From assembly GCF_009769385.1 (NCBI RefSeq), contig NZ_VKAB01000035.1:1-64000 (forward strand): a DNA stretch of 64,000 bases. Reading direction: 5' to 3'. Source of the DNA: Saccharothrix deserti. Lineage in GTDB: Bacteria > Actinomycetota > Actinomycetes > Mycobacteriales > Pseudonocardiaceae. A model generated the notes under the pieces. It had not been told where the DNA came from. It searched no databases and was given only the letters and a program-made list of their open reading frames with translations. A program made the translations under genes and the position numbers. Every line of letters begins with the position of its first letter. Position 1 is the first letter of the stretch. Below are positions 1-64,000 of this stretch, piece after piece.

Positions 1-1
1 C

Positions 2-127
2 GACGTCGAAGCCTGGATCGACGCCTGGAACGACGACCCCAAGCCCTTCGTCTGGACCAAGACCGCCGACGAGATCCTCGACAACCTTGCTCGGTACTGC
101 CAACGAATCAACGACTCAGGACACTAG
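2..127 (+). CDS. IS630-family transposase, C-terminal end (partial)
   Basis: Frame 2 is open from the window edge to a TAG and encodes about 41 residues ending in WTKTADEILDNLARYCQRIN and then DSGH. This matches the conserved C-terminal tail of IS630/Tc1-type DDE transposases of actinomycetes (family knowledge). The catalytic core lies upstream of the window, so integrity cannot be judged. Just after the stop, GTCCT-tt-AGGAC (130-141) forms a small dyad and the segment GGACACTAGAAGTCC overlaps the stop; these could belong to the terminal inverted repeat, but the outer IS boundary cannot be fixed without the other end. The next gene begins 20 bp later. Confidence 0.72.
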   Translation, partial: DVEAWIDAWNDDPKPFVWTKTADEILDNLARYCQRINDSGH

Positions 128-146
128 AAGTCCTTTAGGACATAGC

Positions 147-1112
147 ATGTCCGTGATGACGATGCCGGGGAGAATGCTGCGCCTGCTGTCGCTGATGCAG
201 GGCAGGCGCGACTGGACGGGGCCGGAGCTGGCCGAGCGGCTGGGCGTGACGGACCGGACGGTGCGCCGCGACATCGAACGGCTGCGCGAGCTGGGCTACC
301 CGGTGGACGGCACGACCGGCACGGCGGGCGGCTACCGGCTCGCGTCGGGCCGGAACCTGCCGCCGTTGCTGCTGGACGACGACGAGGCGGTGGCGGTGGC
401 CGTCGACCTGCGCACGGCGGCGGGCGTGAACGGCATCGAGGAGTCGTCCACCAGGGCGTTGGCGAAGCTGGAGCAGGTGTTGCCGGCGCGGTTGCGGCAG
501 CGGATCGGCGCGGTGCGGGACGCGATCGCGGTGATGACGGTGGACGGCCCGGTGTCCGATCCGGCGGCGTTGGGCGTGCTGGCGGCGGCGTGCCGGGACC
601 ACGAGGTGGTGGCGTTCACGCACCGCGGCGAGGAGCGCCGGGTCGAGCCGCGCAGCCTGGTGACCGCCTACCGGCGCTGGTACCTGCTGGCGTACGACCC
701 GGCACGGGAGGACTGGCGGACGTTCCGGGTCGACCGGATGGACGCGCCACGCGCCACCGGCCGCCGCTTCACGCCCCGCGAACTGCCCTCCGACCCGGCC
801 GAGTACGTGGCGCGGTCCCTGACCACCGCCCCCTACCGGTTCACCTGCACGGCCACCGTCGACGCGCCCGCCGCGGTCGTCCGGTCGCGGCTGGTGGTGG
901 CGCTGCCGGGCCGGGTGGAGGCGGTCGACGAGCGGACGTGCCGGGTGCGGCTGGGCGCGAACGCGATCGAGCACGTGGCCGCGGACCTGCTGCTGCTCGG
1001 CGCGGACTACACGCTCGACGCGTCACCGGAGCTGCTGGCCGCGTTGCGGGAGGTCGGGTCGAGGCTCACCGGTAGGCGTCCTGCCCCACCGGGCGCACCA
1101 GGATCTCGTTGA
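147..1112 (+). CDS. HTH (DeoR-type) WYL-domain transcriptional regulator
   Basis: The protein has 321 residues. The N-terminal winged HTH (about residues 8-60, with LAERLGVTDRTVRRDIERL) is the DeoR/YafY type. A middle segment is followed by a WYL domain with RRWYLLAYD near residue 178 and a WCX-like C-terminus. WYL proteins of this layout are ligand-sensing transcription factors. ATG 147 is preferred because AGGAC lies 6-7 bases upstream; ATG 162 is an alternative, while an in-frame TTG at 87 lies inside the transposase. The IS630 end directly upstream may have replaced the native promoter. The 3' end overlaps the convergent SDR gene by 47 bp. The target is unknown. Confidence 0.85.
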   Translation: MSVMTMPGRMLRLLSLMQGRRDWTGPELAERLGVTDRTVRRDIERLRELGYPVDGTTGTAGGYRLASGRNLPPLLLDDDEAVAVAVDLRTAAGVNGIEESSTRALAKLEQVLPARLRQRIGAVRDAIAVMTVDGPVSDPAALGVLAAACRDHEVVAFTHRGEERRVEPRSLVTAYRRWYLLAYDPAREDWRTFRVDRMDAPRATGRRFTPRELPSDPAEYVARSLTTAPYRFTCTATVDAPAAVVRSRLVVALPGRVEAVDERTCRVRLGANAIEHVAADLLLLGADYTLDASPELLAALREVGSRLTGRRPAPPGAPGSR

Positions 1113-1773
1113 CGTCCACTGTCGGCGGCTGGCTCACCGCGTACAGCACGGCGCGCGCCACGTCCTCGGGGGCCAGCTTCGGGTCGGCCATCCGTGACGG
1201 CGGGATGCCGCCCGTGTCGGTCAGGCCCGGCTGCACGAGCGTGACGCGGACGCCCGTGCCGACGCACTCGGCGCGGATGGCCTGCGCCAACCCCGTCACC
1301 GCCCACTTGGTGGCCGAGTAGAGGCTCCCCGGCCGCACACCCCGGCCGGCCGCCGACCCGGTGAGCACCAGGTGCCCGCCGTGGCGCATCAACGCGGGCA
1401 TCGCGGCACGCGCGGTGAACGCGGGCCCGCACACGTTGGTCAGCACCATGTCGCTCCACTCGGCGGGCGGCGGGCCGTCGGTCGAGGTGAACGAGGTCGT
1501 CACGCTGGTGCCCGCGTTGGCGAACACCACGTCGAGGCTCCCCCACTCCTCCTCGACCCGCCCCATCAGTGCCGCGAGCTGGTCGAACTCCCGCACGTCG
1601 CACGAGGCCACCCACACCCGGTCCGGGCCGCCCAACCGGGCCGCGAGCTCGGCCAGCGACGACGTGTCCCGGGCCGTCAGGACCAGCCGGTACCCGGCCT
1701 CGGCGGCCAGCCGCGCGGTCGCCGCGCCGATGCCGCGACTGGCCCCCGTGATGAGGAACACCCCTAGTCCCAT
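1066..1773 (-). CDS. SDR family oxidoreductase
   Basis: A 235-residue short-chain dehydrogenase/reductase. It shows the Rossmann motif TGASRGIG at about residues 9-16, a D-V segment for the adenine ring, an NAG motif (FANAG), the catalytic Ser in LTGSAAG and the YSATK catalytic Tyr/Lys pair near residue 150. Length is normal for a classical SDR. An Arg after the Gly-rich loop (TARD) suggests NADP(H) preference (inference). The gene converges on the WYL regulator, overlapping its 3' end. The substrate cannot be told from sequence. Confidence 0.85.
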   Translation of the reverse strand: MGLGVFLITGASRGIGAATARLAAEAGYRLVLTARDTSSLAELAARLGGPDRVWVASCDVREFDQLAALMGRVEEEWGSLDVVFANAGTSVTTSFTSTDGPPPAEWSDMVLTNVCGPAFTARAAMPALMRHGGHLVLTGSAAGRGVRPGSLYSATKWAVTGLAQAIRAECVGTGVRVTLVQPGLTDTGGIPPSRMADPKLAPEDVARAVLYAVSQPPTVDVNEILVRPVGQDAYR

Positions 1774-1871
1774 GCCCGGAGATTACCGCTGGTTAGATCG
1801 AATTCACCGGATCGGCGCAACGCCAGAGCCATTCGTGGCGTCGTATGGGTGTATCCACTGATTGGGGGCAC

Positions 1872-2912
1872 ATGAACATCAACCGCAGGTTCGCGCTGGG
1901 ACTGGGCTCGGCGGCGGCGGCGACCGCAGTGCTGGGCGCCGCGACCGGGACGGCGCACGCGCAGACCACCGAGGCGGACTGGGACGCGCTGATCCCGACG
2001 ACGGCCGACCTGGCCCGCGCGAAGATCGCGTTCAAGTACTCGCTGCACACGGCGCTGGCGGGTGGCACGTGGTCGTCGTACATCGGCGTGGCCAACACCG
2101 ACGGCGTCATCAAGCCCGCCGTCGAGGTCGAGGCGGACCGCGTCGTCGAGGCGTACAGCGTGAACAAGATCGCGGTCGCGGTGGCCCTGCTGGACAAGGT
2201 CGACCGCGGCCTGATCAGCCTCGACCAGCGGGTGGAGGTCACCGACGCCATCGTCATCCGGGACACCGACGGCATCTTCCACCTGGACGGCGGCTACCCG
2301 AGCTCGGTGACCGTGGGCCACGCCCTGGCGAACCTGCTCACGGTGTCGGACAACACCGCGGTGCGCCTGTGCGGCCTGGTCGTGCCGGCGGCGGAGCTGA
2401 ACGAGATCCTGCGTTCGAAGGGCTTCGTGCACACGCAGGTCGTGCCGGTCGCCAACCCGAACCGGTTCTACCTGGGCACCACCACGGCGCGGGAGACGTT
2501 CACCATGCTGCGCAGGCTGGCGGCGGGTGAGCTGCTGTCGGCGAAGTCGACCCAGCACCTGTTCACGGTGCTGCGGTCGCTGACCTCGTTCACGGACGGG
2601 ATCAGGCTCAACCTGTCGTCGGCGGAGCGGCTGAACGTGGCCACGAAGGCCGGTTGGGAGGCGGACGGCCGCAACGAGGCCGGCATCGTGTTCGACGCGA
2701 ACGGCAAGCCGATCATCACGTACGCGCTGTTCGCGTCCGGCCAGTACAGCGGCAACCAGGCCGCCAACGCGGACAACTACAGCGCCACCCACCCGGCCCT
2801 GCGCGCCCGCGCCGCCCTCGGCCGCACGCTGTACGACTCCGTGCTGCGCATCACCGCCAACACCCCGCACACCTACCGCGTCCAGCCGTACCGCCCCGGC
2901 AACGGCGGCTGA
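1872..2912 (+). CDS. Tat-exported class A beta-lactamase-like serine hydrolase
   Basis: A 346-residue protein starting at ATG 1872 behind a GGGGG ribosome site. The N-terminus NRRFALGLG followed by a hydrophobic stretch and AHA at residues 28-30 is a twin-arginine signal peptide. The mature part carries the penicillin-recognising motifs SVNK (96-99, acylating Ser), SDN (159-161) and KAG (259-261, in place of KTG). I do not see the ExxLN omega-loop motif of true class A beta-lactamases, so a DD-peptidase or esterase-like serine hydrolase role is as likely as antibiotic hydrolysis. Acts outside the membrane. Monocistronic, followed by a strong hairpin. Confidence 0.8.
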   Translation: MNINRRFALGLGSAAAATAVLGAATGTAHAQTTEADWDALIPTTADLARAKIAFKYSLHTALAGGTWSSYIGVANTDGVIKPAVEVEADRVVEAYSVNKIAVAVALLDKVDRGLISLDQRVEVTDAIVIRDTDGIFHLDGGYPSSVTVGHALANLLTVSDNTAVRLCGLVVPAAELNEILRSKGFVHTQVVPVANPNRFYLGTTTARETFTMLRRLAAGELLSAKSTQHLFTVLRSLTSFTDGIRLNLSSAERLNVATKAGWEADGRNEAGIVFDANGKPIITYALFASGQYSGNQAANADNYSATHPALRARAALGRTLYDSVLRITANTPHTYRVQPYRPGNGG

Positions 2913-2934
2913 TCACGCTGTTCTAGTAGCACCA

Positions 2935-2978
2935 ACGCTGAAGCCCGCCCCCACGCGCCAGGGGGCGGGCTTCAGCGT
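2935..2978. terminator. Strong hairpin terminator
   Basis: An 18-bp perfect stem (ACGCTGAAGCCCGCCCCC and its complement) with an 8-base loop sits 22 bases after the serine hydrolase stop. There is no long U-tract, as is usual in actinomycetes. Confidence 0.8.
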
Positions 2979-3070
2979 GTGCGTAGCGACCTCTCACCCA
3001 CCAGCGCCACCTCTACGCATCCTCGGCAAATCCGCCGGACAACTCATTCAGAGCATCGAGGGGAAAGCGC

Positions 3071-3439
3071 GTGAACGACCTGGCCGAGCACGCAGTACCG
3101 ACCACGATCGAACCGCTGGGCGAGGAGGAGTTCGCCGCGCTGGTGCACGAACTGGCGGCGGACGAGGCCCCACGGCTGTTCGCCGTCGTGGAGGAGTACG
3201 GCGAGCGGGAAGGCGCCCGCGTCGCGGGCTACGGCGTGGCCTTCGAGGACCGCGCCGAGGTCGACTCCGTGGAAGGCGGCTTCCACCTCAGCTCCCAGAG
3301 CGCCGAAAGGGCACGCACCCTGTTCGAGATCAGCTCCCGGTCGACAGGGACGCGGCGCGCGCACCTGGTGTGGCTCGATGCGGCAACGACGCCTGTCGAA
3401 CAGTCCAACGCACAGCGACGTATCCAGAGCGCAGGGTGA
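3071..3439 (+). CDS. Conserved hypothetical protein, 122 aa
   Basis: GTG start with GAGGGG centred about 9 bases upstream. The 122-residue acidic protein has no signal peptide or membrane segment. A region around residues 40-95 (LFAVVEEYGE ... GYGVAFEDRAEVDSVEGGFHLSS) looks like a small mixed alpha/beta domain; the C-terminal 15 residues are rich in Gln, Arg and Ser. I do not recognise the family. It precedes the Dyp peroxidase by 27 bases and may be cotranscribed with it. Confidence 0.6.
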   Translation: MNDLAEHAVPTTIEPLGEEEFAALVHELAADEAPRLFAVVEEYGEREGARVAGYGVAFEDRAEVDSVEGGFHLSSQSAERARTLFEISSRSTGTRRAHLVWLDAATTPVEQSNAQRRIQSAG

Positions 3440-3466
3440 GCCTCCTGTAGGGCAGGGGGTGATGGC

Positions 3467-4834
3467 ATGACCGACCTGCTGCACCTGCACGCCGATCGGC
3501 AGAGTGGGTGTCTGCCGTTGCGCGGGTCCCGCGAGATCCAGGGCAACGTGCTGGCCGCGTTCAACAAGGACCACCAGCAGTTCCGCTTCGTCCGCTTCAC
3601 CGACGCCAAGGCGGCCCGCACCTGGTTGGCCGCCCTGCTCGGCCACATCGCCGTCACGGCCGACGTGGAGGACTTCAACGAGGCGTTCTCCCTCGCCCGC
3701 ACGATGTTCGGCAACGACCCGGCCAACATGCGGGCCACGTGGACGAACGTGTCCCTCACCCCTGAGGGCGTCGTCGCGTTGAGCATCAACCCGGACGCGA
3801 CGGAACAGGACCTCCGCGACCACTTCCCGCACACCGCCGAACAAGCGGCCCCGGCCAACGGCGACACCGGCGACTCGGCGCCGCGGAACTGGCTGTTCGG
3901 TCGCGCGGACCAGCACGTCCACGCCGTGGTGACGGTCGCGTCCGACTCGGCGGACCGCCTCGCGAGCACCGGCCAGACCCTGGACCTGCTCGACACCCTC
4001 CTCGGCGTCACGGTGGTCCACGAGCAGCAGGGCGACACCCTCCCCGGCAGCCGGCGCGGTCGCGAGCACTTCGGCTACAAGGACGGCATCTCGCAGCCCG
4101 GCATCCGGGACTTCCACCAGGAGGACCTGGACAGGCCCGGCCACCGCCTCGGCCACGCGGGCGCGTTGCTGGTCAACCCGGGCGAGTTCGTCTTCGGCCA
4201 CCCGACCGAGTCCGAACGCCCGAAGGCCGCCGCCTGGCTGACCGACGGCTCGATCCAGGTGATCCGCCGCCTCACCCAGGACGTCGAGGGCTGGAACCGG
4301 GCCGTCGAGGACCACGCGAAACGCGCGAACACCGGCCCGGTGGAGATGGGCGCGAAGCTGATCGGCCGCCACAAGGACGGCCGACCGCTCGCCGACACGG
4401 GCCTCAACGACTTCGACTACTCCGACGACCCGAGTGGCACGACGACACCGTGCTCGGCGCACATCCGCAAGACCAACCCGAGGTCGTTCACGCACCGGAC
4501 GCCCCGGCAGCACCGCATCCTGCGCCGGGGCATCCCGTTCGGCCCGACCGACGACGGCGAGTGCGGCCTGGTGTTCGTGGCCCACTGCACGTCGCTGGAG
4601 GAGCAGTTCGAGTTCGTCCAGCAGGCGTGGGCGGGCAACCCGGACTTCGCGGCGGGCGAGCGCGGCGCGCCGACGGGCACCGACCCGGTGATCGGCGGCC
4701 ACGGCCGTGCGACCGTGGCCGGTACCCGTCTGACGTTCGCCCGTTTCGTGCGGACCACCGGTGCGCTGTACGCGCTGGTGCCGTCCGTGAGCACGCTGCG
4801 CCTGCTCGCCGCGGGCCGGGAACTGCCCCGTTAA
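3467..4834 (+). CDS. Dyp-type heme peroxidase
   Basis: A 455-residue protein with the Dyp-peroxidase signature GYKDG (203-207, carrying the distal catalytic Asp) and the proximal heme ligand His332 in CSAHIRKTNPR. These features define dye-decolorizing peroxidases that oxidise phenolic or dye substrates with H2O2. No Tat signal is visible, so it is probably cytoplasmic or encapsulin-loaded; no encapsulin gene is nearby. The start ATG has AGGGGGT 8 bases upstream. The stop overlaps the stop of the convergent isomerase gene by 4 bases. Confidence 0.92.
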   Translation: MTDLLHLHADRQSGCLPLRGSREIQGNVLAAFNKDHQQFRFVRFTDAKAARTWLAALLGHIAVTADVEDFNEAFSLARTMFGNDPANMRATWTNVSLTPEGVVALSINPDATEQDLRDHFPHTAEQAAPANGDTGDSAPRNWLFGRADQHVHAVVTVASDSADRLASTGQTLDLLDTLLGVTVVHEQQGDTLPGSRRGREHFGYKDGISQPGIRDFHQEDLDRPGHRLGHAGALLVNPGEFVFGHPTESERPKAAAWLTDGSIQVIRRLTQDVEGWNRAVEDHAKRANTGPVEMGAKLIGRHKDGRPLADTGLNDFDYSDDPSGTTTPCSAHIRKTNPRSFTHRTPRQHRILRRGIPFGPTDDGECGLVFVAHCTSLEEQFEFVQQAWAGNPDFAAGERGAPTGTDPVIGGHGRATVAGTRLTFARFVRTTGALYALVPSVSTLRLLAAGRELPR

Positions 4835-5664
4835 GGGGTGACCGGGAGTCGGTCGTGGCCGCCGTCCACGACCGGCTCCCACCCCGTGGCGTGCCGCGCC
4901 ACCAGGTCCGCCGCCACCGCGTCGAACGGCCGCGCCCACACCTCCTCGTTGAACACCTCGACCTCGACGTACCCGGTGTACCCGGCGTCGGTGACGAGCG
5001 AGGTCAGCCCGACGAGGTCGATGTGCCCGTCACCGGGCAGCCCGCGCCCGAGCAGCACGTCGGCCGGCAGCGGCGTCACCCAGTCGCACACCTGGTAGGA
5101 GTGGATGCGCGAGCCGGCCCGCTTCACGTCGACCGCCAGCGCCGGGTCCCACCACACGTGCAGGGCGTCGACGACCACGCCGACGACCGAGTCCGGGTAC
5201 GGCGAGGCCAACTCCAACGCCTGCCCCAACGTCGACACCACGCCCCGGTCGGCGCAGAACATCGGGTGCATCGGCTCCAACGCCAACCGCACCCCGGCCG
5301 AAGCCGCGTACGGCGCCAACACCTCCAACGCCGACGCGACCCGCGCACGGGCGGCCACGAGGTCCCGGTCCGGCACCCCGCCGGGCACCAGCACCAGGCA
5401 CTGCGCGCCCAGCGCGGCGGTCTCGTCGATCGCCCGCCGGTTGTCGTCCAGCCGCTGGTCCAGCCCGGTGAAGAACCCGCCGCGGCACAGCGACGACACC
5501 TCCAGCCCGGCCGACGCCACCAGCGAAGCCGTCCGCTCCAGCCCGTACTCGGCCACCGGGTCGCGCCACAGCCCGACCGCCGGGATCCCGTTCCGCACGC
5601 ACACCTCGACCACTTCGGGCACGGACGCCCGCTTCACGGTGGCCTGGTTCAGCGACAGCCTCAC
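4831..5664 (-). CDS. Sugar phosphate isomerase/epimerase family protein (TIM barrel)
   Basis: A 277-residue AP-endonuclease-2-like TIM barrel as in IolE/IolI/xylose-isomerase-like enzymes. Metal-site-like residues appear in order: E in ALEPMHP, D in VVDALHVWWD, H in the same segment, and E in YVEVEVFNEE. It starts with GTG inside the DUF993 stop codon (GTGA overlap), indicating translational coupling. It is the last gene of the Gfo/Idh-DUF993-isomerase operon, so it probably isomerises a keto-sugar or inositol-type intermediate (inference). Confidence 0.85.
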   Translation of the reverse strand: MRLSLNQATVKRASVPEVVEVCVRNGIPAVGLWRDPVAEYGLERTASLVASAGLEVSSLCRGGFFTGLDQRLDDNRRAIDETAALGAQCLVLVPGGVPDRDLVAARARVASALEVLAPYAASAGVRLALEPMHPMFCADRGVVSTLGQALELASPYPDSVVGVVVDALHVWWDPALAVDVKRAGSRIHSYQVCDWVTPLPADVLLGRGLPGDGHIDLVGLTSLVTDAGYTGYVEVEVFNEEVWARPFDAVAADLVARHATGWEPVVDGGHDRLPVTP

Positions 5665-6779
5665 GTCAGCACGTCCAGCAGTCGTCCCCACCGCGCCGCC
5701 GCCAGGTCCGGGTCGGGCAGCAGCCCGGCCAGGTCCGCCAACCGCAGCGCCTCACCGAGGTGCACCACGTCCCGGGCCGACTGCAACCCGCCGACCATGC
5801 CGAACGCGTCCTGGAACCCGCCCAGCCAGGCCAGGAACACCACACCGGTCTTGTAGTAGTACGTCGGCGTCCCGAAGAGGTGCCGCGACAACGCCACCGT
5901 CGGCGACAGCACCTCGTGGTACCGGACCAGGTCACCGGCGTCCAACGCGCGCAACGCGGTGGACGCGGCCGGCGCGATGGCGTCGAAGATCCCCAGCAGC
6001 GCGTCGCTGTACCCGACGGAGTCCCCGGCGATCAGCTCCGGGTAGTTGAAGTCGTCGCCGGTGTAGCACCGCACGCCGGCGGGCAGCGCCCGCCGCAACT
6101 CCACCTCGTGCGCGGCGTCCAGCAGCGACACCTTCACCCCGTCCACCTTGTCCGGGTACGCCTTGATCAGGTCCAGGAAGTGCCCGGTCGCCGTGGGGAC
6201 GTCCGACGAACCCCAGTAGCCCTCCAGCGCCGGGTCGAACGCCGTGCCCAGCCAGTGCAGGATCACCGGCTGGTCGACCTCCTCCAGCAGCGCCCCGTAC
6301 ACCTTCTGGTAGTCCTCGGGCCCACGCGCCGCCGCGGCCAGCTTCCGGCTGCACATCAGGATCGGCTGCGCGCCCGCCTCGACGACGGCCGCCAACTGCT
6401 CCCGGTACGCCGTCAACGGGTCCGCGGTGTCGTGGTCGGTGCCGACGCCCGCCGACAACCGGCCGCCGCCGATCGCGGCGCTGCGCCGGATCAGCTCCAA
6501 CGCCGTGTCCCAGTCCAGGCCCATGCCGCGCTGCGCGGTGTCCATGGCCTCGGCGACGCCGAAACCGTGCTCCCACAACCGCACCCGGTAGGCCAGCGTC
6601 GCGTCCCAGTCCAGCACGGCTGGCGCGCCGGGGACGTTGCCGCCGAACGGGTCGGCCACCACGTGCGCCGCCGCGAACGCGACCCGCGACTCGAACGGCC
6701 CCTTCTCCCACACCCGCGGCGAACGCAGCCGGTGCTTCCGGAACGCCCCGTCCCGGCCGGGCAACATCACGGAGGTCAC
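5661..6779 (-). CDS. DUF993 / dihydrodipicolinate synthase-like aldolase
   Basis: A 372-residue protein of the DUF993 family, which resembles class I aldolases (DapA superfamily). The start is chosen as the GTG overlapping the upstream stop (GTGA), giving VTSVMLPGRDG; a second in-frame ATG follows four codons later. The conserved stretch ILHWLGTAFDPALEGYW and a candidate Schiff-base Lys in VDGVKVSLLD are visible. The conserved position between a Gfo/Idh oxidoreductase and a sugar isomerase fits a catabolic aldolase/lyase step on an oxidised sugar (inference). Codon use is uniform with its neighbours. Confidence 0.82.
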   Translation of the reverse strand: MTSVMLPGRDGAFRKHRLRSPRVWEKGPFESRVAFAAAHVVADPFGGNVPGAPAVLDWDATLAYRVRLWEHGFGVAEAMDTAQRGMGLDWDTALELIRRSAAIGGGRLSAGVGTDHDTADPLTAYREQLAAVVEAGAQPILMCSRKLAAAARGPEDYQKVYGALLEEVDQPVILHWLGTAFDPALEGYWGSSDVPTATGHFLDLIKAYPDKVDGVKVSLLDAAHEVELRRALPAGVRCYTGDDFNYPELIAGDSVGYSDALLGIFDAIAPAASTALRALDAGDLVRYHEVLSPTVALSRHLFGTPTYYYKTGVVFLAWLGGFQDAFGMVGGLQSARDVVHLGEALRLADLAGLLPDPDLAAARWGRLLDVLT

Positions 6780-7915
6780 GCCGGCACCTCGATCCGCCGA
6801 CCGGTGCGCGAGGACTCCAGCCCCAGCGCGGCCAACCGCACCGTGCGCACCCCGGAGTGGAAGTCGTGCGAGTACGGCGCACCGACGGCGACGTGCTTCA
6901 GGAACTCCTCCCACTGCACCATGAACCCGTTGTCGAACACCTCGTTGTCCGGCACTTCCTGCCACTGCGACCGGAAGTCGATGGACGACGGCACGTCCGG
7001 GTCCCACACCGGCTTGGGCGTGATCGCCCGGGACTGCACCTTGCAGTTGCGCAGCCCGGCCACCGCGCTGCCCAGCGTGCCGTCCACGTGGAACTCGACC
7101 AGCTCGTCGCGGTTCACCCGCGTCGCCCACGACGAGTTCACCTGCGCCACCACGCCGCCGGCCATCTCGAAGATCGCGTACGCCGCGTCGTCCGCCGTCG
7201 CCGCGTACGGCGCGCCGTTCTCGTCCACCCGCTCCGGGATGTGCGTGACGGCCCGCGCGGTCACCGCCTCGATCGGCCCGAGCAGCCCTTCCAGCAGGTA
7301 GCTCCAGTGGCAGAACATGTCCACCACGATGCCGCCGCCGTCCTCGGCGCGGTAGTTCCACGACGGCCGCTGCGCGCTCTGCCAGTCGCCCTCGAACACC
7401 CAGTAGCCGAACTCGCCGCGCACCGACAGCACCCGGCCGAAGAACCCGCCGTCCAGCAGCCGCCTCAGCTTGCGGATGCCCGGCAGGTACAGCTTGTCCG
7501 CGACCACGCCGTGCTTGACGCCCGCCGCGTCGGCGTGCCGGGCCAGGCCCTGCACCTCCTCGGGGGTCGCCGCGACCGGCTTCTCGCTGTAGACGTGCTT
7601 GCCCGCGTCGATCGCCTTGGTCAACGCGGCCACGTGCGCCGAGGTGACCTGCCCGTCGAAGTAGACGGAGACATCCGGGTCGCCCAGCGCGGCGTCCAGG
7701 TCCGTGGTCCAGCGCGGCAGGTCGTGCCGCTCCGCGATCTCCTTCAGCTTGGCGGCGTTGCGGCCGACCAGCAGCGGCTCGGGGACCAGCACGTCGTCGC
7801 CGATCCTGACCCCGCCGCGCTCGCGGATGGCCAGGATCGACCGGACCAGGTGCTGCCGGTACCCCATCCGCCCCGTGACCCCGTTCAACGCGACGCCGAT
7901 CGTGCGCACCGCCAT
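6776..7915 (-). CDS. Gfo/Idh/MocA family NAD(P)-dependent oxidoreductase
   Basis: A 379-residue protein. The N-terminal Rossmann fold carries VALNGVTGRMG; the family EKP motif is SEKPVA near residue 110, and the C-terminal GFO/IDH domain includes GGGIVVDMFCHW with a catalytic-type His. Members oxidise sugars or inositols. It is the first gene of a coupled three-gene operon and is divergent from the LacI regulator, with a perfect palindrome just upstream of its start, so it is almost certainly under LacI control. Confidence 0.88.
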   Translation of the reverse strand: MAVRTIGVALNGVTGRMGYRQHLVRSILAIRERGGVRIGDDVLVPEPLLVGRNAAKLKEIAERHDLPRWTTDLDAALGDPDVSVYFDGQVTSAHVAALTKAIDAGKHVYSEKPVAATPEEVQGLARHADAAGVKHGVVADKLYLPGIRKLRRLLDGGFFGRVLSVRGEFGYWVFEGDWQSAQRPSWNYRAEDGGGIVVDMFCHWSYLLEGLLGPIEAVTARAVTHIPERVDENGAPYAATADDAAYAIFEMAGGVVAQVNSSWATRVNRDELVEFHVDGTLGSAVAGLRNCKVQSRAITPKPVWDPDVPSSIDFRSQWQEVPDNEVFDNGFMVQWEEFLKHVAVGAPYSHDFHSGVRTVRLAALGLESSRTGRRIEVPA

Positions 7916-7938
7916 GCGTACACCCCGCTCAAGTGATG

Positions 7939-7954
7939 TGGAAAGCGCTTTCCA
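7939..7954. promoter_or_regulatory. LacI-family operator (perfect palindrome)
   Basis: TGGAAAGCGCTTTCCA is a perfect 16-bp palindrome with the central CG typical of LacI/GalR sites. It lies 24 bases upstream of the Gfo/Idh start in the divergent intergenic region, so it can repress the catabolic operon and perhaps the regulator. Confidence 0.85.
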
Positions 7955-8035
7955 ACACGCTACGGTCGGCTCCTCCGGGACGTCAACACCCCGGCGGACT
8001 ACTCTCCCCGACCAGGACGGGCGAAGGAGGCGGCG

Positions 8036-9076
8036 TTGGCGTCGCGGCAGGTCACGCTGGCGGAAGTGGCGAAGCTCGCGGGTGTGTCACTCGCGACCGC
8101 GTCGCGCGTGCTCAACGGCAGCACCCGGCAGGTGAGCGAAGAGCTGCGCGAACGGGTGCTCGGCACCGCGCGCGAGCTCGGCTACCTGCCCAACGCGTCG
8201 GCACAGGCGCTGGCCCGCAACTCCAGCGTGCTGGTGGGCCTCGTGGTGCACGACATCGCGGACCCCTACTTCTCCAGCATCGCCGCCGGTGTGACGAGGA
8301 TCGCGGAGCACGCGGGCCTCGTCGTGGTGCTCGGCACCACCGGCCGCGACCCGCGCCGCGAGGTGGAGCTGGTCAACACGCTGCGCGCGCACCGGGCCCG
8401 CGCCGTGGTGATCGCGGGCAGCCGGACCACCGACCGGCACGCATCGCAGCGGCTCGCGGAGGAGATCACCGCGTTCACCGCGCAGGGCGGCCGGGTGGCG
8501 TGCGTCTCACAGGCCAAGCTCGGCGCGGACACCGTGGTGCCCTCGAACCGGGCCGGCGCGCGGGCGCTGGCCCGTCAGCTCGCCGCGCTCGGCCACCGCA
8601 AGTTCGCCGTGCTGGGCGGTCCGCCGGACCTGCTGGTGGCGCGCGACCGGGTGTCCGGGTTCAAGGCCGGCCTGGCCGACGCGGGCCTGGCGCTGCCCGA
8701 CGCGAACATCATCGGCAGCGACTTCACCCGCGACGGCGGCTACGCGGCGGTGGCCGACCTGATCGCCGCGCGCACCGGCGCGACCTGCGTGTTCGTCGTC
8801 AACGACGTGATGGCGATGGGTGCGATGGCGGCGCTGCGGGAACACGGGCTGCGGGTGCCGCAGGACGTCTCGGTGGCCGGGTTCGACGACATCCCCACCC
8901 TGCGCGACCTGGTGCCGGCGCTGAGCACGGTGCGGCTGCCGTTGGAGGACATGGGCGAGCGGGCGGCACGGCTGGTGCTGGACGACGTGGCGGACGGCCC
9001 GCGCACGGTCCGGGTGGCGGGCGAGGTCGTGCTGCGGGCCAGCACTTCGTCGCCCAGCGGTACCGGACTGCGCTGA
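8036..9076 (+). CDS. LacI family transcriptional regulator
   Basis: A 346-residue regulator with an N-terminal LacI HTH (VTLAEVAKLAGVSLATASRV, residues 6-25) and hinge helix (ASAQALARNSS), then a periplasmic-binding-protein-like sensor domain ending VRLPLEDMGERAARL. The TTG start is set by a strong GAAGGAGG 5 bases upstream; no ATG alternative fits the HTH. Divergent from the Gfo/Idh operon with the palindromic operator between them. The inducer is likely a sugar or polyol. Confidence 0.92.
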   Translation: MASRQVTLAEVAKLAGVSLATASRVLNGSTRQVSEELRERVLGTARELGYLPNASAQALARNSSVLVGLVVHDIADPYFSSIAAGVTRIAEHAGLVVVLGTTGRDPRREVELVNTLRAHRARAVVIAGSRTTDRHASQRLAEEITAFTAQGGRVACVSQAKLGADTVVPSNRAGARALARQLAALGHRKFAVLGGPPDLLVARDRVSGFKAGLADAGLALPDANIIGSDFTRDGGYAAVADLIAARTGATCVFVVNDVMAMGAMAALREHGLRVPQDVSVAGFDDIPTLRDLVPALSTVRLPLEDMGERAARLVLDDVADGPRTVRVAGEVVLRASTSSPSGTGLR

Positions 9077-9227
9077 CCGGCGGTTACGCTCTAAACTGGA
9101 CCCCGTTCGACCACCCCTCACGAGGAGTGATCCCTTCCGTGCGCGACGCGCAGTCCCCGGGCTGCAGTACCGAGCCGGGTCCGATACCCGGCTGCCAGCC
9201 CCGCCCGACCCGCCGTAGGCGGGTCCG
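9077..9227 (+). promoter_or_regulatory. Structured leader before the CNNM/CorC pair
   Basis: The 151-base gap holds nested hairpins: GCCGGGTCCGATACCCGGC (9174-9192) and GACCCGCC-gta-GGCGGGTC (9208-9226), the latter ending one to two bases before the ATG and leaving no free Shine-Dalgarno sequence. This could gate translation of the downstream cation-transport-type genes. The M-box consensus is not recognisable, so the identity is unresolved. Confidence 0.4.
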
Positions 9228-10565
9228 ATGACCATCCTTCTCAGCGTTCTCGGCCTCGGCGCCGTGGTGGTCCTCACCATCGGCACGTTCATCGCGGTCG
9301 CCGCCGAGTTCTCCCTGACCGCGCTGGAGCGCAGCACCGTCGAGTCGCACGTCGCCCAGGTCGGCGACGCCAAGGCGCGGCGGGTGGAGAAGGCACACCG
9401 GTCGCTGTCGTTCCAGCTGTCCGGCGCCCAGTTGGCGATCACCATCACCACGCTGATCACCGGCTACATCGCCGAACCCGCCATCGCCGAGCTCGTCTCA
9501 CCCGGGCTGACCGGCCTGGGCGTGCCGGAGTCGGCGGCCGGGCCGATCGCGCTGACCATCGCGTTGGCGCTGGCCACGGCCCTGTCGATGGTGTTCGGCG
9601 AGCTGGTGCCGAAGAACCTCGCCATCGCCAGGCCGCTGCAGACCGCACGGGCCGTCGCGGGCGTGCAGGCCGGGTTCTCCGCCGTGTTCCGGTGGCTGAT
9701 CACCGGCCTGAACGGCACCGCGAACTGGCTCGTGCGCAGGCTCGGCGTGGAGCCCGCCGAGGAACTGGCGTCGGCCCGGTCGCCGCAGGAGCTGGGCGCG
9801 TTGATCCGCTCCAGCGCCGAGCACGGCACCATCGACCCCGGCACCGCGACCCTGCTGGACCGCTCGCTGCGGTTCGGCGACCGCACCGCCGAGGAGCTGA
9901 TGACGCCGCGCGTGCGGGTCGAGTCGCTGCGCGCGGACGCGACCGTGCTGGACCTGGTGGCGAAGGCGCAAAAGACAGGCTTCTCCCGGTTCCCGGTGTA
10001 CCACGGCGACCTGGACGAGGTGCGCGGCATCGTGCACGTCAAGCAGGCGTTCGGGGTGCCCCGGTCGCAGCGGGCGACCACGCCGGTGTCGGCGCTGACC
10101 AGGCCGGTGCAGACGGTGCCCGCGACGTTGGAGGGCGACGCGCTGCTGGACCGGCTGCGCGCCTCCGGCCTGCAGACCGCGCTGGTCGTGGACGAGTACG
10201 GCGGCACGGCGGGCCTGGTCACGTTGGAGGACATCGTCGAGGAGATCGTCGGCGACGTGCGCGACGAGCACGACCGCCGGGAGACGTCGCCGGTGCGGCG
10301 GCTGGGCGGCGAGGCGTGGCTGGTGTCCGGGCTGCTGCGGGACGACGAGGTCGCCGAGGCGACCGGGTTCCGGATGCCCGAGGGCGATTACGAGACCGTG
10401 GCGGGCCTGGTGCTGGCGCGGTTGGGTCGCATCCCCGACGCGGGTGACGAGATCCGGGTGGACGACTGGCGGATCACCGTGGTGCAGATGGACCGGCACC
10501 GGGTGGCCGAGCTGCGGGTGGCCCGGGTCGATCCCGCGGTCGACGCGTCGGGGGTGTCGCGGTGA
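9228..10565 (+). CDS. CNNM/CorC (HlyC) family membrane protein, three-domain
   Basis: A 445-residue protein: CNNM/DUF21 membrane domain (about residues 1-190, with FGELVPKNLAIARP), two CBS domains (about 205-335, MTPRVRVESL and VVDEYGGTAGLVTLEDIVEEIVG) and a C-terminal CorC_HlyC transporter-associated domain (about 350-435). This is the full architecture of CNNM-type Mg2+/Co2+ transport-related proteins. The ATG lies directly after a hairpin. It is coupled by GTGA overlap to a second, shorter paralogue. Confidence 0.92.
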   Translation: MTILLSVLGLGAVVVLTIGTFIAVAAEFSLTALERSTVESHVAQVGDAKARRVEKAHRSLSFQLSGAQLAITITTLITGYIAEPAIAELVSPGLTGLGVPESAAGPIALTIALALATALSMVFGELVPKNLAIARPLQTARAVAGVQAGFSAVFRWLITGLNGTANWLVRRLGVEPAEELASARSPQELGALIRSSAEHGTIDPGTATLLDRSLRFGDRTAEELMTPRVRVESLRADATVLDLVAKAQKTGFSRFPVYHGDLDEVRGIVHVKQAFGVPRSQRATTPVSALTRPVQTVPATLEGDALLDRLRASGLQTALVVDEYGGTAGLVTLEDIVEEIVGDVRDEHDRRETSPVRRLGGEAWLVSGLLRDDEVAEATGFRMPEGDYETVAGLVLARLGRIPDAGDEIRVDDWRITVVQMDRHRVAELRVARVDPAVDASGVSR

Positions 10566-11596
10566 GCGTCCTGGTGATCATGTTGCTGTTGGCGGGCAAC
10601 GCGTTCTTCGTCGGCGCCGAGTTCGCCATCATCACCGCCCGCCGCGACCGGCTGGAGGCGCTGGCCGAGCAGGGCAGCACCCGGGCCCGCACGGTGATCA
10701 AGGCGGGCCGCGAGCTGCCGCTGCTGATCGCGGGCGCGCAGCTCGGCATCACGCTGTGCTCGCTGGGCCTGGGCGCGCTGGGCGAGCCGGCGGTGGCGGC
10801 GGTGCTGGAGGCACCGTTCCACGGCATCGGCGTGCCGGACGCGGTGCTGCACGGTGTGGCGTTCGCGTTGGCGCTGATCATCGTGGTGGCGCTGCACACC
10901 GTGCTGGGCGAGATGGTGCCGAAGAACCTGGCCATCGCCGGGCCGGAGCGCACCGCGCTGCTGCTGGTGCCCGCGCACCTGTGGTTCTGCCGCCTGGTCG
11001 CGCCGCTGCTGCGCGGGTTCACCGTGGCGTCGACGGCGGTGCTGCGGCTCGTGGGCGTGACGCCGAGGGACGAGTTGGAGTCCGCGTACACCCGGGACGA
11101 GCTGGCCCTGCTGATCGGGCAGTCGCGGCAGGAGGGCCTGCTGGAGGACTCCGAGCACCGGCGGCTGGCGCAGACCCTGTCGTCGGCCGAGCGGACCGTG
11201 GCGGACGTGCTGGTGCCGTTGGAGCGGATCACGTCGGTGTCCGTGCGGCCCACCATGGGCGAGGTGGAGGCCGCCGTGTCGGCCACCGGCTTCTCCCGCT
11301 TCCCGGTGCGCGAGGACGACCGGCTGATCGGGTACCTGCACGTCAAGGACGTGCTGGACCTGGCGGACGCGGACCCGTCGACGCGGGTGCCGCCGAACCG
11401 GGTGCGCGGCCTGCCGCAGGTGTCGGTGGACGCGAGCCTGGACGACGCGGTGGCGGCGCTGCGGCGTTCGCAGAGCCACCTGGCGCAGGCCGTGTCCGCC
11501 GATGGTGTCGTGCACGGCGTGGTGGCGTTGGAGGACCTGGTCGAGGAGTACGTCGGCACGGTCCGCGACGGCACCCACGTCCGTCGCGAGCTGTGA
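10562..11596 (+). CDS. CNNM/CorC family membrane protein, two-domain paralogue
   Basis: A 344-residue paralogue of the preceding gene: DUF21 membrane domain with LGEMVPKNLAIAGP and a CBS pair ending GVVALEDLVEEYVGTV. It stops there and lacks the C-terminal CorC_HlyC domain. The GTG start overlaps the upstream stop, so equimolar translation and a heterodimer are plausible (inference). Such long/short tandem pairs are common in actinomycetes. A 16-bp-stem terminator follows at once. Confidence 0.9.
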   Translation: MSVLVIMLLLAGNAFFVGAEFAIITARRDRLEALAEQGSTRARTVIKAGRELPLLIAGAQLGITLCSLGLGALGEPAVAAVLEAPFHGIGVPDAVLHGVAFALALIIVVALHTVLGEMVPKNLAIAGPERTALLLVPAHLWFCRLVAPLLRGFTVASTAVLRLVGVTPRDELESAYTRDELALLIGQSRQEGLLEDSEHRRLAQTLSSAERTVADVLVPLERITSVSVRPTMGEVEAAVSATGFSRFPVREDDRLIGYLHVKDVLDLADADPSTRVPPNRVRGLPQVSVDASLDDAVAALRRSQSHLAQAVSADGVVHGVVALEDLVEEYVGTVRDGTHVRREL

Positions 11597-11600
11597 CCGG

Positions 11601-11638
11601 GGTGGTGCGGGTGTCGTGATTCCGACACCCGCACCACC
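11601..11638. terminator. Hairpin terminator between convergent genes
   Basis: A 16-bp perfect stem (GGTGGTGCGGGTGTCG and its complement) with a 6-base loop, five bases after the second CNNM gene; it can also serve the convergent LmbU-like gene. Confidence 0.8.
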
Positions 11639-11667
11639 GTCGTCCGCCTAGGGGCGTCGCCAGGACA

Positions 11668-12387
11668 TCATGACGCCGGCCGCACAGCGGGCAGGCCGAC
11701 CAGCTCCCGTTCCCGGTCGGTGGGCCTCTCCTGGGCGGACACCGCCAGCGGCGGCACGCTGACCAGCTCCAGGTCCTGGTCGGCGGCGCGGTCGAGGGCC
11801 GCCACGATCCACGCCTCGAAATCGGCGTTGGCGGCCATCGCGGCCCGCCGCCACCGGTCCACCGCCTCGGTGTCCGCGCTGACCCGCGGCATCACCGCGC
11901 GGAACACCTTCGAGCCGGGGTCGCGGCTGTCCCGCAGCGCCCGCCGCAGCGCCGTCCGCGACCAGCCTTCCCGTTCCGCGAGGTCCAGCCACTTGTCCTG
12001 CTCCTCGGGCGGCAGCGCCGCGACCTCCGCGTGGTGCTGGAACGGCAGCCCCGGACGGCGCCGGGACGCCTCGAACTTGCGCGCGATCCACGCGTAGTTG
12101 CGCAGCGTCTGGTAGTCGAGCCCCACAGCTTCGACCGCCCGCCGGTACCGGTCCGTGTACTTGTCCTGGCCGAAGACGAGCCAGTCGCCCAGGTACCACG
12201 CCGAGGAGCTGGCGATGCGCGAGATCCGCTGCCCCGCCTGCTCCCACGTCTCGAACGTGACGTCCCGCGGGAACGCCAGCCCCACCGGCGTGGTGAGGAT
12301 CCGGCCTTCGGCCGCGCCGACGGGACGTCGGCGTTGCACCGCTTTCACCTTGTCCACTTGCTCCCCCTGATCCGCTTTGGATGTCAT
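11668..12387 (-). CDS. LmbU-family transcriptional regulator
   Basis: A 239-residue protein. The central block SAWYLGDWLVFGQDKY ... LDYQTLRNYAWIARKFE ... FQHHAEVAALPPEEQDKWLD is the hallmark of LmbU-type regulators, which contain a C-terminal HTH and usually sit in antibiotic clusters (family knowledge). Here no biosynthetic genes are adjacent. The start is ambiguous: ATG 12387 is chosen, with a GTG eight codons upstream (12411); neither has a strong ribosome site. It is divergent from an ECF sigma gene with about 118 bp between them. Confidence 0.82.
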   Translation of the reverse strand: MTSKADQGEQVDKVKAVQRRRPVGAAEGRILTTPVGLAFPRDVTFETWEQAGQRISRIASSSAWYLGDWLVFGQDKYTDRYRRAVEAVGLDYQTLRNYAWIARKFEASRRRPGLPFQHHAEVAALPPEEQDKWLDLAEREGWSRTALRRALRDSRDPGSKVFRAVMPRVSADTEAVDRWRRAAMAANADFEAWIVAALDRAADQDLELVSVPPLAVSAQERPTDRERELVGLPAVRPAS

Positions 12388-12505
12388 TGCTACCGCAGGG
12401 GCCTCACACACCGGTCAACTTCCGCTCACACCCGTGAACCCGATCGGGCCCGTCGGTGGACAACAGGCGACCGCCCTTCACCCGGGAACAGCCGGAAAGG
12501 CCACC

Positions 12506-13093
12506 ATGACACCCACCGACGCCGAGATCATCGACCGGTCGCGGCACGAGCCGAACGCCTTCGCGGCGATCTTCGACCGGCACGCGCCGCACATCCAGCG
12601 ATACCTCGCGCGCAGGCTCGGCCCGCAGGTCGCGGACGACCTCGTGGCCGAGACGTTCCTCACCGCGTTCGACAAGCGGCAGCGCTACGACCAGGCCCGA
12701 CCGGACGCCCGGCCGTGGCTGTACGGCATCGCGACCAACCTCGTCGGACAGCACCGCAGGCAGGAGGCACGCCGCTACCAGGCCCGCTCGTCGGACAACG
12801 CCGGCCAGGCGGACGCCGCCGAGCAGGACCACGCGGACCGCGTCGCCGCCGAGGTGACCGCCCGCGCCATGCGGTCGATGCTGGCCGGCGCGCTGGGCGG
12901 GCTGTCCGACGAGGACCGGGACGTGCTGCTCCTGGTCGCGTGGGAACAGCTGAGCTACGAGGAGGTCGCGGCGGCGCTGGCGATCCCCGTCGGCACGGTG
13001 CGGTCCCGGTTGCACCGGGCCCGTCGCAAGGTCAGGCAGGCGCTGGGCGGGCAGAACCCCACCGAGGTCGAGGAGTTGCTGAACAATGGATGA
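12506..13093 (+). CDS. ECF-type RNA polymerase sigma factor
   Basis: A 195-residue sigma-70 family member with region 2 (FAAIFDRHAPHIQRYLARRLG ... DDLVAETF, PWLYGIATNLVGQ) and region 4 (LLVAWEQLSYEEVAAALAIPVGTVRSRLHRAR). ATG 12506 has GGAAAGG upstream. Its stop overlaps the start of a membrane-anchored CU044_5270-type protein (ATGGATGA), the usual partner of this ECF subgroup, which may act as its anti-sigma or sensor. Confidence 0.9.
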   Translation: MTPTDAEIIDRSRHEPNAFAAIFDRHAPHIQRYLARRLGPQVADDLVAETFLTAFDKRQRYDQARPDARPWLYGIATNLVGQHRRQEARRYQARSSDNAGQADAAEQDHADRVAAEVTARAMRSMLAGALGGLSDEDRDVLLLVAWEQLSYEEVAAALAIPVGTVRSRLHRARRKVRQALGGQNPTEVEELLNNG

Positions 13094-14054
13094 ACTGCAG
13101 TTGGTGCGTGAACTGGGCGACGAGACGCCCCTGCCGGACCAGGCGGCGCTGGCGCCCGCGCGGGCCGCGTTCCTGGCCGGGATCTCCGGGCGGGGGCCGG
13201 TGCGGCTGCGCAAGCGGCGGTCCCGGTACGCGCTGGTCGGCGCGTCGGCGATCGGGCTGGCGGCGGCCGTCGCGGCGACGATCACGCTGATGCCGGCGGG
13301 TCAGCCGGCCACCGGCGGGCAGGCGGTGGCCACCGCGCCGTCGCAACCGTCACCGTCCGCGTCGTCGGCTGAGGTGAAGCCGGTGACGGACGCGGTGCGG
13401 CTGCTCGGCTACGCCGCCGAAACGGCCCGTGCCGACCCGACGGCGCCGCCCCGGCCGGACCAGTTCGTCTACACCCGCAGCACCTTCGCGGGCGGCCCCG
13501 CCGGCGGCGCCGGGGAACGGGAGATCTGGCTGTCCGTCGACGGCACCCGCGACGGGCTGTTGAAGAACCACGACAGCTCGACGACGCGGATGGCGGGGTG
13601 CAAGGACGGGCAGATGGACGTGTTCAAGGACCCCGAGGTGGTGCTCGGCACCGAGCCGTGCGAGCCCCGCCCGGCGTACCGGTCGGACCTGCCCACCGAC
13701 GTGGACGGCATGCTGGCCTACCTCGACGCGAACGCCAGCGGCGAGCCGGGCAGCGTCAACGCGCGCGGCAAGGACGTGCTCGGCCTGATCAGGGAGTCCT
13801 ACCTGCCGCCGCTCGCCAGGGCCGCGCTGTACGAGGCGGCGGCGCGCGTGCCGGGGCTGAGCGTGGTGCAGGACGCGCGTGACGGCGCGGGACGGCCGGG
13901 AATCGGCATCACCTGGCCGACCCCGCCGGGGTCGTCGTCGAAGGCCACGCCGGTGGTGATCGTGTTCGACCCGACCACGTACGAGCTGCTCGGCACGAAC
14001 TTCGACGCGATCGCGGCGCAGGCCATCGTGGACCAGCCGGGGCAGCGGCCCTGA
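13086..14054 (+). CDS. CU044_5270 family membrane protein, ECF sigma partner
   Basis: A 322-residue protein with an N-terminal cytoplasmic part of about 45 residues, one transmembrane helix (about 48-70, YALVGASAIGLAAAVAATIT), a Pro/Ser-rich linker and an extracytoplasmic domain with three Cys (CKDGQMDVF and EPCEPR). It is translationally coupled to the ECF sigma. Proteins of this family accompany ECF sigmas and are thought to act as membrane anti-sigma/sensor proteins; this is inferred from context, since no canonical zinc anti-sigma motif is present. Confidence 0.8.
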   Translation: MDELQLVRELGDETPLPDQAALAPARAAFLAGISGRGPVRLRKRRSRYALVGASAIGLAAAVAATITLMPAGQPATGGQAVATAPSQPSPSASSAEVKPVTDAVRLLGYAAETARADPTAPPRPDQFVYTRSTFAGGPAGGAGEREIWLSVDGTRDGLLKNHDSSTTRMAGCKDGQMDVFKDPEVVLGTEPCEPRPAYRSDLPTDVDGMLAYLDANASGEPGSVNARGKDVLGLIRESYLPPLARAALYEAAARVPGLSVVQDARDGAGRPGIGITWPTPPGSSSKATPVVIVFDPTTYELLGTNFDAIAAQAIVDQPGQRP

Positions 14055-14060
14055 CCGCGG

Positions 14061-14097
14061 CGGGTGGGGCCGGTCCGCCGGGACGCGGCCCCACCCG
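14061..14097. terminator. Hairpin terminator
   Basis: An 11-bp perfect stem (CGGGTGGGGCC and complement) with a 15-base loop, 6 bases after the CU044_5270 gene. Confidence 0.65.
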
Positions 14098-14112
14098 ACT
14101 ACGGTTGGTCAC

Positions 14113-14385
14113 GTGGATCCGCATGAGGATGACGACGACGAGGACGAGTTCGACTCCCAAGAGGAGGAGGACGGGTTCGACGAGGATGACGTCGAGGACG
14201 AGGACGACCTGTTCGGCGTGACCTCGGAGCCCCGCACCATCTGCCACCTGTGCGGCGGGGCCGGGTTCATCGCCAACCCGACGTCGGCGGTCATCGGCGG
14301 CGCGCCGCGCACCGTGGACAACGGCCGGGAATGCCCCCACTGCAACGGTGCCCGCAAGTTCCCCGGCCTGATCCCCCCGCTCTGA
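14113..14385 (+). CDS. Small acidic zinc-ribbon protein
   Basis: A 90-residue protein in two parts. Residues 1-32 are almost all acidic (23 Asp/Glu). The rest holds CHLCGGAGF and CPHCNGAR, two CxxC pairs resembling one DnaJ-type zinc ribbon. GTG start with a weak ribosome site. The acidic tail could bind basic proteins or nucleic-acid machinery (inference); DnaJ-like CxxCxGxG elements often act as thiol/zinc modules. No known name. Confidence 0.68.
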   Translation: MDPHEDDDDEDEFDSQEEEDGFDEDDVEDEDDLFGVTSEPRTICHLCGGAGFIANPTSAVIGGAPRTVDNGRECPHCNGARKFPGLIPPL

Positions 14386-14390
14386 CCTGT

Positions 14391-15596
14391 TCAGCGGCTC
14401 GCCGCGACCGCCTCCGCCTCCCGGAACGCCCGTGGCGACAACCCGAGCCACGCGGTGGCCAAGGCGAGGACCTGGATCAGCGCCGCCATCACCCACACCG
14501 CCCGCAGCCCGAACCCGGCGGCCACGAAACCACCGGCCAGGGCGCCCAGCGGGGTCAGCCCCCAGGCCAGCGCACGGTGGCTGGTCAGCACCCGCCCGAG
14601 CAGCGCGGGCGGCGTGAAGCGCTGCCTGCTGGACTGCGAGCACACGTTCCACACCATCACGATCGCCGACTGGACGAGCGACACCACCCCGATCGCCCAC
14701 GCCCACGGCGGCAGCACCGCGATCAGCGCCAGCGTGACCACCATGCCGGCCTGGGCCAGCCGCATCGACCACGCGTAGCCGAGCCTGCCCACCACCCGGC
14801 CCACCACGAACGACGACAGCACCCACCCGGCCGCCGTGCACGCCAGCATCACCCCGTACCCGACGGACCCGAGCCCCAACTCCTCCTTGACGTACAGCAC
14901 GAACATCGCGATCGCCGCACTCGCCGCGAACGACCCGAGCGCCACCGCGATCGTGATCGACAACAGCAGCCGCGTGGCCACCAGGAACTTCAACCCCTCG
15001 GCGATATCGCGCAACGGGTGCTTGGCCGACGGCGTGGCCTGCGCCGACCGCAGACCCCGCACCAACGCGAACGCGACCACCGCGGCCACGCACGCCACCC
15101 ACGCGGGCGTGCCGAGACCGAACGCGACCAGGAAACCGGCCACCGGCGGCACCACGAACTGCACCACGCCCCGATCGATCACGATCAGCCGCGTGTTCGC
15201 CGTGGCCAGCCGCTCCGGCTCGACCACCTCCGGCATCAACGCGCCGGTCGCACCGTCACCGAGCACCTGCGCCGACGTCACCACGAACGCCACGACCACC
15301 AGCAACGGCAGGCTCAACGCGTCCGTCGCACCCGCCACCGCGAGCGCCAACGCCGCACACCCCTGCACCGCGTACGCCGACGCCAGCACCGTGCTGCGCC
15401 GCGCCCGGTCGATCAGCACACCCGCGAACAGCGAGAACAACAGCCACGGCGACTGGCCCACCACGTTGACCAGCGATAACTGACGCGGATCGGAGGTGAT
15501 CGTCGCCGCGATCCACGGCACCACCGCCAACATCAGGCCTTCGGCCACCGAACCGGACACCACGACGGCCTGTAGCCGCACCCACCCCCTGGACAT
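14391..15596 (-). CDS. MFS transporter
   Basis: A 401-residue protein with about 12 hydrophobic segments. The loop motif VLIDRARRSTVL after TM2 corresponds to the MFS signature and suggests the enterobactin-exporter-like (MFS_3) branch. ATG 15596 is chosen because AAGGTG precedes it; upstream in-frame codons would add 20 hydrophilic residues. Probably a drug or metabolite exporter in the cytoplasmic membrane; substrate unknown. Confidence 0.85.
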   Translation of the reverse strand: MSRGWVRLQAVVVSGSVAEGLMLAVVPWIAATITSDPRQLSLVNVVGQSPWLLFSLFAGVLIDRARRSTVLASAYAVQGCAALALAVAGATDALSLPLLVVVAFVVTSAQVLGDGATGALMPEVVEPERLATANTRLIVIDRGVVQFVVPPVAGFLVAFGLGTPAWVACVAAVVAFALVRGLRSAQATPSAKHPLRDIAEGLKFLVATRLLLSITIAVALGSFAASAAIAMFVLYVKEELGLGSVGYGVMLACTAAGWVLSSFVVGRVVGRLGYAWSMRLAQAGMVVTLALIAVLPPWAWAIGVVSLVQSAIVMVWNVCSQSSRQRFTPPALLGRVLTSHRALAWGLTPLGALAGGFVAAGFGLRAVWVMAALIQVLALATAWLGLSPRAFREAEAVAASR

Positions 15597-15776
15597 GGTC
15601 AACACCTTGTCAGCAGAGGGTGACGCCGCCCAGACGTTTTCAGCGCGGGTGACCAAGCCGGCCCCCCCGGTCTCGCGGTCAGCCGACGCGAGGCACGTGA
15701 GGTGGTGTCATCGCGCACCGGTCTCGGCCCGGCACCGGTCCGCGGGGAAGTACCCTGGCTGGTTGTGGGGGTCGTT

Positions 15777-16649
15777 TTGTCCGAAGCCGAGTGGACCGCG
15801 CGCCGTGACGCGCACGCGGACCGCGTCCGGCGCTGGACCGGCCCGCACCACGAGCGCAAGGCCGCCGGCGTCAAGCACCCCGTGCTGGACTTCCTCTTCT
15901 CGTACTACTCGCAACGCCCGTCCCGGCTGGAACGCTGGCACCCCGGCCCCGGCGTGGTCCTCGAAGGCGACGCGGCGCGCGCCTACCTCAAGTGGCCCGT
16001 CTACAAGCGCACCGACGACGGCGTAACGCTGGACGTGGAGGCGTTCGCGCGGGAACGGGCCAACACGATCGTGTTCGCCGGCCGACTGCTCACCGCCACC
16101 GCCGGCCGCGTGCCCCGACTGGGCTGCTTCGGCTTGCACGAATGGGCGATGGTCTACCGGCAGCAGCCGGAACAGGTGCGGCACAACGCGTGGCCGCTGC
16201 GGCTGGGCAGCACGGGCACCGACCGGGTGGTGGAGTCGCAGCGGGTGCAGTGCGGGCACTTCGACGCGTTCCGCTTCTTCACCCCGGACGCCCGGCCGCG
16301 CAACGCCCTCCAGCCGACCCGCGAGACCCAGGTGGAGCTGGAGCAGCCGGGCTGCCTGCACGCGAACATGGACCTGTTCAAGTGGGCCTACAAGCTCGAC
16401 CCGGCCACCCCGTCCGAGCTGGTCGCGGACTGCTTCGAGCTGGCGCTGCGGATCCGCGAGCTGGACATGCGGGCGAGCCCGTACGACCTGACGGGGCTGG
16501 GCTACCGGCCGGTGCCGATCGAGACGACCGAGGGCCGTGCCGAGTACGTGCGGCAGCAGAGCGCGTTCGCCGAGGCCGCCGCGCCGCTGCGAGCCCGGCT
16601 GATCGAGCTGACCCGGGTGCTGTCGGCCGGTCTCGTCACCGCGGGATGA
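15777..16649 (+). CDS. Putative 3-methyladenine DNA glycosylase (actinobacterial family)
   Basis: A soluble protein of about 290 residues belonging to a conserved actinobacterial family generally annotated as 3-methyladenine DNA glycosylase. The start SEAEWTARRDAHADRVRRWT, the segment KHPVLDFLFSYYS and the QCGHFDAFRFFTPDARP block are distinctive. I see no AlkA-type HhH-GPD motif, so the activity is by family label only. TTG 15777 is favoured by GGGGG 5 bases upstream; an earlier in-frame GTG at 15702 would add 25 residues of poor conservation. Confidence 0.75.
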   Translation: MSEAEWTARRDAHADRVRRWTGPHHERKAAGVKHPVLDFLFSYYSQRPSRLERWHPGPGVVLEGDAARAYLKWPVYKRTDDGVTLDVEAFARERANTIVFAGRLLTATAGRVPRLGCFGLHEWAMVYRQQPEQVRHNAWPLRLGSTGTDRVVESQRVQCGHFDAFRFFTPDARPRNALQPTRETQVELEQPGCLHANMDLFKWAYKLDPATPSELVADCFELALRIRELDMRASPYDLTGLGYRPVPIETTEGRAEYVRQQSAFAEAAAPLRARLIELTRVLSAGLVTAG

Positions 16650-16747
16650 CTCCGAGTGACTTCACCCACTTCACAGTTGTCACCTGTTAGCGTGACGCCG
16701 GTCGGGATTCGCCAGCCGTAGTCGGTCGGACGCTGAGAGGGAAGACG

Positions 16748-18526
16748 ATGTCTCGACACCGCGCGCTGCGGACGAAGGTGCGGCGCGGCATCGCGACGTG
16801 GCCGGTGGCCATCGTCGCCCTGGTGGTCCTCGTGGTGCTCGGTTGGCTCGGCTGGAGCTGGGTCGGCGGCATCCTGGAACGCCGTGCCGCCGCACAGGCG
16901 GGTGAGTGCAACGAGGGCGAGGCGCTGCTCCGGGTCTCCGCGACGCCCAACGTCGCCGAGGCGGTCAAGCAGGTCGCCGAGGCGTGGAGCAAGCAGCGGC
17001 CCGTCGTCTACGACCACTGCATCCAGGTCGAGGTCCAGTCGATCGACTCCGAGGTCGTGCTGCAAGGCCTCACCCAGGGCTGGGACACCGCCAAGCTCGG
17101 CGAACGCCCGCACGCGTGGATCACCGACTCGATGCTGTGGGCGAACCGGCTCGGCGCGCAGAACGCCACCCTGCTCGGCGCGGCGCCCGAGTCGATCGCG
17201 GCGAGCCCCGTGCTGCTCGCCCTGCACCAGGAGCCGGCGCAGGCCGTGCAGTCCGGTGCCGGGTTCCGGTGGACCGACCTGCCGGACCTGACCAGCGCGG
17301 CGGACGGTTGGGGCAGGTTCGGGCACCCCGAGTGGGGCCAGTTCAAGGTGGCGATGCCCGATCCGGCGACGAACTCGGCCACCGCGATGGCCGTGCAGTC
17401 GGCGCTGGCCGGCGCGAGCCCCGACGGCAAGGGGCCCGTCACCACCGAGATGCTGGCGCTCGACCCGGTGAAGAGCACGATGAGCAGGCTGGCGTCGTCC
17501 AAGCCGGCGCAGACGCCCGTCGGCACGTGGGAGGCGTTGAACCAGCTGTCCGGCGACACCGCCGTGAACGCGGCCGGGTTCAGCGCGGTGCCGGTGTTCG
17601 AGGTGGACCTGTACCGGCACAACACCGGCAAGGACAGCGGCACGGCGCCCGCGCAGCCCCTGTACGGGGTGGCGGCGGGCGGGCCGACGCCGATCGCGGA
17701 CTTCCCGTTCGTGCCGCTGGCGGGCGACTGGGTCGGTGAGGCCCAGGTGCGCGCGTCGCAGGCGTTCCGGGAGTTCCTGCGCGAGGACGACCAGCAGAAG
17801 ATCCTGGCCGGCGCGGGCCTGCGGGTCGACGCCACCACCGAGCGGCCCAAGCCGTCGCCCGGCATCCGCTGGGCCGCCGTCACCGACATGCTCACGCCCG
17901 CCGACGCCAACACGACCCAGCAGATCTCGGCCGCGTGGGCGACCGCGGACAACGGCCAGGTCGTCACCGTGCTGGTGGACACGTCGAAGTCGATGGAGGA
18001 ACCCGGCGGCGAGGGCCGCAGCCGGATGGACTGGGTGAAGCAGGCGCTGTCCGGGCAGGTCAACCGGTCGCTGTCCGGGTCGCTCGGGCTGTGGGAGTTC
18101 TCCCGGCAGCTCGACGGCGACAAGCCGTACCGGCAGGTCGTGCCCACCGGGCCGGTCGCCGGGCAGCGGCAGGCGCTGCTGGACGGCGTGGCCGCGCTGA
18201 AGCCGCAGAGCGCCACCCAGCTCTACACCAGCGTGCTCGCGTTGTACGAGCGGATGCTGGCCGACCACCAGGACGGCAAGCGCAACCGGATCGTGGTGCT
18301 CACCGACGGCGTGAACGACGGCGGGCTGACGTTCGAGCAGCTGACGTCGCGGCTCGCGGCGGTCAAGCAGCCGGGCAAGGACGTCGTGATCGACGTCATC
18401 GCGCTCGGCCCCGACCCGGAACGCGAACCGCTGACCGAACTGGCCCGGTCCACCGGCGGCACGCTGTCGGTGGTCGAGGACGGTCGCGGTGTGGACGCCG
18501 CCCTCGGCCAACTCCTGTCCAGCTAG
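16748..18526 (+). CDS. Membrane-anchored substrate-binding and VWA domain protein
   Basis: A 592-residue protein: basic N-terminus, one transmembrane helix (about residues 19-40), an extracellular solute-binding-protein-like domain (about 55-385, from ECNEGEALLRVSATPNVAEAVK) and a von Willebrand A domain (about 405-590) with an intact MIDAS DTSKSM and TDGVNDGG. The fusion of a binding protein with VWA occurs across actinomycetes; its role is not established. No transporter genes adjoin it. ATG 16748 follows GAGAGGGAAG. Confidence 0.82.
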   Translation: MSRHRALRTKVRRGIATWPVAIVALVVLVVLGWLGWSWVGGILERRAAAQAGECNEGEALLRVSATPNVAEAVKQVAEAWSKQRPVVYDHCIQVEVQSIDSEVVLQGLTQGWDTAKLGERPHAWITDSMLWANRLGAQNATLLGAAPESIAASPVLLALHQEPAQAVQSGAGFRWTDLPDLTSAADGWGRFGHPEWGQFKVAMPDPATNSATAMAVQSALAGASPDGKGPVTTEMLALDPVKSTMSRLASSKPAQTPVGTWEALNQLSGDTAVNAAGFSAVPVFEVDLYRHNTGKDSGTAPAQPLYGVAAGGPTPIADFPFVPLAGDWVGEAQVRASQAFREFLREDDQQKILAGAGLRVDATTERPKPSPGIRWAAVTDMLTPADANTTQQISAAWATADNGQVVTVLVDTSKSMEEPGGEGRSRMDWVKQALSGQVNRSLSGSLGLWEFSRQLDGDKPYRQVVPTGPVAGQRQALLDGVAALKPQSATQLYTSVLALYERMLADHQDGKRNRIVVLTDGVNDGGLTFEQLTSRLAAVKQPGKDVVIDVIALGPDPEREPLTELARSTGGTLSVVEDGRGVDAALGQLLSS

Positions 18527-19506
18527 CCCGTGCTCTGGACGGTGATGACGACCTTGCCGCGGGCGTGGCCCTCGGCGACGTGCTGGACGGCCCGTGCCGC
18601 GTCGCTCAACGGGTAGGTGCCGCCGACAACGGTCCCGAGCTGCCCGGATTCCATCATGCGGGCCATTTCCTCCAGGTCGGCGCGCGTGGTCCGGGCGAGC
18701 AGCGGCGCGAGCCGGCGGCGCGTGAACGGCGAGAGCGCGGCGGCCTTGATCGTGTGCCGGGCCCCACCGAGCCACTTGCCGCCGTTGCCGCTGTTGGGCA
18801 TGAGCACACCGGTGGGCGTGAGCAGCTTCAGCAGCGCGGAGAACGGGTGGTTCATGACGTGGTCGAGGATCGCGTCGTACCGCTCGGAGGTGTGCGTGAA
18901 GTCCTCGCGGGAGTAGTCCACGACGTGGTCCGCGCCCAGTTCCCGCACCAGCTCGACGTTGCGCGGGCCGCACACCGCGGTCACCTCCGCGCCCATCGAC
19001 TTCGCGATCTGCACCGCGAACGTGCCGATGCCGCCGGACGAGCCGTTGACCAGCAGCCGCTGCCCGGAGGACAGGCGTGCGGCGTCACGCAGCATCTGCA
19101 ACGCGGTGATCCCGGCCAGCGGCACGCCCGCGGCCTCCTCGAACGTCACGTTCGCGGGCTTGGCGACCAGGTCGTCCTCGTCGGCGCACGCGTACTCGGC
19201 GAACGTCGCCCGGCCCTCGCCGAACACCTCGTCACCGGGCTTGAACCGGGTGACCGCGCTGCCGACGGCCTCCACGGTGCCGGCGACGTCCGTGCCGGGT
19301 ACGGGCCGCTTCGTCGGCCTGCGCAACCCGAAGCCCGCCAGGCGCACCATGTACGGGGTGCCGGTCATGATGAACCAGTCGGCGATGTTCACCCCCGCCG
19401 CGTGCACGCGCACCAGCACCTGCTTCCCGCCCGGCTCGGGCCGGTCGACTTCCCGGAAGTCCAGCACGTCCGGCTCGCCGTACTCGTCGTGCACGATCGC
19501 CTTCAT
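18523..19506 (-). CDS. NAD(P)-dependent medium-chain oxidoreductase (quinone reductase-like)
   Basis: A 327-residue MDR-superfamily enzyme without zinc ligands. The GroES-like N-terminal domain has VRVHAAGVNIADWFIMTG, and the nucleotide-binding motif NGSSGGIGTFAVQIAKSMGA lies near residue 145. It starts 2 bases after the stop of the small membrane-protein gene (TGAccATG, ribosome site GGAG), so it is the third gene of the ArsR operon. Likely reduces a quinone or enone with NADPH (inference). Confidence 0.87.
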   Translation of the reverse strand: MKAIVHDEYGEPDVLDFREVDRPEPGGKQVLVRVHAAGVNIADWFIMTGTPYMVRLAGFGLRRPTKRPVPGTDVAGTVEAVGSAVTRFKPGDEVFGEGRATFAEYACADEDDLVAKPANVTFEEAAGVPLAGITALQMLRDAARLSSGQRLLVNGSSGGIGTFAVQIAKSMGAEVTAVCGPRNVELVRELGADHVVDYSREDFTHTSERYDAILDHVMNHPFSALLKLLTPTGVLMPNSGNGGKWLGGARHTIKAAALSPFTRRRLAPLLARTTRADLEEMARMMESGQLGTVVGGTYPLSDAARAVQHVAEGHARGKVVITVQSTG

Positions 19507-19508
19507 GG

Positions 19509-19784
19509 TCACTCCACCGTTCTGAGGATGTGTTCGACGGACGCGGTGCGGGTGCGCAGGTCGGCCAGGTCGGCGGCGGTGCGCTGCTGGACGTCCAGGG
19601 TGTTCTCGGCCAGCTGCTCGTAGCGGCGCACGAGCTGTCGCAGCCCTTCGGCCTGCCCGGCGTCGATCTTCGCCTTGCGCATCTCCAGGAAGCTGTTGAG
19701 CAGGAACATCACGAAGACCAGGACCAGGAACAGGACGCCGACCGTGAGGATGGCGGCGGGCCAGGTCGTCTCGCTGAGATCCAT
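19509..19784 (-). CDS. Small single-pass membrane protein with coiled coil
   Basis: A 91-residue protein. Residues 9-30 form one strong transmembrane helix (AAILTVGVLFLVLVFVMFLL); residues 35-88 are charged with heptad-like Leu/Val spacing and could form a coiled coil. Its ATG overlaps the ArsR stop (TGATG) and its stop abuts the oxidoreductase start, so all three are coexpressed. Family unknown. Confidence 0.68.
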   Translation of the reverse strand: MDLSETTWPAAILTVGVLFLVLVFVMFLLNSFLEMRKAKIDAGQAEGLRQLVRRYEQLAENTLDVQQRTAADLADLRTRTASVEHILRTVE

Positions 19785-20134
19785 CAGGAAGGCTCCTCGC
19801 GTGCCGGACCGCGCTTCTGGTCCGCTGTGGTCAGGGTCAGGACCGCCTCGGCCAGCGCCGACGGGGTGAGGGTGAAGTCGAAGTCCGCGACCTCGAAGTA
19901 CTTCATGGCTTTGCCGTCCTCGGACAGCTCGAGGCTGCCGACGACCAGACCGGCCGCCTCCAGCCGTTGCAGGTGCATGTGGAGCAGCGGCCGACTCACC
20001 CCGATCACGCGGGCGAGGTGGCTCACGTAGTCGCGCCCGCCCGCCAGCGTGGCCACGATGCGCAGCCGCAACGGGTTGGACAGCGCGGCCAGCACCTCGA
20101 CCAGCTCGTCACCGGTCGGCCGGCTGCCCGTCAT
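19784..20134 (-). CDS. ArsR-type winged-helix transcriptional regulator
   Basis: A 116-residue HTH_20/ArsR-like regulator with ALSNPLRLRIVATLAGGRDYVSHLARVIGVSRPLLHMHLQRLEAAGLV as the winged helix. There is no metal-binding ELCVCDL motif, so it probably senses something other than a metal. It heads a three-gene operon and is preceded by GAAGGAGC and a 26-bp imperfect palindrome, pointing to autoregulation. Confidence 0.85.
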   Translation of the reverse strand: MTGSRPTGDELVEVLAALSNPLRLRIVATLAGGRDYVSHLARVIGVSRPLLHMHLQRLEAAGLVVGSLELSEDGKAMKYFEVADFDFTLTPSALAEAVLTLTTADQKRGPAREEPS

Positions 20135-20144
20135 GGCGCTCCTT

Positions 20145-20170
20145 CACATGTAAGAATTCTCTTACACGTG
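20145..20170. promoter_or_regulatory. ArsR operator (inverted repeat)
   Basis: CACATGTAAG-aattct-CTTACACGTG: 10-bp arms with one mismatch around a 6-bp spacer, 11 bases upstream of the ArsR start codon. The position suits autorepression. Confidence 0.72.
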
Positions 20171-20184
20171 TAACCGTAGCACGT

Positions 20185-21144
20185 TCACCGCTGGTAGACA
20201 GCGGTCATCGCGGCGATCCTGGCGATGACGCGCTCCCGCAGCTCCGGTGGTTCCAGCACCTCGACCTCCGGACCGAGGCGGAGCAGGTCGACCACCGCGT
20301 GGTCCAACGACTCGACCGGCACCCGCACGGTCGTCCAGTCGCCTTCGGGCTCGACCTCGCGGAGTTCACGGGCCGCGACCAGGCCGAGCAGGACCTGGGC
20401 GCTCTTGAGCCCGTTCGGCGTCATCCGGACCGTCACCCGCATCGGGTACATGCGCTCCTCGAACCGCTCCGACCAGCCCCGCCAGTACTCGGCGAGGTCG
20501 AACCCCTCCGGCCGGTCGAACGGCTCGTCCGACGCGGTCAGCTCCACCACCCGCGAGACCCGGTACGTGCGCAGGTCGTCGGTGCGCGCGACGAGGTACC
20601 AGGTCCCGGCCTTGAGCACGAGGCCGAGCGGCTCGACCGTCCGCTCCACCTCGACCTGCGCCCACCGCACGTACCGGATGCGGAGGCGTCGTTGCTGCCA
20701 CACGGCCTCCGCGATCTCGGCCACGTGCGGCGTCCCCTCGTTGCCGCGGAACCAGCCCGGCGCGTCCAGGTGGAACCTCTCCCGCACCCGCGCCGCACGC
20801 GACCGCAGCTCCGGCGGCAGTGCGGCGAGCACCTTGAGCTGCGCCGCGGCCACCACCGCGCCCAACCCGAGTTCGGCCGCCGGGCCCGGCATACCGGCGA
20901 GGAACAGCGAGTCGGCCTCCTCGGTGGTCAACCCGGTGAGCCGGGTGCGGTAGCCGTCGACCAGCTGGTAACCGCCGGCCGGCCCGCGATCGCCGTACAC
21001 CGGGACACCGGACGAACCGAGCGCTTCGACGTCCCGGTAGACGGTGCGGACCGAGACCTCCAGTTCGTCGGCCAACTCCTGAGCCGTCATCCGCCCGCGT
21101 GACTGGAGCAGGAGGAGCAGGGACAACAACCGACTCGCGCGCAT
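20185..21144 (-). CDS. YafY-type HTH/WYL transcriptional regulator
   Basis: A 319-residue protein with an N-terminal HTH_11 (MTAQELADELEVSVRTVYRDVEAL) and a WYL domain (GTWYLVARTDDLRTYRVSRV) followed by a WCX domain. ATG 21144 gives the usual MRASRLLSLLLLLQ start; the longer open frame upstream would cross the operator. It is divergent from the DUF3224 gene with only 49 bp between them, and regulators of this type commonly control that neighbour. Confidence 0.9.
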   Translation of the reverse strand: MRASRLLSLLLLLQSRGRMTAQELADELEVSVRTVYRDVEALGSSGVPVYGDRGPAGGYQLVDGYRTRLTGLTTEEADSLFLAGMPGPAAELGLGAVVAAAQLKVLAALPPELRSRAARVRERFHLDAPGWFRGNEGTPHVAEIAEAVWQQRRLRIRYVRWAQVEVERTVEPLGLVLKAGTWYLVARTDDLRTYRVSRVVELTASDEPFDRPEGFDLAEYWRGWSERFEERMYPMRVTVRMTPNGLKSAQVLLGLVAARELREVEPEGDWTTVRVPVESLDHAVVDLLRLGPEVEVLEPPELRERVIARIAAMTAVYQR

Positions 21145-21152
21145 CGACCCAT

Positions 21153-21171
21153 CCTGACAGGAGCTGTCAGG
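21153..21171. promoter_or_regulatory. Operator between WYL regulator and DUF3224 gene
   Basis: CCTGACAG-gag-CTGTCAGG, 8-bp perfect arms around 3 bases, lies 8 bases upstream of the regulator start and just before the divergent gene. It also contains the only AGGAG ribosome site available to the DUF3224 start at 21173. Confidence 0.72.
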
Positions 21172-21193
21172 TATGCCCGGCACGATTCCCGCC

Positions 21194-21598
21194 ATGACCA
21201 CACACGCCACCGCCGGTGCCGAGATGAAGAGCTGGGACGAGCACACCTGGGACGGCAAGCGCTACGACGAGGTCACCGGCCCGAAGCAGACGACCGGCGC
21301 CATGACCGTCGCGTACAGCGGCGCCCTGGAAGCCGTGGGCGACATGCGATTCGTCATGTCGTACCCGGACGACGACTCCTGCGTCTCGACCGCCTACGAG
21401 GTCGTCACCGGCACCCTGGACGGCCGCAAGGGCACCTTCGTCCTCCACCACACCGGCGGCTACCGGGACGGCGTAGCCGACGCCACCGTCACCGTCGTCT
21501 CCGCCACCGACGCCCTGACCGGCCTCACCGGCACCGGCCGCATCACCTGGGCCCAGGGCGAGCCGGGCCGGTTCGAACTGGACTACCACCTGCCCTGA
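21194..21598 (+). CDS. DUF3224 domain-containing protein
   Basis: A 134-residue beta-rich protein of the DUF3224 (allene-oxide-cyclase-like barrel) family: TGAMTVAYSGALEAVGDMRFVMSY, GTFVLHHTGGY and LTGLTGTGRITW are typical. The start MTTHATAGAEMKSWDE fits the family, but ATG 21173 has the better ribosome site (AGGAG, 9 bases) and would add seven residues. Usually found, as here, divergent from a YafY/WYL regulator; biochemical role unknown. Confidence 0.85.
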   Translation: MTTHATAGAEMKSWDEHTWDGKRYDEVTGPKQTTGAMTVAYSGALEAVGDMRFVMSYPDDDSCVSTAYEVVTGTLDGRKGTFVLHHTGGYRDGVADATVTVVSATDALTGLTGTGRITWAQGEPGRFELDYHLP

Positions 21599-21614
21599 TC
21601 GAGACGTCGGGTGG

Positions 21615-21649
21615 CGACCCGGCCTGTGCGGGTCGCCCAGGCCGGGTCG
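21615..21649. terminator. Hairpin terminator, DUF3224 side
   Basis: A 12-bp perfect stem (CGACCCGGCCTG and complement) with an 11-base loop, 16 bases after the DUF3224 stop. Confidence 0.7.
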
Positions 21650-21668
21650 TGGGTCCCCGCACAGCACA

Positions 21669-21705
21669 AACCCCTGGTCGCGAGCGCGAACTCGCAACCA
21701 GGGTT
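21669..21705. terminator. Hairpin terminator, gcvP side
   Basis: AACCCCTGGTCGCGAG pairs with CTCGCAACCAGGGTT with one internal mismatch, 23 bases beyond the gcvP stop on the minus strand. Confidence 0.6.
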
Positions 21706-21727
21706 CCCGAGCGGGATGATGTGCCGA

Positions 21728-24616
<2,889 letters not shown>

Positions 24617-24640
24617 TGATGCGCCTCCAGGGCTGGGCCG

Positions 24641-24658
24641 GTTTCCCGCAGGGGAAAC
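24641..24658 (-). promoter_or_regulatory. Expression-platform hairpin before gcvP
   Basis: GTTTCCC-ctgc-GGGAAAC on the minus strand lies between the glycine aptamers and the GGAGG ribosome site. It is a candidate switch element acting on translation or termination. Confidence 0.45.
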
Positions 24659-24669
24659 ACTTCTGCCGT

Positions 24670-24873
24670 TGCCCTCCCCCTCTGTCTTCTGCCCGTCGGC
24701 GGGCAGCCTGAGAGCTTCACCCGGCTGGCGGGCTTGCACCGTCGGCGGGGTCGATCCGGTTTGGCCGACCCGCTTTCCAGAGGCGTCTCACCCGCGCGGT
24801 CCTTGCGCCTGAGAGGTTCCGGGGAGGAGTTGCTCCTTCGGCGCCGAGACTGCTGCCTCGGACTCTCCCGCGC
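24670..24873 (-). promoter_or_regulatory. Tandem glycine riboswitch (gcvT element)
   Basis: Reading the minus strand, aptamer 1 runs from GGGAGAGTCC through GCGCCGAAGGAGCAA, CCTCTCAGGCGCAAGGACCG and ACGCCTCTGGAAAGC. Aptamer 2 has ACGGTGCAAGCC, GGGTGAAGCTCTCAGGC and ACAGAGGGGGAG. These are the conserved blocks of the glycine riboswitch, in the usual two-aptamer arrangement, directly ahead of gcvP. Glycine binding is expected to turn on expression. Confidence 0.93.
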
Positions 24874-24973
24874 GGGATAAAGCGACTACGTGCGAAATCG
24901 TACCCGGCTGACGCGCCCGCGGTATCGCGGGCGCGACGTGGATCTCAACGGTTTACCGGCGTTCGCCGGGGGT

Positions 24974-25540
24974 TCAACCGATCGCCCGGGTGCGGCGGCG
25001 GCGGGACAACTCGTCGTCGGCCGCGTCCACGATCTCGGCGCCGTCAGCGCGTTCGGCGGGGAACTCGTGGATCGTGCCGCTGATCTCCCGCATCGCACCG
25101 CTCACCGCGATGCCGAACACCCCCTGGCCGCCCTGGAGCAGATCCACCACCTCCTCCGGCGAAGTGCACTCGTAGACGGTGGTGCCGTCGCTGAACAGCG
25201 TGATCCGGGCCAGGTCCTGGACGCCGCGGCGGCGCAGGTGGTCGACCGCGACCCGGATGTTCTGCAACGAGACACCGGTGTCCAGGAGCCGCTTGACGAC
25301 TTTGAGGACCAGGATGTCCTTGAACGAGTAGAGCCGTTGGCTACCCGAGCCGTGGGCACTCCTTATGGTCGGGTTGACCAGCCCCGTGCGTGCCCAGTAG
25401 TCCAGCTGGCGGTAGGTGATTCCCGCGATCTGGCACGCGGCGGGGCCGCGGTACCCGACGAGTTCGTCCGGCAGCGAGGAGTCCGGGAACAGTTCACCCT
25501 GTTCGCCGGATCCGGCCCGGATGGGCGCTTCCTCGACCAC
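24974..25540 (-). CDS. MerR family transcriptional regulator (Rv1830-like)
   Basis: A 188-residue MerR-type regulator. The HTH contains YRGPAACQIAGITYRQLDYWARTGLV, followed by helices with LVLKVVKRLLDTGVSLQNIRVAVDHLR and an acidic C-terminal part. No Cys metal-site is present. In mycobacteria a MerR gene in this position, upstream of gcvP, is Rv1830, so orthology is inferred from sequence type and synteny. GTG start. The gap upstream holds a TGACGT dyad that may be its operator. Confidence 0.85.
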   Translation of the reverse strand: MVEEAPIRAGSGEQGELFPDSSLPDELVGYRGPAACQIAGITYRQLDYWARTGLVNPTIRSAHGSGSQRLYSFKDILVLKVVKRLLDTGVSLQNIRVAVDHLRRRGVQDLARITLFSDGTTVYECTSPEEVVDLLQGGQGVFGIAVSGAMREISGTIHEFPAERADGAEIVDAADDELSRRRRTRAIG

Positions 25541-25682
25541 GCCTGCCTCCCCTCGGTCCGGTCACGACGACCGGCGACCAACGTGAAGCCGCCGCGGTGT
25601 CCGAATCACACCGTGGCAATTCACCTGAGCTCGACGGTAAGACCGCCTAGGGGGCAGGTCAACGCGACGCGCGGGGCGTGTC

Positions 25683-25696
25683 TGACGTAAACGTCA
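25683..25696. promoter_or_regulatory. Perfect dyad, candidate MerR operator
   Basis: TGACGT-AA-ACGTCA, perfect 6-bp arms, about 140 bp upstream of the Rv1830-like MerR start. Related half-sites (GTGACGTTTAG, AACGTTGACGTT) follow within 90 bp. Confidence 0.45.
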
Positions 25697-25837
25697 AGTA
25701 GAGGGTTAGAGCGTCGCCCGATGTAAGCCATTCGGGTGACGTTTAGTGATCGTTTAGCGGAATAACGTTGACGTTGTGTAACCCATGGGTGTGACACCGG
25801 GGGGTGGCATGCAGCGTTGATCCACAACGCACCGCAA

Positions 25838-25894
25838 ACACCTACGAGGGGTCGTTCACGGCACACGGCCGACGTCCCGGCCCCTCGTAGGTGT
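25838..25894. terminator. Long hairpin with 14-bp perfect stem
   Basis: ACACCTACGAGGGG pairs perfectly with CCCCTCGTAGGTGT across a 29-base loop. It lies downstream of the DUF151 gene and upstream of the MerR promoter zone, so it could terminate the upstream transcript; an RNA element is also possible. Confidence 0.5.
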
Positions 25895-26185
25895 CGCCCG
25901 ACCGGTCGCACTTCTCGCGGGACCGACGCGACGCTCGCCGTGCGGCCCGGCACCAAGTGGGCCAGGGCCATCGGGCACGCCCGGAGCCGGCAGCCATCGC
26001 GGGCGGCAGAATCAAAGCAGGGGCCCCCTCGGCGGGGACCCCTGCGGGAAGCGTTCCGGGACCTGCGGCAACGCCCGCAGGACGAAGCAGGGCCCCTGCA
26101 CGGGACCCATTCCAAGCATGACGCGACTGCACGTGCCCACCAGGGCACACGCGACCACCCGACCACAGCGGCGGGCGGTCGTCGG

Positions 26186-26659
26186 CTACGTGTCGGCGCC
26201 GCGGAAGTCTTCCGGCGAGACGGAGTCGAGGAACTCGCGGAACTTCTCGACCTCGTCCTCCTGCTCGTCCGGGATGATGAGGCCCGCCTCCGCCAGCACC
26301 GACTCCTCGGCGTGGATCGGCACACCGATCCGCAGCGCCAACGCCACGGAGTCGCTGGGCCGCGCGGACACCCGGATGTCACCGTCGAACACGAGTTCCG
26401 CGAAGTACGTGCCCTCCTGCAAGTCCGTGATCCGGACCTGCTCCAGCTGCCGGCCGAGGGCACCGATGACGTCCTTGAGCAGGTCATGCGTCAACGGCCG
26501 GGCAGGACGGACACCTTGCTGCTCCAACGCGATCGCCGTGGCCTCGACCGATCCGATCCAGATCGGCAGGTACCGTTCGCCCTCGGTTTCGCGCAGCAGC
26601 AGGATCGGCTGGTTGGCAGGTAGTTCCACCCGCACGCCGACGACGCGCATTTCGCTCAT
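26186..26659 (-). CDS. Bifunctional nuclease family protein (DUF151/BFN)
   Basis: A 157-residue protein with the DUF151 core: LLLRETEGERYLPIWIGSVEATAIALEQQG, TRPLTHDL-type segment (ARPLTHDLLKDVIGALG) and RPSDSVALALRIGVPIHAEESVL. It corresponds to mycobacterial Rv1829 by sequence type and position between two MerR genes. Plant members have DNase/RNase activity; the bacterial role is not settled. The acidic C-terminus is typical. Confidence 0.9.
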   Translation of the reverse strand: MSEMRVVGVRVELPANQPILLLRETEGERYLPIWIGSVEATAIALEQQGVRPARPLTHDLLKDVIGALGRQLEQVRITDLQEGTYFAELVFDGDIRVSARPSDSVALALRIGVPIHAEESVLAEAGLIIPDEQEDEVEKFREFLDSVSPEDFRGADT

Positions 26660-26802
26660 CGGGTCTCGCCTCCCTCAGCGCGCTGAAATTCTGGCGTCCC
26701 CGCTACCAACGAGGATCCCCCACGTACCCGTTCGACGCTACCCGCCAAGCGGGCTGTGTGCGCAACCGCCCGGCACCTTCGGATCACGATGCGGACACGT
26801 GT

Positions 26803-27498
26803 TCACCTCGACGAAACGCGGCCACCTGCGACACCACCTGCGACATCTCGCAAACCGACCTTCACGAGGAGTGTGTGCAGGGTTACCGAGAGCGCCGCCA
26901 ACTCCCGCACGACTTCGTCGGCTCGCGCTCTGTCACGCTGCCGGTGCAGGGTGCCGACGACCTGCTCGACCAGCCCGACCTCCCGGTCGGCGGCGGCGCG
27001 GAAGGGGCGCAGGTGACGCGCCTCCAACCCGTGCTCGACCATCGCCCGCACGGTCGACGCGATCTGCACCGCCTCGTGGTCGTACAACCCGCCCGCACCG
27101 GCCCTGATCAGGCCGTGCTGTTCCAGGTCCGCCAGCACGCCGGGCTCGATGCCCGCCCGCGCCAGCAGGTCCTCGCGGGTGACCCGGTGCCCGGCGGTCG
27201 GGGTGAGGTCGACCGCGCGCAACGCCTTGGACGCGCTCTGGTCGGCCGCGTCCAACTGCTCCTTGATGACCTTCAGCGGCAGGTACCTGTCCCGCTGCGC
27301 GGCCAGGATGTACCGCAGGCGCTCGACGTCCGCCGTCGTGAACTGGCGGTACCCCGAGGCCGTGCGCGCCGGGCGGACCAGCCCCTCCGACTCCAGGAAC
27401 CGGATTTTGGAGATGGTGACGTCGGGGAAGTCGGATCGGAGCTGCGCCAGCACCGCTCCGATGCTCAACCCCCCGCGTGGCCGCCCGGCCGCCGTCAC
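26803..27498 (-). CDS. ftsR: FtsR-like MerR family regulator (Rv1828 type)
   Basis: A 231-residue MerR protein with the signature LSIGAVLAQLRSDFPDVTISKIRFLESEGLV and SGYRQFTTADVERLRYIL ... RDRYLPLKVIKEQLDA. This closely matches actinobacterial FtsR/Rv1828, reported to activate ftsZ. The second half carries VTREDLLARAGIEPGVLADLEQHGLI and a helical C-terminal domain. Located 14 bp downstream of garA, as in mycobacteria, so cotranscription is likely. GTG start. Confidence 0.88.
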   Translation of the reverse strand: MTAAGRPRGGLSIGAVLAQLRSDFPDVTISKIRFLESEGLVRPARTASGYRQFTTADVERLRYILAAQRDRYLPLKVIKEQLDAADQSASKALRAVDLTPTAGHRVTREDLLARAGIEPGVLADLEQHGLIRAGAGGLYDHEAVQIASTVRAMVEHGLEARHLRPFRAAADREVGLVEQVVGTLHRQRDRARADEVVRELAALSVTLHTLLVKVGLRDVAGGVAGGRVSSR

Positions 27499-27512
27499 CG
27501 GAGCCCCATCGC

Positions 27513-27974
27513 TCAGGCCCCCTGGCCCCCGGCGCCCGGACCGGTCAGGAACACCAGGCGGAACTTGCCGATCTGCACCTCGTCGCCGTTGGCCAGCACC
27601 GCCTGGTCGACGGGCTCGCGGTTGACGTAGGTGCCGTTGAGGCTGCCCACGTCGATGACCACGAACTCGCCACCCTCGCGGCGGAACTCGGCGTGCCGGC
27701 GGGACACCGTCACGTCGTCGAGGAAGATGTCGCTGTCGGGGTGCCGACCCGCACTGGTCGTGTCGCGGTCCAGCAGGAACCTCGACCCCGCGTTGGGGCC
27801 GCGCTTGACCACGAGCAGAGCCGACCCAGCGGGCAGCGCGTCGACACCGGCGACGGCCGGCTCCTGGGCGGGTGCCTCGGCGCCCTCGACCTCGGCGAGG
27901 AAGTCGGCCCGGAAAACGGAGGTCCGCTCCGGGGACTGCTCGGGCGGAACGCCTGGCCCGTCGTTCGTGCTCAC
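27513..27974 (-). CDS. garA: FHA-domain metabolic regulator GarA/OdhI
   Basis: A 153-residue protein; GTG 27974 is fixed by AGGAGGAG 8 bases upstream. The N-terminal phospho-motif region reads ERTSVFRADFLAEVEG (residues 16-31). The FHA domain (about 60-140) has GRHPDSDIFLDDVTVSRRHAEF and SLNGTYVNREPV intact. GarA inhibits 2-oxoglutarate dehydrogenase and glutamate dehydrogenase and is switched by PknB/PknG. Compared with the ETTSVF motif of mycobacterial GarA, the first Thr (PknG-type site) is Arg17 here, leaving one Thr (Thr18). Confidence 0.94.
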   Translation of the reverse strand: MSTNDGPGVPPEQSPERTSVFRADFLAEVEGAEAPAQEPAVAGVDALPAGSALLVVKRGPNAGSRFLLDRDTTSAGRHPDSDIFLDDVTVSRRHAEFRREGGEFVVIDVGSLNGTYVNREPVDQAVLANGDEVQIGKFRLVFLTGPGAGGQGA

Positions 27975-28087
27975 CTGAGCTCTCCTCCTGCTGCTGGAAC
28001 CTTCGAGACCGCTAGAACCTATCGTGCCCGAACCCTTGTCTGAGGAGCGGCTCCCCAACCAACCGAAGAGCCGCCGGAAGATCGACG

Positions 28088-28471
28088 TCACTCCGCCGCC
28101 GCCAGCTCCTGGTAAGCGGCGGCGTCGAGCAGGTCGTCGACCGCGGACGGGTCCTCCAGCCGCAATTCCACCATCCACCCCTCGCCGTACGGGTCAGAGT
28201 TCACCAGGTCGGGCTGCTGGTCCAGCGAGTCGTTCCGGGCGACGACCTCACCGGCGAGCGGCGCGTAGATGTCCGAGACGCTCTTGGTGGACTCCACTTC
28301 ACCCAGCGTCTGACCGGCCGCGACCTGTTCGCCGAGCTCGGGGAGCTGGACGAACACGACGTCGCCGAGCTGCTCCTGGGCGTAGTCGGTGATGCCCACG
28401 CGCACAGTGTCCTCACCTGTGCGCAGCACCCACTCATGTTCCTCGGTGTACTTGAGCTCCTCGGGAATCAC
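28088..28471 (-). CDS. gcvH: Glycine cleavage system H protein
   Basis: A 127-residue lipoyl carrier. GTG 28471 (VIPEELKYTEEHEW) has AAGGAGC about 9 bases upstream. The lipoylated Lys is K63 in ESTKSVSD; GITDYAQEQLGDVVFVQLP and PYGEGWM are family blocks. It shuttles the aminomethyl group between P-, T- and L-proteins. Located between the pgsA-like gene and garA, the usual actinobacterial order. Confidence 0.95.
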   Translation of the reverse strand: MIPEELKYTEEHEWVLRTGEDTVRVGITDYAQEQLGDVVFVQLPELGEQVAAGQTLGEVESTKSVSDIYAPLAGEVVARNDSLDQQPDLVNSDPYGEGWMVELRLEDPSAVDDLLDAAAYQELAAAE

Positions 28472-28529
28472 CGCGGTGTGCTCCTTCAATGACGGTGGAT
28501 CTTCGCTGCCGGATCTTCCCACGTCGCGT

Positions 28530-29117
28530 TCAGCCGGGCGCGACCCCCGGCCGTCGGCGCAACGCGAGGGTGAACTGGTAGACGTACAGCACGCCCGACC
28601 AGAGGTAGAGGGCGCCGCCCCAGATCATGAACGCGTAGGCCACCGGACGGGCGATCTGCGCGGCCGTGGAGGTGCCCTGGGCGAGCAGGAGCATGGGGAA
28701 CGCGTAGAGCAGGTTGAACGTGGCGGCCTTGCCGAGGTAGTTGACCTCGAACGGGCCGTAGCCGCGGGCCCGGAGGACGGGCAGGCAGGCGCCGACGATG
28801 ATTTCGCGGCCGACCAGCACCACCGCCACCCACCAGGGCACGATGCCGCGCACGACGAAGGCGAGCAGCGTGGCGAGGATGTAGAGCCGGTCGGCGGCCG
28901 GGTCGAGCAGGGCGCCGAGCTTGCTGGTCTGGTCGAGCCAGCGGGCGATCTTGCCGTCGAGCCAGTCGGACAGGCCCGCGGCGACCAGCACCACCAGTGC
29001 CCAGCCGTCGGCCTGCGGGCCGAGCAGCAGGTACAGGAACAGGGGCACGCCGAGCAGCCGCAACACGCTGAGCGCGTTCGGGATGGTCAGCAGCCGGTCG
29101 GCTGGATCGCGCGGCAC
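28530..29117 (-). CDS. CDP-alcohol phosphatidyltransferase (PgsA-like)
   Basis: A 195-residue membrane enzyme with about five to six helices. The CAP catalytic motif is complete: DGKIAR...G...DPAADR with D51, D54, G55, R59, D72 and D76. These enzymes transfer a phosphatidyl group from CDP-diacylglycerol to an alcohol such as glycerol-3-phosphate or inositol phosphate. It corresponds in position to mycobacterial pgsA2/pgsA3 beside gcvH. GTG start; first gene of the gcvH-garA-ftsR run. Confidence 0.9.
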   Translation of the reverse strand: MPRDPADRLLTIPNALSVLRLLGVPLFLYLLLGPQADGWALVVLVAAGLSDWLDGKIARWLDQTSKLGALLDPAADRLYILATLLAFVVRGIVPWWVAVVLVGREIIVGACLPVLRARGYGPFEVNYLGKAATFNLLYAFPMLLLAQGTSTAAQIARPVAYAFMIWGGALYLWSGVLYVYQFTLALRRRPGVAPG

Positions 29118-29176
29118 GCACGAACTCTAGAGGCCGCCCGACGTGCCCCGATGGCCGACTCGCTGTGATCGACCGG

Positions 29177-29308
29177 AGGACGCGCGGTGTCCGGGTGGAC
29201 TCGCGTGTTCCGAGCGTTCAACTCGGGTGTTCCGAACGTAGGACACACGCGGTCTGGGTGTAGGACACACGCGGGTTGAGCGTTGGACACACGCGGTGGT
29301 GGGCGCGT
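29177..29308. repeat. Degenerate 22-bp tandem repeat array (six units)
   Basis: Six consecutive 22-bp units share register: for example ACTCGCGTGTTCCGAGCGTTCA-like units at 29199 and 29221 and units beginning ACACACGCGG at 29243, 29265 and 29287. GGACACACGCGG recurs at 29241, 29263 and 29285, exactly 22 bp apart. Upstream units carry the related GTGTTCCGA. Function unknown; it separates the pgsA-like gene from a small ORF. Confidence 0.75.
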
Positions 29309-29318
29309 GTGGGGTGGG

Positions 29319-29558
29319 TCAGTGGGCGCGGGTGCGGCTCCAGCCGCGGCGTTGCAGTTCGTCACCGCTGAGCGCTTGCGGACGACCCCGGTCGTCGACG
29401 CCGACCCAACGGGCGCGGAAACCTTCGAGCACGTAGGCGTGGCCCTTGCTCCAGACCACGCTGCACGGGGCTGTGGGCAGCGGACCCGCGCCGGTTGTGC
29501 CGGCACGCGCTGCCCTGGGCTTAGCCGGCTCGGACTCGGTTTCCGTTCTGGTGCTCAT
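29319..29558 (-). CDS. Small hypothetical protein, 79 aa
   Basis: ATG 29558 lies 11 bases after GGAGGG. The first 30 residues are low-complexity (Thr, Glu, Ala, Pro). Residues 33-79 form a compact core (CSVVWSKGHAYVLEGFRARWVGVDDRGRPQALSGDELQRRGWSRTR is the visible region in pieces) with a conserved-looking Trp/Gly pattern that may be a small beta domain. High third-position GC supports coding. Family not recognised. Confidence 0.6.
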   Translation of the reverse strand: MSTRTETESEPAKPRAARAGTTGAGPLPTAPCSVVWSKGHAYVLEGFRARWVGVDDRGRPQALSGDELQRRGWSRTRAH

Positions 29559-30001
29559 GTTCTTCAATCCCTCCACCAAGGGTGTCGCTCACGACCTTCG
29601 CGGCGTTATCCCCCGCACCGGATTCTGCGCGACTGTGGTGGAGCCCACCTCCGGTTCCGGCCGCGTCCTCGCCCACCGGACGGTTGGAGTCGACGAGTTG
29701 CGCAGAACCCTTCGAACCGCTTCTCCCGAGGTGTAACCGGCCTCGCCGGCTCCAAACCGTTCACCGTGCGTCACCCGCCGCACACCGAAAGCCGCACTAC
29801 ACTGGTACTGATCATGATGCCGCCCACGAGCTTGTGGTGTCGCCACGGGCTACGTACGGTGGGTGGCGCAGCGGTTGAGCCAACAGCCGCGCCGGGAAGT
29901 CCGGCTAGCGGGCACGTTTCCGCCACGCTGCTCATCCGTGCTGCGCGCGTTCGCGTGCCCGGGCTTCCCACCCAGCGATTCCAGCTGAAGAGGAGAGCCT
30001 C
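29559..30001. other. 443-bp intergenic region upstream of the STAS gene
   Basis: I see no coding ORF. A TACACT hexamer (29798-29803) could be a sigma-A-type -10, but no matching -35 is visible. The purine-rich GAAGAGGAGAG directly before 30002 is the ribosome site of the STAS gene. Nothing else convincing. Confidence 0.45.
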
Positions 30002-30421
30002 GTGACGGTTCAGGATCCGGACGTCGTGGCGACGAGCGGAGCCGAGTCCGCCGCGGCCAACAGCCCGCGGGCCGGGCAGCTCGGGCTCGCCGTCCGCACC
30101 GTGGCCGAAGGCGTCACCGTGGTGGCGGTGAGCGGTGAGGTCGACATGCTCACCGCCCCGCAGCTGCGGGCGGACGTCCTGCAGCACCTCGATGCCAGCA
30201 GCACGCTCGTGCTGGACCTGTCCAGGGTGAGCTTCCTGGGCTCGGCCGGCCTGGCGGTGCTGGTGGAGGCGTCGCAGCACGCCAAGCGCAGGGGCGCGGC
30301 GTTCCGCGTCGCGGCGGTGGAGCGCGCGGTGACGCGACCGTTGGCCGCCACCGGCCTGGGCGAGGTGTTCAGCGTGTTCGAGTCGGTCGAGCAGGCGCTG
30401 GAGGCCGACGAGGTCCGCTGA
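30002..30421 (+). CDS. STAS-domain anti-sigma factor antagonist
   Basis: A 139-residue SpoIIAA/RsbV-like protein. After a 25-residue N-terminal tail the STAS domain (about 28-130) carries VSGEVDMLTAPQL and DLSRVSFLGSAGLAVLVEA; Ser81 in GSAGL is the expected phosphorylation site. Such proteins bind and neutralise RsbW-type kinases to free SigB-class sigma factors. GTG start behind a strong purine-rich ribosome site. Convergent with the kinase-STAS fusion. Confidence 0.88.
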   Translation: MTVQDPDVVATSGAESAAANSPRAGQLGLAVRTVAEGVTVVAVSGEVDMLTAPQLRADVLQHLDASSTLVLDLSRVSFLGSAGLAVLVEASQHAKRRGAAFRVAAVERAVTRPLAATGLGEVFSVFESVEQALEADEVR

Positions 30422-30440
30422 CGGCAGATGCCTGAACGCA

Positions 30441-30484
30441 CAGAGACCACAGAGACCACAGAGACCACAGAGACCACAGAGACC
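30441..30484. repeat. 9-bp minisatellite (CAGAGACCA, about 4.9 copies)
   Basis: Perfect head-to-tail CAGAGACCA units lie between the convergent STAS and kinase-STAS genes, ending eight bases from the latter's stop. Prone to slippage; no hairpin potential. Confidence 0.85.
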
Positions 30485-30492
30485 GAACGGGT

Positions 30493-31272
30493 CTAGACGT
30501 GCGGCACCAAGTCGATGACTTGATCAACGCCCGCCGCGACGAGTGCGCGGCGGGCGTGGCCGTTTTCGGGCGCGCGCACGACGACCCGGTTGCCCGCCGC
30601 CGCGGCCGCCTCGGCGACCGCCCGCAGGCTGCGGATCAGGCCCTCGTTGCGCTCGCCGAGGGCGCGCAGGTCGACCACGACGGGCACGGAACCGCCGCGG
30701 GCGGCGGTCAGGATGCGGCGGCGGATGGCGGGCGCGGCGGGCGCGGGCACGTCGCCGAGCACCAGCACCTCCACCCAGCCCTCGCGCGCGGTGACGTGCA
30801 CGGGTTCGGGCGGCGCCGGTGGCCGTGGCGGCGGCAGTGGTGGCGCGGCGGCGAACGTGCCGCGACGTCTGTGCCGCGGCGTCACGACGAGGGTGACGGT
30901 CGTGCCGCTCGGCTGCCGGTCGACCAGCACCTCGTCGACGTTCTCGCGCATCAGCAGCAGCCCGCGACCTCGGCTGGACAGGGCGGGCGGCGGCACGCGC
31001 CAGGTGCCGCAGTCGGCGACGACGACGCGCACGGTGCCGTCGGGCCGTGCCTCGGCGTCGATGTGGACGGTGCCGGGCTGGTCGGGGCCGTACGCGTGCT
31101 CAACGGCGTTGCTGGCCGCCTCGTTCACCGCGATGAGCAGGTCGTACCGGTCGTCCTCGCCGAGGCCCTCACCGGCCAGCCAGTCGTCGAGCCGGGCGCG
31201 GACCGCCGCGAGCTGCCCGGCCTGTGCCGGGAACTCCACTCCCCAGTGGTGGTCCGCGAGTTGATCGGTCAC
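30493..31272 (-). CDS. RsbW-like ATPase fused to a STAS domain
   Basis: A 259-residue protein. Residues about 10-130 form a HATPase_c (anti-sigma kinase) domain with N-box NEAASNAVEHAYG, an ADCG motif and SRGRGLLLMRENVD. A Pro/Arg-rich linker (PPLPPPRPPAPPEP) joins it to a C-terminal STAS-like domain (about 160-259, WVEVLVLGDVPAPAAPAIRRRI ... VVVDLRALGERNEGLIRSLRAV). The STAS Ser-Ser-Gly motif is replaced by RNEGL, so this domain may not be phosphorylatable. A kinase and antagonist module in one chain suggests intramolecular regulation (inference). Confidence 0.82.
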   Translation of the reverse strand: MTDQLADHHWGVEFPAQAGQLAAVRARLDDWLAGEGLGEDDRYDLLIAVNEAASNAVEHAYGPDQPGTVHIDAEARPDGTVRVVVADCGTWRVPPPALSSRGRGLLLMRENVDEVLVDRQPSGTTVTLVVTPRHRRRGTFAAAPPLPPPRPPAPPEPVHVTAREGWVEVLVLGDVPAPAAPAIRRRILTAARGGSVPVVVDLRALGERNEGLIRSLRAVAEAAAAAGNRVVVRAPENGHARRALVAAGVDQVIDLVPHV

Positions 31273-31324
31273 AAGCCCTCCCCGTCGCACCAGTCAGTCT
31301 TCCCAGCCCGCGCGTCGGCTACAC

Positions 31325-31350
31325 GTGTGAGCGACGATCAGTTCGGGTAC
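31325..31350 (+). promoter_or_regulatory. SigB/SigF-class promoter for the kinase-sigB operon
   Basis: GTGT-N16-GGGTAC matches the actinobacterial general-stress sigma consensus GNNT-N14-16-GGGTAY. It lies 47 bases upstream of the RsbW-like start, implying autoregulation by the encoded sigma factor. Confidence 0.7.
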
Positions 31351-31397
31351 CGCTAGCTTCAGCAACACAACGAGACAGAACGGACGACGAGGTGAGC

Positions 31398-31829
31398 GTG
31401 TCGCACACTGAGCCGCGGAGCGGTGAGTCGGAGAACGCCCTGGCCGGGGTCGAGTTGAGGATGACGGCCGACCCCACGCAGCTGTCGATCGTCCGGGCCG
31501 TGGCCGCCGACATCGCCATGCGCCAGGACTTCGACCTGGACTCCATCGAGGACTTGAAGCTGGCGGTGGACGAGGCGTGCTCGACGCTCATCTCGCTGGC
31601 CACGCAGGGTGCGGTGCTCAGCGCCCAGTTCATCGTGGTGGACGGCTCGGTGCAGGTGTTCACCAAGGTGGGTTCGGAGCGGTCGGCGCCTCCTGACCGG
31701 GACAGCTTCGGGTGGCGCGTGCTGAGCGCGCTGGTCGACTCGGTCACGACGTGGGTCGCGCCGCAGGCGGACGCGTACGAGGTGCACATCGACCTGGTCA
31801 AGCGGTCACTGGGGACGGTGGATGCGTGA
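31398..31829 (+). CDS. RsbW-like anti-sigma serine kinase
   Basis: A 143-residue HATPase_c domain protein with the N-box DLKLAVDEACSTLISLA and a C-terminal part FGWRVLSALVDSV. GTG 31398 is preferred because GAGGT sits 5-6 bases upstream. Like UsfX/RsbW it should bind and inactivate the sigma factor encoded immediately downstream, whose GTG overlaps its stop. Preceded by a SigB-class promoter. Confidence 0.86.
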   Translation: MSHTEPRSGESENALAGVELRMTADPTQLSIVRAVAADIAMRQDFDLDSIEDLKLAVDEACSTLISLATQGAVLSAQFIVVDGSVQVFTKVGSERSAPPDRDSFGWRVLSALVDSVTTWVAPQADAYEVHIDLVKRSLGTVDA

Positions 31830-32617
31830 CGGGGTCGGACGGGGGCACGACGCGGTCCGGCGCGCAGGGGGACTACGACCACCTGGCGCCGCTGTTCGTC
31901 CAGCTCGCCGCGACCGCCAAGGAAGACCCTGCGTGGGAGCGGCTGCGCGACGAGCTGGTGACCGAGCACCTGCCCGTGGCCAAGCACATCGCGCGCCGGT
32001 TCGGGCACCGCGGTGAGCCGTACGACGACCTGGTGCAGGTCGCGACCGTCGGCCTGATCAACGCGGTGGACCGGTTCGACCCGGAGCGGGGCAGCGACTT
32101 CCTGTCGTTCGCGGTGCCGACGATCATGGGGGAGGTCCGGAAGTACTTCCGGGACTCCAGCTGGTCGGTCCGCATGCCGCGGCGGCTCAAGGAGCTGCAC
32201 CTGGCGATCAACGCCGGGTCGGCCCGGCTGTCGCAGGAGCTTGGTCGGGCGCCGACGCCGAGCGAGCTGGCGCAGCACCTCGGGTTGAGCCGCGAGGAGA
32301 TCCACGAGGGACTGGCGGCGGGCAACGCCTACCACAGCGCGTCGTTGGACGACCTGCTCGTGGCCGACGACAGCTCCATCTCGCTGGGCAGCACGCTCGG
32401 CGAGGAGGACCCGGAGCTGGAGGCGATCGAGCAGCGGGAGGCGCTGCACCCGTTGCTGGAGAAGCTGCCGGAGCGGGAGCGGAAGATCGTGGTGATGCGG
32501 TTCTTCGGGAACATGACGCAGACTCAGATCGCGCAGAAGGTCGGCATCTCGCAGATGCACGTGTCGCGGCTGTTGGCCAAGACGCTGCGGCAGTTGCGCG
32601 AAGGTCTGACCGAATAG
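31826..32617 (+). CDS. SigB/SigF/SigG-family RNA polymerase sigma factor
   Basis: A 263-residue group 3 sigma factor with region 2 (GEPYDDLVQVATVGLINAVDRFDPERG, FAVPTIMGEVRKYFRDSSWSVRMPRRLKEL), region 3 and region 4 (MRFFGNMTQTQIAQKVGISQMHVSRLLAKTLRQLR). GTG 31826 overlaps the kinase stop (GTGA), the classic rsbW-sigB coupling. It should transcribe general-stress genes from GTTT/GGGTA promoters, several of which occur in this window. Confidence 0.93.
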   Translation: MTGSDGGTTRSGAQGDYDHLAPLFVQLAATAKEDPAWERLRDELVTEHLPVAKHIARRFGHRGEPYDDLVQVATVGLINAVDRFDPERGSDFLSFAVPTIMGEVRKYFRDSSWSVRMPRRLKELHLAINAGSARLSQELGRAPTPSELAQHLGLSREEIHEGLAAGNAYHSASLDDLLVADDSSISLGSTLGEEDPELEAIEQREALHPLLEKLPERERKIVVMRFFGNMTQTQIAQKVGISQMHVSRLLAKTLRQLREGLTE

Positions 32618-32640
32618 GACTCACCGCGCGACCGGGTGGG

Positions 32641-32683
32641 ACGCCGACACGACTACGCCGAACACGAATACGCCGACACGATT
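32641..32683. repeat. Three direct repeats of ACGCCGACACGA
   Basis: Units of 14, 15 and 14 bp (ACGCCGACACGACT, ACGCCGAACACGAAT, ACGCCGACACGATT) lie head to tail after the sigB stop and run directly into the terminator hairpin. No coding role. Confidence 0.75.
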
Positions 32684-32717
32684 CGAGGCCGCCTGACTTC
32701 CGGGTCAGGCGGCCTCG
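32684..32717. terminator. sigB operon terminator
   Basis: A 14-bp perfect stem (CGAGGCCGCCTGAC and complement) with a 6-base loop, 66 bases after sigB. The remaining 200 bp to the whiB stop hold only GC-rich direct repeats. Confidence 0.78.
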
Positions 32718-32901
32718 GCATGTTCCGGGGATTCGGCCCCTGGGGTGGAGGCCGGGGCGGCCGGCTCGGTCGGACCGGTCGGGCGGAGCGACCGGAGTGC
32801 GGATCGGTCAGGGGTGCGGATCGGTCGGGGGGAACGACCGGAGTGCTGCGGTCTGCCAGGGCGGCGGTGAACTGGGCGGGTCGGGCGGCAGAACGTGCGG
32901 T

Positions 32902-32934
32902 GGGCAGAGCTGTGCTGCGGGCAGAGCTGTGCTG
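32902..32934. repeat. 16-bp direct repeat, two copies
   Basis: GGGCAGAGCTGTGCTG occurs twice with a 17-bp period immediately downstream of the whiB stop. The preceding 100 bp also contain duplicated GCGGATCGGTC and CGACCGGAGTGC segments. Confidence 0.7.
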
Positions 32935-32935
32935 G

Positions 32936-33226
32936 TCAGGCGGCGGAGCGGCGGCGGCTGGCGATGATTCGGCGGCGCTCGTCCTCGCCCATGCCGCCCC
33001 ACACGCCGTACGGCTCCTGGACCGCGAGCGCGTGCTCACGGCACCGGACCACGACGGGACAGCGGGCGCACAGCTGCTTCGCCTTGTCCTCACGGGCGGC
33101 GCGGGCGGAGCCCCGCTCGTTGTCCGGGTGGAAGAAGACGGCGCTGTCCCGGCCTCGGCACAGCCCGTCCTTCTGCCAGTCCCAGACGTCGGTCACGGGC
33201 TTCGGCAGGCGCGCGGTGCTGGTCAT
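32936..33226 (-). CDS. WhiB3/WhiD-like iron-sulfur transcription factor
   Basis: A 96-residue Wbl protein with the four cluster cysteines C23, C53, C56 and C62, the GVWGGM turn and a basic C-terminal tail (RRRIIASRRRSAA). The segment WDWQKDGLCRGRDSAVFFHPDNERG closely resembles WhiB3/WhiD rather than WhiB1, WhiB2 or WhiB7. These [4Fe-4S] proteins bind the primary sigma factor and sense redox or NO. A candidate SigB promoter lies upstream, linking it to the neighbouring stress module. Confidence 0.9.
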   Translation of the reverse strand: MTSTARLPKPVTDVWDWQKDGLCRGRDSAVFFHPDNERGSARAAREDKAKQLCARCPVVVRCREHALAVQEPYGVWGGMGEDERRRIIASRRRSAA

Positions 33227-33268
33227 CGGATGAACCCCCTTGCGGTGTCACAGGTGCTTGATCACGGC

Positions 33269-33295
33269 GTACCCGCTGGTCGGGGGAGGGCAAAC
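33269..33295 (-). promoter_or_regulatory. Candidate SigB-class promoter of whiB
   Basis: On the minus strand GTTT-N17-GGGTAC lies 43 bases before the whiB ATG. The spacer is one base longer than the optimal 14-16. Confidence 0.5.
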
Positions 33296-33362
33296 GTGCT
33301 GCGCCTCATCGGATGGATTCGTGGGCCAAAGGGGTTGACCCACGCCGGACCACCGTGTCGGA

Positions 33363-33557
33363 TTACTCCGGTTCCTCCTGCGCCAACCGCTCGTCCAGGC
33401 TCTCCCGCTCGCGCAGCTCGCGCTGAGTGGTGCCGTGGCGGTCGGCGCCGCTCCAGTGCTCGGGCGGGTCGATGCCACCCTCGAGCGGGTCGACGTCGAG
33501 TTCGTCCTCGTCCAGCTGCTCGGTCTCGTCCAGCGGACGTTCGTTCGGATCGGTCAT
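33363..33557 (-). CDS. Small acidic hypothetical protein, 64 aa
   Basis: A 64-residue protein with 26 Asp/Glu (ETEQLDEDELDVDPLEGGID), a PPEHW motif and a charged C-terminus (RELRERESLDERLAQEEPE). Its ATG overlaps the stop of the LLM enzyme (TGATG) and GGAGGT lies upstream, so expression as the third gene of the TPP enzyme-LLM operon is well supported. Resembles DUF5709-like acidic actinobacterial proteins; function unknown. Confidence 0.75.
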   Translation of the reverse strand: MTDPNERPLDETEQLDEDELDVDPLEGGIDPPEHWSGADRHGTTQRELRERESLDERLAQEEPE

Positions 33558-34543
33558 CACGCACCTCCCTGCTGCGAACCCACCGGTGAACGACCCAGCG
33601 CGGGCGCCACCGAATCGGCCCAGAACGAGAAGAACTGCTCCTGGTCGGGCCCGATCTGCTGCACGTACACCTCGTCGTAGCCCGCGTCGGCGTACTCGCG
33701 GACCGCGTCCACGTACCGCTGCGGGTCCGGCCCGGTGGGCAGCGCGGACGCCACCATCTCCTCGGTGACCAGCGTCGACGCCTGCTCGAAGTGCCGGGGC
33801 GTCGGCAGCACCTGGGCCAGTTCGCCGGGCAGGTGCTCGTTGGGCCACAACCGGTGGGCGGTCTTCACGCCGGCCTCGGCGGACGACGCGTGGCACACCT
33901 TGAACCCGGCCTGCGTCGGCTTGCCCTCGCCACCGGCTGAGCGGAACTTCGAGATCAGCGACGCGTCGGGCATGGTGGAGCACAGGCCGTCCCCGATCCG
34001 GCCGGCCACGACCGCCGCCTTCGGCCCGAACGCCGACACGTACACCGGAACCGGTGACGGCGGCAGCGTGTAGAGCCGGGCGTTCTCGACCGTGTAGTGC
34101 CTGCCGCGGTGGCTGACCTCGTGGCCCGTCCACAGTGCCCGCATCACCTCGACGGCCTCTTCCAGCATCTCCAGCCGTTCCGGCGCGGACGGCCACCGGT
34201 CGCCGAAGATGTGCTCGTTCAGCGCCTCACCGGTGCCCACCCCGAGGGTGAACCCGCCGCGGCACTGGACGGCGGCCGTCGCGGCGGCCTGGGCCACCAC
34301 GGCCGGGTGAATCCGGAGCGTCGGACAGGTGACGGCGGTCGTGATGGGCAACGAGGTGACCTCGGACAGCGCCCCGATCACGGACCACACGAACGGGCTG
34401 TCGCCCTGTTCGCCGTTCCACGGGTGGTAGTGGTCGGAGATCCACAGCCGCTCGAAGCCCGCCTGTTCCGCCCACCGCGCCTGCCGCACGAGCTCACGAG
34501 GTCCGAACTCCTCACTGGAGAGGAAGTAACCGATGCTGACCAT
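33557..34543 (-). CDS. LLM class F420-dependent oxidoreductase (TIGR03557 type)
   Basis: A 328-residue luciferase-like TIM barrel. IGYFLSSEEFGPRELVRQARWAEQAGFERLWISDHYHPW and GGFTLGVGTGEALNEHIFGDRWP match the F420-dependent glucose-6-phosphate-dehydrogenase-related TIGR03557 subgroup. ATG 34543 chosen. The substrate is unknown. A GGTT-N15-GGGTAA element spans the end of the upstream gene (CACGGGTAA) and could be an internal SigB-class promoter. It lies 9 bases from the TPP enzyme stop. Confidence 0.87.
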   Translation of the reverse strand: MVSIGYFLSSEEFGPRELVRQARWAEQAGFERLWISDHYHPWNGEQGDSPFVWSVIGALSEVTSLPITTAVTCPTLRIHPAVVAQAAATAAVQCRGGFTLGVGTGEALNEHIFGDRWPSAPERLEMLEEAVEVMRALWTGHEVSHRGRHYTVENARLYTLPPSPVPVYVSAFGPKAAVVAGRIGDGLCSTMPDASLISKFRSAGGEGKPTQAGFKVCHASSAEAGVKTAHRLWPNEHLPGELAQVLPTPRHFEQASTLVTEEMVASALPTGPDPQRYVDAVREYADAGYDEVYVQQIGPDQEQFFSFWADSVAPALGRSPVGSQQGGA

Positions 34544-34552
34544 GGCCAACGG

Positions 34553-36337
34553 TTACCCGTGCAGGATTTCCTGAACCTTGGTCCGAACGCCGCGTTTGAC
34601 CACGTCCCACGCATCGGGATCGCCCCTCAGCATCGCCTCGGCGGTGGCCTTGGTCTGCTCGAACGTCGTGTGCGGCGGGATCGGCGGCGTGTTCGGGTCG
34701 CACCGCACGTCCAGCACGACGGGCCGGGACGCGGACAACGCCCGGTCCCACGCCGCGCCGAGGTCCACCGGGTCGTCCACGTCGATGCCGTCCAGCCCGA
34801 TCGACCGGGCGAAGGCCGCGTACCCGATATCGGGCAGCACCTGGGACTGCTCGAACTTCGGCGCGCCGCCCATCGCCCGCAGTTCCCACGTCACCTGGTT
34901 GAGATCGTTGTTGTGCAGCACGCACACCACGCACCTCGGGTCGGCCCACTCGCCGTGGTAGCGGGCGATGGTGATCAGCTCGGCGAGCCCGTTCATCTGC
35001 ATCGCGCCGTCGCCGACGAGCGCCACGGCGGGCCGGTCCGGGTGGGCGAACTTCGCGCCGATCGCGTACGGCACGCCGGCGCCCATGGTGGCGAGCGTCC
35101 CCGACAGCGACCCGCGCATCCGGCCGCGCATCTTCACCAGCCGCGCGTACCAGTTGGCCGCCGACCCGGAGTCCGCGGTGACGATCGCGTCCTCGGGCAG
35201 CCGGGGCGACAGCTCCCACATGATCCGCATCGGGTTCACCGGCGATGCGTCCACAAAGGACTGCGCCTGCAACGTCTCCCACCAGTCGGCGACGTTGTGC
35301 TCGACCGTCTCCCGCCAGGACCGGTCCTCCTTGCGCCGCAACGCGCGCAGCATCGCCCGCAACGTCGCGGCGGCGTCACCGACGAGGTTGACCTCGGTCG
35401 GGTAGCGCATGCCGATCATCCGGCCGTCGACGTCGACCTGCACCGCCCGCGCGGAGCCGAACTCCGGCAGGAACTGCGAGTACGGGAAGCTGGAGCCGAC
35501 GATCAGCAACGTGTCGCAGTCGCGCATCAGCTCGTAGCTGGGCCGGGTGCCGAGCAGTCCGATCGAACCGGTCACCCACGGCTCGTCGTCGGGCAGCACG
35601 TCCTTGCCCAGCAACGCCTTCGCCACGCCCGCGCCGAGCACGTCGGCGATCTCGCGCACCTCGTCGGCGGCGCCCCGCGCGCCCTGTCCGACGAGGATCG
35701 CCACCCGCTCCCCCGCGTTCAGCACCTCCACGGCGCGGGTCACGTCGTCCTGCGACGGCACGGCGGTCGCCCACGAGTGGCTCGGCGCGCTGGACGGCAC
35801 GTGCTTGAACGCGTGCTCGGGCGGCGTGTACTCCAGTTCCTGCACGTCCGCCGGGATGATCACCGCGGTCGGCGCGCGCTGCGCCTCGGCGGTCCGGATG
35901 GCCCGGTCCAGCGCGTTGGGCAGCTGCTCGGGCACCGTCACGTCGACCAGGTACTCGGACGCGACGTCCTTGAACAACGCGTGCAGGTCGACTTCCTGCT
36001 GGTAGCTGCCGCCCATCGCGGTGCGGGCGGTCTGCCCGACGACGGCGACCACCGGCACGTGGTCGAGCTTGGCGTCGTACAGGCCGTTGAGCAGGTGGAT
36101 CGCGCCGGGCCCGGACGTGGCCAGGCACACGCCGACGCGTCCGCTGAACTTCGCGTACCCGACGGCTTCGAGCGCGGACATCTCCTCGTGCCGCGACTGG
36201 ATGAACCTCGGCTGGTCGTCGCTGCGCCCGAAGGCCGCGACCAGACCGTTGATGCCGTCTCCCGGATAGGCGAAGACGTGGTCGACGCCCCAGTCGCGGA
36301 GGCGGCGCAGCACGAAGTCGGCGACGGTGGTGGTCAT
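34553..36337 (-). CDS. Thiamine-pyrophosphate enzyme, pyruvate oxidase/acetolactate synthase-like
   Basis: A 594-residue three-domain TPP enzyme: N-terminal Pyr domain with the activating Glu in SRHEEMSALEA (about residue 51), central domain (about 190-325) and C-terminal PP domain with GDGAMQMNGLAELITIARY...NNDLN (TPP/Mg2+ site). It resembles PoxB-type pyruvate oxidases more than biosynthetic IlvB, which is supported by the absence of an IlvN partner (inference). GGGAGGG upstream of ATG. First gene of an operon with the LLM enzyme and an acidic small protein. Confidence 0.85.
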   Translation of the reverse strand: MTTTVADFVLRRLRDWGVDHVFAYPGDGINGLVAAFGRSDDQPRFIQSRHEEMSALEAVGYAKFSGRVGVCLATSGPGAIHLLNGLYDAKLDHVPVVAVVGQTARTAMGGSYQQEVDLHALFKDVASEYLVDVTVPEQLPNALDRAIRTAEAQRAPTAVIIPADVQELEYTPPEHAFKHVPSSAPSHSWATAVPSQDDVTRAVEVLNAGERVAILVGQGARGAADEVREIADVLGAGVAKALLGKDVLPDDEPWVTGSIGLLGTRPSYELMRDCDTLLIVGSSFPYSQFLPEFGSARAVQVDVDGRMIGMRYPTEVNLVGDAAATLRAMLRALRRKEDRSWRETVEHNVADWWETLQAQSFVDASPVNPMRIMWELSPRLPEDAIVTADSGSAANWYARLVKMRGRMRGSLSGTLATMGAGVPYAIGAKFAHPDRPAVALVGDGAMQMNGLAELITIARYHGEWADPRCVVCVLHNNDLNQVTWELRAMGGAPKFEQSQVLPDIGYAAFARSIGLDGIDVDDPVDLGAAWDRALSASRPVVLDVRCDPNTPPIPPHTTFEQTKATAEAMLRGDPDAWDVVKRGVRTKVQEILHG

Positions 36338-36393
36338 GGCGCCCTCCCTCGAAAGGCAGGGGTTACCCGGACCTACCCCGGGCTAAAGCCGCC

Positions 36394-36441
36394 CAGCGCC
36401 GGAGCGGCACAGCGCCGGAGCAGCACAGCGCCGGAGCGGCA
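36394..36441. repeat. 16-bp tandem repeat, three copies
   Basis: CAGCGCCGGAGCGGCA repeats three times with one substitution in the middle copy, between the divergent TPP-enzyme promoter region and the M50 peptidase stop. Confidence 0.8.
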
Positions 36442-36447
36442 CAGGGG

Positions 36448-37104
36448 CTAGAGCGGCAGGAGCATCCGGCCGCCCAGCAGGAGCGTGCCGACCGTCACGG
36501 CGGCGAACAGGAACACCCACACCAGGCCGGGGACGCGGGTGATCCGGGCCAGTTGGTCGGCGTCGGACTGCGGTGCGCGTCCGCGCATCCGCCTGCCCTG
36601 CAACTCCCCCACCGGCCGGACGCCGCCCAGCAGCAGGAACCACGTCACGAACAGCGCGAACGACGCCTGCCACTCGGCCGTGGCGTACCAGGACACGGTG
36701 AACATCACCGCGCCCGTCAGCACGACCGACAGCACGCCGAACGCGTTGCGGATCATGATCAGCATCGCGGCGAGCAACCCCACCGTCGCCCACAGCAACG
36801 GCCGGACGTGCTCGGCCGTCACCAGCGCCGCCGCGCCCAGGCCGAGCAGGGACGGCGTCACGTACCCGGCGAAGTACATGAGCACCACGGCGACCCCGGT
36901 GGGCCGTCCGCGCGACACCGTGACCCCGGACGTGTCCGAGTTCAGCTTGATGCCCTCCAGCCTGCGGCCGGTGAGCAGCGCGACGAGGGCGTGTCCGGCC
37001 TCGTGCGCGATGGTGATGACGTGCCTGCTGTACCGCCACACGCCGGGACTGGCCACCAACACCAGCGCCAGGACGGCGGGAGCCCACTTCGTGATCGTCG
37101 ACAT
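36448..37104 (-). CDS. M50-type membrane metallopeptidase
   Basis: A 218-residue membrane protein of the M50B-like family (peptidase_M50B, DUF-type). The zinc site HEAGH is at residues 34-38, inside the first hydrophobic region, and about five further helices follow, with LNSDTSGVTVSRGRP after the motif. A third zinc ligand is not obvious. Similar actinobacterial proteins are of unknown substrate. ATG 37104 chosen; weak ribosome site. It is divergent from the aldo/keto reductase with a short shared intergenic region. Confidence 0.82.
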   Translation of the reverse strand: MSTITKWAPAVLALVLVASPGVWRYSRHVITIAHEAGHALVALLTGRRLEGIKLNSDTSGVTVSRGRPTGVAVVLMYFAGYVTPSLLGLGAAALVTAEHVRPLLWATVGLLAAMLIMIRNAFGVLSVVLTGAVMFTVSWYATAEWQASFALFVTWFLLLGGVRPVGELQGRRMRGRAPQSDADQLARITRVPGLVWVFLFAAVTVGTLLLGGRMLLPL

Positions 37105-37133
37105 CGCCGTCCAGGATGCCACGAGCCGGGGGC

Positions 37134-37164
37134 TTGACCTGGAGCGCACTCCAGCACCCAGGCT
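37134..37164 (+). promoter_or_regulatory. MerR-type promoter with 19-bp spacer
   Basis: TTGACC (-35), 19-bp spacer, CAGGCT (-10). Inside the spacer is the dyad CTGGAG-cgca-CTCCAG. The overlong spacer with a centred dyad is the hallmark of MerR-family activation. The aldo/keto reductase ATG lies 8 bases after the -10, so the transcript is nearly leaderless. Confidence 0.72.
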
Positions 37165-37171
37165 TGCCGGC

Positions 37172-38116
37172 ATGAGGCGACAGCACATCGGATCACTGGA
37201 AGTCAGCACCCTGGCCCTGGGCACGCTGCCGTTCGGCAAGTACGTGGACGAACAGACCTCGTTCGCGATCATGGACCGTTTCGTCGAGGCGGGCGGCACG
37301 TTCCTGGACACGGCCAACAACTACGTGTTCTGGGACGGCGGCACGGGCGACGAGAGCGAGGAGATGGTCGGCCGCTGGCTGGCCGCGCGGGGCAACCGCG
37401 ACGAGGTGGTGGTCGCCACCAAGATGGGCGCCCGGCCGCGGACGCCGGGCACGGGCCTGGAGAACGCCGAGGGTCTGTCCGGGGAGACGATCCGCAGTGC
37501 CGCCGAGGCGAGCCTGAAGAGGTTGGGCATCGACCACATCGACCTCTACTACAGCCACGTCGAGGACCGCAGCGTCACGCTGGAGGACACGCTCGGCGGG
37601 TTCGCCGCGCTGGCCGAGGCGGGCACGGTGCGTGAGATCGGGGCGAGCAACCACGCCACGTGGCGGCTGGAGCGGGCGCGGGCGGTGTCGCGGGCCAACG
37701 GCTGGCCGCTGTACACGGCGGTGCAGCAGCGGTACAGCTACGTCCAGCCGCGGCCGGGGGTGACGCTGCCGGAGAACGGCCACGTGCAGATGACCGACGA
37801 GCTGTTCGACTACGCGGCGGCCGAGGGGGACGTGTCGCTGGTGGCGTACTTCTCGCTGCTGGCCGGCCGGTACCGGGACAAGCCGTTGGACGAGCACTTC
37901 GACCACCCGGGCACCACTCGGCGGTTGGCGGTGCTGCACGAGGTGGCCGGTGAGCTGGGCGCCACGGTCAACCAGGTCGTGCTGGCGTGGGTGCTGCGCA
38001 AGGGCATCATCCCGCTGGTGGGGGCCAGCACGGTGGCGCAACTGGAGGAGACGCTGGGTGCGCTGGAGGTCGAGTTGGACGACGACCAGGTCCAGCGGAT
38101 GAACTCCGCGGTCTGA
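37172..38116 (+). CDS. Aldo/keto reductase
   Basis: A 314-residue AKR with the catalytic tetrad pattern: Asp in FLDTANNY, Tyr in the same segment, Lys in VVATKMGAR and His in YYSHVEDR; C-terminal ILPLVGAS-type cofactor segment (IIPLVGASTVAQLEETLGALEVEL). NADPH-dependent carbonyl reduction is expected. A MerR-type promoter directly precedes it, so induction by an electrophile or redox signal is likely (inference); the cognate MerR regulator is not adjacent. Confidence 0.9.
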   Translation: MRRQHIGSLEVSTLALGTLPFGKYVDEQTSFAIMDRFVEAGGTFLDTANNYVFWDGGTGDESEEMVGRWLAARGNRDEVVVATKMGARPRTPGTGLENAEGLSGETIRSAAEASLKRLGIDHIDLYYSHVEDRSVTLEDTLGGFAALAEAGTVREIGASNHATWRLERARAVSRANGWPLYTAVQQRYSYVQPRPGVTLPENGHVQMTDELFDYAAAEGDVSLVAYFSLLAGRYRDKPLDEHFDHPGTTRRLAVLHEVAGELGATVNQVVLAWVLRKGIIPLVGASTVAQLEETLGALEVELDDDQVQRMNSAV

Positions 38117-38125
38117 ACACGCAGC

Positions 38126-38160
38126 AGCGGTGCACAGTCCACTTCGGACCGTGCACCGCT
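38126..38160. terminator. Bidirectional hairpin terminator
   Basis: A 15-bp stem with one mismatch (AGCGGTGCACAGTCC against GGACCGTGCACCGCT) and a 5-base loop between convergent genes. Confidence 0.72.
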
Positions 38161-38189
38161 GTGGTTTGTGCCGTCGGCGCGTTGCGCTG

Positions 38190-38930
38190 TCAGCGCGTGA
38201 ACCGCGCCTTGTGCTGTTCGGCGATGGCCGGGTCGATCGGCTGGACCGGCCGCGGGCTCACGGTCGGGTCCATCGACTCGATCCGGTCGTCGCGGTGCGC
38301 GCCGGGGTCACGCGGATCGTCGTGCCGCGAGTCGACGCGCTGGGTCGGCATCTCCTGGGTCGCCGGGTCCGCCCGCGGGTCGCGGATGCTCGCGTCCCGC
38401 TCGTAGCGCTTCGGGTCGTCACGCCGGTCCACGACCGGTTCCCCGGTCCGCTGGTCGACCACCGGCTCCGGCTCCGGCACGACGATCTTGCGCCGCGCGG
38501 GCAGCACCGCGATCAGCAGACCCACGGCGGCGAGGCCGAGGTGCAGCCAGTTGTCGTTGACGTTGAGCGCCAAGGGGTTGCCCAGGCGTTCGACCGGGTT
38601 GGTCGAGAAGACGCCGGCCAGCGCCAGGCCCCAGAGCAGCACCGCGCCGTAGCCGATGAACAGGATCCAGCCGTACAGCCGGGCCAGGCCGGAACCGCTC
38701 GCCATGAGCAGGCCGAGCACACCGAACACCAGGTGGACCACGTTGTGCAGCGGGTTCAGCGCGAACCCGAGCAGCATCGCGTGCTGGTCGCCCGCGAAGT
38801 CACCGAACCCGGTGCGCACGAAGCCCAGCACACCCAACGCGAGGAAGACCAGGCCGACCAGGCCTGCCAGCACCTGGGCGGGCTGGAGACCCGCGACCTT
38901 GACACGACCGACGGTCGAGTGGTGGGTCAT
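38190..38930 (-). CDS. DUF4383 membrane protein with charged C-terminal tail
   Basis: A 246-residue protein. Residues about 15-150 form four transmembrane helices typical of DUF4383 (LGVLGFVRTGFGDFAGDQ, LNPLHNVVHLVFGVLGL). Residues 155-246 are a hydrophilic tail rich in Arg, Asp and Pro with repeated DPR/DDPR motifs. ATG follows GGAGGG. A SigB-class promoter match (GTTT-N16-GGGTAG) lies 57 bases upstream, suggesting stress induction. Confidence 0.83.
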   Translation of the reverse strand: MTHHSTVGRVKVAGLQPAQVLAGLVGLVFLALGVLGFVRTGFGDFAGDQHAMLLGFALNPLHNVVHLVFGVLGLLMASGSGLARLYGWILFIGYGAVLLWGLALAGVFSTNPVERLGNPLALNVNDNWLHLGLAAVGLLIAVLPARRKIVVPEPEPVVDQRTGEPVVDRRDDPKRYERDASIRDPRADPATQEMPTQRVDSRHDDPRDPGAHRDDRIESMDPTVSPRPVQPIDPAIAEQHKARFTR

Positions 38931-38986
38931 CTCGCCCTCCAACTGAGGACCACGAGCCCGACAACCGGGCTCCGGACGACCACCGA

Positions 38987-39012
38987 CTACCCACCCGACT
39001 CGAACGGCAAAC
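38987..39012 (-). promoter_or_regulatory. Candidate SigB-class promoter of the DUF4383 gene
   Basis: Minus strand GTTT-N16-GGGTAG, within consensus spacing, 57 bases before the ATG. Confidence 0.58.
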
Positions 39013-39617
39013 GGGTCCGGGAGACCCGGACCCGCGTTGTAGGCCGAATGGAGGTAGGGGACGGGCGCACGAACCCGCCCCCCGTTCCCGACAGGAGTCA
39101 CTCTCCCCCGTCGTGCCGGGGTTTATCCGCCCCGACCCACCCCATGAAGGTCGGGCCGTCGTACTGCGCGAAATGCGTGCCGATCACCGTGACAAATCAG
39201 TCGATACGGTTTTCGAATAATTCCGCGCCGTCTCGTCGGATCCGACGTACGGGCAGGTCAGGAGCGCTTGCCGCAGTCAGCGGACGGGCGCGTGGCCGAG
39301 CCGTTCCACTCGGTCTCCCTGCTGTTCACGAAGATCCCCTTCGAGCTAGTAGAACACCACCGCGGTGTCGGTACGACTATCTCTCCGGCGACCCGTTGTC
39401 GTCAAAACATTTATGGTGTATGCGAATTGGCGCGGCCGGCCGTCCACACCATCGAGTAGCGCCGGCAGAGGTGCCGCCGGAACCGCGCGCCGGGCATGAC
39501 CGAGTCCTCCTCGGCTTTTGACCTCGCACAGTGACGACGACCGGTCCCCCCACCGCGACCGGCGGGGGCCGGACCGAGCCCGCGCAGTTCACCCGTCACA
39601 CCAAGATCGCTCGACCC

Positions 39618-39648
39618 TTGACCTCCAGTTAACTCGAACTCCTAGCGT
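39618..39648 (+). promoter_or_regulatory. MerR-type promoter with 19-bp spacer
   Basis: TTGACC, exactly 19 bases, TAGCGT. The spacer centres on AGTTAACT with partly matching flanks (TCC/CGA). Same architecture as the aldo/keto reductase promoter. Ends 31 bases before the start codon. Confidence 0.7.
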
Positions 39649-39679
39649 GGCGGGCGTCCACAGCAGAGGGGATTACGAG

Positions 39680-40636
39680 ATGCACGCCATCCGCCAGCAC
39701 GAGTTCGGTCCGGCCGAGACGCTGCGCTACGAGGAGATGCCCGACCCGGAGCCGGGGCCCGGCCAGGTGCGGATCACGGTGTCGGCGGCGGGGGTGCACC
39801 TGCTCGACACGTCGATCCGACGGGGTGAGCACGGTGGGCCCTTCCCGTTGCCCGAGTTGCCCATGACGCCTGGTCGGGAGGTCGCGGGGGTCGTCACCAA
39901 GCTCGGTGACGGGGTCGAGCCGGGTTGGCTGGGCAAGCGGGTCACCGCCCACCTCGGGCAGGCCGGCGGCGGGTACGCGGAGCTCGCCGTGGCCAACGCG
40001 GCGTCGCTGCACGAACTGCCCGACCACGTCTCCGACGAGGCGGCGGTCGCCATGATCGGCACCGGCCGCACCGCCATCGGTGTACTGCGGATCGCCGAGA
40101 TCACCGCGGACGACGTGGTGCTGGTGACGGCGGCCGCAGGTGGGTTGGGGGCGTTGTTCGTGCAGGAGGCCAAGGCGATCGGGGCCAAGGTGGTCGGCGT
40201 GGCGAGCACGGCCAAGCTGGACTTGGTCCGCGAACTGGGCGCGGACGTCGTGGCCGACTACACCCGGCCGGGCTGGTCCGACGGGCTCGGCGAGGTGACC
40301 GTGGTGCTCGACGGCGTCGGCGGCGAGCCCGGCCGCAAAGCCCTGGAGCTGCTGGGCATCGGCGGCCGGATCATCATGTTCGGCTGGTCGGCGGGCGAAC
40401 CCACCCGCATCGACACCACCGACCTCTACAGCCGCGGCCTCACCGCGTCGGTGGCGGTCGGGCCGCGGATGATGAAGGGCATGAACCTGCGGACGCTGGA
40501 GGAACTGTCCCTCCGCGCCCTCGCCGACCAGCGCCTCATCCCGCTGACCACGACGTTCCGGCTCAGCGAGGCCGGCAAGGCGCACACCGCGCTGGAAGGC
40601 CGCGCCACCGTGGGCAAGGTCGTGCTCAAGCCCTGA
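39680..40636 (+). CDS. Zinc-independent quinone oxidoreductase (MDR family)
   Basis: A 318-residue NADPH:quinone reductase-like protein. GroES-like domain with VSAAGVHLLDTSIRRG; nucleotide-binding motif VTAAAGGLGALFVQEAKAIGA near residue 150; no zinc-binding cysteines. ATG follows GAGGG. The MerR-type promoter directly upstream suggests induction by redox-cycling or electrophilic compounds, as in SoxR/MerR-controlled quinone reductases (inference). Confidence 0.88.
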   Translation: MHAIRQHEFGPAETLRYEEMPDPEPGPGQVRITVSAAGVHLLDTSIRRGEHGGPFPLPELPMTPGREVAGVVTKLGDGVEPGWLGKRVTAHLGQAGGGYAELAVANAASLHELPDHVSDEAAVAMIGTGRTAIGVLRIAEITADDVVLVTAAAGGLGALFVQEAKAIGAKVVGVASTAKLDLVRELGADVVADYTRPGWSDGLGEVTVVLDGVGGEPGRKALELLGIGGRIIMFGWSAGEPTRIDTTDLYSRGLTASVAVGPRMMKGMNLRTLEELSLRALADQRLIPLTTTFRLSEAGKAHTALEGRATVGKVVLKP

Positions 40637-40644
40637 CGAGAGCG

Positions 40645-40679
40645 AGCCCCCGTGCGTGATGCCATGCCGCACGGGGGCT
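40645..40679. terminator. Hairpin terminator
   Basis: A 12-bp perfect stem (AGCCCCCGTGCG and complement) with an 11-base loop, 8 bases after the quinone reductase stop, followed by TTC. Confidence 0.8.
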
Positions 40680-40718
40680 TCACCTCGGACAGACGCGCTG
40701 CCCCGGATCGCCGTGTCG

Positions 40719-40754
40719 GCGCGGTCAGCGCGGTCAGCACGGTCAGCGCGGTCC
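40719..40754. repeat. 9-bp tandem repeat (GCGCGGTCA, four copies)
   Basis: Four head-to-tail units with single substitutions in the last two. The third copy contains the TGA stop of the TetR gene on the minus strand, so slippage here could alter its C-terminus. Confidence 0.7.
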
Positions 40755-41327
40755 GGGGGCTCCTGCGCGCAGCCCGTCCATGACGAGGTCCAGGAGCCGG
40801 GTGAGGCGAGGTTTCCAGTCCCCCTGGGAATCGATCTGCCAGAGGCCGGCGGTGGCGAGGAAGAAGTCGTCCGCGGTCACTCCCGGCCGGATGACCCCCG
40901 CCTCCTCACCCGCGCGGAGCAGGAGTTCGGCCGCCTCGATGATCGTGGCGTACCCCGGTTTCGCCGGGCCGCCCGACGTGCCGACGGCCTGGCGCATCGC
41001 GTCGGCCAGACCTGCCTTGGCGATGGCGTACTGGGCGAGCCGGTCCATCCACTCCCGCAGGGCCTGGTCGGGCGGCCGGGTCCGGAGCAGCTGGGTCGCG
41101 GCGTCGGCGACCTGCTGCATCTCGTAGCGGTAGACCTCCAGCACCAGGGTCTCGCGGTTGGGGAAGTTGCGGTAGAACGTGCCCTGCCCGACACCCGCCT
41201 TCTTCGCGATCGCGCTCAACGGGACGTCGGCCGAGCGGGTCAGCTCCGCCAGCGCCACTTCCAGGATGCGCTCGCGGTTCTGCACGGCGTCCGAGCGCTG
41301 AGGCGCGTCCTTCTCCTCCGGCACCAC
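40743..41327 (-). CDS. TetR family regulator
   Basis: A 194-residue TetR protein with HTH RERILEVALAELTRSADVPLSAIAKKAGVGQGTFYRNFPNRETLVLEVYRYE (seen across residues about 18-65) and a C-terminal SBD-like domain. Two consecutive GTG codons can serve as start behind GGGAAGGGGG. Divergent from an SDR gene with two near-identical operators between, so it most likely represses both. Confidence 0.9.
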   Translation of the reverse strand: MVPEEKDAPQRSDAVQNRERILEVALAELTRSADVPLSAIAKKAGVGQGTFYRNFPNRETLVLEVYRYEMQQVADAATQLLRTRPPDQALREWMDRLAQYAIAKAGLADAMRQAVGTSGGPAKPGYATIIEAAELLLRAGEEAGVIRPGVTADDFFLATAGLWQIDSQGDWKPRLTRLLDLVMDGLRAGAPGPR

Positions 41328-41367
41328 TCCCCCCTTCCCAACGCACGGCCGGACCGACGTTGCTAAG

Positions 41368-41411
41368 CGGACAACTGTCCGGTACGTTCGGACCCGGCGG
41401 ACAGTTGTCCG
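41368..41411. promoter_or_regulatory. Twin TetR operators
   Basis: CGGACA-ac-TGTCCG (41368-41381) and CGGACA-gt-TGTCCG (41398-41411), each with perfect 6-bp arms. They sit inside a larger 19-bp inverted repeat, CTAAGCGGACAACTGTCCG at 41363-41381 and its exact complement at 41398-41416. Centre-to-centre distance is 30 bp, about three helical turns. Confidence 0.85.
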
Positions 41412-41452
41412 CTTAGGTCCACTCTACCCCGCCGCGAAGGGGACAACACCGC

Positions 41453-42196
41453 ATGAAGACCACCGGCAACACGATCCTGATCACCGGCGGCACCTCGGGC
41501 ATCGGGCTCGGCCTGGCCCTGCGCTTCCACGAGGCGGGCAACAAGGTGATCGTCGCCGGCCGACGCGAGGAACTGCTCGACCGGATCGCGACCGACCACC
41601 CGGGCGTCGAGACGATCCTCCTCGACGTCGCCGACCCCGCGTCGATCGCGCGCGTCGGTGAAAAGGTGGCGGCCGACCACCCGGAGCTGAACGTCCTGAT
41701 CAACAACGCGGGGATCATGCTGCGGGAAGACCTCCTCGACCCCGGCTCTCTCGACGTCGCCGAGAGCACCGTCACCACCAACCTGCTCGGCACGATCCGG
41801 ATGACCTACACCTTCCTGCCGCTGCTGGTGGACAAGGACGACGCGGTCGTCATGAACGTCTCCTCCGCGCTCGCGTTCGTGCCGCTGCCGATCACCCCCA
41901 CCTACAACGCGACCAAGGCCGCCCTCCACTCGTTCACCGAGAGCCTGCGCGTGCAACTCGCCGACACCCCTGTCCAGGTGATCGAACTCGCCCCGCCGGC
42001 CGTGCGGACGGCCTTGATGGGGCAGGAGAACGACGAGAACTCCATGCCGCTGGACGACTTCCTCACCGAGACCATGACCCTCCTGAGCACCCAGCCCGAC
42101 GCCAAGGAGATCATCGTGGAGCGCGCCAAGTTCGTGCGCTACGCGGAAGCCAACGGCACCTACGACGACATCCTGGCCATGCTCGCCAACGTGTGA
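41453..42196 (+). CDS. SDR family oxidoreductase (DltE-like)
   Basis: A 247-residue SDR: TGGTSGIG at residues 12-19, AGRREE for the adenosine ribose, NNAGIM, the catalytic Ser in NVSSALAF and the YNATK pair near residue 156. The C-terminal portion resembles DltE-type oxidoreductases. It is divergent from the TetR regulator and lies 42 bp after the second operator, so it is the probable target. GAAGGGG serves as ribosome site. Confidence 0.88.
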   Translation: MKTTGNTILITGGTSGIGLGLALRFHEAGNKVIVAGRREELLDRIATDHPGVETILLDVADPASIARVGEKVAADHPELNVLINNAGIMLREDLLDPGSLDVAESTVTTNLLGTIRMTYTFLPLLVDKDDAVVMNVSSALAFVPLPITPTYNATKAALHSFTESLRVQLADTPVQVIELAPPAVRTALMGQENDENSMPLDDFLTETMTLLSTQPDAKEIIVERAKFVRYAEANGTYDDILAMLANV

Positions 42197-42250
42197 CCCC
42201 GCTCCGGCCGCGAATCAAGCCCCGACGACGTTCACAGGCCCCGAACAGTC

Positions 42251-42286
42251 GAAGGCCCCCGCGCGCGGTGAGCGCACGGGGGCTTC
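42251..42286. terminator. Imperfect hairpin terminator
   Basis: GAAGGCCCCCGCGCGC pairs with GCGCACGGGGGCTTC with one bulge and one mismatch. It separates the SDR from the convergent anti-sigma gene and resembles the 40645 hairpin. Confidence 0.6.
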
Positions 42287-42306
42287 CCCCTCGGACAGGC
42301 CACGGT

Positions 42307-42342
42307 CCTACACGGGCACGGTGACCTACACGGGCACGGTGA
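42307..42342. repeat. Perfect 18-bp tandem duplication at an anti-sigma stop
   Basis: CCTACACGGGCACGGTGA occurs twice in tandem. On the minus strand this duplicates the codons for VTVPV and the TAG stop of the RskA-like gene; the downstream copy is untranslated. Confidence 0.85.
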
Positions 42343-43024
42343 CGATCTGCTCGCCCTCGAAGTTGCGCACCTCGATCGCCGCGACGTCCTCGGGCGCGAT
42401 GAGCGCCGAGCCGTCGAGGTTGGTGCCGTCCTTCTCACCGGCCGACGAGACCAGCCAACTGCCCGCTTCCTGCCTGCTGCCGTCCTTGGCGACGACGAAC
42501 AGCTTGCACTTCTCGTTCTCCGCGATACCGGCGACGGACGCGTTCACCCGCACCCACCCGGCCGCCGGTTTGACCTGCACGGTCATCCGCGCACCGGTCT
42601 CCGGGTCGGTGGCCGAGCCGAGCATGGTCCCGGCGGGCGGCGCGGGCGGCGTCGACGTCTGCGCGAAGCCCACCTCCGGCGCGGTGCCCCGGCCGACCGC
42701 GAAACCACCGCCCAGCACGACCGCGGCCACGGCCGCCGCCACCAACCCCATGCCGACCTGACGACGACGCACCTGACCGGCGCGTTCGGACCGCACCTGC
42801 CGCAAAGTGCGCTGCAACAGCAGGTCACCGCCCTCGGGTGGGCCGTCGAGCAGCGCCTCGGGCGGAACGTCGCCCATGGCTTCTTCCATCGCCCGCAGCT
42901 CGGCCAACTCGGCGCTGCACCGCGCACAGGACGCCAAGTGGTCCTCCACGGCACGCACCTCCCGCGCGTCGAGCACGCCCAGCACGTAGGCGCCGAGCAG
43001 TTGTGGATCGTGGTTCGTGGTCAT
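42326..43024 (-). CDS. RskA-like zinc anti-sigma factor
   Basis: A 232-residue protein: N-terminal anti-sigma domain with the ZAS zinc motif H29-x3-C33-x2-C36, a transmembrane helix (about 92-112, VGMGLVAAAVAAVVLGGGFA) and an extracytoplasmic RskA C-terminal domain (about 140-232, VKPAAGWVRVNASVAGIAENEKC). The ATG overlaps the sigma-factor stop (ATGA). It should sequester the ECF sigma at the membrane until regulated proteolysis. It ends within an 18-bp duplication. Confidence 0.9.
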   Translation of the reverse strand: MTTNHDPQLLGAYVLGVLDAREVRAVEDHLASCARCSAELAELRAMEEAMGDVPPEALLDGPPEGGDLLLQRTLRQVRSERAGQVRRRQVGMGLVAAAVAAVVLGGGFAVGRGTAPEVGFAQTSTPPAPPAGTMLGSATDPETGARMTVQVKPAAGWVRVNASVAGIAENEKCKLFVVAKDGSRQEAGSWLVSSAGEKDGTNLDGSALIAPEDVAAIEVRNFEGEQIVTVPV

Positions 43025-43572
43025 CCGGCCACCCCCTTCAGCGCGACCTGTTGTCCGACGAACGTCTCTCTCAACGCCCGCAGCGCGTAGTGCGATCTCG
43101 ATTTCACCGTTCCCGGAGGCACGCCCAACGCCGCGGCCGCCTCGGTCACGCTCCGACCGTTGAAGTAGATCTCCATCAGCACGTCGCGGTGATCGGACGA
43201 CAACCGGTCCAGGGCTTCGAGCACCACCATCGAATCCACCACCGAATCGGCGTGGTCGCGTTCCACCGGCGGGGTCGTCGGTGTCTCGGCCACCTCCTGG
43301 GGCCGGGCCGCCTTCGCCCTGATCCGGTCCGTGACGATGTTGCGCGCCACCGTGAGCAGCCAGCCGCGGACCGAGCCCTTGCCGTTCACCAGGGCGTCCG
43401 GGTGCCGCCAAGCGCGCACGAGGGTTTCCTGGACGACGTCCTCGGCCGCCGCCCGATCACCGGTCAACCGCGTCGCATAGGCGAGCAGCGCCCGACCGTG
43501 CTCCTCGTAGAGGGATCGGATCAGTGCCTCATCGGCCGCGGCCTCCCGTTTCCGGGACCACAGAGCCGCCAT
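43021..43572 (-). CDS. ECF sigma factor (SigL/SigK-type)
   Basis: A 183-residue ECF sigma: region 2 (LLAYATRLTGDRAAAEDVVQETLVRAWRHP, GSVRGWLLTVARNIVTDRIRAKAARP) and region 4 (YFNGRSVTEAAAALGVPPGTVKSRSHYALRALR). The PQEVAE linker and RNIVTDRIRAKAARP resemble SigL. ATG 43572 has GAGGAG 8 bases upstream; a GTG at 43632 would add 20 residues without a good ribosome site. Cotranscribed with the zinc anti-sigma. Confidence 0.9.
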   Translation of the reverse strand: MAALWSRKREAAADEALIRSLYEEHGRALLAYATRLTGDRAAAEDVVQETLVRAWRHPDALVNGKGSVRGWLLTVARNIVTDRIRAKAARPQEVAETPTTPPVERDHADSVVDSMVVLEALDRLSSDHRDVLMEIYFNGRSVTEAAAALGVPPGTVKSRSHYALRALRETFVGQQVALKGVAG

Positions 43573-43651
43573 CCACCCACTCCTCTCGTCAACTCTCGCC
43601 ACGGACACGGACGCCGGACGCGTTCGGTTCACCGTTGGCGCGAGAAAGTTC

Positions 43652-44560
43652 CTAGGAGCAGGTCTGGCCGGTGTTCAGGCAGGTCGTGACGCGGTCCATC
43701 AGCGCGTCGGGCATGACGTTGACGAACATCCCGTGATCGGTGCGCGGGTCGCGCAGCTGCTCGGGGAAGCTGTCGATGGCGTACGGCCGCCCGGCGGGCA
43801 CGTCGTAGGCGACCCGGACGCGCAGCTTCGGCACCGGGAACGTCCCCTTCCGGCACACCCCGTTGGACTCGGGGAACTCGACGTGCGCCCGGTGGCTCGG
43901 GCTGTCGGTGTTGCGGCCGTCCCAGCAGCTGGGGAAGTCGAACGTGCGCAGCACCTTGCTGCCGGGCGCGCACTCGGGATAGCGGTCGGTGTGCCGGTCC
44001 TCGAACCCGGTGCAGCTCCACCGCGCCCGCCCGCGCCCGGTGTTCAGCGCCGCCGGGTCGCCGGTGATCATGCGCAGGAACCGCGGCATCGGCACGACCT
44101 CGCTGACCGTGCTGCCGGTGAACGTGATGCTCACGCTCGACGGCGGCAGCACCTCACCGGTGTTGCCGTGCACCCCGCCGCCGGGCTGGTGCGCGTCGTG
44201 CCCGGTCCGGTCGGTCAGCCGCAGCACGGGCCAGTAGTAGGTGGACGGGTCGCCCGCCGCGCACGTGGTCGCGGCGGCGGCCAGCGACTCCTCGGTGGAC
44301 AGGGCGTTCGTGCCCAGGTTGCCGACGTACTCGTGCGTGTGGTGCGCGCCGAACGGCTGACCTGGTGCGATGACCATGTTGTCCGCGTTGAGGTGGCGCG
44401 ATTCGTTGCGCCCGCAGTCGACGGTGAACGTGCCGGTGGACGCGTCCTGGGTGGTGACCACCGCCTCCACCGCCACCGGCACCTCGTCGATGGCCACCGT
44501 CCGGCTGTCCGCGCAGCCGGCGACCAACACGAGTAACAGCAACAGGGGCGCCCACCTCAC
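43652..44560 (-). CDS. DUF1996 domain lipoprotein
   Basis: A 302-residue secreted protein. GTG 44560 gives a short basic n-region, a Leu-rich core (WAPLLLLLVLVAG) and a lipobox with Cys at about 16 (VAGC). The DUF1996 region follows: GQPFGAHHTHEYVGN, YYWPVLRL, PMPRFLRMITGDPAA, FDFPSCWDGRNTDSPSHRAH, all typical. Six conserved Cys suggest disulfides. DUF1996 occurs in bacterial and fungal secreted proteins, often with polysaccharide-related contexts; role unknown. It may be part of the ECF regulon beside it (inference). Confidence 0.83.
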   Translation of the reverse strand: MRWAPLLLLLVLVAGCADSRTVAIDEVPVAVEAVVTTQDASTGTFTVDCGRNESRHLNADNMVIAPGQPFGAHHTHEYVGNLGTNALSTEESLAAAATTCAAGDPSTYYWPVLRLTDRTGHDAHQPGGGVHGNTGEVLPPSSVSITFTGSTVSEVVPMPRFLRMITGDPAALNTGRGRARWSCTGFEDRHTDRYPECAPGSKVLRTFDFPSCWDGRNTDSPSHRAHVEFPESNGVCRKGTFPVPKLRVRVAYDVPAGRPYAIDSFPEQLRDPRTDHGMFVNVMPDALMDRVTTCLNTGQTCS

Positions 44561-44664
44561 GCACGACAGCTTATTCGGACACCCCCGACCGGGCACCGGC
44601 CCGCCGCCCCGCTGAGACGGCCCACCGCGCGAACGCGCCGTCCGACTTGCCCCGAACGGGTGAT

Positions 44665-45258
44665 TCAGCGTGTCCGAGTGGCGGTGTCGTACGGGGTGGC
44701 GGTGACCAGGACGCGGCCTTCGACGGTCACCACGCTGATCGTGGCGAGTTCGTCCAGGTCGACCATGGCCGCGCCCGCGAGGGCGGTGCCACCCAGCCGT
44801 GAGTCACCCAGCCGTGAGTCACCCAGCCGTGAGTCACCCAGCCGTGAGTCACCCAGCCGTGAGTCACCCAGCTGTGAATCACCCAGCCGTGAGTCACCCG
44901 GCCGTGAGTCACCCGGCCGTGAGGCGACCCAACCGCCCGCCACGTAACGCCTGCCGCGCAGGTCCGTGACGACGAGCTGGCACTTCTCACCGGCGTCGAT
45001 CCCGTCCACGACCGCGCGCAGCCGCACCCAGCCGTCGGCGGGCGTGAGGGTGGCGGTCATCCGGACACCGGTCGCCGTGGTGGCGACCAGGACCCGTTCC
45101 CCGGACACGCTGTGCCGGCCGAGGTAGACACCACCGGCCAACACCGCGGCGGCGAGCGCGGTGCTCACCGCCGTGACGACGCCACCGCGGCGTTTCCGGT
45201 CGCGCGCCTTCTCGGTGCGGACCTGGCGCAGTGTGCGTTCGAGGATCGGATCGTGCAT
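44665..45258 (-). CDS. RskA-like membrane protein lacking the zinc domain, with pentapeptide repeats
   Basis: A 197-residue paralogue of the nearby anti-sigma factor. It starts MHDPILERTLRQVRTEKARDRK, which aligns with the juxtamembrane part LLLQRTLRQVRSERA of that protein. It has one transmembrane helix (about 27-50) and the RskA domain (LTPADGWVRLRAVVDGIDAGEKC). The N-terminal zinc/sigma-binding domain is missing and no sigma gene adjoins. Where the paralogue has a short loop (SSAGEKDGTNL), this protein carries about nine GDSRL-type repeats. AGAAGAG precedes ATG 45258. It could be a decayed duplicate or a decoy sensor. Confidence 0.72.
   Translation of the reverse strand: MHDPILERTLRQVRTEKARDRKRRGGVVTAVSTALAAAVLAGGVYLGRHSVSGERVLVATTATGVRMTATLTPADGWVRLRAVVDGIDAGEKCQLVVTDLRGRRYVAGGWVASRPGDSRPGDSRLGDSQLGDSRLGDSRLGDSRLGDSRLGDSRLGGTALAGAAMVDLDELATISVVTVEGRVLVTATPYDTATRTR
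44791..44925. repeat. 15-bp in-frame tandem repeat, nine copies
   Basis: ACCCAGCCGTGAGTC repeats nine times; copy 6 (ACCCAGCTGTGAATC) and copies 8-9 (ACCCGGCC...) carry substitutions. On the coding (minus) strand each unit encodes GDSRL or GDSRP/GDSQL, so copy-number change keeps the frame. Confidence 0.95.
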
Positions 45259-45484
45259 CTCTTCTCGTTCAGCTCGCGCTCGTCGTTCAGCTCGCGCTCG
45301 GACGGTTGCCGAGCGGCGAGGGGTTGCGGCGGCGGTCGTCGCTGGTGGTGCGGCGGGTGGACGGCATCGGCGGGTGCCCTTCTGCTGGCGACCGGACTGG
45401 TGGCTGGACTGGTGACTGGCACCCCTGACACGGACCCGTGGGACGTTCGGTTCAACGTGGTGGTGATGTTTGGGAAGTAGCCTC

Positions 45485-45501
45485 TCGTATATGATGTACG
45501 A
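45485..45501. promoter_or_regulatory. GntR operator overlapping the start codon
   Basis: TCGTA-tatgatg-TACGA: 5-bp perfect arms around 7 bases; the GntR ATG lies inside the spacer. Consistent with autorepression by blocking initiation. Confidence 0.62.
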
Positions 45502-46153
45502 AAGGCCCGCTCCGAAATCCAGGACCGACTTCGTCCGCGACACGATCCGGGACGAGATCCTCAGTGGACGGTTCCCGCCGGGGTATCCGCTGGTCGAGGC
45601 CGATCTGGCGGAGGGTTTCGGGGTGTCGAAGACGCCCGTGCGCGAGGCGTTGAAGCTGCTCGCCGGATCCGGCCTGGTCACGATCAGCAACTACAAGGGC
45701 GCGGTGGTGCGGGCGGTGGACGCCGAGCTGGTGCGCTCGGTGTACGACCTGCGGGCGTTGCTGGAGCCGGAGGCGCTGGCCCGGTCGGTGCGGCGCGAGG
45801 TGGACTTCTTCGTCGCGCGGGACGCGCTGAACGAGGCCGACACCGAGGACAGCGCGGTGCGGAGCGCGGCGAACCGCCGGTTCCACCGGGGTCTGTACTA
45901 CGAGTGCGGCAACCCGCTGTTGGTTGACGTGCTGGACGGGCTGGGCGACCGGGGCGCGTTGATCTCGGCGACGGGGTGGCGGCTGCGGGCGACGTGGGCG
46001 GCGGAGACGGCCGAGCACGTGGCGATCCTGGACGCGGCGGAGGCCCGTGACGCCGACCGTGCCGCCGAGTTGCTGCGCGGGCACATCACCTCGTTCGCCG
46101 CCGCGTTCAAGACGGCGCACCTGGTCGGGGAGGTCCGCTTCGACGGGCGCTGA
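45491..46153 (+). CDS. GntR family regulator (FCD domain)
   Basis: A 220-residue protein with the GntR winged helix (SRTDFVRDTIRDEILSGRFPPGYPLVEADLAEGFGVSKTPVREALKLL in pieces, residues about 10-65) and an all-helical FCD effector domain (about 85-205) with D/H residues that usually bind a metal and a carboxylate ligand. Two ATG codons (45491, 45494) are possible. The operator covers them. No obvious metabolic target is adjacent; it is divergent from the truncated RskA-like gene. Confidence 0.88.
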   Translation: MMYERPAPKSRTDFVRDTIRDEILSGRFPPGYPLVEADLAEGFGVSKTPVREALKLLAGSGLVTISNYKGAVVRAVDAELVRSVYDLRALLEPEALARSVRREVDFFVARDALNEADTEDSAVRSAANRRFHRGLYYECGNPLLVDVLDGLGDRGALISATGWRLRATWAAETAEHVAILDAAEARDADRAAELLRGHITSFAAAFKTAHLVGEVRFDGR

Positions 46154-46157
46154 ACGG

Positions 46158-46189
46158 CACGAGGCGGTCCTGGTGGGGACCACCTCGTG
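46158..46189. terminator. Hairpin terminator
   Basis: A 13-bp stem with one mismatch (CACGAGGCGGTCC against GGACCACCTCGTG) and a 6-base loop, 5 bases after the GntR stop. Confidence 0.68.
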
Positions 46190-46239
46190 CGCTCGGTTCG
46201 GCGGCGACCTCTCAGTTCAGCCCTTTCAGGTCAGCCCTC

Positions 46240-47352
46240 TCAGTTCAGTTGCACCCTCAGGATGCGGTTGGAGTTGTTCGGCGTGCTGTCGCCGTCGCCG
46301 TTGCTGGTGGTCAGCCACAGGGTGCCGTCCGGTGCGGGTTCGACCGTGCGCAGCCGGCCGTACGTGCCCTGGAAGTGCGTCTGCTGCGAGCCGACCGACG
46401 TGCCGCTGATCGTCAACTCGTAGAACCTGGTGGCGCGCAGCGCGGCGACGAACAGGGCGTTGCCGACGATGGCGATACCGCTGGGCGAGGCGCTGGCGGT
46501 GCTCCACGTCCGCTTCGGCGCGATGTAGCCGGAGCAGGTGCCGGACGTGCCCTCGCACGCGGGCCAGCCGTAGTTGCCGCCCTTCTCGGACAGGTTCAGC
46601 TCGTCCATCACGGTGTTGCCCAGTTCGGCCTGCCACAGCCTGCCCTGGCCGTCGAACGCCAGGCCCTGCACGTTGCGGTGGCCGTAGGTCCAGACGTACC
46701 GGGCGTTGCCGCCGTTGCCGTAGAACGGGTTGTCGGTCGGCGCGGAGCCGTCGGCGTTGAGCCGCAGCACCTTGCCGCCGAAGTTGTTCCGGTCCTGCGC
46801 CCAGTTCGCGTTCTGCGCGTCGCCGGTGCCCGCGTACAGCTTGCCGTCCGGGCCGAACCGCAGCCGGCCGCCGTTGTGGTAGCGGTTGCGGGGGATGCCG
46901 CTGAGCAGGACCTGGTGCGAACTCGGGACCAGGGCGTTGTTCTGCACCTTCATCCGCACGATCCGGTTGTCGTTCGCGGAGGTGTGGTAGATGTACAGGT
47001 AGTTGTCCGACGCGAAGTTCGGCGACACCTCAAGGCCCAGCAGGCCGCCTTCGCCTCCGGTGCCCGCGACGCCCGGCACCGTGCCCAGGTTGGTCTTCAC
47101 CCCGGACGGGGACAGCTTGACGATGTTGAACGCGTCGCGGCGGGCGTAGACACCCGAACCGTCGGGCAGGAAGTCAAGACCCCACGGCACGTCGGTGTCG
47201 GTGGCCAGTTGCGTCACCGCTCCGATCTGGTAGCCGGACGCGGGTTCTCCTCGGGACGACACAACAGGGGCCGCGCTCGCGGGCGCGGCCACCACGAGCG
47301 CGGTGGCGAGCGTGCCGAGCACGGTCGACAAGCGCCGGGTACGTGGTGCCAC
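46240..47352 (-). CDS. Secreted PQQ-dependent sugar dehydrogenase
   Basis: A 370-residue protein with a signal peptide (RTRRLSTVLG, hydrophobic core, ASA cleavage near residue 26) and a six-bladed propeller of the glucose/sorbosone dehydrogenase family: VPWGLDFLPDGS, GGEGGLLGLEVSPNF, NHNGG-type block (RYHNGGRLRFGPDGKLYAGTGD) and YGHRNVQGLAFD. It oxidises aldose sugars outside the cell using PQQ. GTG 47352 has GGAGG six bases upstream; an earlier GTG lies four codons before. Monocistronic. Confidence 0.9.
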   Translation of the reverse strand: MAPRTRRLSTVLGTLATALVVAAPASAAPVVSSRGEPASGYQIGAVTQLATDTDVPWGLDFLPDGSGVYARRDAFNIVKLSPSGVKTNLGTVPGVAGTGGEGGLLGLEVSPNFASDNYLYIYHTSANDNRIVRMKVQNNALVPSSHQVLLSGIPRNRYHNGGRLRFGPDGKLYAGTGDAQNANWAQDRNNFGGKVLRLNADGSAPTDNPFYGNGGNARYVWTYGHRNVQGLAFDGQGRLWQAELGNTVMDELNLSEKGGNYGWPACEGTSGTCSGYIAPKRTWSTASASPSGIAIVGNALFVAALRATRFYELTISGTSVGSQQTHFQGTYGRLRTVEPAPDGTLWLTTSNGDGDSTPNNSNRILRVQLN

Positions 47353-47692
47353 AGAAGCCTCCACAATCGTTGGCGACTCCCCCGAACGGAGGGGGAAGGG
47401 TGCGGCGGTGTGGGTGCGGCGGTGTGGCGGCGGAGGGTCCGACCCGCGGCGAAGGCAGGTCGACAGGACGATGTGATCCGCCCGCTTCGGGATCAGGGTC
47501 TGCGCTTGCGCAACTTGTCGACCCCCGAGCCGGTCACGTGCAGTCATCGTCCTGGTACGCAAACGGTAAGGGCTTTCCCCAGTAACGTCCAGTGGCGCTC
47601 TCAATTGGTTCGGCGTTCGGACACTCCCCGATCCGTTCGACGTTCGGACTCACCGGGTGTTGTGTGCGGACCGCCCGTCGGGAGGGGAGCGA
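47353..47692. other. 340-bp intergenic region
   Basis: Holds the divergent promoters of the PQQ dehydrogenase and the lipoprotein relic. Visible structure: TGCGGCGGTGTGG twice (47401 and 47415), and GTTCGGCGTTCGGACACTC (47608) repeated imperfectly at 47635. No ORF or clear operator. Confidence 0.45.
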
Positions 47693-48024
47693 ATGCGCTC
47701 GACGACGACGCGGTTCGGCTTGCCCGCCGTGCTCTTACCCGCGGTGCTGGTGGTGGCCGCCTGCGGTGCGCCGACCGGTGGTCCCGCCGCGCCGACGTAC
47801 AGCTCGGTGCCCGACAAGCCGTCCGCGCCGGTGGAGCTGAACGTGCTGGACGTGGCCGGGAACCTGCGGTCGACGCAGGGCATGATCGACGAGCTGCCGG
47901 CCCGGGTGAAGGCCAACCCCGGGAAGTTCCAGTACGCCGTGCCCGCGAACTCGGGCCCGGCCGCACGTTCCTGATGGGACTGCCCTACATCGTGGGCGAC
48001 AAGGACCCGAAGGACCCGGACTAG
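47693..48024 (+). pseudogene. Relic of an ABC-type solute-binding lipoprotein
   Basis: The open start (ATG behind GGGGAG) encodes a lipoprotein signal with VVAACGA lipobox and then LNVLDVAGNLRSTQGMIDEL, the typical N-terminus of a family-1 solute-binding protein. The text then jumps to PARVKANPGKFQYAVPANSG, a region normally far downstream, so an internal deletion is likely. After NSGP the frame shifts: one frame ends at 47974, while the high-GC3 frame continues GRTFLMGLPYIVGDKDPKDPD to a stop at 48024. The C-terminal half is missing. Confidence 0.68.
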
Positions 48025-48031
48025 CCCGCGG

Positions 48032-49486
48032 TTACGGCAGCAGCAGACCCCAGTGCAGTGCCCAGGGCACGAACACCACGCCACCGGCGACCAGGAGGCC
48101 GAGACGCACTCGGTGCACCCCGGAGAGGTCGGACCTGGCCCGCCACGACACCACGGCCGTGGCCACGGTGGCGGCCACGACGCCCAGCGCGAGGAACTGC
48201 AGCACCAGCCACGGCACCGGCCGGCCCAGCACCACCGGGCCGAGGTTCTTCGCGCCGCTGGACGCGAGGTAGCCGAGGTAACCGAGCAGCCCCGCCACGC
48301 TCAGCAGGCCGGTCGTCGCGAGCCAGCGCGCCGGACGTCGGACCGGTGGGACGCCGCGACGCCCGCGCAACCGCTGGGCCGGCGCGCTCAACCCGTATGC
48401 GGCGAACGCCGACAGCAGCACCACGAAGGCGGCGACCTGCACCCGGGGTGATCCCGGCTCGACCGGCGTGCTCTGCCGCTCCTGCTGCGACGGTGCGCCC
48501 GCACTCGCGGCCGGTGGTCCCGCGGCGAGCCCGTCGACCCAGGACGCGACCTGCTCCAGGTAGGCCGGGGAGATCTCGTCGGACTTCTGGTAGCCGTCCG
48601 GCGAACGGCGCATCGTGTGATCGGCGCCGGGGACGGCCCGCAGGGTGTAGTGGCTGTTGCCGGCCCGGTCGAACGCCTCCTGGAAGGTGCGCATGCTCTC
48701 GGCTCCCGGGATCACCCGGTCGAGATCGCCCCACAGCCCGAGCACCGGCCGGTTGATCCGTTCCAGCACCGGCGCCGGGTCGTAGCCGGACTCGGGGAAC
48801 AGGCCCGCGCCGACGAGGAGGCCGAGCGTGGTGCGCGAGACGGTGTCCACCAGGGAGCCGGACACCCCGGCGGCGGCGAGCCGGTTGGCGAGGTTCCACG
48901 ACTGCTGGCGCTCGGGCGACACGCCGGGCGCGCCGACGGTGACCACGAACGCCACGTCGGGGGACTTGGACGCGGCCAGCGGCGCGACCCAGCCGCCCTC
49001 GCTGACACCCCAGAGGCCGGTCCGGGCGGGGTCCACGCCCGCGTTGGCCCGAAGCGCCCGCAACCCGGCCAGCGCGTCGTCCGCCAGCAGTGTGAAATCG
49101 ACGTCGGACTTGGACTGCTTCGGGCGCTTGTCGTAGATCAGCGTCACGATGCCGGAACGCGCGAAGGACTCCGCCTCCTCCCGGTAGCCCTCCCTCGACA
49201 CGCGGCCGGAGCCGTGCACCATCACCATGCCGGGCCGCCGTGTGTCCGAGGTGTCGGCCGGGGCGATCACGGTGCCGTGCAGGGTCAGGTCACCGCTCGA
49301 GAAGGTGACGTCCTGCTCGGTCAAGCCGGTTGGTGCGGTGGTGGCGACGGTGGCGGTGGCGGGTGCGGCTTGGGCGAACGGCATCGGTGACAGCGCTGCG
49401 AGGCCGGTGGTCGCGGCTGTCGCGATTATCGCCACGAGCAGTCGTTCGAGGGCATGGCGAATCGACGAGTTGCGTTCGGGGAGCAC
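48032..49486 (-). CDS. Secreted/membrane alpha/beta hydrolase with C-terminal membrane helices
   Basis: A 484-residue protein. N-terminal signal/anchor (about 9-38), then an alpha/beta hydrolase domain with HGSG oxyanion loop, nucleophile Ser in GVSEGG (about residue 185), Asp in GDLDRVI and His in GADHTMR. A Ser/Gly/Pro linker leads to four transmembrane helices (about 355-484). The hydrolase part resembles acyl-CoA thioesterase/dienelactone-type family proteins. GTG 49486 has AAGGAGAG 7 bases upstream. Acts outside the membrane on an ester or peptide substrate (inference). Confidence 0.82.
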   Translation of the reverse strand: MLPERNSSIRHALERLLVAIIATAATTGLAALSPMPFAQAAPATATVATTAPTGLTEQDVTFSSGDLTLHGTVIAPADTSDTRRPGMVMVHGSGRVSREGYREEAESFARSGIVTLIYDKRPKQSKSDVDFTLLADDALAGLRALRANAGVDPARTGLWGVSEGGWVAPLAASKSPDVAFVVTVGAPGVSPERQQSWNLANRLAAAGVSGSLVDTVSRTTLGLLVGAGLFPESGYDPAPVLERINRPVLGLWGDLDRVIPGAESMRTFQEAFDRAGNSHYTLRAVPGADHTMRRSPDGYQKSDEISPAYLEQVASWVDGLAAGPPAASAGAPSQQERQSTPVEPGSPRVQVAAFVVLLSAFAAYGLSAPAQRLRGRRGVPPVRRPARWLATTGLLSVAGLLGYLGYLASSGAKNLGPVVLGRPVPWLVLQFLALGVVAATVATAVVSWRARSDLSGVHRVRLGLLVAGGVVFVPWALHWGLLLP

Positions 49487-49601
49487 AGGTGCTCTCCTTC
49501 CCGAGGAGGTTCGTGCGTACGAGGACACGCCGGTTTCGGCGTGGTGCTGCGACTTCCGTCTTCCTGGGCCGTCGAGTGCCAGCTCGGCGGCCCAGGGCTT
49601 T

Positions 49602-50186
49602 TCAGGTGCGGTCGTCCGGCTGTGGTGCGCCGGGGTCGGGGACCGGGAAGGCGAAGAAGCGGGCGGCGACGAGCCGGGCGTCCGCGGGTGCTTCCTCCAC
49701 CGGTCGTTGGTAGCGCTTGAGCAACGCCATGTACTCGTCGAAGAACTCGTGCAGTTCGGCGAGGGTCACGCGGATCGAGCCGCGGGAGTACGGCAGCGCG
49801 TCCGCCCACTCCCCCAGTTCCGCCCGTCGGGCCAGGAAACCGGCGAACAGTTCCTGATCGGCGGCCAGTTTGAGCTGGTTCAGCTGCTCGACGAGGGCCC
49901 GCATCTCCGGGTCCTCCGGTGCGCGGGGCGAGCGGAGGTCCTGCACCGGCGCCCGCCACCACCGTTCCCGACCGTGGGCCCGCTCGGGCACCTCCTCGAC
50001 GAAGGCGTGCTTGGCCAGCATCCGGAGGTGGTAGCTGGTGGCGCCACTGCTCTCCCCCAGTGCCTTGCCCAGGATGCTGGCCGTCGCCGGACCGTGCTGC
50101 GCCAGGTGCCGCAGGATCCGTTGGCGCAACGGGTGCGCGAGCGTCCGCAACTCGTCGACGTCAGAGATCTCCCGTGGTGCGACCAT
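49602..50186 (-). CDS. ArsR-like winged-helix regulator
   Basis: A 194-residue regulator with an HTH_20 domain (TLAHPLRQRILRHLAQHGPATASILGKALGESSGATSYHLRMLAKHAFV in pieces, residues about 14-62) and a helical C-terminal region. No metal motif. A perfect TTGCAAAG dyad lies 16 bases upstream of its start, so it is probably autoregulated and may control the membrane hydrolase gene just downstream on the same strand. Confidence 0.85.
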   Translation of the reverse strand: MVAPREISDVDELRTLAHPLRQRILRHLAQHGPATASILGKALGESSGATSYHLRMLAKHAFVEEVPERAHGRERWWRAPVQDLRSPRAPEDPEMRALVEQLNQLKLAADQELFAGFLARRAELGEWADALPYSRGSIRVTLAELHEFFDEYMALLKRYQRPVEEAPADARLVAARFFAFPVPDPGAPQPDDRT

Positions 50187-50201
50187 GATGCAAAGCTACC
50201 G

Positions 50202-50221
50202 TTGCAAAGACACCTTTGCAA
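50202..50221. promoter_or_regulatory. ArsR-like operator
   Basis: TTGCAAAG-acac-CTTTGCAA, perfect 8-bp arms. A third TGCAAAG half-site lies at 50189-50195, next to the regulator start codon. Confidence 0.8.
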
Positions 50222-50263
50222 CTCGGTCGAGATCATCCCGGGCGAGTGGCGTCGGTCATCGAG

Positions 50264-50504
50264 TCAGGTTTCGAGTTCGGCGTGAAGCCGCTCCCAGTCC
50301 TCGCGCCGGTCACGCCACGCGGCGCTCGCGAAGATGGCCGCCTTCGCCTCCGACCTGGAGATGCCGAGGACGCGCGACGCGACGTAGACGGACTCCATCG
50401 GCGACATCGCGGCGTTCCCGGAGTTCCTTGAACACCTGCTCACGCCCGAGATCGGCGCGCTCCCCCATGCCGGCCGCGAGCGCGTCCAACGCCGTCCGGT
50501 CCAC
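50264..50504 (-). pseudogene. Small frameshifted gene (about 79 residues if intact)
   Basis: GTG 50504 follows a strong GAGGAGGT and encodes VDRTALDALAAGMGERADLG then REQVFKELRER with high third-position GC. Around 50405 coding character moves to another frame: MSPMESVYVASRVLGISRSE, AKAAIFASAAWRDRREDWER, LHAELET and a TGA at 50264. The original frame continues to 50310 with poor codon bias. A one-base frameshift is the simplest reading; two overlapping small genes (the second starting at ATG 50407) is the alternative. The family is not recognised. Confidence 0.6.
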
Positions 50505-50670
50505 CGCCCGACCTCCTCGATCCGACTTGCCCATCGGATGCCGACACCGGCACCCGCACCACGACAGAGGCGACACCTGCCACCGCACGTGGTCCGGGTC
50601 CACGACCCTGGATCCGATCACACGAGGACCCGGTTGGCAGCACGCGCCGCCGCTCGCTTGAGCTTCAGCT

Positions 50671-51063
50671 TCAGCGTCGAGCGGAGGGTGGTTGCCTGGC
50701 GTCGTAGGCGAGGCGGGCCTGTTCGACCTTGTCCAGGTTGACCGACCACTCGGAGAGTGACGCGAACAGTGGCGACAGGCTGCGGCCCAGGTCGCTGATC
50801 TCGTACTCCACCCGTGGTGGGACTTCGGCGTGGTAGGTGCGGACCACCAGGCCGTCGCGTTCCAGTTGCCGCAGGCGCTGGGTCAGCACCTTGGGCGTGA
50901 TCGTGGTGATGCGGCGGGCCAGTTCCACGAACCGCTGGCGCCCGTACTCGTTGAGCGCCCACAGGATCGGGGTGGTCCAGCGGCTGAAGACGATGTCGAC
51001 CACCGGGGCGATGGGGCACGCCTGCTCCGGGCTGACCTCCGCCCGGGATGTGGTACCGGTCAC
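50671..51063 (-). CDS. HxlR family transcriptional regulator
   Basis: A 130-residue winged-helix protein with the HxlR pattern: N-terminal Cys in EQACPIAPVVDIVFSRW, HTH TTITPKVLTQRLRQLERDGLVVR and YEISDLGRSLSPLFASLSEW. Cys16 may sense electrophiles or oxidants, as in related HypR/YodB proteins (inference). GTG start with AAGGGG upstream. Divergent from an NmrA-like gene with paired operator-like repeats between. Confidence 0.9.
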   Translation of the reverse strand: MTGTTSRAEVSPEQACPIAPVVDIVFSRWTTPILWALNEYGRQRFVELARRITTITPKVLTQRLRQLERDGLVVRTYHAEVPPRVEYEISDLGRSLSPLFASLSEWSVNLDKVEQARLAYDARQPPSARR

Positions 51064-51084
51064 GATGAGCCCCTTCCACCATTA

Positions 51085-51136
51085 CTTTCCTCTAGGTACC
51101 TACTATACCGGGGACAGTAGCTTCCTCCGAGTACTT
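51085..51136. promoter_or_regulatory. Two direct operator-like repeats of the HxlR/NmrA pair
   Basis: TTCCTCTAGGTACCT (51087-51101) and TTCCTCCGAGTACTT (51122-51136) are spaced 35 bp apart and share 11 of 15 bases; the first contains the palindrome AGGTACCT. Location between divergent start codons suits HxlR dimers. Confidence 0.62.
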
Positions 51137-51159
51137 GGAACTCGGGCAAGGGAGTGATC

Positions 51160-51984
51160 ATGATCGTGGTGACCGGTGCGACGGGGAACATCGGGCGGAC
51201 GCTGGTGCGGGCGCTCGTCGCGGGCGGTGAGCAGGTAACCGCCGTGTCGCGGAGGATCTCGGCGGCGGACGTGCCCGCGGGCGTGCGGCACGTGCGGGCC
51301 GACCTGGTGGAGCCGGAAAGCCTGAAGCCCGCCCTCGACGGAGCCGAAGCGCTGTTCCTGCTGACCTCCGCCGAGTTCCTGGCGAACGGCAACATCGAGG
51401 ACGTCGTGACCGTCGTGCGGGCGGTCGGCGTCCGACGGGTCGTGTTGCTGTCCTCCCAGGGCGTGGGCACGCGACGCCACCCCTCGGACCTGGAGGACGC
51501 CGTCAAGCAGTCCGGTCTGGAGTGGACGGTGCTGCGGCCGGGCAACTTCGACTCCAACACGCTCCACTGGGCCGATTCGGTCCGCGCACAACGGGTGGTC
51601 ACGGCACCGTTCGGGGCCGTCGCGCTGCCGGCCGTCGACCCGGACGACATCGCCGAGGTCGCCGCCGTCGCGCTGCGCGAGCCAGGCCACGGCGGCGCCG
51701 TCTACACGCTGACCGGGCCGGAGCCGATCTCACCCCGGCAGCAGGCCGCGGCGATCGGGGACGCGTTGGGCGAGCCGGTGCGGTTCGTCGAGCAGAGCCG
51801 CGAAGAGGCGCGTGCGCAGATGGTGCAGTACATGCCCGAGCCGGTCGTGGAGGCCACCCTCGGTATCCTCGGCACGCCGTCGTCCGACGAGCAGCGGGTG
51901 AGCCCGGACGTGGAGCGGGTCCTCGGCCGTCCGGCGGGCACCTTCGCCGAGTGGGCGGCGCGCAACGTCGCCGCGTTCAAGTGA
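51160..51984 (+). CDS. NmrA-like NAD(P)-binding oxidoreductase
   Basis: A 274-residue atypical SDR: TGATGNIG at residues 6-13, SSQGVG and a C-terminal FAEWAARNVAAF as in NmrA/QOR2-like proteins. The classical YxxxK pair is absent, typical of NmrA members that sense or bind NADP(H) or reduce quinones. ATG 51160 has GGGAG 6 bases upstream. It is the probable target of the divergent HxlR regulator. Confidence 0.88.
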   Translation: MIVVTGATGNIGRTLVRALVAGGEQVTAVSRRISAADVPAGVRHVRADLVEPESLKPALDGAEALFLLTSAEFLANGNIEDVVTVVRAVGVRRVVLLSSQGVGTRRHPSDLEDAVKQSGLEWTVLRPGNFDSNTLHWADSVRAQRVVTAPFGAVALPAVDPDDIAEVAAVALREPGHGGAVYTLTGPEPISPRQQAAAIGDALGEPVRFVEQSREEARAQMVQYMPEPVVEATLGILGTPSSDEQRVSPDVERVLGRPAGTFAEWAARNVAAFK

Positions 51985-52010
51985 CCCGGCCGAAGACAGG
52001 GGGAAACGCC

Positions 52011-52243
52011 ATGCCTGTCGCACACGTCCTCGACTCCACTGGTGCGCCGCGAACGTCGTGAGCCTGGAGATCGCGGGGCACGGGGTCGCCGGTCATCACA
52101 CGCCGGACGACCAACCCGCCGCGATCGCCGCGACCATCGCCGCGTGGCCGGACGAGCACGACCTGCGGGCGGACGTCGAGGGTGGCCCGCGCCTGCGGCG
52201 GGCGCGGGCACGGGCGCGGGCCACCGGGCCGGTTCAGCGGTAG
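52011..52243 (+). pseudogene. Deletion relic of an alpha/beta hydrolase
   Basis: ATG 52011, behind AGGGGGAAA, encodes MPVAHVLDST, the usual N-terminus of a haloalkane dehalogenase/esterase-like hydrolase, and then stops after APRTS. In another frame SLEIAGHGVAGHHTPDDQPA and AIAATIAAW resemble the C-terminal catalytic-His region of such enzymes. The roughly 220 central residues are missing. Its end overlaps the convergent ligase gene by 10 bp. Confidence 0.58.
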
Positions 52244-53979
52244 AGCCCGTCGTACCGCTCGGCGTGCGTGGTGTGCACGACCCTGCGCTTGACCTTCAAC
52301 GTCGGGGTCAGCTCGCCGTCCTCCTGGCTCAGGTCGCGGTCCAGCACGGTGAAGCGCTTGACCTGCGAGACGTGGGCGAAGTGGGAGTTGGCCTCGTCGA
52401 CCACGCCTTGGACCAGGGCTTGGACTTCCGGCGTCCGGGCGAGGGTGGGCAGGTCCGTCGGTAGGCCCTGGGCGGTGGCCCACGGGACGATCTCGTCCTC
52501 GTCCAGGGTGATGAGGGCGACCAGGTACGGCTTGCGGTCGCCGTAGACGACGGCGTGCGAGATCCAGCGGGACTGGCGGAGTTGGTTCTCGACGTTGGCG
52601 GGGGCGATGTTCTTGCCGCCGGCGGTGATGATGATGTCCTTCTTGCGGCCGGTGATGGTGAGGAAGCCGTCGTCGTCGATCACGCCGAGGTCACCCGTGT
52701 GCAGCCAGCCGTCGGTGAGGACTTCGGCGGTGGCGGCGGGGTTGTTCCAGTAGCCGGCGAACACGTGCGGGCCGTTCATCAGGATCTCGCCGTCCTCGGC
52801 GACCTTCAGCTGGAGGCCCGACATGCCGTACGTGCCGACCGAGCCGAGCTTGTGCCGCGCCAACGTGTTGACCGTGCCGACGCCCGTCGACTCGCTCATG
52901 CCGTAACCCTCCAGCACGGGCACGCCGGCGGCCGTGAAGAACTCCAGCACCTCGACCGAGATGGGCGCCGCGCCGGACAGGGCCTGGCGGAGCCTGCCGC
53001 CGAAGATCGCCCGGACTCTGGCGAAGACCGGGTCCACCTGGTCGAACGCGGCGGCCAGGTCGGCGGGCAGGGGTTGCCCGGCGGCCTGGAGCTCGCGGAC
53101 GGCCAAGCCGACCCGGACGGCTTGGCGCAGCTGGTCTTCCGGCACGCTCGCCGTGGCGACGGTGTAGATCTTCTCGAAGATCCGGGGCACGGACGGGAGG
53201 AACGTCGGCCGCACTTGGGACAGCTCCGGCACGATCTTCGACGTGTCGCCGCCGTAGAAGGCGACCGCGGCCCCGGTGAAGATCCCGGACAGCAGCACGA
53301 TCTGCGCGAACACGTGCGCCAGCGGCAGGAACAGGTACACCACGTCGTCCCGCACGACGTACGACAGCTCCTCGGTGAGCCGGCACATGGTGAGCCAGTT
53401 CCGGTTGGTCAGCACGCAGCCCTTGGGCGGGCCGGTGGTGCCCGAGGTGTAGATGATGACGGTCGGGTCGTCGGGGTCGATCGCGGCGCGGCGGTCGTCC
53501 AGCTCGCCCGGTAGCGGTGACGTGCGGCCTTGCGACCGGAGTTCGGCCAGGCCGCCGTCCTCGATGACGATGACGTCCCGCAGCGCGGGCACCTGGTCGC
53601 GGATCCCGGAGACCTCGGCGCGTTGCTCGGAGGTTTCCGCGATCAGGACCACCGCGCCGGAGTCGCCGATGATCCACGCGCACTCCTCCGGCGCGCTGGA
53701 CGGGTAGATCGGCACCACCACGCCGCCCGCCGCGAGCACCGCCAGCTCCACCGCCGACCACTCGGGCCGGGTCTCCGACAGCACGCACACCCGGTCGCCC
53801 GGCTCGACGCCCAGGTGCACCAGGCCGGAGGCCAGTTCCATGACCCACTCGGCGACGTCGGTGAACGTCAGGTCGTGCCACTGCCCGTCACGCTGGTGGC
53901 GCCACGCCACCCGGTCGTCGTGCACCTGGGCGGCCACGAAGGGCAGGTCGGCGATGACGCGCGCCGTGGTCACGGGCAT
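52234..53979 (-). CDS. AMP-dependent long-chain fatty-acid-CoA ligase family protein
   Basis: A 581-residue ANL-superfamily enzyme with the P-loop YTSGTTGPPKG (about residue 180), the GYGMSES motif, the D in HTGDLGVIDDDGFLTITGRKKDIIITAGGKNIAP and a catalytic Lys in TLKVKRR near the C-terminus. It activates a fatty or aromatic carboxylate to acyl-AMP and acyl-CoA. ATG 53979 has GAGGAGC 6 bases upstream. It lies 11 bases downstream of the molybdopterin oxidoreductase and is probably cotranscribed. Confidence 0.9.
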   Translation of the reverse strand: MPVTTARVIADLPFVAAQVHDDRVAWRHQRDGQWHDLTFTDVAEWVMELASGLVHLGVEPGDRVCVLSETRPEWSAVELAVLAAGGVVVPIYPSSAPEECAWIIGDSGAVVLIAETSEQRAEVSGIRDQVPALRDVIVIEDGGLAELRSQGRTSPLPGELDDRRAAIDPDDPTVIIYTSGTTGPPKGCVLTNRNWLTMCRLTEELSYVVRDDVVYLFLPLAHVFAQIVLLSGIFTGAAVAFYGGDTSKIVPELSQVRPTFLPSVPRIFEKIYTVATASVPEDQLRQAVRVGLAVRELQAAGQPLPADLAAAFDQVDPVFARVRAIFGGRLRQALSGAAPISVEVLEFFTAAGVPVLEGYGMSESTGVGTVNTLARHKLGSVGTYGMSGLQLKVAEDGEILMNGPHVFAGYWNNPAATAEVLTDGWLHTGDLGVIDDDGFLTITGRKKDIIITAGGKNIAPANVENQLRQSRWISHAVVYGDRKPYLVALITLDEDEIVPWATAQGLPTDLPTLARTPEVQALVQGVVDEANSHFAHVSQVKRFTVLDRDLSQEDGELTPTLKVKRRVVHTTHAERYDGLYR

Positions 53980-53990
53980 GGCGGTGCTCC

Positions 53991-56177
53991 TCACTGGGCC
54001 GCGGGTTGCGTTTGCCCGGCCGGCGGGGTGGGCTGGGCCGGGGTGGACGGGGTGGGCTGGGCCGGGGTGACGTGCACGCGGACGCCGTTGAGCACGGCGG
54101 TGCCGGAGAGCGGGTCCAGCGCGAGGTCGTCGGTGAGCAGGTTGACGTTGACGCCGGGGTGCGCCTGGGCGGTGGTGAGGCGGGTGCCCGGCCGGTCGTG
54201 GCCCCAGCCGTGCGGCAGGCTGACCACGCCGGCGGCCATGTCGGCGGTGATCTCGACGGTCGCCTCGACCTCACCGACGCGTGAGGTGACGCGGGCCGCG
54301 CAGCCGTCCTGCAGGCCCAGGCGTGCGGCGTCGGCCGGGTTGACCAGCAGGGTGCACAGCGGCTTGCCCTTCACCAGCGCCGGCACGTTGTGCAGCCACG
54401 AGTTGTTCGACCGCAGGTGGCGGCGGCCGACCAGGACCAGGCCGTCGGTCGGCGTGCGCAAGGCTTCCAGCACGCGGGGCACGTCGGCGGCGATCGGGTC
54501 GGGGCACAGCTCGACCCGGCCGGAGGGGGTGCGCAGGATCTCCGGCACGCGACTGGTCAGAGGGCCGAGGTCGACGCCGTGCGGCTGGTCGAGCAGGGCC
54601 TCCACCGACAGTCCGTACGGGCCGGACCGCAGGCGCGCGTCCAGCAGCCGTTCCTCGCGGGTGTACGTCTCTGCCTCCGTCCCGCCTGGCAGGCCGACCA
54701 GCGCGTCGAGGTCGGCGGCGGGGCCGAGGCCGGCGAAGATCCCGGTCAGCCGCAGCAGGATGTCGCCCTCGTCCAGCTCGCCCGGCGCGAGCGGCACGGC
54801 GGGGCGGGAGTACTTGGCCACGTTGCGCACCGCGAACGAGAGGAACGCGATGTCGTAGTGGGCGCGCCTGCCGGGCGGCGGTGGGGGCAGGATCACGTCA
54901 GCGTGCCGGGTGGTCTCGTTGAGGTACGGGTCGACCGACACCATGAAGTCCACAGTGGACAGCGCGGCGTCGAGGCGGGCCGAGTTGGGCAGGGACAGCG
55001 CGGGGTTGCCCGCCACCGTCACCAGCGCCCTGATCCGGCCGGGGCCGGGGGTCTCGATCTCGTCGGCCAGGGTGACCGCCGGGAACTCGCCGGCCACCTC
55101 GGGCAGGCCGCGCACCCGGCTGTGCCAGCGGCCGGTGGTGAAGCCCTTGCCGGTGCCGGTGCCGCGTCGGACGTGGGCCGGCAGCGGGAACATCGCGCCG
55201 CCGGGCCGGTCCAGGTTGCCGGTGAGGATGTTCAGCACGTCGACCAGCCAGCTGGCGACCGTGCCGAACTCGACCGTCGTGGTGCCGATCCGCCCGTAGA
55301 CGGCGGCGCGGGGTGCTTTTGCCAGCCGGTGCGTCAGGGCTCGGATCTCGTCCGCGTCGATGCCGCACCGCGAGGCCACCGCCTCCGGGGTGAACGGTTC
55401 GCTCAGCTTGCGCACCTCGTCCACACCCGCGACGTGCGGCGCGAGTTCGCCGAGGTCGACCAGGGATGCGGCGAACAGCTCGTTCACCATGGCCAGCAGC
55501 AGGAACACGTCCGTGCCGGGCACGATCGGCAGGTGCCGGTCGGCGGCCGCGGCGGTGCGGCTGCGGCGGGGGTCGACCACGACGAACGACCCGCCGCGCT
55601 TCCGGAGTGCCTTGAGCCGGCCCGGCGCGTCCGGCACCGTCCACAGGCTGCCGTTGGAGGAGAACGGGTCCGCGCCCAGGAGCAGGAGGAAGTCGGTGCG
55701 GTCGATGTCGGGCACCGGGATGGTGAAGATGCCGCCGTAGAGCAGGCCGGAGGACACGTGCTTGGGCATCTGGTCGACGGTGGAGGCGGTGAAGACGTTG
55801 CGCGAGCCCAACGCCCTGCGCAGCCCGCCCGCGTACAGGCCGCCGGCCAGCGAGTGCACGGTCGGGTTGCCCAGGTACATGCCGACCGCGTCCCGGCCGT
55901 GCTCGGCGATGATCTCGTTCAACCGCTGGTCGACCAGGGTGAACGCCTCGTCCCACGACACGGGTTCGAACTCGCCGCCCCGGCGTGCGAGGGGTGTGCG
56001 CAGGCGGTCGGGGTCGGCGTCCAGCGCGCCGAGCGAGGCCCCCTTCGGGCACAGGAACCCGCCGCTGAACGTGTCCTGCCGGTCACCCCGGACGCCCGTG
56101 ATCCGGTCGTCTTCGACGGTCAGCTCCAGGCCGCAGGTGGCCTCGCACAGCGGGCAGGTCGTGTAGGCGGTGCGCAT
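53991..56177 (-). CDS. Molybdopterin oxidoreductase (formate dehydrogenase/nitrate reductase-like)
   Basis: A 728-residue protein with the N-terminal [4Fe-4S] motif C8-x2-C11-x3-C15-x27-C43 (CPLCEATC ... GGFLCPKG), a MoCo-binding core, and a C-terminal molydopterin dinucleotide-binding domain (LVGRRHLRSNNSWLHNVPAL ... SLPHGWGHDRPG). The metal-ligand position cannot be assigned with certainty. No Tat signal, electron-transfer subunit or FdhD accompanies it. The last 20 residues are a Pro/Gln/Thr tail encoded by a 24-bp repeat. GAGGAG precedes ATG 56177. Confidence 0.88.
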   Translation of the reverse strand: MRTAYTTCPLCEATCGLELTVEDDRITGVRGDRQDTFSGGFLCPKGASLGALDADPDRLRTPLARRGGEFEPVSWDEAFTLVDQRLNEIIAEHGRDAVGMYLGNPTVHSLAGGLYAGGLRRALGSRNVFTASTVDQMPKHVSSGLLYGGIFTIPVPDIDRTDFLLLLGADPFSSNGSLWTVPDAPGRLKALRKRGGSFVVVDPRRSRTAAAADRHLPIVPGTDVFLLLAMVNELFAASLVDLGELAPHVAGVDEVRKLSEPFTPEAVASRCGIDADEIRALTHRLAKAPRAAVYGRIGTTTVEFGTVASWLVDVLNILTGNLDRPGGAMFPLPAHVRRGTGTGKGFTTGRWHSRVRGLPEVAGEFPAVTLADEIETPGPGRIRALVTVAGNPALSLPNSARLDAALSTVDFMVSVDPYLNETTRHADVILPPPPPGRRAHYDIAFLSFAVRNVAKYSRPAVPLAPGELDEGDILLRLTGIFAGLGPAADLDALVGLPGGTEAETYTREERLLDARLRSGPYGLSVEALLDQPHGVDLGPLTSRVPEILRTPSGRVELCPDPIAADVPRVLEALRTPTDGLVLVGRRHLRSNNSWLHNVPALVKGKPLCTLLVNPADAARLGLQDGCAARVTSRVGEVEATVEITADMAAGVVSLPHGWGHDRPGTRLTTAQAHPGVNVNLLTDDLALDPLSGTAVLNGVRVHVTPAQPTPSTPAQPTPPAGQTQPAAQ
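54024..54069. repeat. 24-bp direct repeat in the oxidoreductase C-terminus
   Basis: CGGGGTGGGCTGGGCCGGGGTG occurs twice with a 24-bp period and encodes the repeated TPAQPTP tail, keeping frame. Confidence 0.75.
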
Positions 56178-56185
56178 ACGACTCC

Positions 56186-56428
56186 TCAAACGACGGTTCG
56201 GGCCAACGCGACTGGTCGCGGACGCCCGGCGGAGGTCGGGCCGGTCGACTCGCTCAACGCGGCGACCACCATCCTCTGCCGAGCCACACCGGGGGCGGAC
56301 GGGTCGACTGCGATGTCCGCGCCGAGCCGGACCGTCAAGCGCTCCCGGTGCCCGGCGTCCGCGACGACCTCCACGTCACCGAGGCAACACGGCCGGGTTA
56401 CCGGTCGGTAGTGCGGAGTCCACGACAA
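56186..56428 (-). pseudogene. Possible relic of a medium-chain dehydrogenase
   Basis: An 80-codon frame with strong GC3 bias but no ribosome site. GDVEVVADAGHRERLTVRLG followed by ADIAVDPSAPG resembles the nucleotide-binding half of MDR enzymes (V-x-ADAG-x-R-x-RL-x4-LGAD-x-x-VDPSA). The rest of such an enzyme is absent. It immediately precedes the molybdopterin oxidoreductase and follows the LuxR-type gene, so it may be leftover coding DNA. Confidence 0.35.
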
Positions 56429-59224
56429 CTAAGCGCGCCCGTCCAGGACGCGGGCCAGTTCCAGGCGCGAGGACACGTGCAGCTTGGCGTAGATGCGGGA
56501 CAGGTAGACCTCGATCGTGCGCGGGCTGTAGTGCAGAGCTGCGGCGATGTCTCGGTTGCGCATGCCTTGTTGCACCAGTCGGGCGACGTTCTCCTCCGCC
56601 TCGGTGAGCACACCCGGCGCTTTGGCGCGAGCGCGCGGCACCTTCGCGCCCAACTCTCTCAGCCGGCCGCCGGTCTGGCGGCGCAGGCCGTGGGCGCCCA
56701 GTTTTTGGAATACTGCATACGCTTCCAGGAGTTCGGGCACGGCGGCGCGGTCGACCAGACCGAGCGCCAGCTGCGCCCGTGCCTTCTCGAACACCAGGCC
56801 GCCCGTCTCGGCTTCGCGCACGGCCTCGCGCAGCACGACGGCGTCCCGCTCGGCCAGACCGGTCACCCGGCGGACGGTCGTGCGGGTCCACGGCGCCACC
56901 CGATCCGCCGACACGACGTGCAGGTGCTTCACGGTCTGCCGCGCCTCTTCCACCCGACCGTGTGCCAAGTCCAACTCGATCAGGCGACCCAGCAGCACGC
57001 AGCTGTACGCGGTCATGCCGTCGTCGTCCACGGCCTCGACCAGGGTGGTCCGGGCGCCCTCCGCGTCACCGCGCGCGGCCAGGTAGCCGGCCATCGCCAA
57101 GGCGTGCAGGCGGGACATGTTCGGGCTGGTCGGCGGGTCGAGCGCGGCCAGGCGGGCGGCGATGTCCAGCTCGCCGCGCCACGTCCGCACCTCCAGTTCG
57201 ATCGCGCGCAGGCCGTCCAGCATCATCAGCTCCTGCCGCGACTCCAGCTCGGCAGCGGCCCGACCGACGCGCTCCAGGCACGCCTCCCACGCGCCGCCGA
57301 ACCAGTCCAGCGCCACCCGCGCCATCTCCAACTCACCGCGGAACGCGTGGCCGCCCGTCCGTTCCCGCAGCTCCTCCGCCCGCCGCAGCCGCCACGACGC
57401 GTCGTGCACCAGGCCCGCGAGGGCACCGGTCGACGCGCCGACGGCCAGCGCCTGCAACTCCAGCATCGGCTGACCGGCGGCCGAACGCAGGGAGCGGTTG
57501 GCGTAGTCCACCGTCTTGTCGTGCCGGAACAGCATCGACGTGATCACGGCCAACCGGTCGAACACCACCACGCCCTCGGCGGCGGACGTGAACGGCATGG
57601 CCTCGATCCGGTCGGCGGCGGCCAGGGCTTCGGCGTGACGTCCGGCGAACACCAGCAACAGCGCGCGCTGCGCGTGCAACGCGGCCGGTGCGCCGTCGGC
57701 ATGTGCCTTCCCCTCGGCTGCTTTCCCCTCGGCCGGCACCTCCACCGGCACCTCCGCGTCGGCCAGGCGCAACGCCTCGGCGAGCCGGCCGACGAGGAAC
57801 AGGCTGGTCAGCACGACGACCGCGCACCGCGACCGTTCCGGGCCGGGCGGCAGGGCGTCGAGGGCGGCCAGGCCGGGCGCGATCGCGGCGGCCGGTCGGG
57901 ACGCGTGCGCCAGCGCCCGGCACTGCGAGGCCAGCAGCCCGGCCCGTTCCGGCGCGGCCACCGGCAGCAGTTCCAACGCCCGCGCGCACAACGCCGCCGC
58001 CGTCTCCGGCGCGGTGGTGCGGTTGGCGGCGGCGGCCTGGGCCATCACCCGGACGGCGCGCAGGTCACCGGGCGGCGCGGACTCGGCCAGGTGCCAGGCC
58101 AGCTCCATCTCGTCCACGGCCAGGCCGCGCGAGCGGTCGTCCAGCAGCCGGGCGCTGATCAGGCTGTGCAGGTGACGGCGTTGGGCGGGGCCGATCTCCT
58201 GGTACAGCGCCTCGCCGACCAGGGCGTGCGAGAACCGGTAGCCGCGATCTTCGTCGCGGACCACGATGTGCGCGCGCAGCAACTCGTCGAACGCGTCCAC
58301 CACGGTGTGCTCGGGCAGCGACGACACCCGGGCGAGCAGCCCGATCTGGTCGAGCCGCACCCGCCGGAAGATCGACACCGCGCGGGCGACCGCCCTGGTG
58401 TCCCGGTCCAGCGGCGCGACCCGGCGCAGCACGGCTTCCCGCCTGGTCAGCCGGATCGCCGACGGTGACACCGTCAGCCGGGCCCGGTTGCCGTCCACCG
58501 CCACCAGGTCCAGCTCGCGCAGCGACCGGGCGATCTCCACCGCGAAGAACGGGTTGCCGTCCGCGCGCTGGTGCACCTCGTGCGCCAAGCCGTCGTCCAC
58601 CGGCGTGCCCAGCACGGTCTCCACGATCCGCGCCACGTCACCGCCGCTCAACGGGGCCAGTCGCACGCGCACCACCTCGGCGTGCCGTTCGAGCCGGTCC
58701 AGCAGTTCCTCGACACCGGGGTTGTGGTGGTGCGCGCGGACGGCGGTGATCAGCACCAGCGGCGCGGCGGTGACCCGGCGCAGCACCACGGCGAGCATGG
58801 CCAGCGAGTCGTCGTCCACCTGGTCGAGGTCGTCCAGCACGAGTGCGGCGGGACGTTCGGCGGTGAGGCCGGTGAGCACGCGGGCGACCAGTTCGCAGGA
58901 CCGGCCGAACCAGGTGGCGTCGGGGACCTCGGTGAGGTCGAGCGCGTCGGTGTGGGGCCGCAGTGCCGTCGCCACCGCCGCGTACGGGATGCGCCTGCTG
59001 ACGTCGTCCGACTCGGCCGCCGCCACCGCGCAACCCCGGTCGCGCAACCGGCGGCACGCCTCGGCCAGCAGGCTCGACTTGCCGATCCCCGGCTCACCGG
59101 ACACCACGACGGTCACCAACCCGGCAGCCGGCACGCGGTCGACCGCCTCGAACACGGCCGCCAGTTCGTCTTCCCGGCCGAAGAAGCCGGTGCCGAAGAA
59201 GCTCCTGCCGAAAGAGGAGGGCAA
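56429..59224 (-). CDS. Large ATP-binding LuxR family regulator (LAL type)
   Basis: A 931-residue regulator: AAA/NACHT-like ATPase with Walker A GEPGIGKSS (43-51) and Walker B LVLDDLDQVDDDSL near residue 128, a long TPR-like helical middle, and a C-terminal LuxR HTH (about 870-931, LTEAEENVARLVQQGMRNRDIAAALHYSPRTIEVYLSRIYAKL in pieces). TTG 59224 is set by GGGAGGT 8 bases upstream. LAL regulators often govern secondary metabolism or catabolism; no biosynthetic cluster is adjacent, so the target is open. Confidence 0.9.
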   Translation of the reverse strand: MPSSFGRSFFGTGFFGREDELAAVFEAVDRVPAAGLVTVVVSGEPGIGKSSLLAEACRRLRDRGCAVAAAESDDVSRRIPYAAVATALRPHTDALDLTEVPDATWFGRSCELVARVLTGLTAERPAALVLDDLDQVDDDSLAMLAVVLRRVTAAPLVLITAVRAHHHNPGVEELLDRLERHAEVVRVRLAPLSGGDVARIVETVLGTPVDDGLAHEVHQRADGNPFFAVEIARSLRELDLVAVDGNRARLTVSPSAIRLTRREAVLRRVAPLDRDTRAVARAVSIFRRVRLDQIGLLARVSSLPEHTVVDAFDELLRAHIVVRDEDRGYRFSHALVGEALYQEIGPAQRRHLHSLISARLLDDRSRGLAVDEMELAWHLAESAPPGDLRAVRVMAQAAAANRTTAPETAAALCARALELLPVAAPERAGLLASQCRALAHASRPAAAIAPGLAALDALPPGPERSRCAVVVLTSLFLVGRLAEALRLADAEVPVEVPAEGKAAEGKAHADGAPAALHAQRALLLVFAGRHAEALAAADRIEAMPFTSAAEGVVVFDRLAVITSMLFRHDKTVDYANRSLRSAAGQPMLELQALAVGASTGALAGLVHDASWRLRRAEELRERTGGHAFRGELEMARVALDWFGGAWEACLERVGRAAAELESRQELMMLDGLRAIELEVRTWRGELDIAARLAALDPPTSPNMSRLHALAMAGYLAARGDAEGARTTLVEAVDDDGMTAYSCVLLGRLIELDLAHGRVEEARQTVKHLHVVSADRVAPWTRTTVRRVTGLAERDAVVLREAVREAETGGLVFEKARAQLALGLVDRAAVPELLEAYAVFQKLGAHGLRRQTGGRLRELGAKVPRARAKAPGVLTEAEENVARLVQQGMRNRDIAAALHYSPRTIEVYLSRIYAKLHVSSRLELARVLDGRA

Positions 59225-59281
59225 AAGGCGACCTCCCGTCGTTGGGGTGACTCACCCTACCGATCCCTACCGGAACGCCCC

Positions 59282-60349
59282 TCACCCAACCGGTGGCGGT
59301 CCGGCCAGCCGAGTCAACGCGTGGTAGACCTCCCGGGGCTCGGGAATCTGCTGCCACGCCGGGTGCGAGTCCGGCATCTGGGCAAGGGCACGCCTCATCC
59401 GCTTGCGGTCCTTGTCCCGACTCATTCCCCTCATCTTGCGGAATGCACCCGCATTGAGCGCGATCTGACCGAGGACCGCAATGTCCTCACGATGGCGGTC
59501 GGGATCCCTGGAGTCGGCCACCGAGGCCACGGACTTGGCCACGAGCGCGCCGAGAAGGTTGGGACGGCGTACCAAGCCGATGCGATCAGCAAGCCGAACG
59601 GGAAGGCGTTCGCTCCGGATCAACGCCTGGTTCCCGCCGGGCATTTCAACCCCACGACGCCCCGTGGTGGTGGTCGGGATTCGTTGCTGGCGGCCCATCT
59701 CCTCAGGCACCAGCAGGTCGATTCTGGCGGTACCTCGCCGGTATCGATAGCCGTATCCGTCGGCCGTCTCGTCCTCTGCGAACCCTCGCTTCGTCAGCAG
59801 TGCGCTCGCCTGCCGCAGTGCATCGCGATCGAGCCAGACGCCGATGACGATGTCACCGTCAGTGGTTGCCCGCGGGATGGCTTGTCCGTACTCCGCGCTG
59901 ATCAGTGCCACCATCTGGCCGCCGATGAGCGACCAATGGCAGTCCAGCCCGTCTTCGAGGTCGAGGATGGTCGACCACGCCGCTTCCTGAGGCGGTGTCA
60001 TAGCCGGTAGTTCGACCGGATCTCGCACGATGTCCACGATCCGAACGGGCAGTTCCTTCGAGAGCTTCCGCCACGCCGCGATGTCCGCCTCGCAGAGCGA
60101 CGGGGGCGACAGCACGAGCCGCTTGAGCGGCTCGATGACAGGCGCCTTGGCATCGAACTCGATCGGCGCGAGGCGGACGTGCCGGACAGCGGCACCGAGC
60201 GCTTCGATGACATGCTCCGGGGCTGCGGCGGTCGCGTCGTCTTCCACCGCCGCCCGGAACGCGGCGTCGAGGTGATCACGGGGTTCGCCGCTGACGACCG
60301 CCAGCGCGTCGAGTACCTCTTTGTTGCCCGGTAGATGTTCGTCAGTCAC
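59282..60349 (-). CDS. Nucleotidyltransferase-fold protein, AbiEii-like candidate toxin
   Basis: A 355-residue protein. Residues about 138-212 carry a minimal-nucleotidyltransferase pattern: LIGGQMVALI (GG 143-144), RATTDGDIVIGV (R160, D164, D166) and RIDLLVPEE (D211), the GG/RxTxDxD/D arrangement used by AbiEii-type enzymes. The first 120 residues and the C-terminal Arg-rich helices are not recognised. GTG 60349 overlaps the upstream HTH gene by 8 bases (GTGACTGA), so the two are translated together. A role as toxin or defence effector is inference from fold and context. Confidence 0.7.
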   Translation of the reverse strand: MTDEHLPGNKEVLDALAVVSGEPRDHLDAAFRAAVEDDATAAAPEHVIEALGAAVRHVRLAPIEFDAKAPVIEPLKRLVLSPPSLCEADIAAWRKLSKELPVRIVDIVRDPVELPAMTPPQEAAWSTILDLEDGLDCHWSLIGGQMVALISAEYGQAIPRATTDGDIVIGVWLDRDALRQASALLTKRGFAEDETADGYGYRYRRGTARIDLLVPEEMGRQQRIPTTTTGRRGVEMPGGNQALIRSERLPVRLADRIGLVRRPNLLGALVAKSVASVADSRDPDRHREDIAVLGQIALNAGAFRKMRGMSRDKDRKRMRRALAQMPDSHPAWQQIPEPREVYHALTRLAGPPPVG

Positions 60350-61076
60350 GCGAAACACGCCCGTCCGCCATCGAATGCAGCAAGTGCCCGAGCAAATCTG
60401 CCCCTGCGTTCCTGGTTCTGGTGTCGTGACTGTCCAGAAGGTCGGTAGCGACCACCAGTCTCGGGACTGCTGACACTCCGTTGACCACGCGTGCTGTGCG
60501 CTGATGCCAACCGAAACCGCTGTCTTCGACATGCAGGACGAGGTTTCCGCGCTCGGACCCGACCAGGAAGAACTCGTCGACGAGCCTGGTCACGTCGGAG
60601 GCACCGATGTAGACCTCGGCCTCGTCCGCGAACGACAGCCCCAGGTCGTGGGGTGCTGACGCGCTGATACCCCCGACCACCACAGCCCTGTCCGCGATCA
60701 ACTCGGCGATGTCGGCAGCGGCGATGCGATAGCGGGCAACCGATGCCCGCTTCCGCATCCACCATCTGTAGATGTCGACACCGTCTGCGACATGTCGCTT
60801 CAGTCGGGCACCCAACCGCGATCGCTCACTGCTGGCCAGCCAGGGTGTGGCCTGTCCGTCCAACAATGCTGCTGCGCTCCACGCGCTCCTCCGCGACAGC
60901 GGGCGACCACGATCCGACGCGACCAAGTCGAGCCGACGCCTCACCGAGTCATCGTCGACGACCCACTGGAATCCGATGCGCCGACCGGTAAGGCCGCCGT
61001 CTTTCAGCAGCGCACGAACACGCGCCGGGTTCACATTCAGGCGCTGTGCCGCTTCACGCACACTCAAGCCTGCCAC
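60342..61076 (-). CDS. HTH-domain partner protein, candidate antitoxin
   Basis: A protein of about 244 residues. The N-terminus (SVREAAQRLNVNPARVRALLKDGGLTGRRIGFQWVV in pieces, residues 5-45) is an excisionase/MerR-type HTH. The remaining 200 residues (for example WWMRKRASVARYRIAAADIAELIADRAVVVGG ... LVVATDLLDSHDTRTRNAGADLL) form an unassigned domain with an AbiEi-like flavour. GTG 61076 is preferred to GTG 61082 because a TACACT -10 ends at 61084, which places transcription start at about 61077 (leaderless). First gene of a two-gene cassette. Confidence 0.68.
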   Translation of the reverse strand: MAGLSVREAAQRLNVNPARVRALLKDGGLTGRRIGFQWVVDDDSVRRRLDLVASDRGRPLSRRSAWSAAALLDGQATPWLASSERSRLGARLKRHVADGVDIYRWWMRKRASVARYRIAAADIAELIADRAVVVGGISASAPHDLGLSFADEAEVYIGASDVTRLVDEFFLVGSERGNLVLHVEDSGFGWHQRTARVVNGVSAVPRLVVATDLLDSHDTRTRNAGADLLGHLLHSMADGRVSRD

Positions 61077-61083
61077 GTACACA

Positions 61084-61089
61084 AGTGTA
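61084..61089 (-). promoter_or_regulatory. -10 element of a leaderless promoter
   Basis: TACACT on the minus strand, 7-8 bases from GTG 61076. The -35 region is weak (TAGCAC at 17-bp spacing). Confidence 0.5.
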
Positions 61090-61230
61090 GCGAAGTCGAT
61101 AGAGAAGTGCTAGCAAGAGGGCTCCGAGCAGTCGGCGGCGGGTTCGGCGGCCCTACCGACTGAGGAATCCCTACTCACGTGTCGCGGCTCACGGTGGTGG
61201 CATGGGGTCGACGACTCACCTGGAGGGCCG

Positions 61231-62424
61231 ATGACTGTCGAGGGCACCTGCGCCGACGCGTTCGCCGAGGTCCGCGCCGAGTTCGAACGCAACTTCGCCG
61301 CGCGGGGCGAGGTCGGGGCGGGCGTGCACGTGACGGTCGACGGCGAGACCGTGGTCGATCTTTGGGGCGGTGACGCGGGCGGGCGGGCTTGGCGCGAGGA
61401 CACGATCACGCACGTGTGGTCGTGCACCAAGGGGGCGACCGCGTTGTGCGCGCACGTGCTGGCGTCGCGGGGTGAGCTGGACCTGGACGCGCCGGTGGTG
61501 CGGTACTGGCCGGAGTTCGGGCAGAACGGCAAGGCCGGGACGTTGGTGCGGCACCTGCTGGCGCACCAGGCAGGGTTGACGGCGTTGCGGGAGCCGGTGC
61601 CGGCGGGCGGGATGTTCGACTGGGAGTCGATGACGGACCTGCTGGCCCGGCAGGAGCCGTTCTGGGTGCCGGGCACGCGGCACGGTTACCACGCGTTGAC
61701 GTTCGGGCACCTGATCGGCGAGGTGATCCGGCGGGTCGCCGGGGTGTCGTTGGCCGAGTTCTTCGAGAAGGAGGTGTCCGGTCCGCTGGGGCTGGACTTC
61801 TGGCTGACGTTGCCGGACGACCTGGAGCCGCTGGTCGCGCCGACCATCCCGGCCGCACTTGGCGAGACCGTGCCCAGCCTGTACGCGGCGGCGATGACCA
61901 GGCCCGAGTCGATGCAGGCGCTGCTGCTGACCAACAACGGCGGGTACATCGAGGCGTCGAACACGCGTGAGGCGCACGCGGCGCTGTACGGCGCGGTCGG
62001 CGGGATGAGCAACGCGCGCGGGCTGGCGCAGATGTACCGGCCGTTGGCGTTGGGCGGCGAGTACAACGGGGTGCGGCTGGTGGACGAGACGCAGGTCCCG
62101 GTCATGTCGGGCGTGGTGTCGGCCGGGTTCGACGAGATGCTGCTCGCGCCGACCCGGTTCTCGCCGGGGTTCCTGAAGTCGGTGGACAACCACTACCTGC
62201 CCGTCGCCGACCAGGGCGTGCTGATGTCCGAGGACGCGTTCGGGCACTCGGGGATGGGCGGCTCACTCGGCTTCGCGGACCCGGTGGCGCGCATGTCGTT
62301 CGGGTACGTGATGACGCAGATGGGGCCGGGTGTGGGCGTCAACGAGCGCGGGCAGTCCCTTGTGGACGCCGTGTACCGGGCGCTGGGCTACCGCCGGGCC
62401 CCGGGCGGCACCTGGTTCCGCTGA
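61231..62424 (+). CDS. Serine hydrolase of the beta-lactamase (class C-like)/esterase family
   Basis: A 397-residue cytosolic protein (no signal peptide) with SCTK at 64-67 as the nucleophile motif and a Tyr in RHGYHALTFGHLIGEVIRR as the second motif, plus HSGMGGSLGFADP near the C-terminus in place of KTG. This is the EstB/lipase-like branch that hydrolyses esters. ATG follows GGAGGG. Convergent with the EthR-like TetR gene, 7 bases between stops. Confidence 0.9.
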   Translation: MTVEGTCADAFAEVRAEFERNFAARGEVGAGVHVTVDGETVVDLWGGDAGGRAWREDTITHVWSCTKGATALCAHVLASRGELDLDAPVVRYWPEFGQNGKAGTLVRHLLAHQAGLTALREPVPAGGMFDWESMTDLLARQEPFWVPGTRHGYHALTFGHLIGEVIRRVAGVSLAEFFEKEVSGPLGLDFWLTLPDDLEPLVAPTIPAALGETVPSLYAAAMTRPESMQALLLTNNGGYIEASNTREAHAALYGAVGGMSNARGLAQMYRPLALGGEYNGVRLVDETQVPVMSGVVSAGFDEMLLAPTRFSPGFLKSVDNHYLPVADQGVLMSEDAFGHSGMGGSLGFADPVARMSFGYVMTQMGPGVGVNERGQSLVDAVYRALGYRRAPGGTWFR

Positions 62425-62431
62425 CCCGGGA

Positions 62432-63064
62432 TCAGGGGCAGATGCCGTAGACCGAACGGAGCCAGACGCAGGTCAGGGTGTCCACGAGCTCGCGGTCGCG
62501 GGCGGCGGATCGGCGGGCGCGCGAGCGGTTCAGGAAGGCTTGTTCGTTCATCGACACGAGGACCGCCGCCAGTGACTTGGCGTCCGGGCCCGGTGGGGCG
62601 GTGCCGGCTGCCCTTTCGATGTCGATCTGCGAGGCGGTCGCCTCGGTGAAGCGGCGGGCCACGCCGGTCCAGAAGTCGCGCATCAGGGGGTCGGTGTCGC
62701 GGGCGCGGACGGCGGCGCGCAGGACCGGGCCGTGTTTGCGCCACAGGGCGAGGCTGGCGCCCAGAGCACGCCGGATGGAGTCCTCGGGTGGCTCGCTGCC
62801 GCGCCGCAGCCACGACGACGCCGCCTCGTAGAGGGCTTCGAGGATGCCGCCGGACAGGGCGTGCAGCACCGCTTCCCGCGACGCGAAGTGGAAGTAGAAG
62901 GTCGACCGCGAGATACCCGCGCCCGAGGCGAGCTCGTCGACGGCGATGTCGTCCAGGGAGCGCGTCTGGAGCAAACGCTCGGCGGTGTCGAGTATCGCCT
63001 GCGAGGTGAGGTCACCCTTGCTGGGTCTGCGCCGCGACCCGACCGTGCCGGCACGTGGGGACAT
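62432..63064 (-). CDS. EthR-like TetR family regulator
   Basis: A 210-residue TetR regulator. The HTH (AILDTAERLLQTRSLDDIAVDELASGAGISRSTFYFHFASREAVL in pieces) and the C-terminal segment ALNLMNE-like (AAVLVSMNEQAFLNRS ... LVDTLTCVWLRSVYGICP) resemble mycobacterial EthR. ATG 63064 chosen; another ATG lies 3 codons upstream. In mycobacteria EthR represses a Baeyer-Villiger monooxygenase; here no such gene adjoins, so the target is unknown. Confidence 0.88.
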   Translation of the reverse strand: MSPRAGTVGSRRRPSKGDLTSQAILDTAERLLQTRSLDDIAVDELASGAGISRSTFYFHFASREAVLHALSGGILEALYEAASSWLRRGSEPPEDSIRRALGASLALWRKHGPVLRAAVRARDTDPLMRDFWTGVARRFTEATASQIDIERAAGTAPPGPDAKSLAAVLVSMNEQAFLNRSRARRSAARDRELVDTLTCVWLRSVYGICP

Positions 63065-63080
63065 GGCGGACATCCTCGGT

Positions 63081-63698
63081 TCAGCGACCCAGCAGCCGCA
63101 AGCCTTCCGCACGCACCGCCGCCAAGTCGAAAGCTCCGCCGGCGATCCGCACCCCCGCGTCGGCCCCCGCGCACGCGTACGCCTCCACGTCCGGAATGGA
63201 CTTGGACCGCCTGGTGAGGATCACGCCCTCGACCAGCCCGAACACCAGGTCGGCCGCCAGGTCGTCGTCCACCAGTGCCCCATATGCCGCTTTCAGCTCG
63301 GCGCGTTCGGCGTGGAACTGGGCGAACCGCTCGGCCCGCACCTCGGGCAGCAGGTACAGCGCGCCGAGGTTGTGGGTGCCGCCGCACAGCAGTTCCAGGT
63401 CGAACCGGCACAGCGCCCACAGCTTGGCGGGCTTGGGCGCGTCCTCCTTCAGCAACGCCCGCGCGGTGTGCAGGGACGGCAGGACGGTGCCCTCCAGCAG
63501 CACGGCGAGGATGTCCTCCTTGCCGCCGAAGTAGTGGTACAGCGACGCCTGCCGCAGCCCGGCGCGTTCGGCGACGGCCCGGGTCGACGTCGCGGTGTAC
63601 CCGCGCTCGGTGAACAGTTCCGCCGCGGCGTCGAGCAGGTCCCGCCGCGAATCACGCGCCCCCGCCGACTCCCCGGTCGCCCTGGGTCGTCCAACCAC
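63081..63698 (-). CDS. TetR family regulator
   Basis: A 205-residue TetR protein with HTH RRDLLDAAAELFTERGYTATSTRAVAERAGLRQASLYHYFGGKEDIL (pieces, about residues 16-62) and a helical ligand domain. GTG 63698 (VVGRPRATGESAGAR) chosen; the open frame runs further upstream across the operator. Divergent from an amino-acid permease gene with a dyad between, so control of that permease is likely. Confidence 0.87.
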   Translation of the reverse strand: MVGRPRATGESAGARDSRRDLLDAAAELFTERGYTATSTRAVAERAGLRQASLYHYFGGKEDILAVLLEGTVLPSLHTARALLKEDAPKPAKLWALCRFDLELLCGGTHNLGALYLLPEVRAERFAQFHAERAELKAAYGALVDDDLAADLVFGLVEGVILTRRSKSIPDVEAYACAGADAGVRIAGGAFDLAAVRAEGLRLLGR

Positions 63699-63819
63699 CC
63701 ACTCATCGTCGCACGTGGGGCGCGGCGGTGAGGAAGTGGCAACGCGGCTGTCACCTCCAGTGGGTCCGGCTAACCCGCTCGTCACGGGTTCTTCATCCGG
63801 TCGTCGCGGATCGACCTTA

Positions 63820-63841
63820 ATTTCTATCAAACGACAGAAAT
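63820..63841. promoter_or_regulatory. TetR operator before the permease gene
   Basis: ATTTCTATC-aaac-GACAGAAAT: 9-bp arms with one mismatch, in an AT-rich patch 37 bases upstream of the permease start. Confidence 0.7.
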
Positions 63842-63878
63842 CCTCTGACCTGCACAGACAGCACGGAGGTCCGCAACC

Positions 63879-64000
63879 ATGTCCGATGATCTAGCCCCGT
63901 TCGGGTACCGGCAGGAACTGCGCCGGACCCTCGGCGGGTTCTCCGCCTTCGCGGCCGGCTTCTCCTTCGTCTCGATCCTCACCACCGTCTTCCAGCTGTT
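63879..64000 (+). CDS. Amino-acid permease (APC family), N-terminal part
   Basis: ATG preceded by GGAGGT at 8 bases. The 40 visible residues, APFGYRQELRRTLGGFSAFA then AGFSFVSILTTVFQ, are the characteristic start of actinobacterial amino-acid/GABA permeases, with the first transmembrane helix beginning at the GFSAFAAGFSFVSI segment. The gene runs off the window. Probably repressed by the divergent TetR protein. Confidence 0.82.
   Translation, partial: MSDDLAPFGYRQELRRTLGGFSAFAAGFSFVSILTTVFQL

Follow-up and report, generated by a model that had tools for sequence, protein, structure and literature searches.

Two overlapping genes of Saccharothrix deserti very probably form a two-gene toxin-antitoxin module of the AbiE/MenAT kind (probability about 0.8), and the pair is carried in a 1.9-kb insertion. 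We analyzed a stretch of 64,000 nucleotides, referred to here as the window (contig NZ_VKAB01000035.1, positions 1 to 64,000). The first gene would encode an antitoxin that is also a repressor, with an excisionase-type helix-turn-helix (HTH), and the second a nucleotidyltransferase (NTase) toxin (Table 1). A first-pass annotation had proposed an AbiE-like toxin-antitoxin pair, and this was the best of the readings that we weighed, based on a MenT1/MenT3-like NTase domain in the second protein, AbiEi_2 matches in relatives of the first, the consistent pairing of the two genes, a natural fusion, and a candidate operator. The pair would belong to a recurring, mainly actinobacterial group whose toxin is overlooked by Pfam, NCBIfam, and PADLOC, and in the open-access literature we found no paper on a toxin-antitoxin pair of an excisionase-type HTH protein and an NTase or on a leaderless MenAT.

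Table 1. Features of the candidate toxin-antitoxin pair and its insertion (positions in the window).
Feature	Position	Strand	Remarks
Left 9-bp direct repeat CCCTACCGA	59255..59263	+	insertion boundary
NTase toxin candidate gene	59282..60349	-	355 aa, GTG start
NTase domain of toxin	59291..60007	-	residues 115-353; VIA-align to MenT1, MenT3, JHP933
Motif III K272 to motif IV D289	59483..59536	-	each in 79/81 rows, gap in the other 2
NTase motifs I-II	59852..59923	-	G143 G144 ... R160 x S/T162 x D164 x D166; 81-row alignment
N-terminal helical domain of toxin	60029..60349	-	about residues 1-107; absent from shorter relatives
Candidate antitoxin/repressor gene	60342..61076	-	244 aa from leaderless GTG
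Putative AbiEi-like C-terminal domain of antitoxin	60363..60719	-	about residues 122-240
Excisionase/MerR-type HTH of antitoxin	60912..61073	-	residues 4-57 of the 246-aa form
Candidate autorepression operator	61080..61109		imperfect 13-4-13 inverted repeat, 8/13 pairs
-10-like hexamer TACACT	61084..61089	-	7 nt before GTG 61074-61076 (leaderless)
Right 9-bp direct repeat CCCTACCGA	61151..61159	+	insertion boundary

The two minus-strand genes overlap by 8 bases, as had been described. Reading frames 59282-60349 and 60342-61082 were both found, with 60342-60349 in common. The longer antitoxin frame begins at GTG 61080-61082 and encodes 246 aa; the second GTG (61074-61076), giving the 244-aa form, is the start position that NCBI uses in a close relative (P0043). 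The genome has one copy of the toxin gene (E<=0.001). The pair lies between a gene for an AAA_16/GerE (LuxR) regulator (56429-59224, minus strand) and one for a PF00144 beta-lactamase-family hydrolase (61231-62424, plus strand). The earlier statement that no mobile or metabolic genes flank the pair was compared with these immediate neighbors; the pair is itself an insertion, which is not visible from the window alone. Elsewhere in the window, ARAGORN called a tRNA-Arg (anticodon gcg, 17143-17238) within a long reading frame (16502-18973); this call is probably a false positive.

The insertion was delimited by comparison with other Saccharothrix genomes. The two flanking genes adjoin in 15 of 25 genomes. 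Their matches were about 115-145 bp apart in 12 of these and about 2 kb apart, with the pair present, in the other three (G000, G008, and G017). All three filled sites had CCCTACCGA at both ends, and among the 12 empty sites it was found exactly once in seven and with one change at the junction in five. From the filled and empty sites and the repeats, we conclude that a 1.9-kb unit was either gained by an ancestor of G000, G008, and G017 or excised exactly between the repeats in the remaining genomes. The unit contains no recognized gene besides the pair, and a 9-bp repeat is by itself not enough to identify the enzyme responsible. Divergent pairs were uninterrupted in three genomes (G003, G012, and G022). 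A second locus in G004 had a shortened or broken toxin gene with no antitoxin gene in 2.6 kb, and broken antitoxin genes with no toxin match in the stretch examined were found in G013 and at a second locus in G012.

The toxin gene was almost always accompanied by the antitoxin gene. One species-genome scan found 189 loci, of which 80 were kept, and in 77 of the 80 the antitoxin profile matched a partner upstream on the same strand. Two of the three loci with no match (L033 and L042) start roughly 100 bases away from the end of a contig; the third (L023) is a partial toxin frame. Homologues that regularly occur without the HTH partner would have spoken against the pair, and the partner was absent in only one of the 78 loci with room to see one. 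The genes were co-directional in all 82 pairs (the 77 and five from a further genome search). In 45 pairs they overlapped or abutted within 30 nt (37 by 4 bp), in 32 the toxin gene started 1-60 nt after the antitoxin gene, and the remaining five were broken or had an ill-chosen start; for each pair we used the possible toxin start closest to the end of the antitoxin gene, which biases these spacings toward close values. (Two duplicate loci, L002/L003 of L010/L011, were excluded from the repeat, spacing and size, tree, alignment, and promoter counts.) In one protein (P0037, 470 aa) the repressor and the NTase are fused in a single chain. No further neighbor family was found in more than four of the 80 loci. 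Toxin relatives were carried by 26 plasmid records, and the three that we inspected each had an overlapping upstream gene, annotated as HTH in two and as hypothetical in one. We found none in phage records or viral contigs. Among named hits, the toxin was annotated as "hypothetical protein" and the partner as "excisionase family" or HTH protein. On the Rhodococcus erythropolis plasmid pBD2 (L130), the pair is near genes annotated as RAMP superfamily CRISPR-associated protein and VWA-like domain protein, a possible defence neighborhood.

The toxin has a conserved NTase active site. The minimal pattern that had been read from the sequence was present in full: GG at residues 143-144, RATTDGDI at 160-167, and RIDLL at 210-214. 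G143, G144, D164, and D166 were each found in all 81 aligned copies and D211 in 80 (one broken locus, L006/L009, was left out of this alignment and of the tree below), indicating that the pattern did not arise by chance. Residue 162 was Thr in 45 copies and Ser in 36, the spacing from GG to the Asp was 19 in all 81, and the Arg four residues before the Asp (R160) was kept in 69 and replaced in 12. The position of the first Asp of motif IV was His in 56, Gln in 22, Asp in one, and a gap in two; the window has R285-H286-x-x-D289, and two metagenomic relatives (P0040 and P0042) have RDWQD at this place.

The predicted fold was most similar to that of the MenT toxins. The toxin had no match in Pfam, NCBIfam, PADLOC, or PHROGs. 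A sequence search of solved structures gave nothing better than E 0.54 (5uvd), and with Foldseek 5uvd alone was below E 0.001. In structural alignments of the predicted toxin, the NTase domain was closest to MenT1 and MenT3, and a MenT-like fold with catalytic Asp, Lys, and Asp was found, with correspondence assigned by residue order and spacing. A match to a housekeeping fold without these residues would have counted against the proposed pair; here the structural match was accompanied by conserved active-site residues. The nearest structures included two NTase-like proteins, 5uvd (Paracoccidioides) and JHP933 (H. pylori), whose likeness is on the toxin side.

We did not class the toxin as AbiEii. 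The earlier view that the pair departs from the textbook AbiEi/AbiEii arrangement was borne out: the AbiEii/DUF1814 model (PF08843) did not match the window toxin, for which no Pfam family was found up to E 1, and among 37 toxin relatives it matched one at E<=0.1 (E 0.051). The model did match another locus in the same genome (L112, G000 contig C75:1341-1982) with E 2.6e-20, so it can detect members there. A comparison of the toxin profile with AbiEii-type loci of the order was weak (probability 38%, 33 columns), the AbiEii-type profile being crude. Motifs I and II (hG[G/S]...DxD with Arg) are as in AbiEii, apart from a spacing from GG to the first Asp of 19 residues, compared to 16 in AbiEii (the latter from the positions of G50 and D67 in the available portion of PMC3985639). 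The motif III Lys (K272) is also shared, without the Arg seven residues on (AbiEii K173/R180), and motif IV is R-[H/Q]-x-x-D rather than +DxxD. The N-terminal domain is not found in AbiEii. Since both the Pfam cut-off and motif IV of AbiEii failed, we consider the pair a new variant of the NTase-toxin kind of module.

As a whole, the pair shares features with both AbiE and MenAT. According to the portions of PMC3985639 and PMC7319586 available, the likeness to AbiE of Streptococcus agalactiae includes an antitoxin-first bicistron with a small overlap (4 nt in AbiE, 8 here), an antitoxin with a DNA-binding N-terminus and a C-terminal domain for which AbiEi_2 matches are seen in relatives, promoter inverted repeats (imperfect in the window), and toxin motifs I-III. 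In the same portions, the abiE transcript is described as starting 26 bp upstream of the abiEi start codon, whereas here the -10 is directly before the start codon. With the Mycobacterium tuberculosis systems MenA1-MenT1 and MenA3-MenT3, the toxin shares an active-site Ser/Thr two residues before the catalytic Asp (MenT1 T39/D41), but it lacks an AbiEii/DUF1814 match and has the N-terminal domain of about 107 residues. The antitoxin HTH is of excisionase type, in contrast to the winged HTH of MenA3 and to MenA1, for which the available text gives no DNA-binding domain. Judging from the accessible parts of PMC10584680 and PMC13284704, respectively, TumE-TumA and RelS-RelI are different systems.

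The upstream protein begins with the excisionase-type HTH that had been noted. PF12728 (E 6e-6) and the excisionase model TIGR01764 (E 6e-5) matched it, both under their curated cut-offs, and PF12728 was found at E<=0.1 in 63 of 63 aligned relatives. The best HTH matches were excisionase/MerR-type; AbiEi_4 was found at E<=0.1 in seven of the 63 relatives (best 7e-4). AbiEi_2 gave E 0.026 for the window protein and passed the Pfam cut-off in relatives. Among solved structures, a sequence search gave Xis (4j2n, E 1e-5) and nine other rows at E 0.16 or worse, which we judged to be chance, and Foldseek gave no structure below E 0.001. PADLOC matched mad1/mads_1 to residues 6-49 (E 2e-5) and PHROGs gave weak excisionase matches; both are confined to the HTH, and we rejected them as family assignments.

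The antitoxin gene appears to have a leaderless promoter, as was first suggested, with the -10-like hexamer just before the 244-aa start. Of 79 loci, 55 had TAnnnT at a distance of 5-8 nt upstream of a candidate start, compared to seven of 609 random start codons; this contrast is somewhat inflated, since as many as eight in-frame offsets were tried for each locus but a single one for each control. (The 79 loci exclude those with a short upstream region or an antitoxin match away from the profile start.) Inverted repeats cover the -10 in mycobacteria (CACAACTATA-TATAGTTGTG) and Acidimicrobiia (CATAATACT-AGTATTATG); in a divergent Saccharothrix copy the repeat (CACAATACCCCC-GGGGGTATTGTG) is further upstream. 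In 33 of 79 loci the repeat was not matched by any of 40 shuffles, in 34 it was above the 95th percentile of 230 control windows, and in 40 it was equaled by more than two of the 40 shuffles. The window's own repeat was not significant by shuffling (31 of 40 were as good). Its candidate operator agreed with the mycobacterial operator consensus at 21 of 26 positions when read on the coding strand and at 19 when read on the opposite strand; the next-best place in the window agreed at 16.

Several of these results count against such a module: the lack of family matches for the toxin, its weak profile comparison with AbiEii-type loci, its departures at motif IV, at R160, and in the GG-to-Asp spacing, the low AbiEi_2 score of the window protein, the promoter repeats that do not stand out from shuffles in the window and many other loci, the broken or unpaired Saccharothrix loci, and the absence of relatives from phage records and viral contigs. 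From the features as a whole, we infer how the module might work. The leaderless first gene would produce a repressor with an HTH that recognizes the inverted repeat covering the gene's own promoter and an AbiEi-like C-terminal domain that neutralizes the toxin. The NTase would be made from the second gene, which overlaps the first and is probably coupled to it in translation. If the antitoxin were lost or overridden, the NTase would modify an essential RNA by adding a nucleotide, with the tRNA 3' end as the most likely site by analogy with MenT1 and MenT3, and translation would stop; such toxicity could serve in defence or addiction. The antitoxin most likely neutralizes the toxin in part by inducing phosphorylation of the active-site residue T162, which corresponds to MenT1 T39 and MenT3 S78. 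The pair would make it possible to test whether NTase toxins with dissimilar antitoxins are generally controlled by autophosphorylation in the active site, an idea from PMC11375011. The antitoxin might instead neutralize the toxin by sequestration alone (type II), without inducing phosphorylation, though we do not favor this. MenA1 blocks MenT1 also through binding, as stated in the available part of PMC10435456, and the fused P0037 is compatible with direct contact; the Ser or Thr at residue 162 in every aligned toxin argues against sequestration alone, although this residue may also be catalytic.

Readings other than a toxin-antitoxin module with the NTase as toxin appear improbable. The NTase might modify a small molecule such as an antibiotic, as a resistance or detoxification gene under autorepression. 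This is unlikely: MenT1 and MenT3 scored 3.3 and 1.7 Z units above LnuA in the structural comparison, the MenT3 match extended to toxin residue 352 and that of LnuA, also a shorter chain, to 297, the partner has a putative AbiEi-type domain, Lys and Asp are kept at the motif III and IV places of DUF1814, and a fused repressor-NTase would be odd for a resistance gene. A housekeeping regulator and enzyme would fit a chromosomal pair at one shared site in three Saccharothrix species, but we consider it very unlikely given a toxin match in just eight of 25 Saccharothrix genomes and 13 of 296 genomes in a phylum sample (E<=1e-8, the window's own included), the relatives on plasmids, and the empty sites. 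Least likely of all is that the roles are swapped, with the HTH protein as toxin and the NTase as antitoxin, as in HEPN-MNT pairs. The accessible part of PMC13284704 describes a HEPN toxin whose antitoxin is a minimal NTase; however, no HEPN family was among those listed for the HTH protein and its relatives (for the relatives, 25 of 32 families), and no R-x4-6-H conserved as in HEPN partners was found. No His is invariant among the relatives (40 of 63 in the best column), though an R-x4-6-H string of some kind is present in 58 of 63. In addition, the HTH gene comes first, and in G002 and G004 it is whole and the NTase gene is broken.

The candidate toxins were of two sizes. Among 82, 58 had 234-262 aa, 15 had 333-357 aa, and nine were outside both ranges, including several that were broken or whose start was ill chosen. 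The long toxins are those with the N-terminal domain, which has five predicted helices. In a tree of the 75 loci with both proteins long enough, most long toxins grouped in a single well supported clade (14 rows, 12 of them labeled), a few mycobacterial and bifidobacterial ones were outside it, and the spread of long toxins required five changes; toxins were labeled long when their profile match started before position 60, and the label is therefore missing from some long members (L018, L044, and L048). We think it doubtful that the pair represents a separate NTase-toxin family, in which the added domain (in the long clade of Saccharothrix, mycobacteria, and relatives) would pick its own RNA target and the leaderless antitoxin mRNA would have its operator on the -10. 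If it did, repression, transcription start, and translation start would be one element, and the P0037 fusion would be one polypeptide that is both toxin and its own brake. The two toxin sizes and the natural fusion are material for further work. Two toxins on the tree, L061 and L075, were nearly identical (end branches 0 and 0.027) in metagenome-assembled genomes labeled Actinomycetes and Acidobacteriota, reflecting either recent transfer or mis-binning, and in L075 (4247-6717) a partial antitoxin-toxin pair is directly upstream of a fuller pair.
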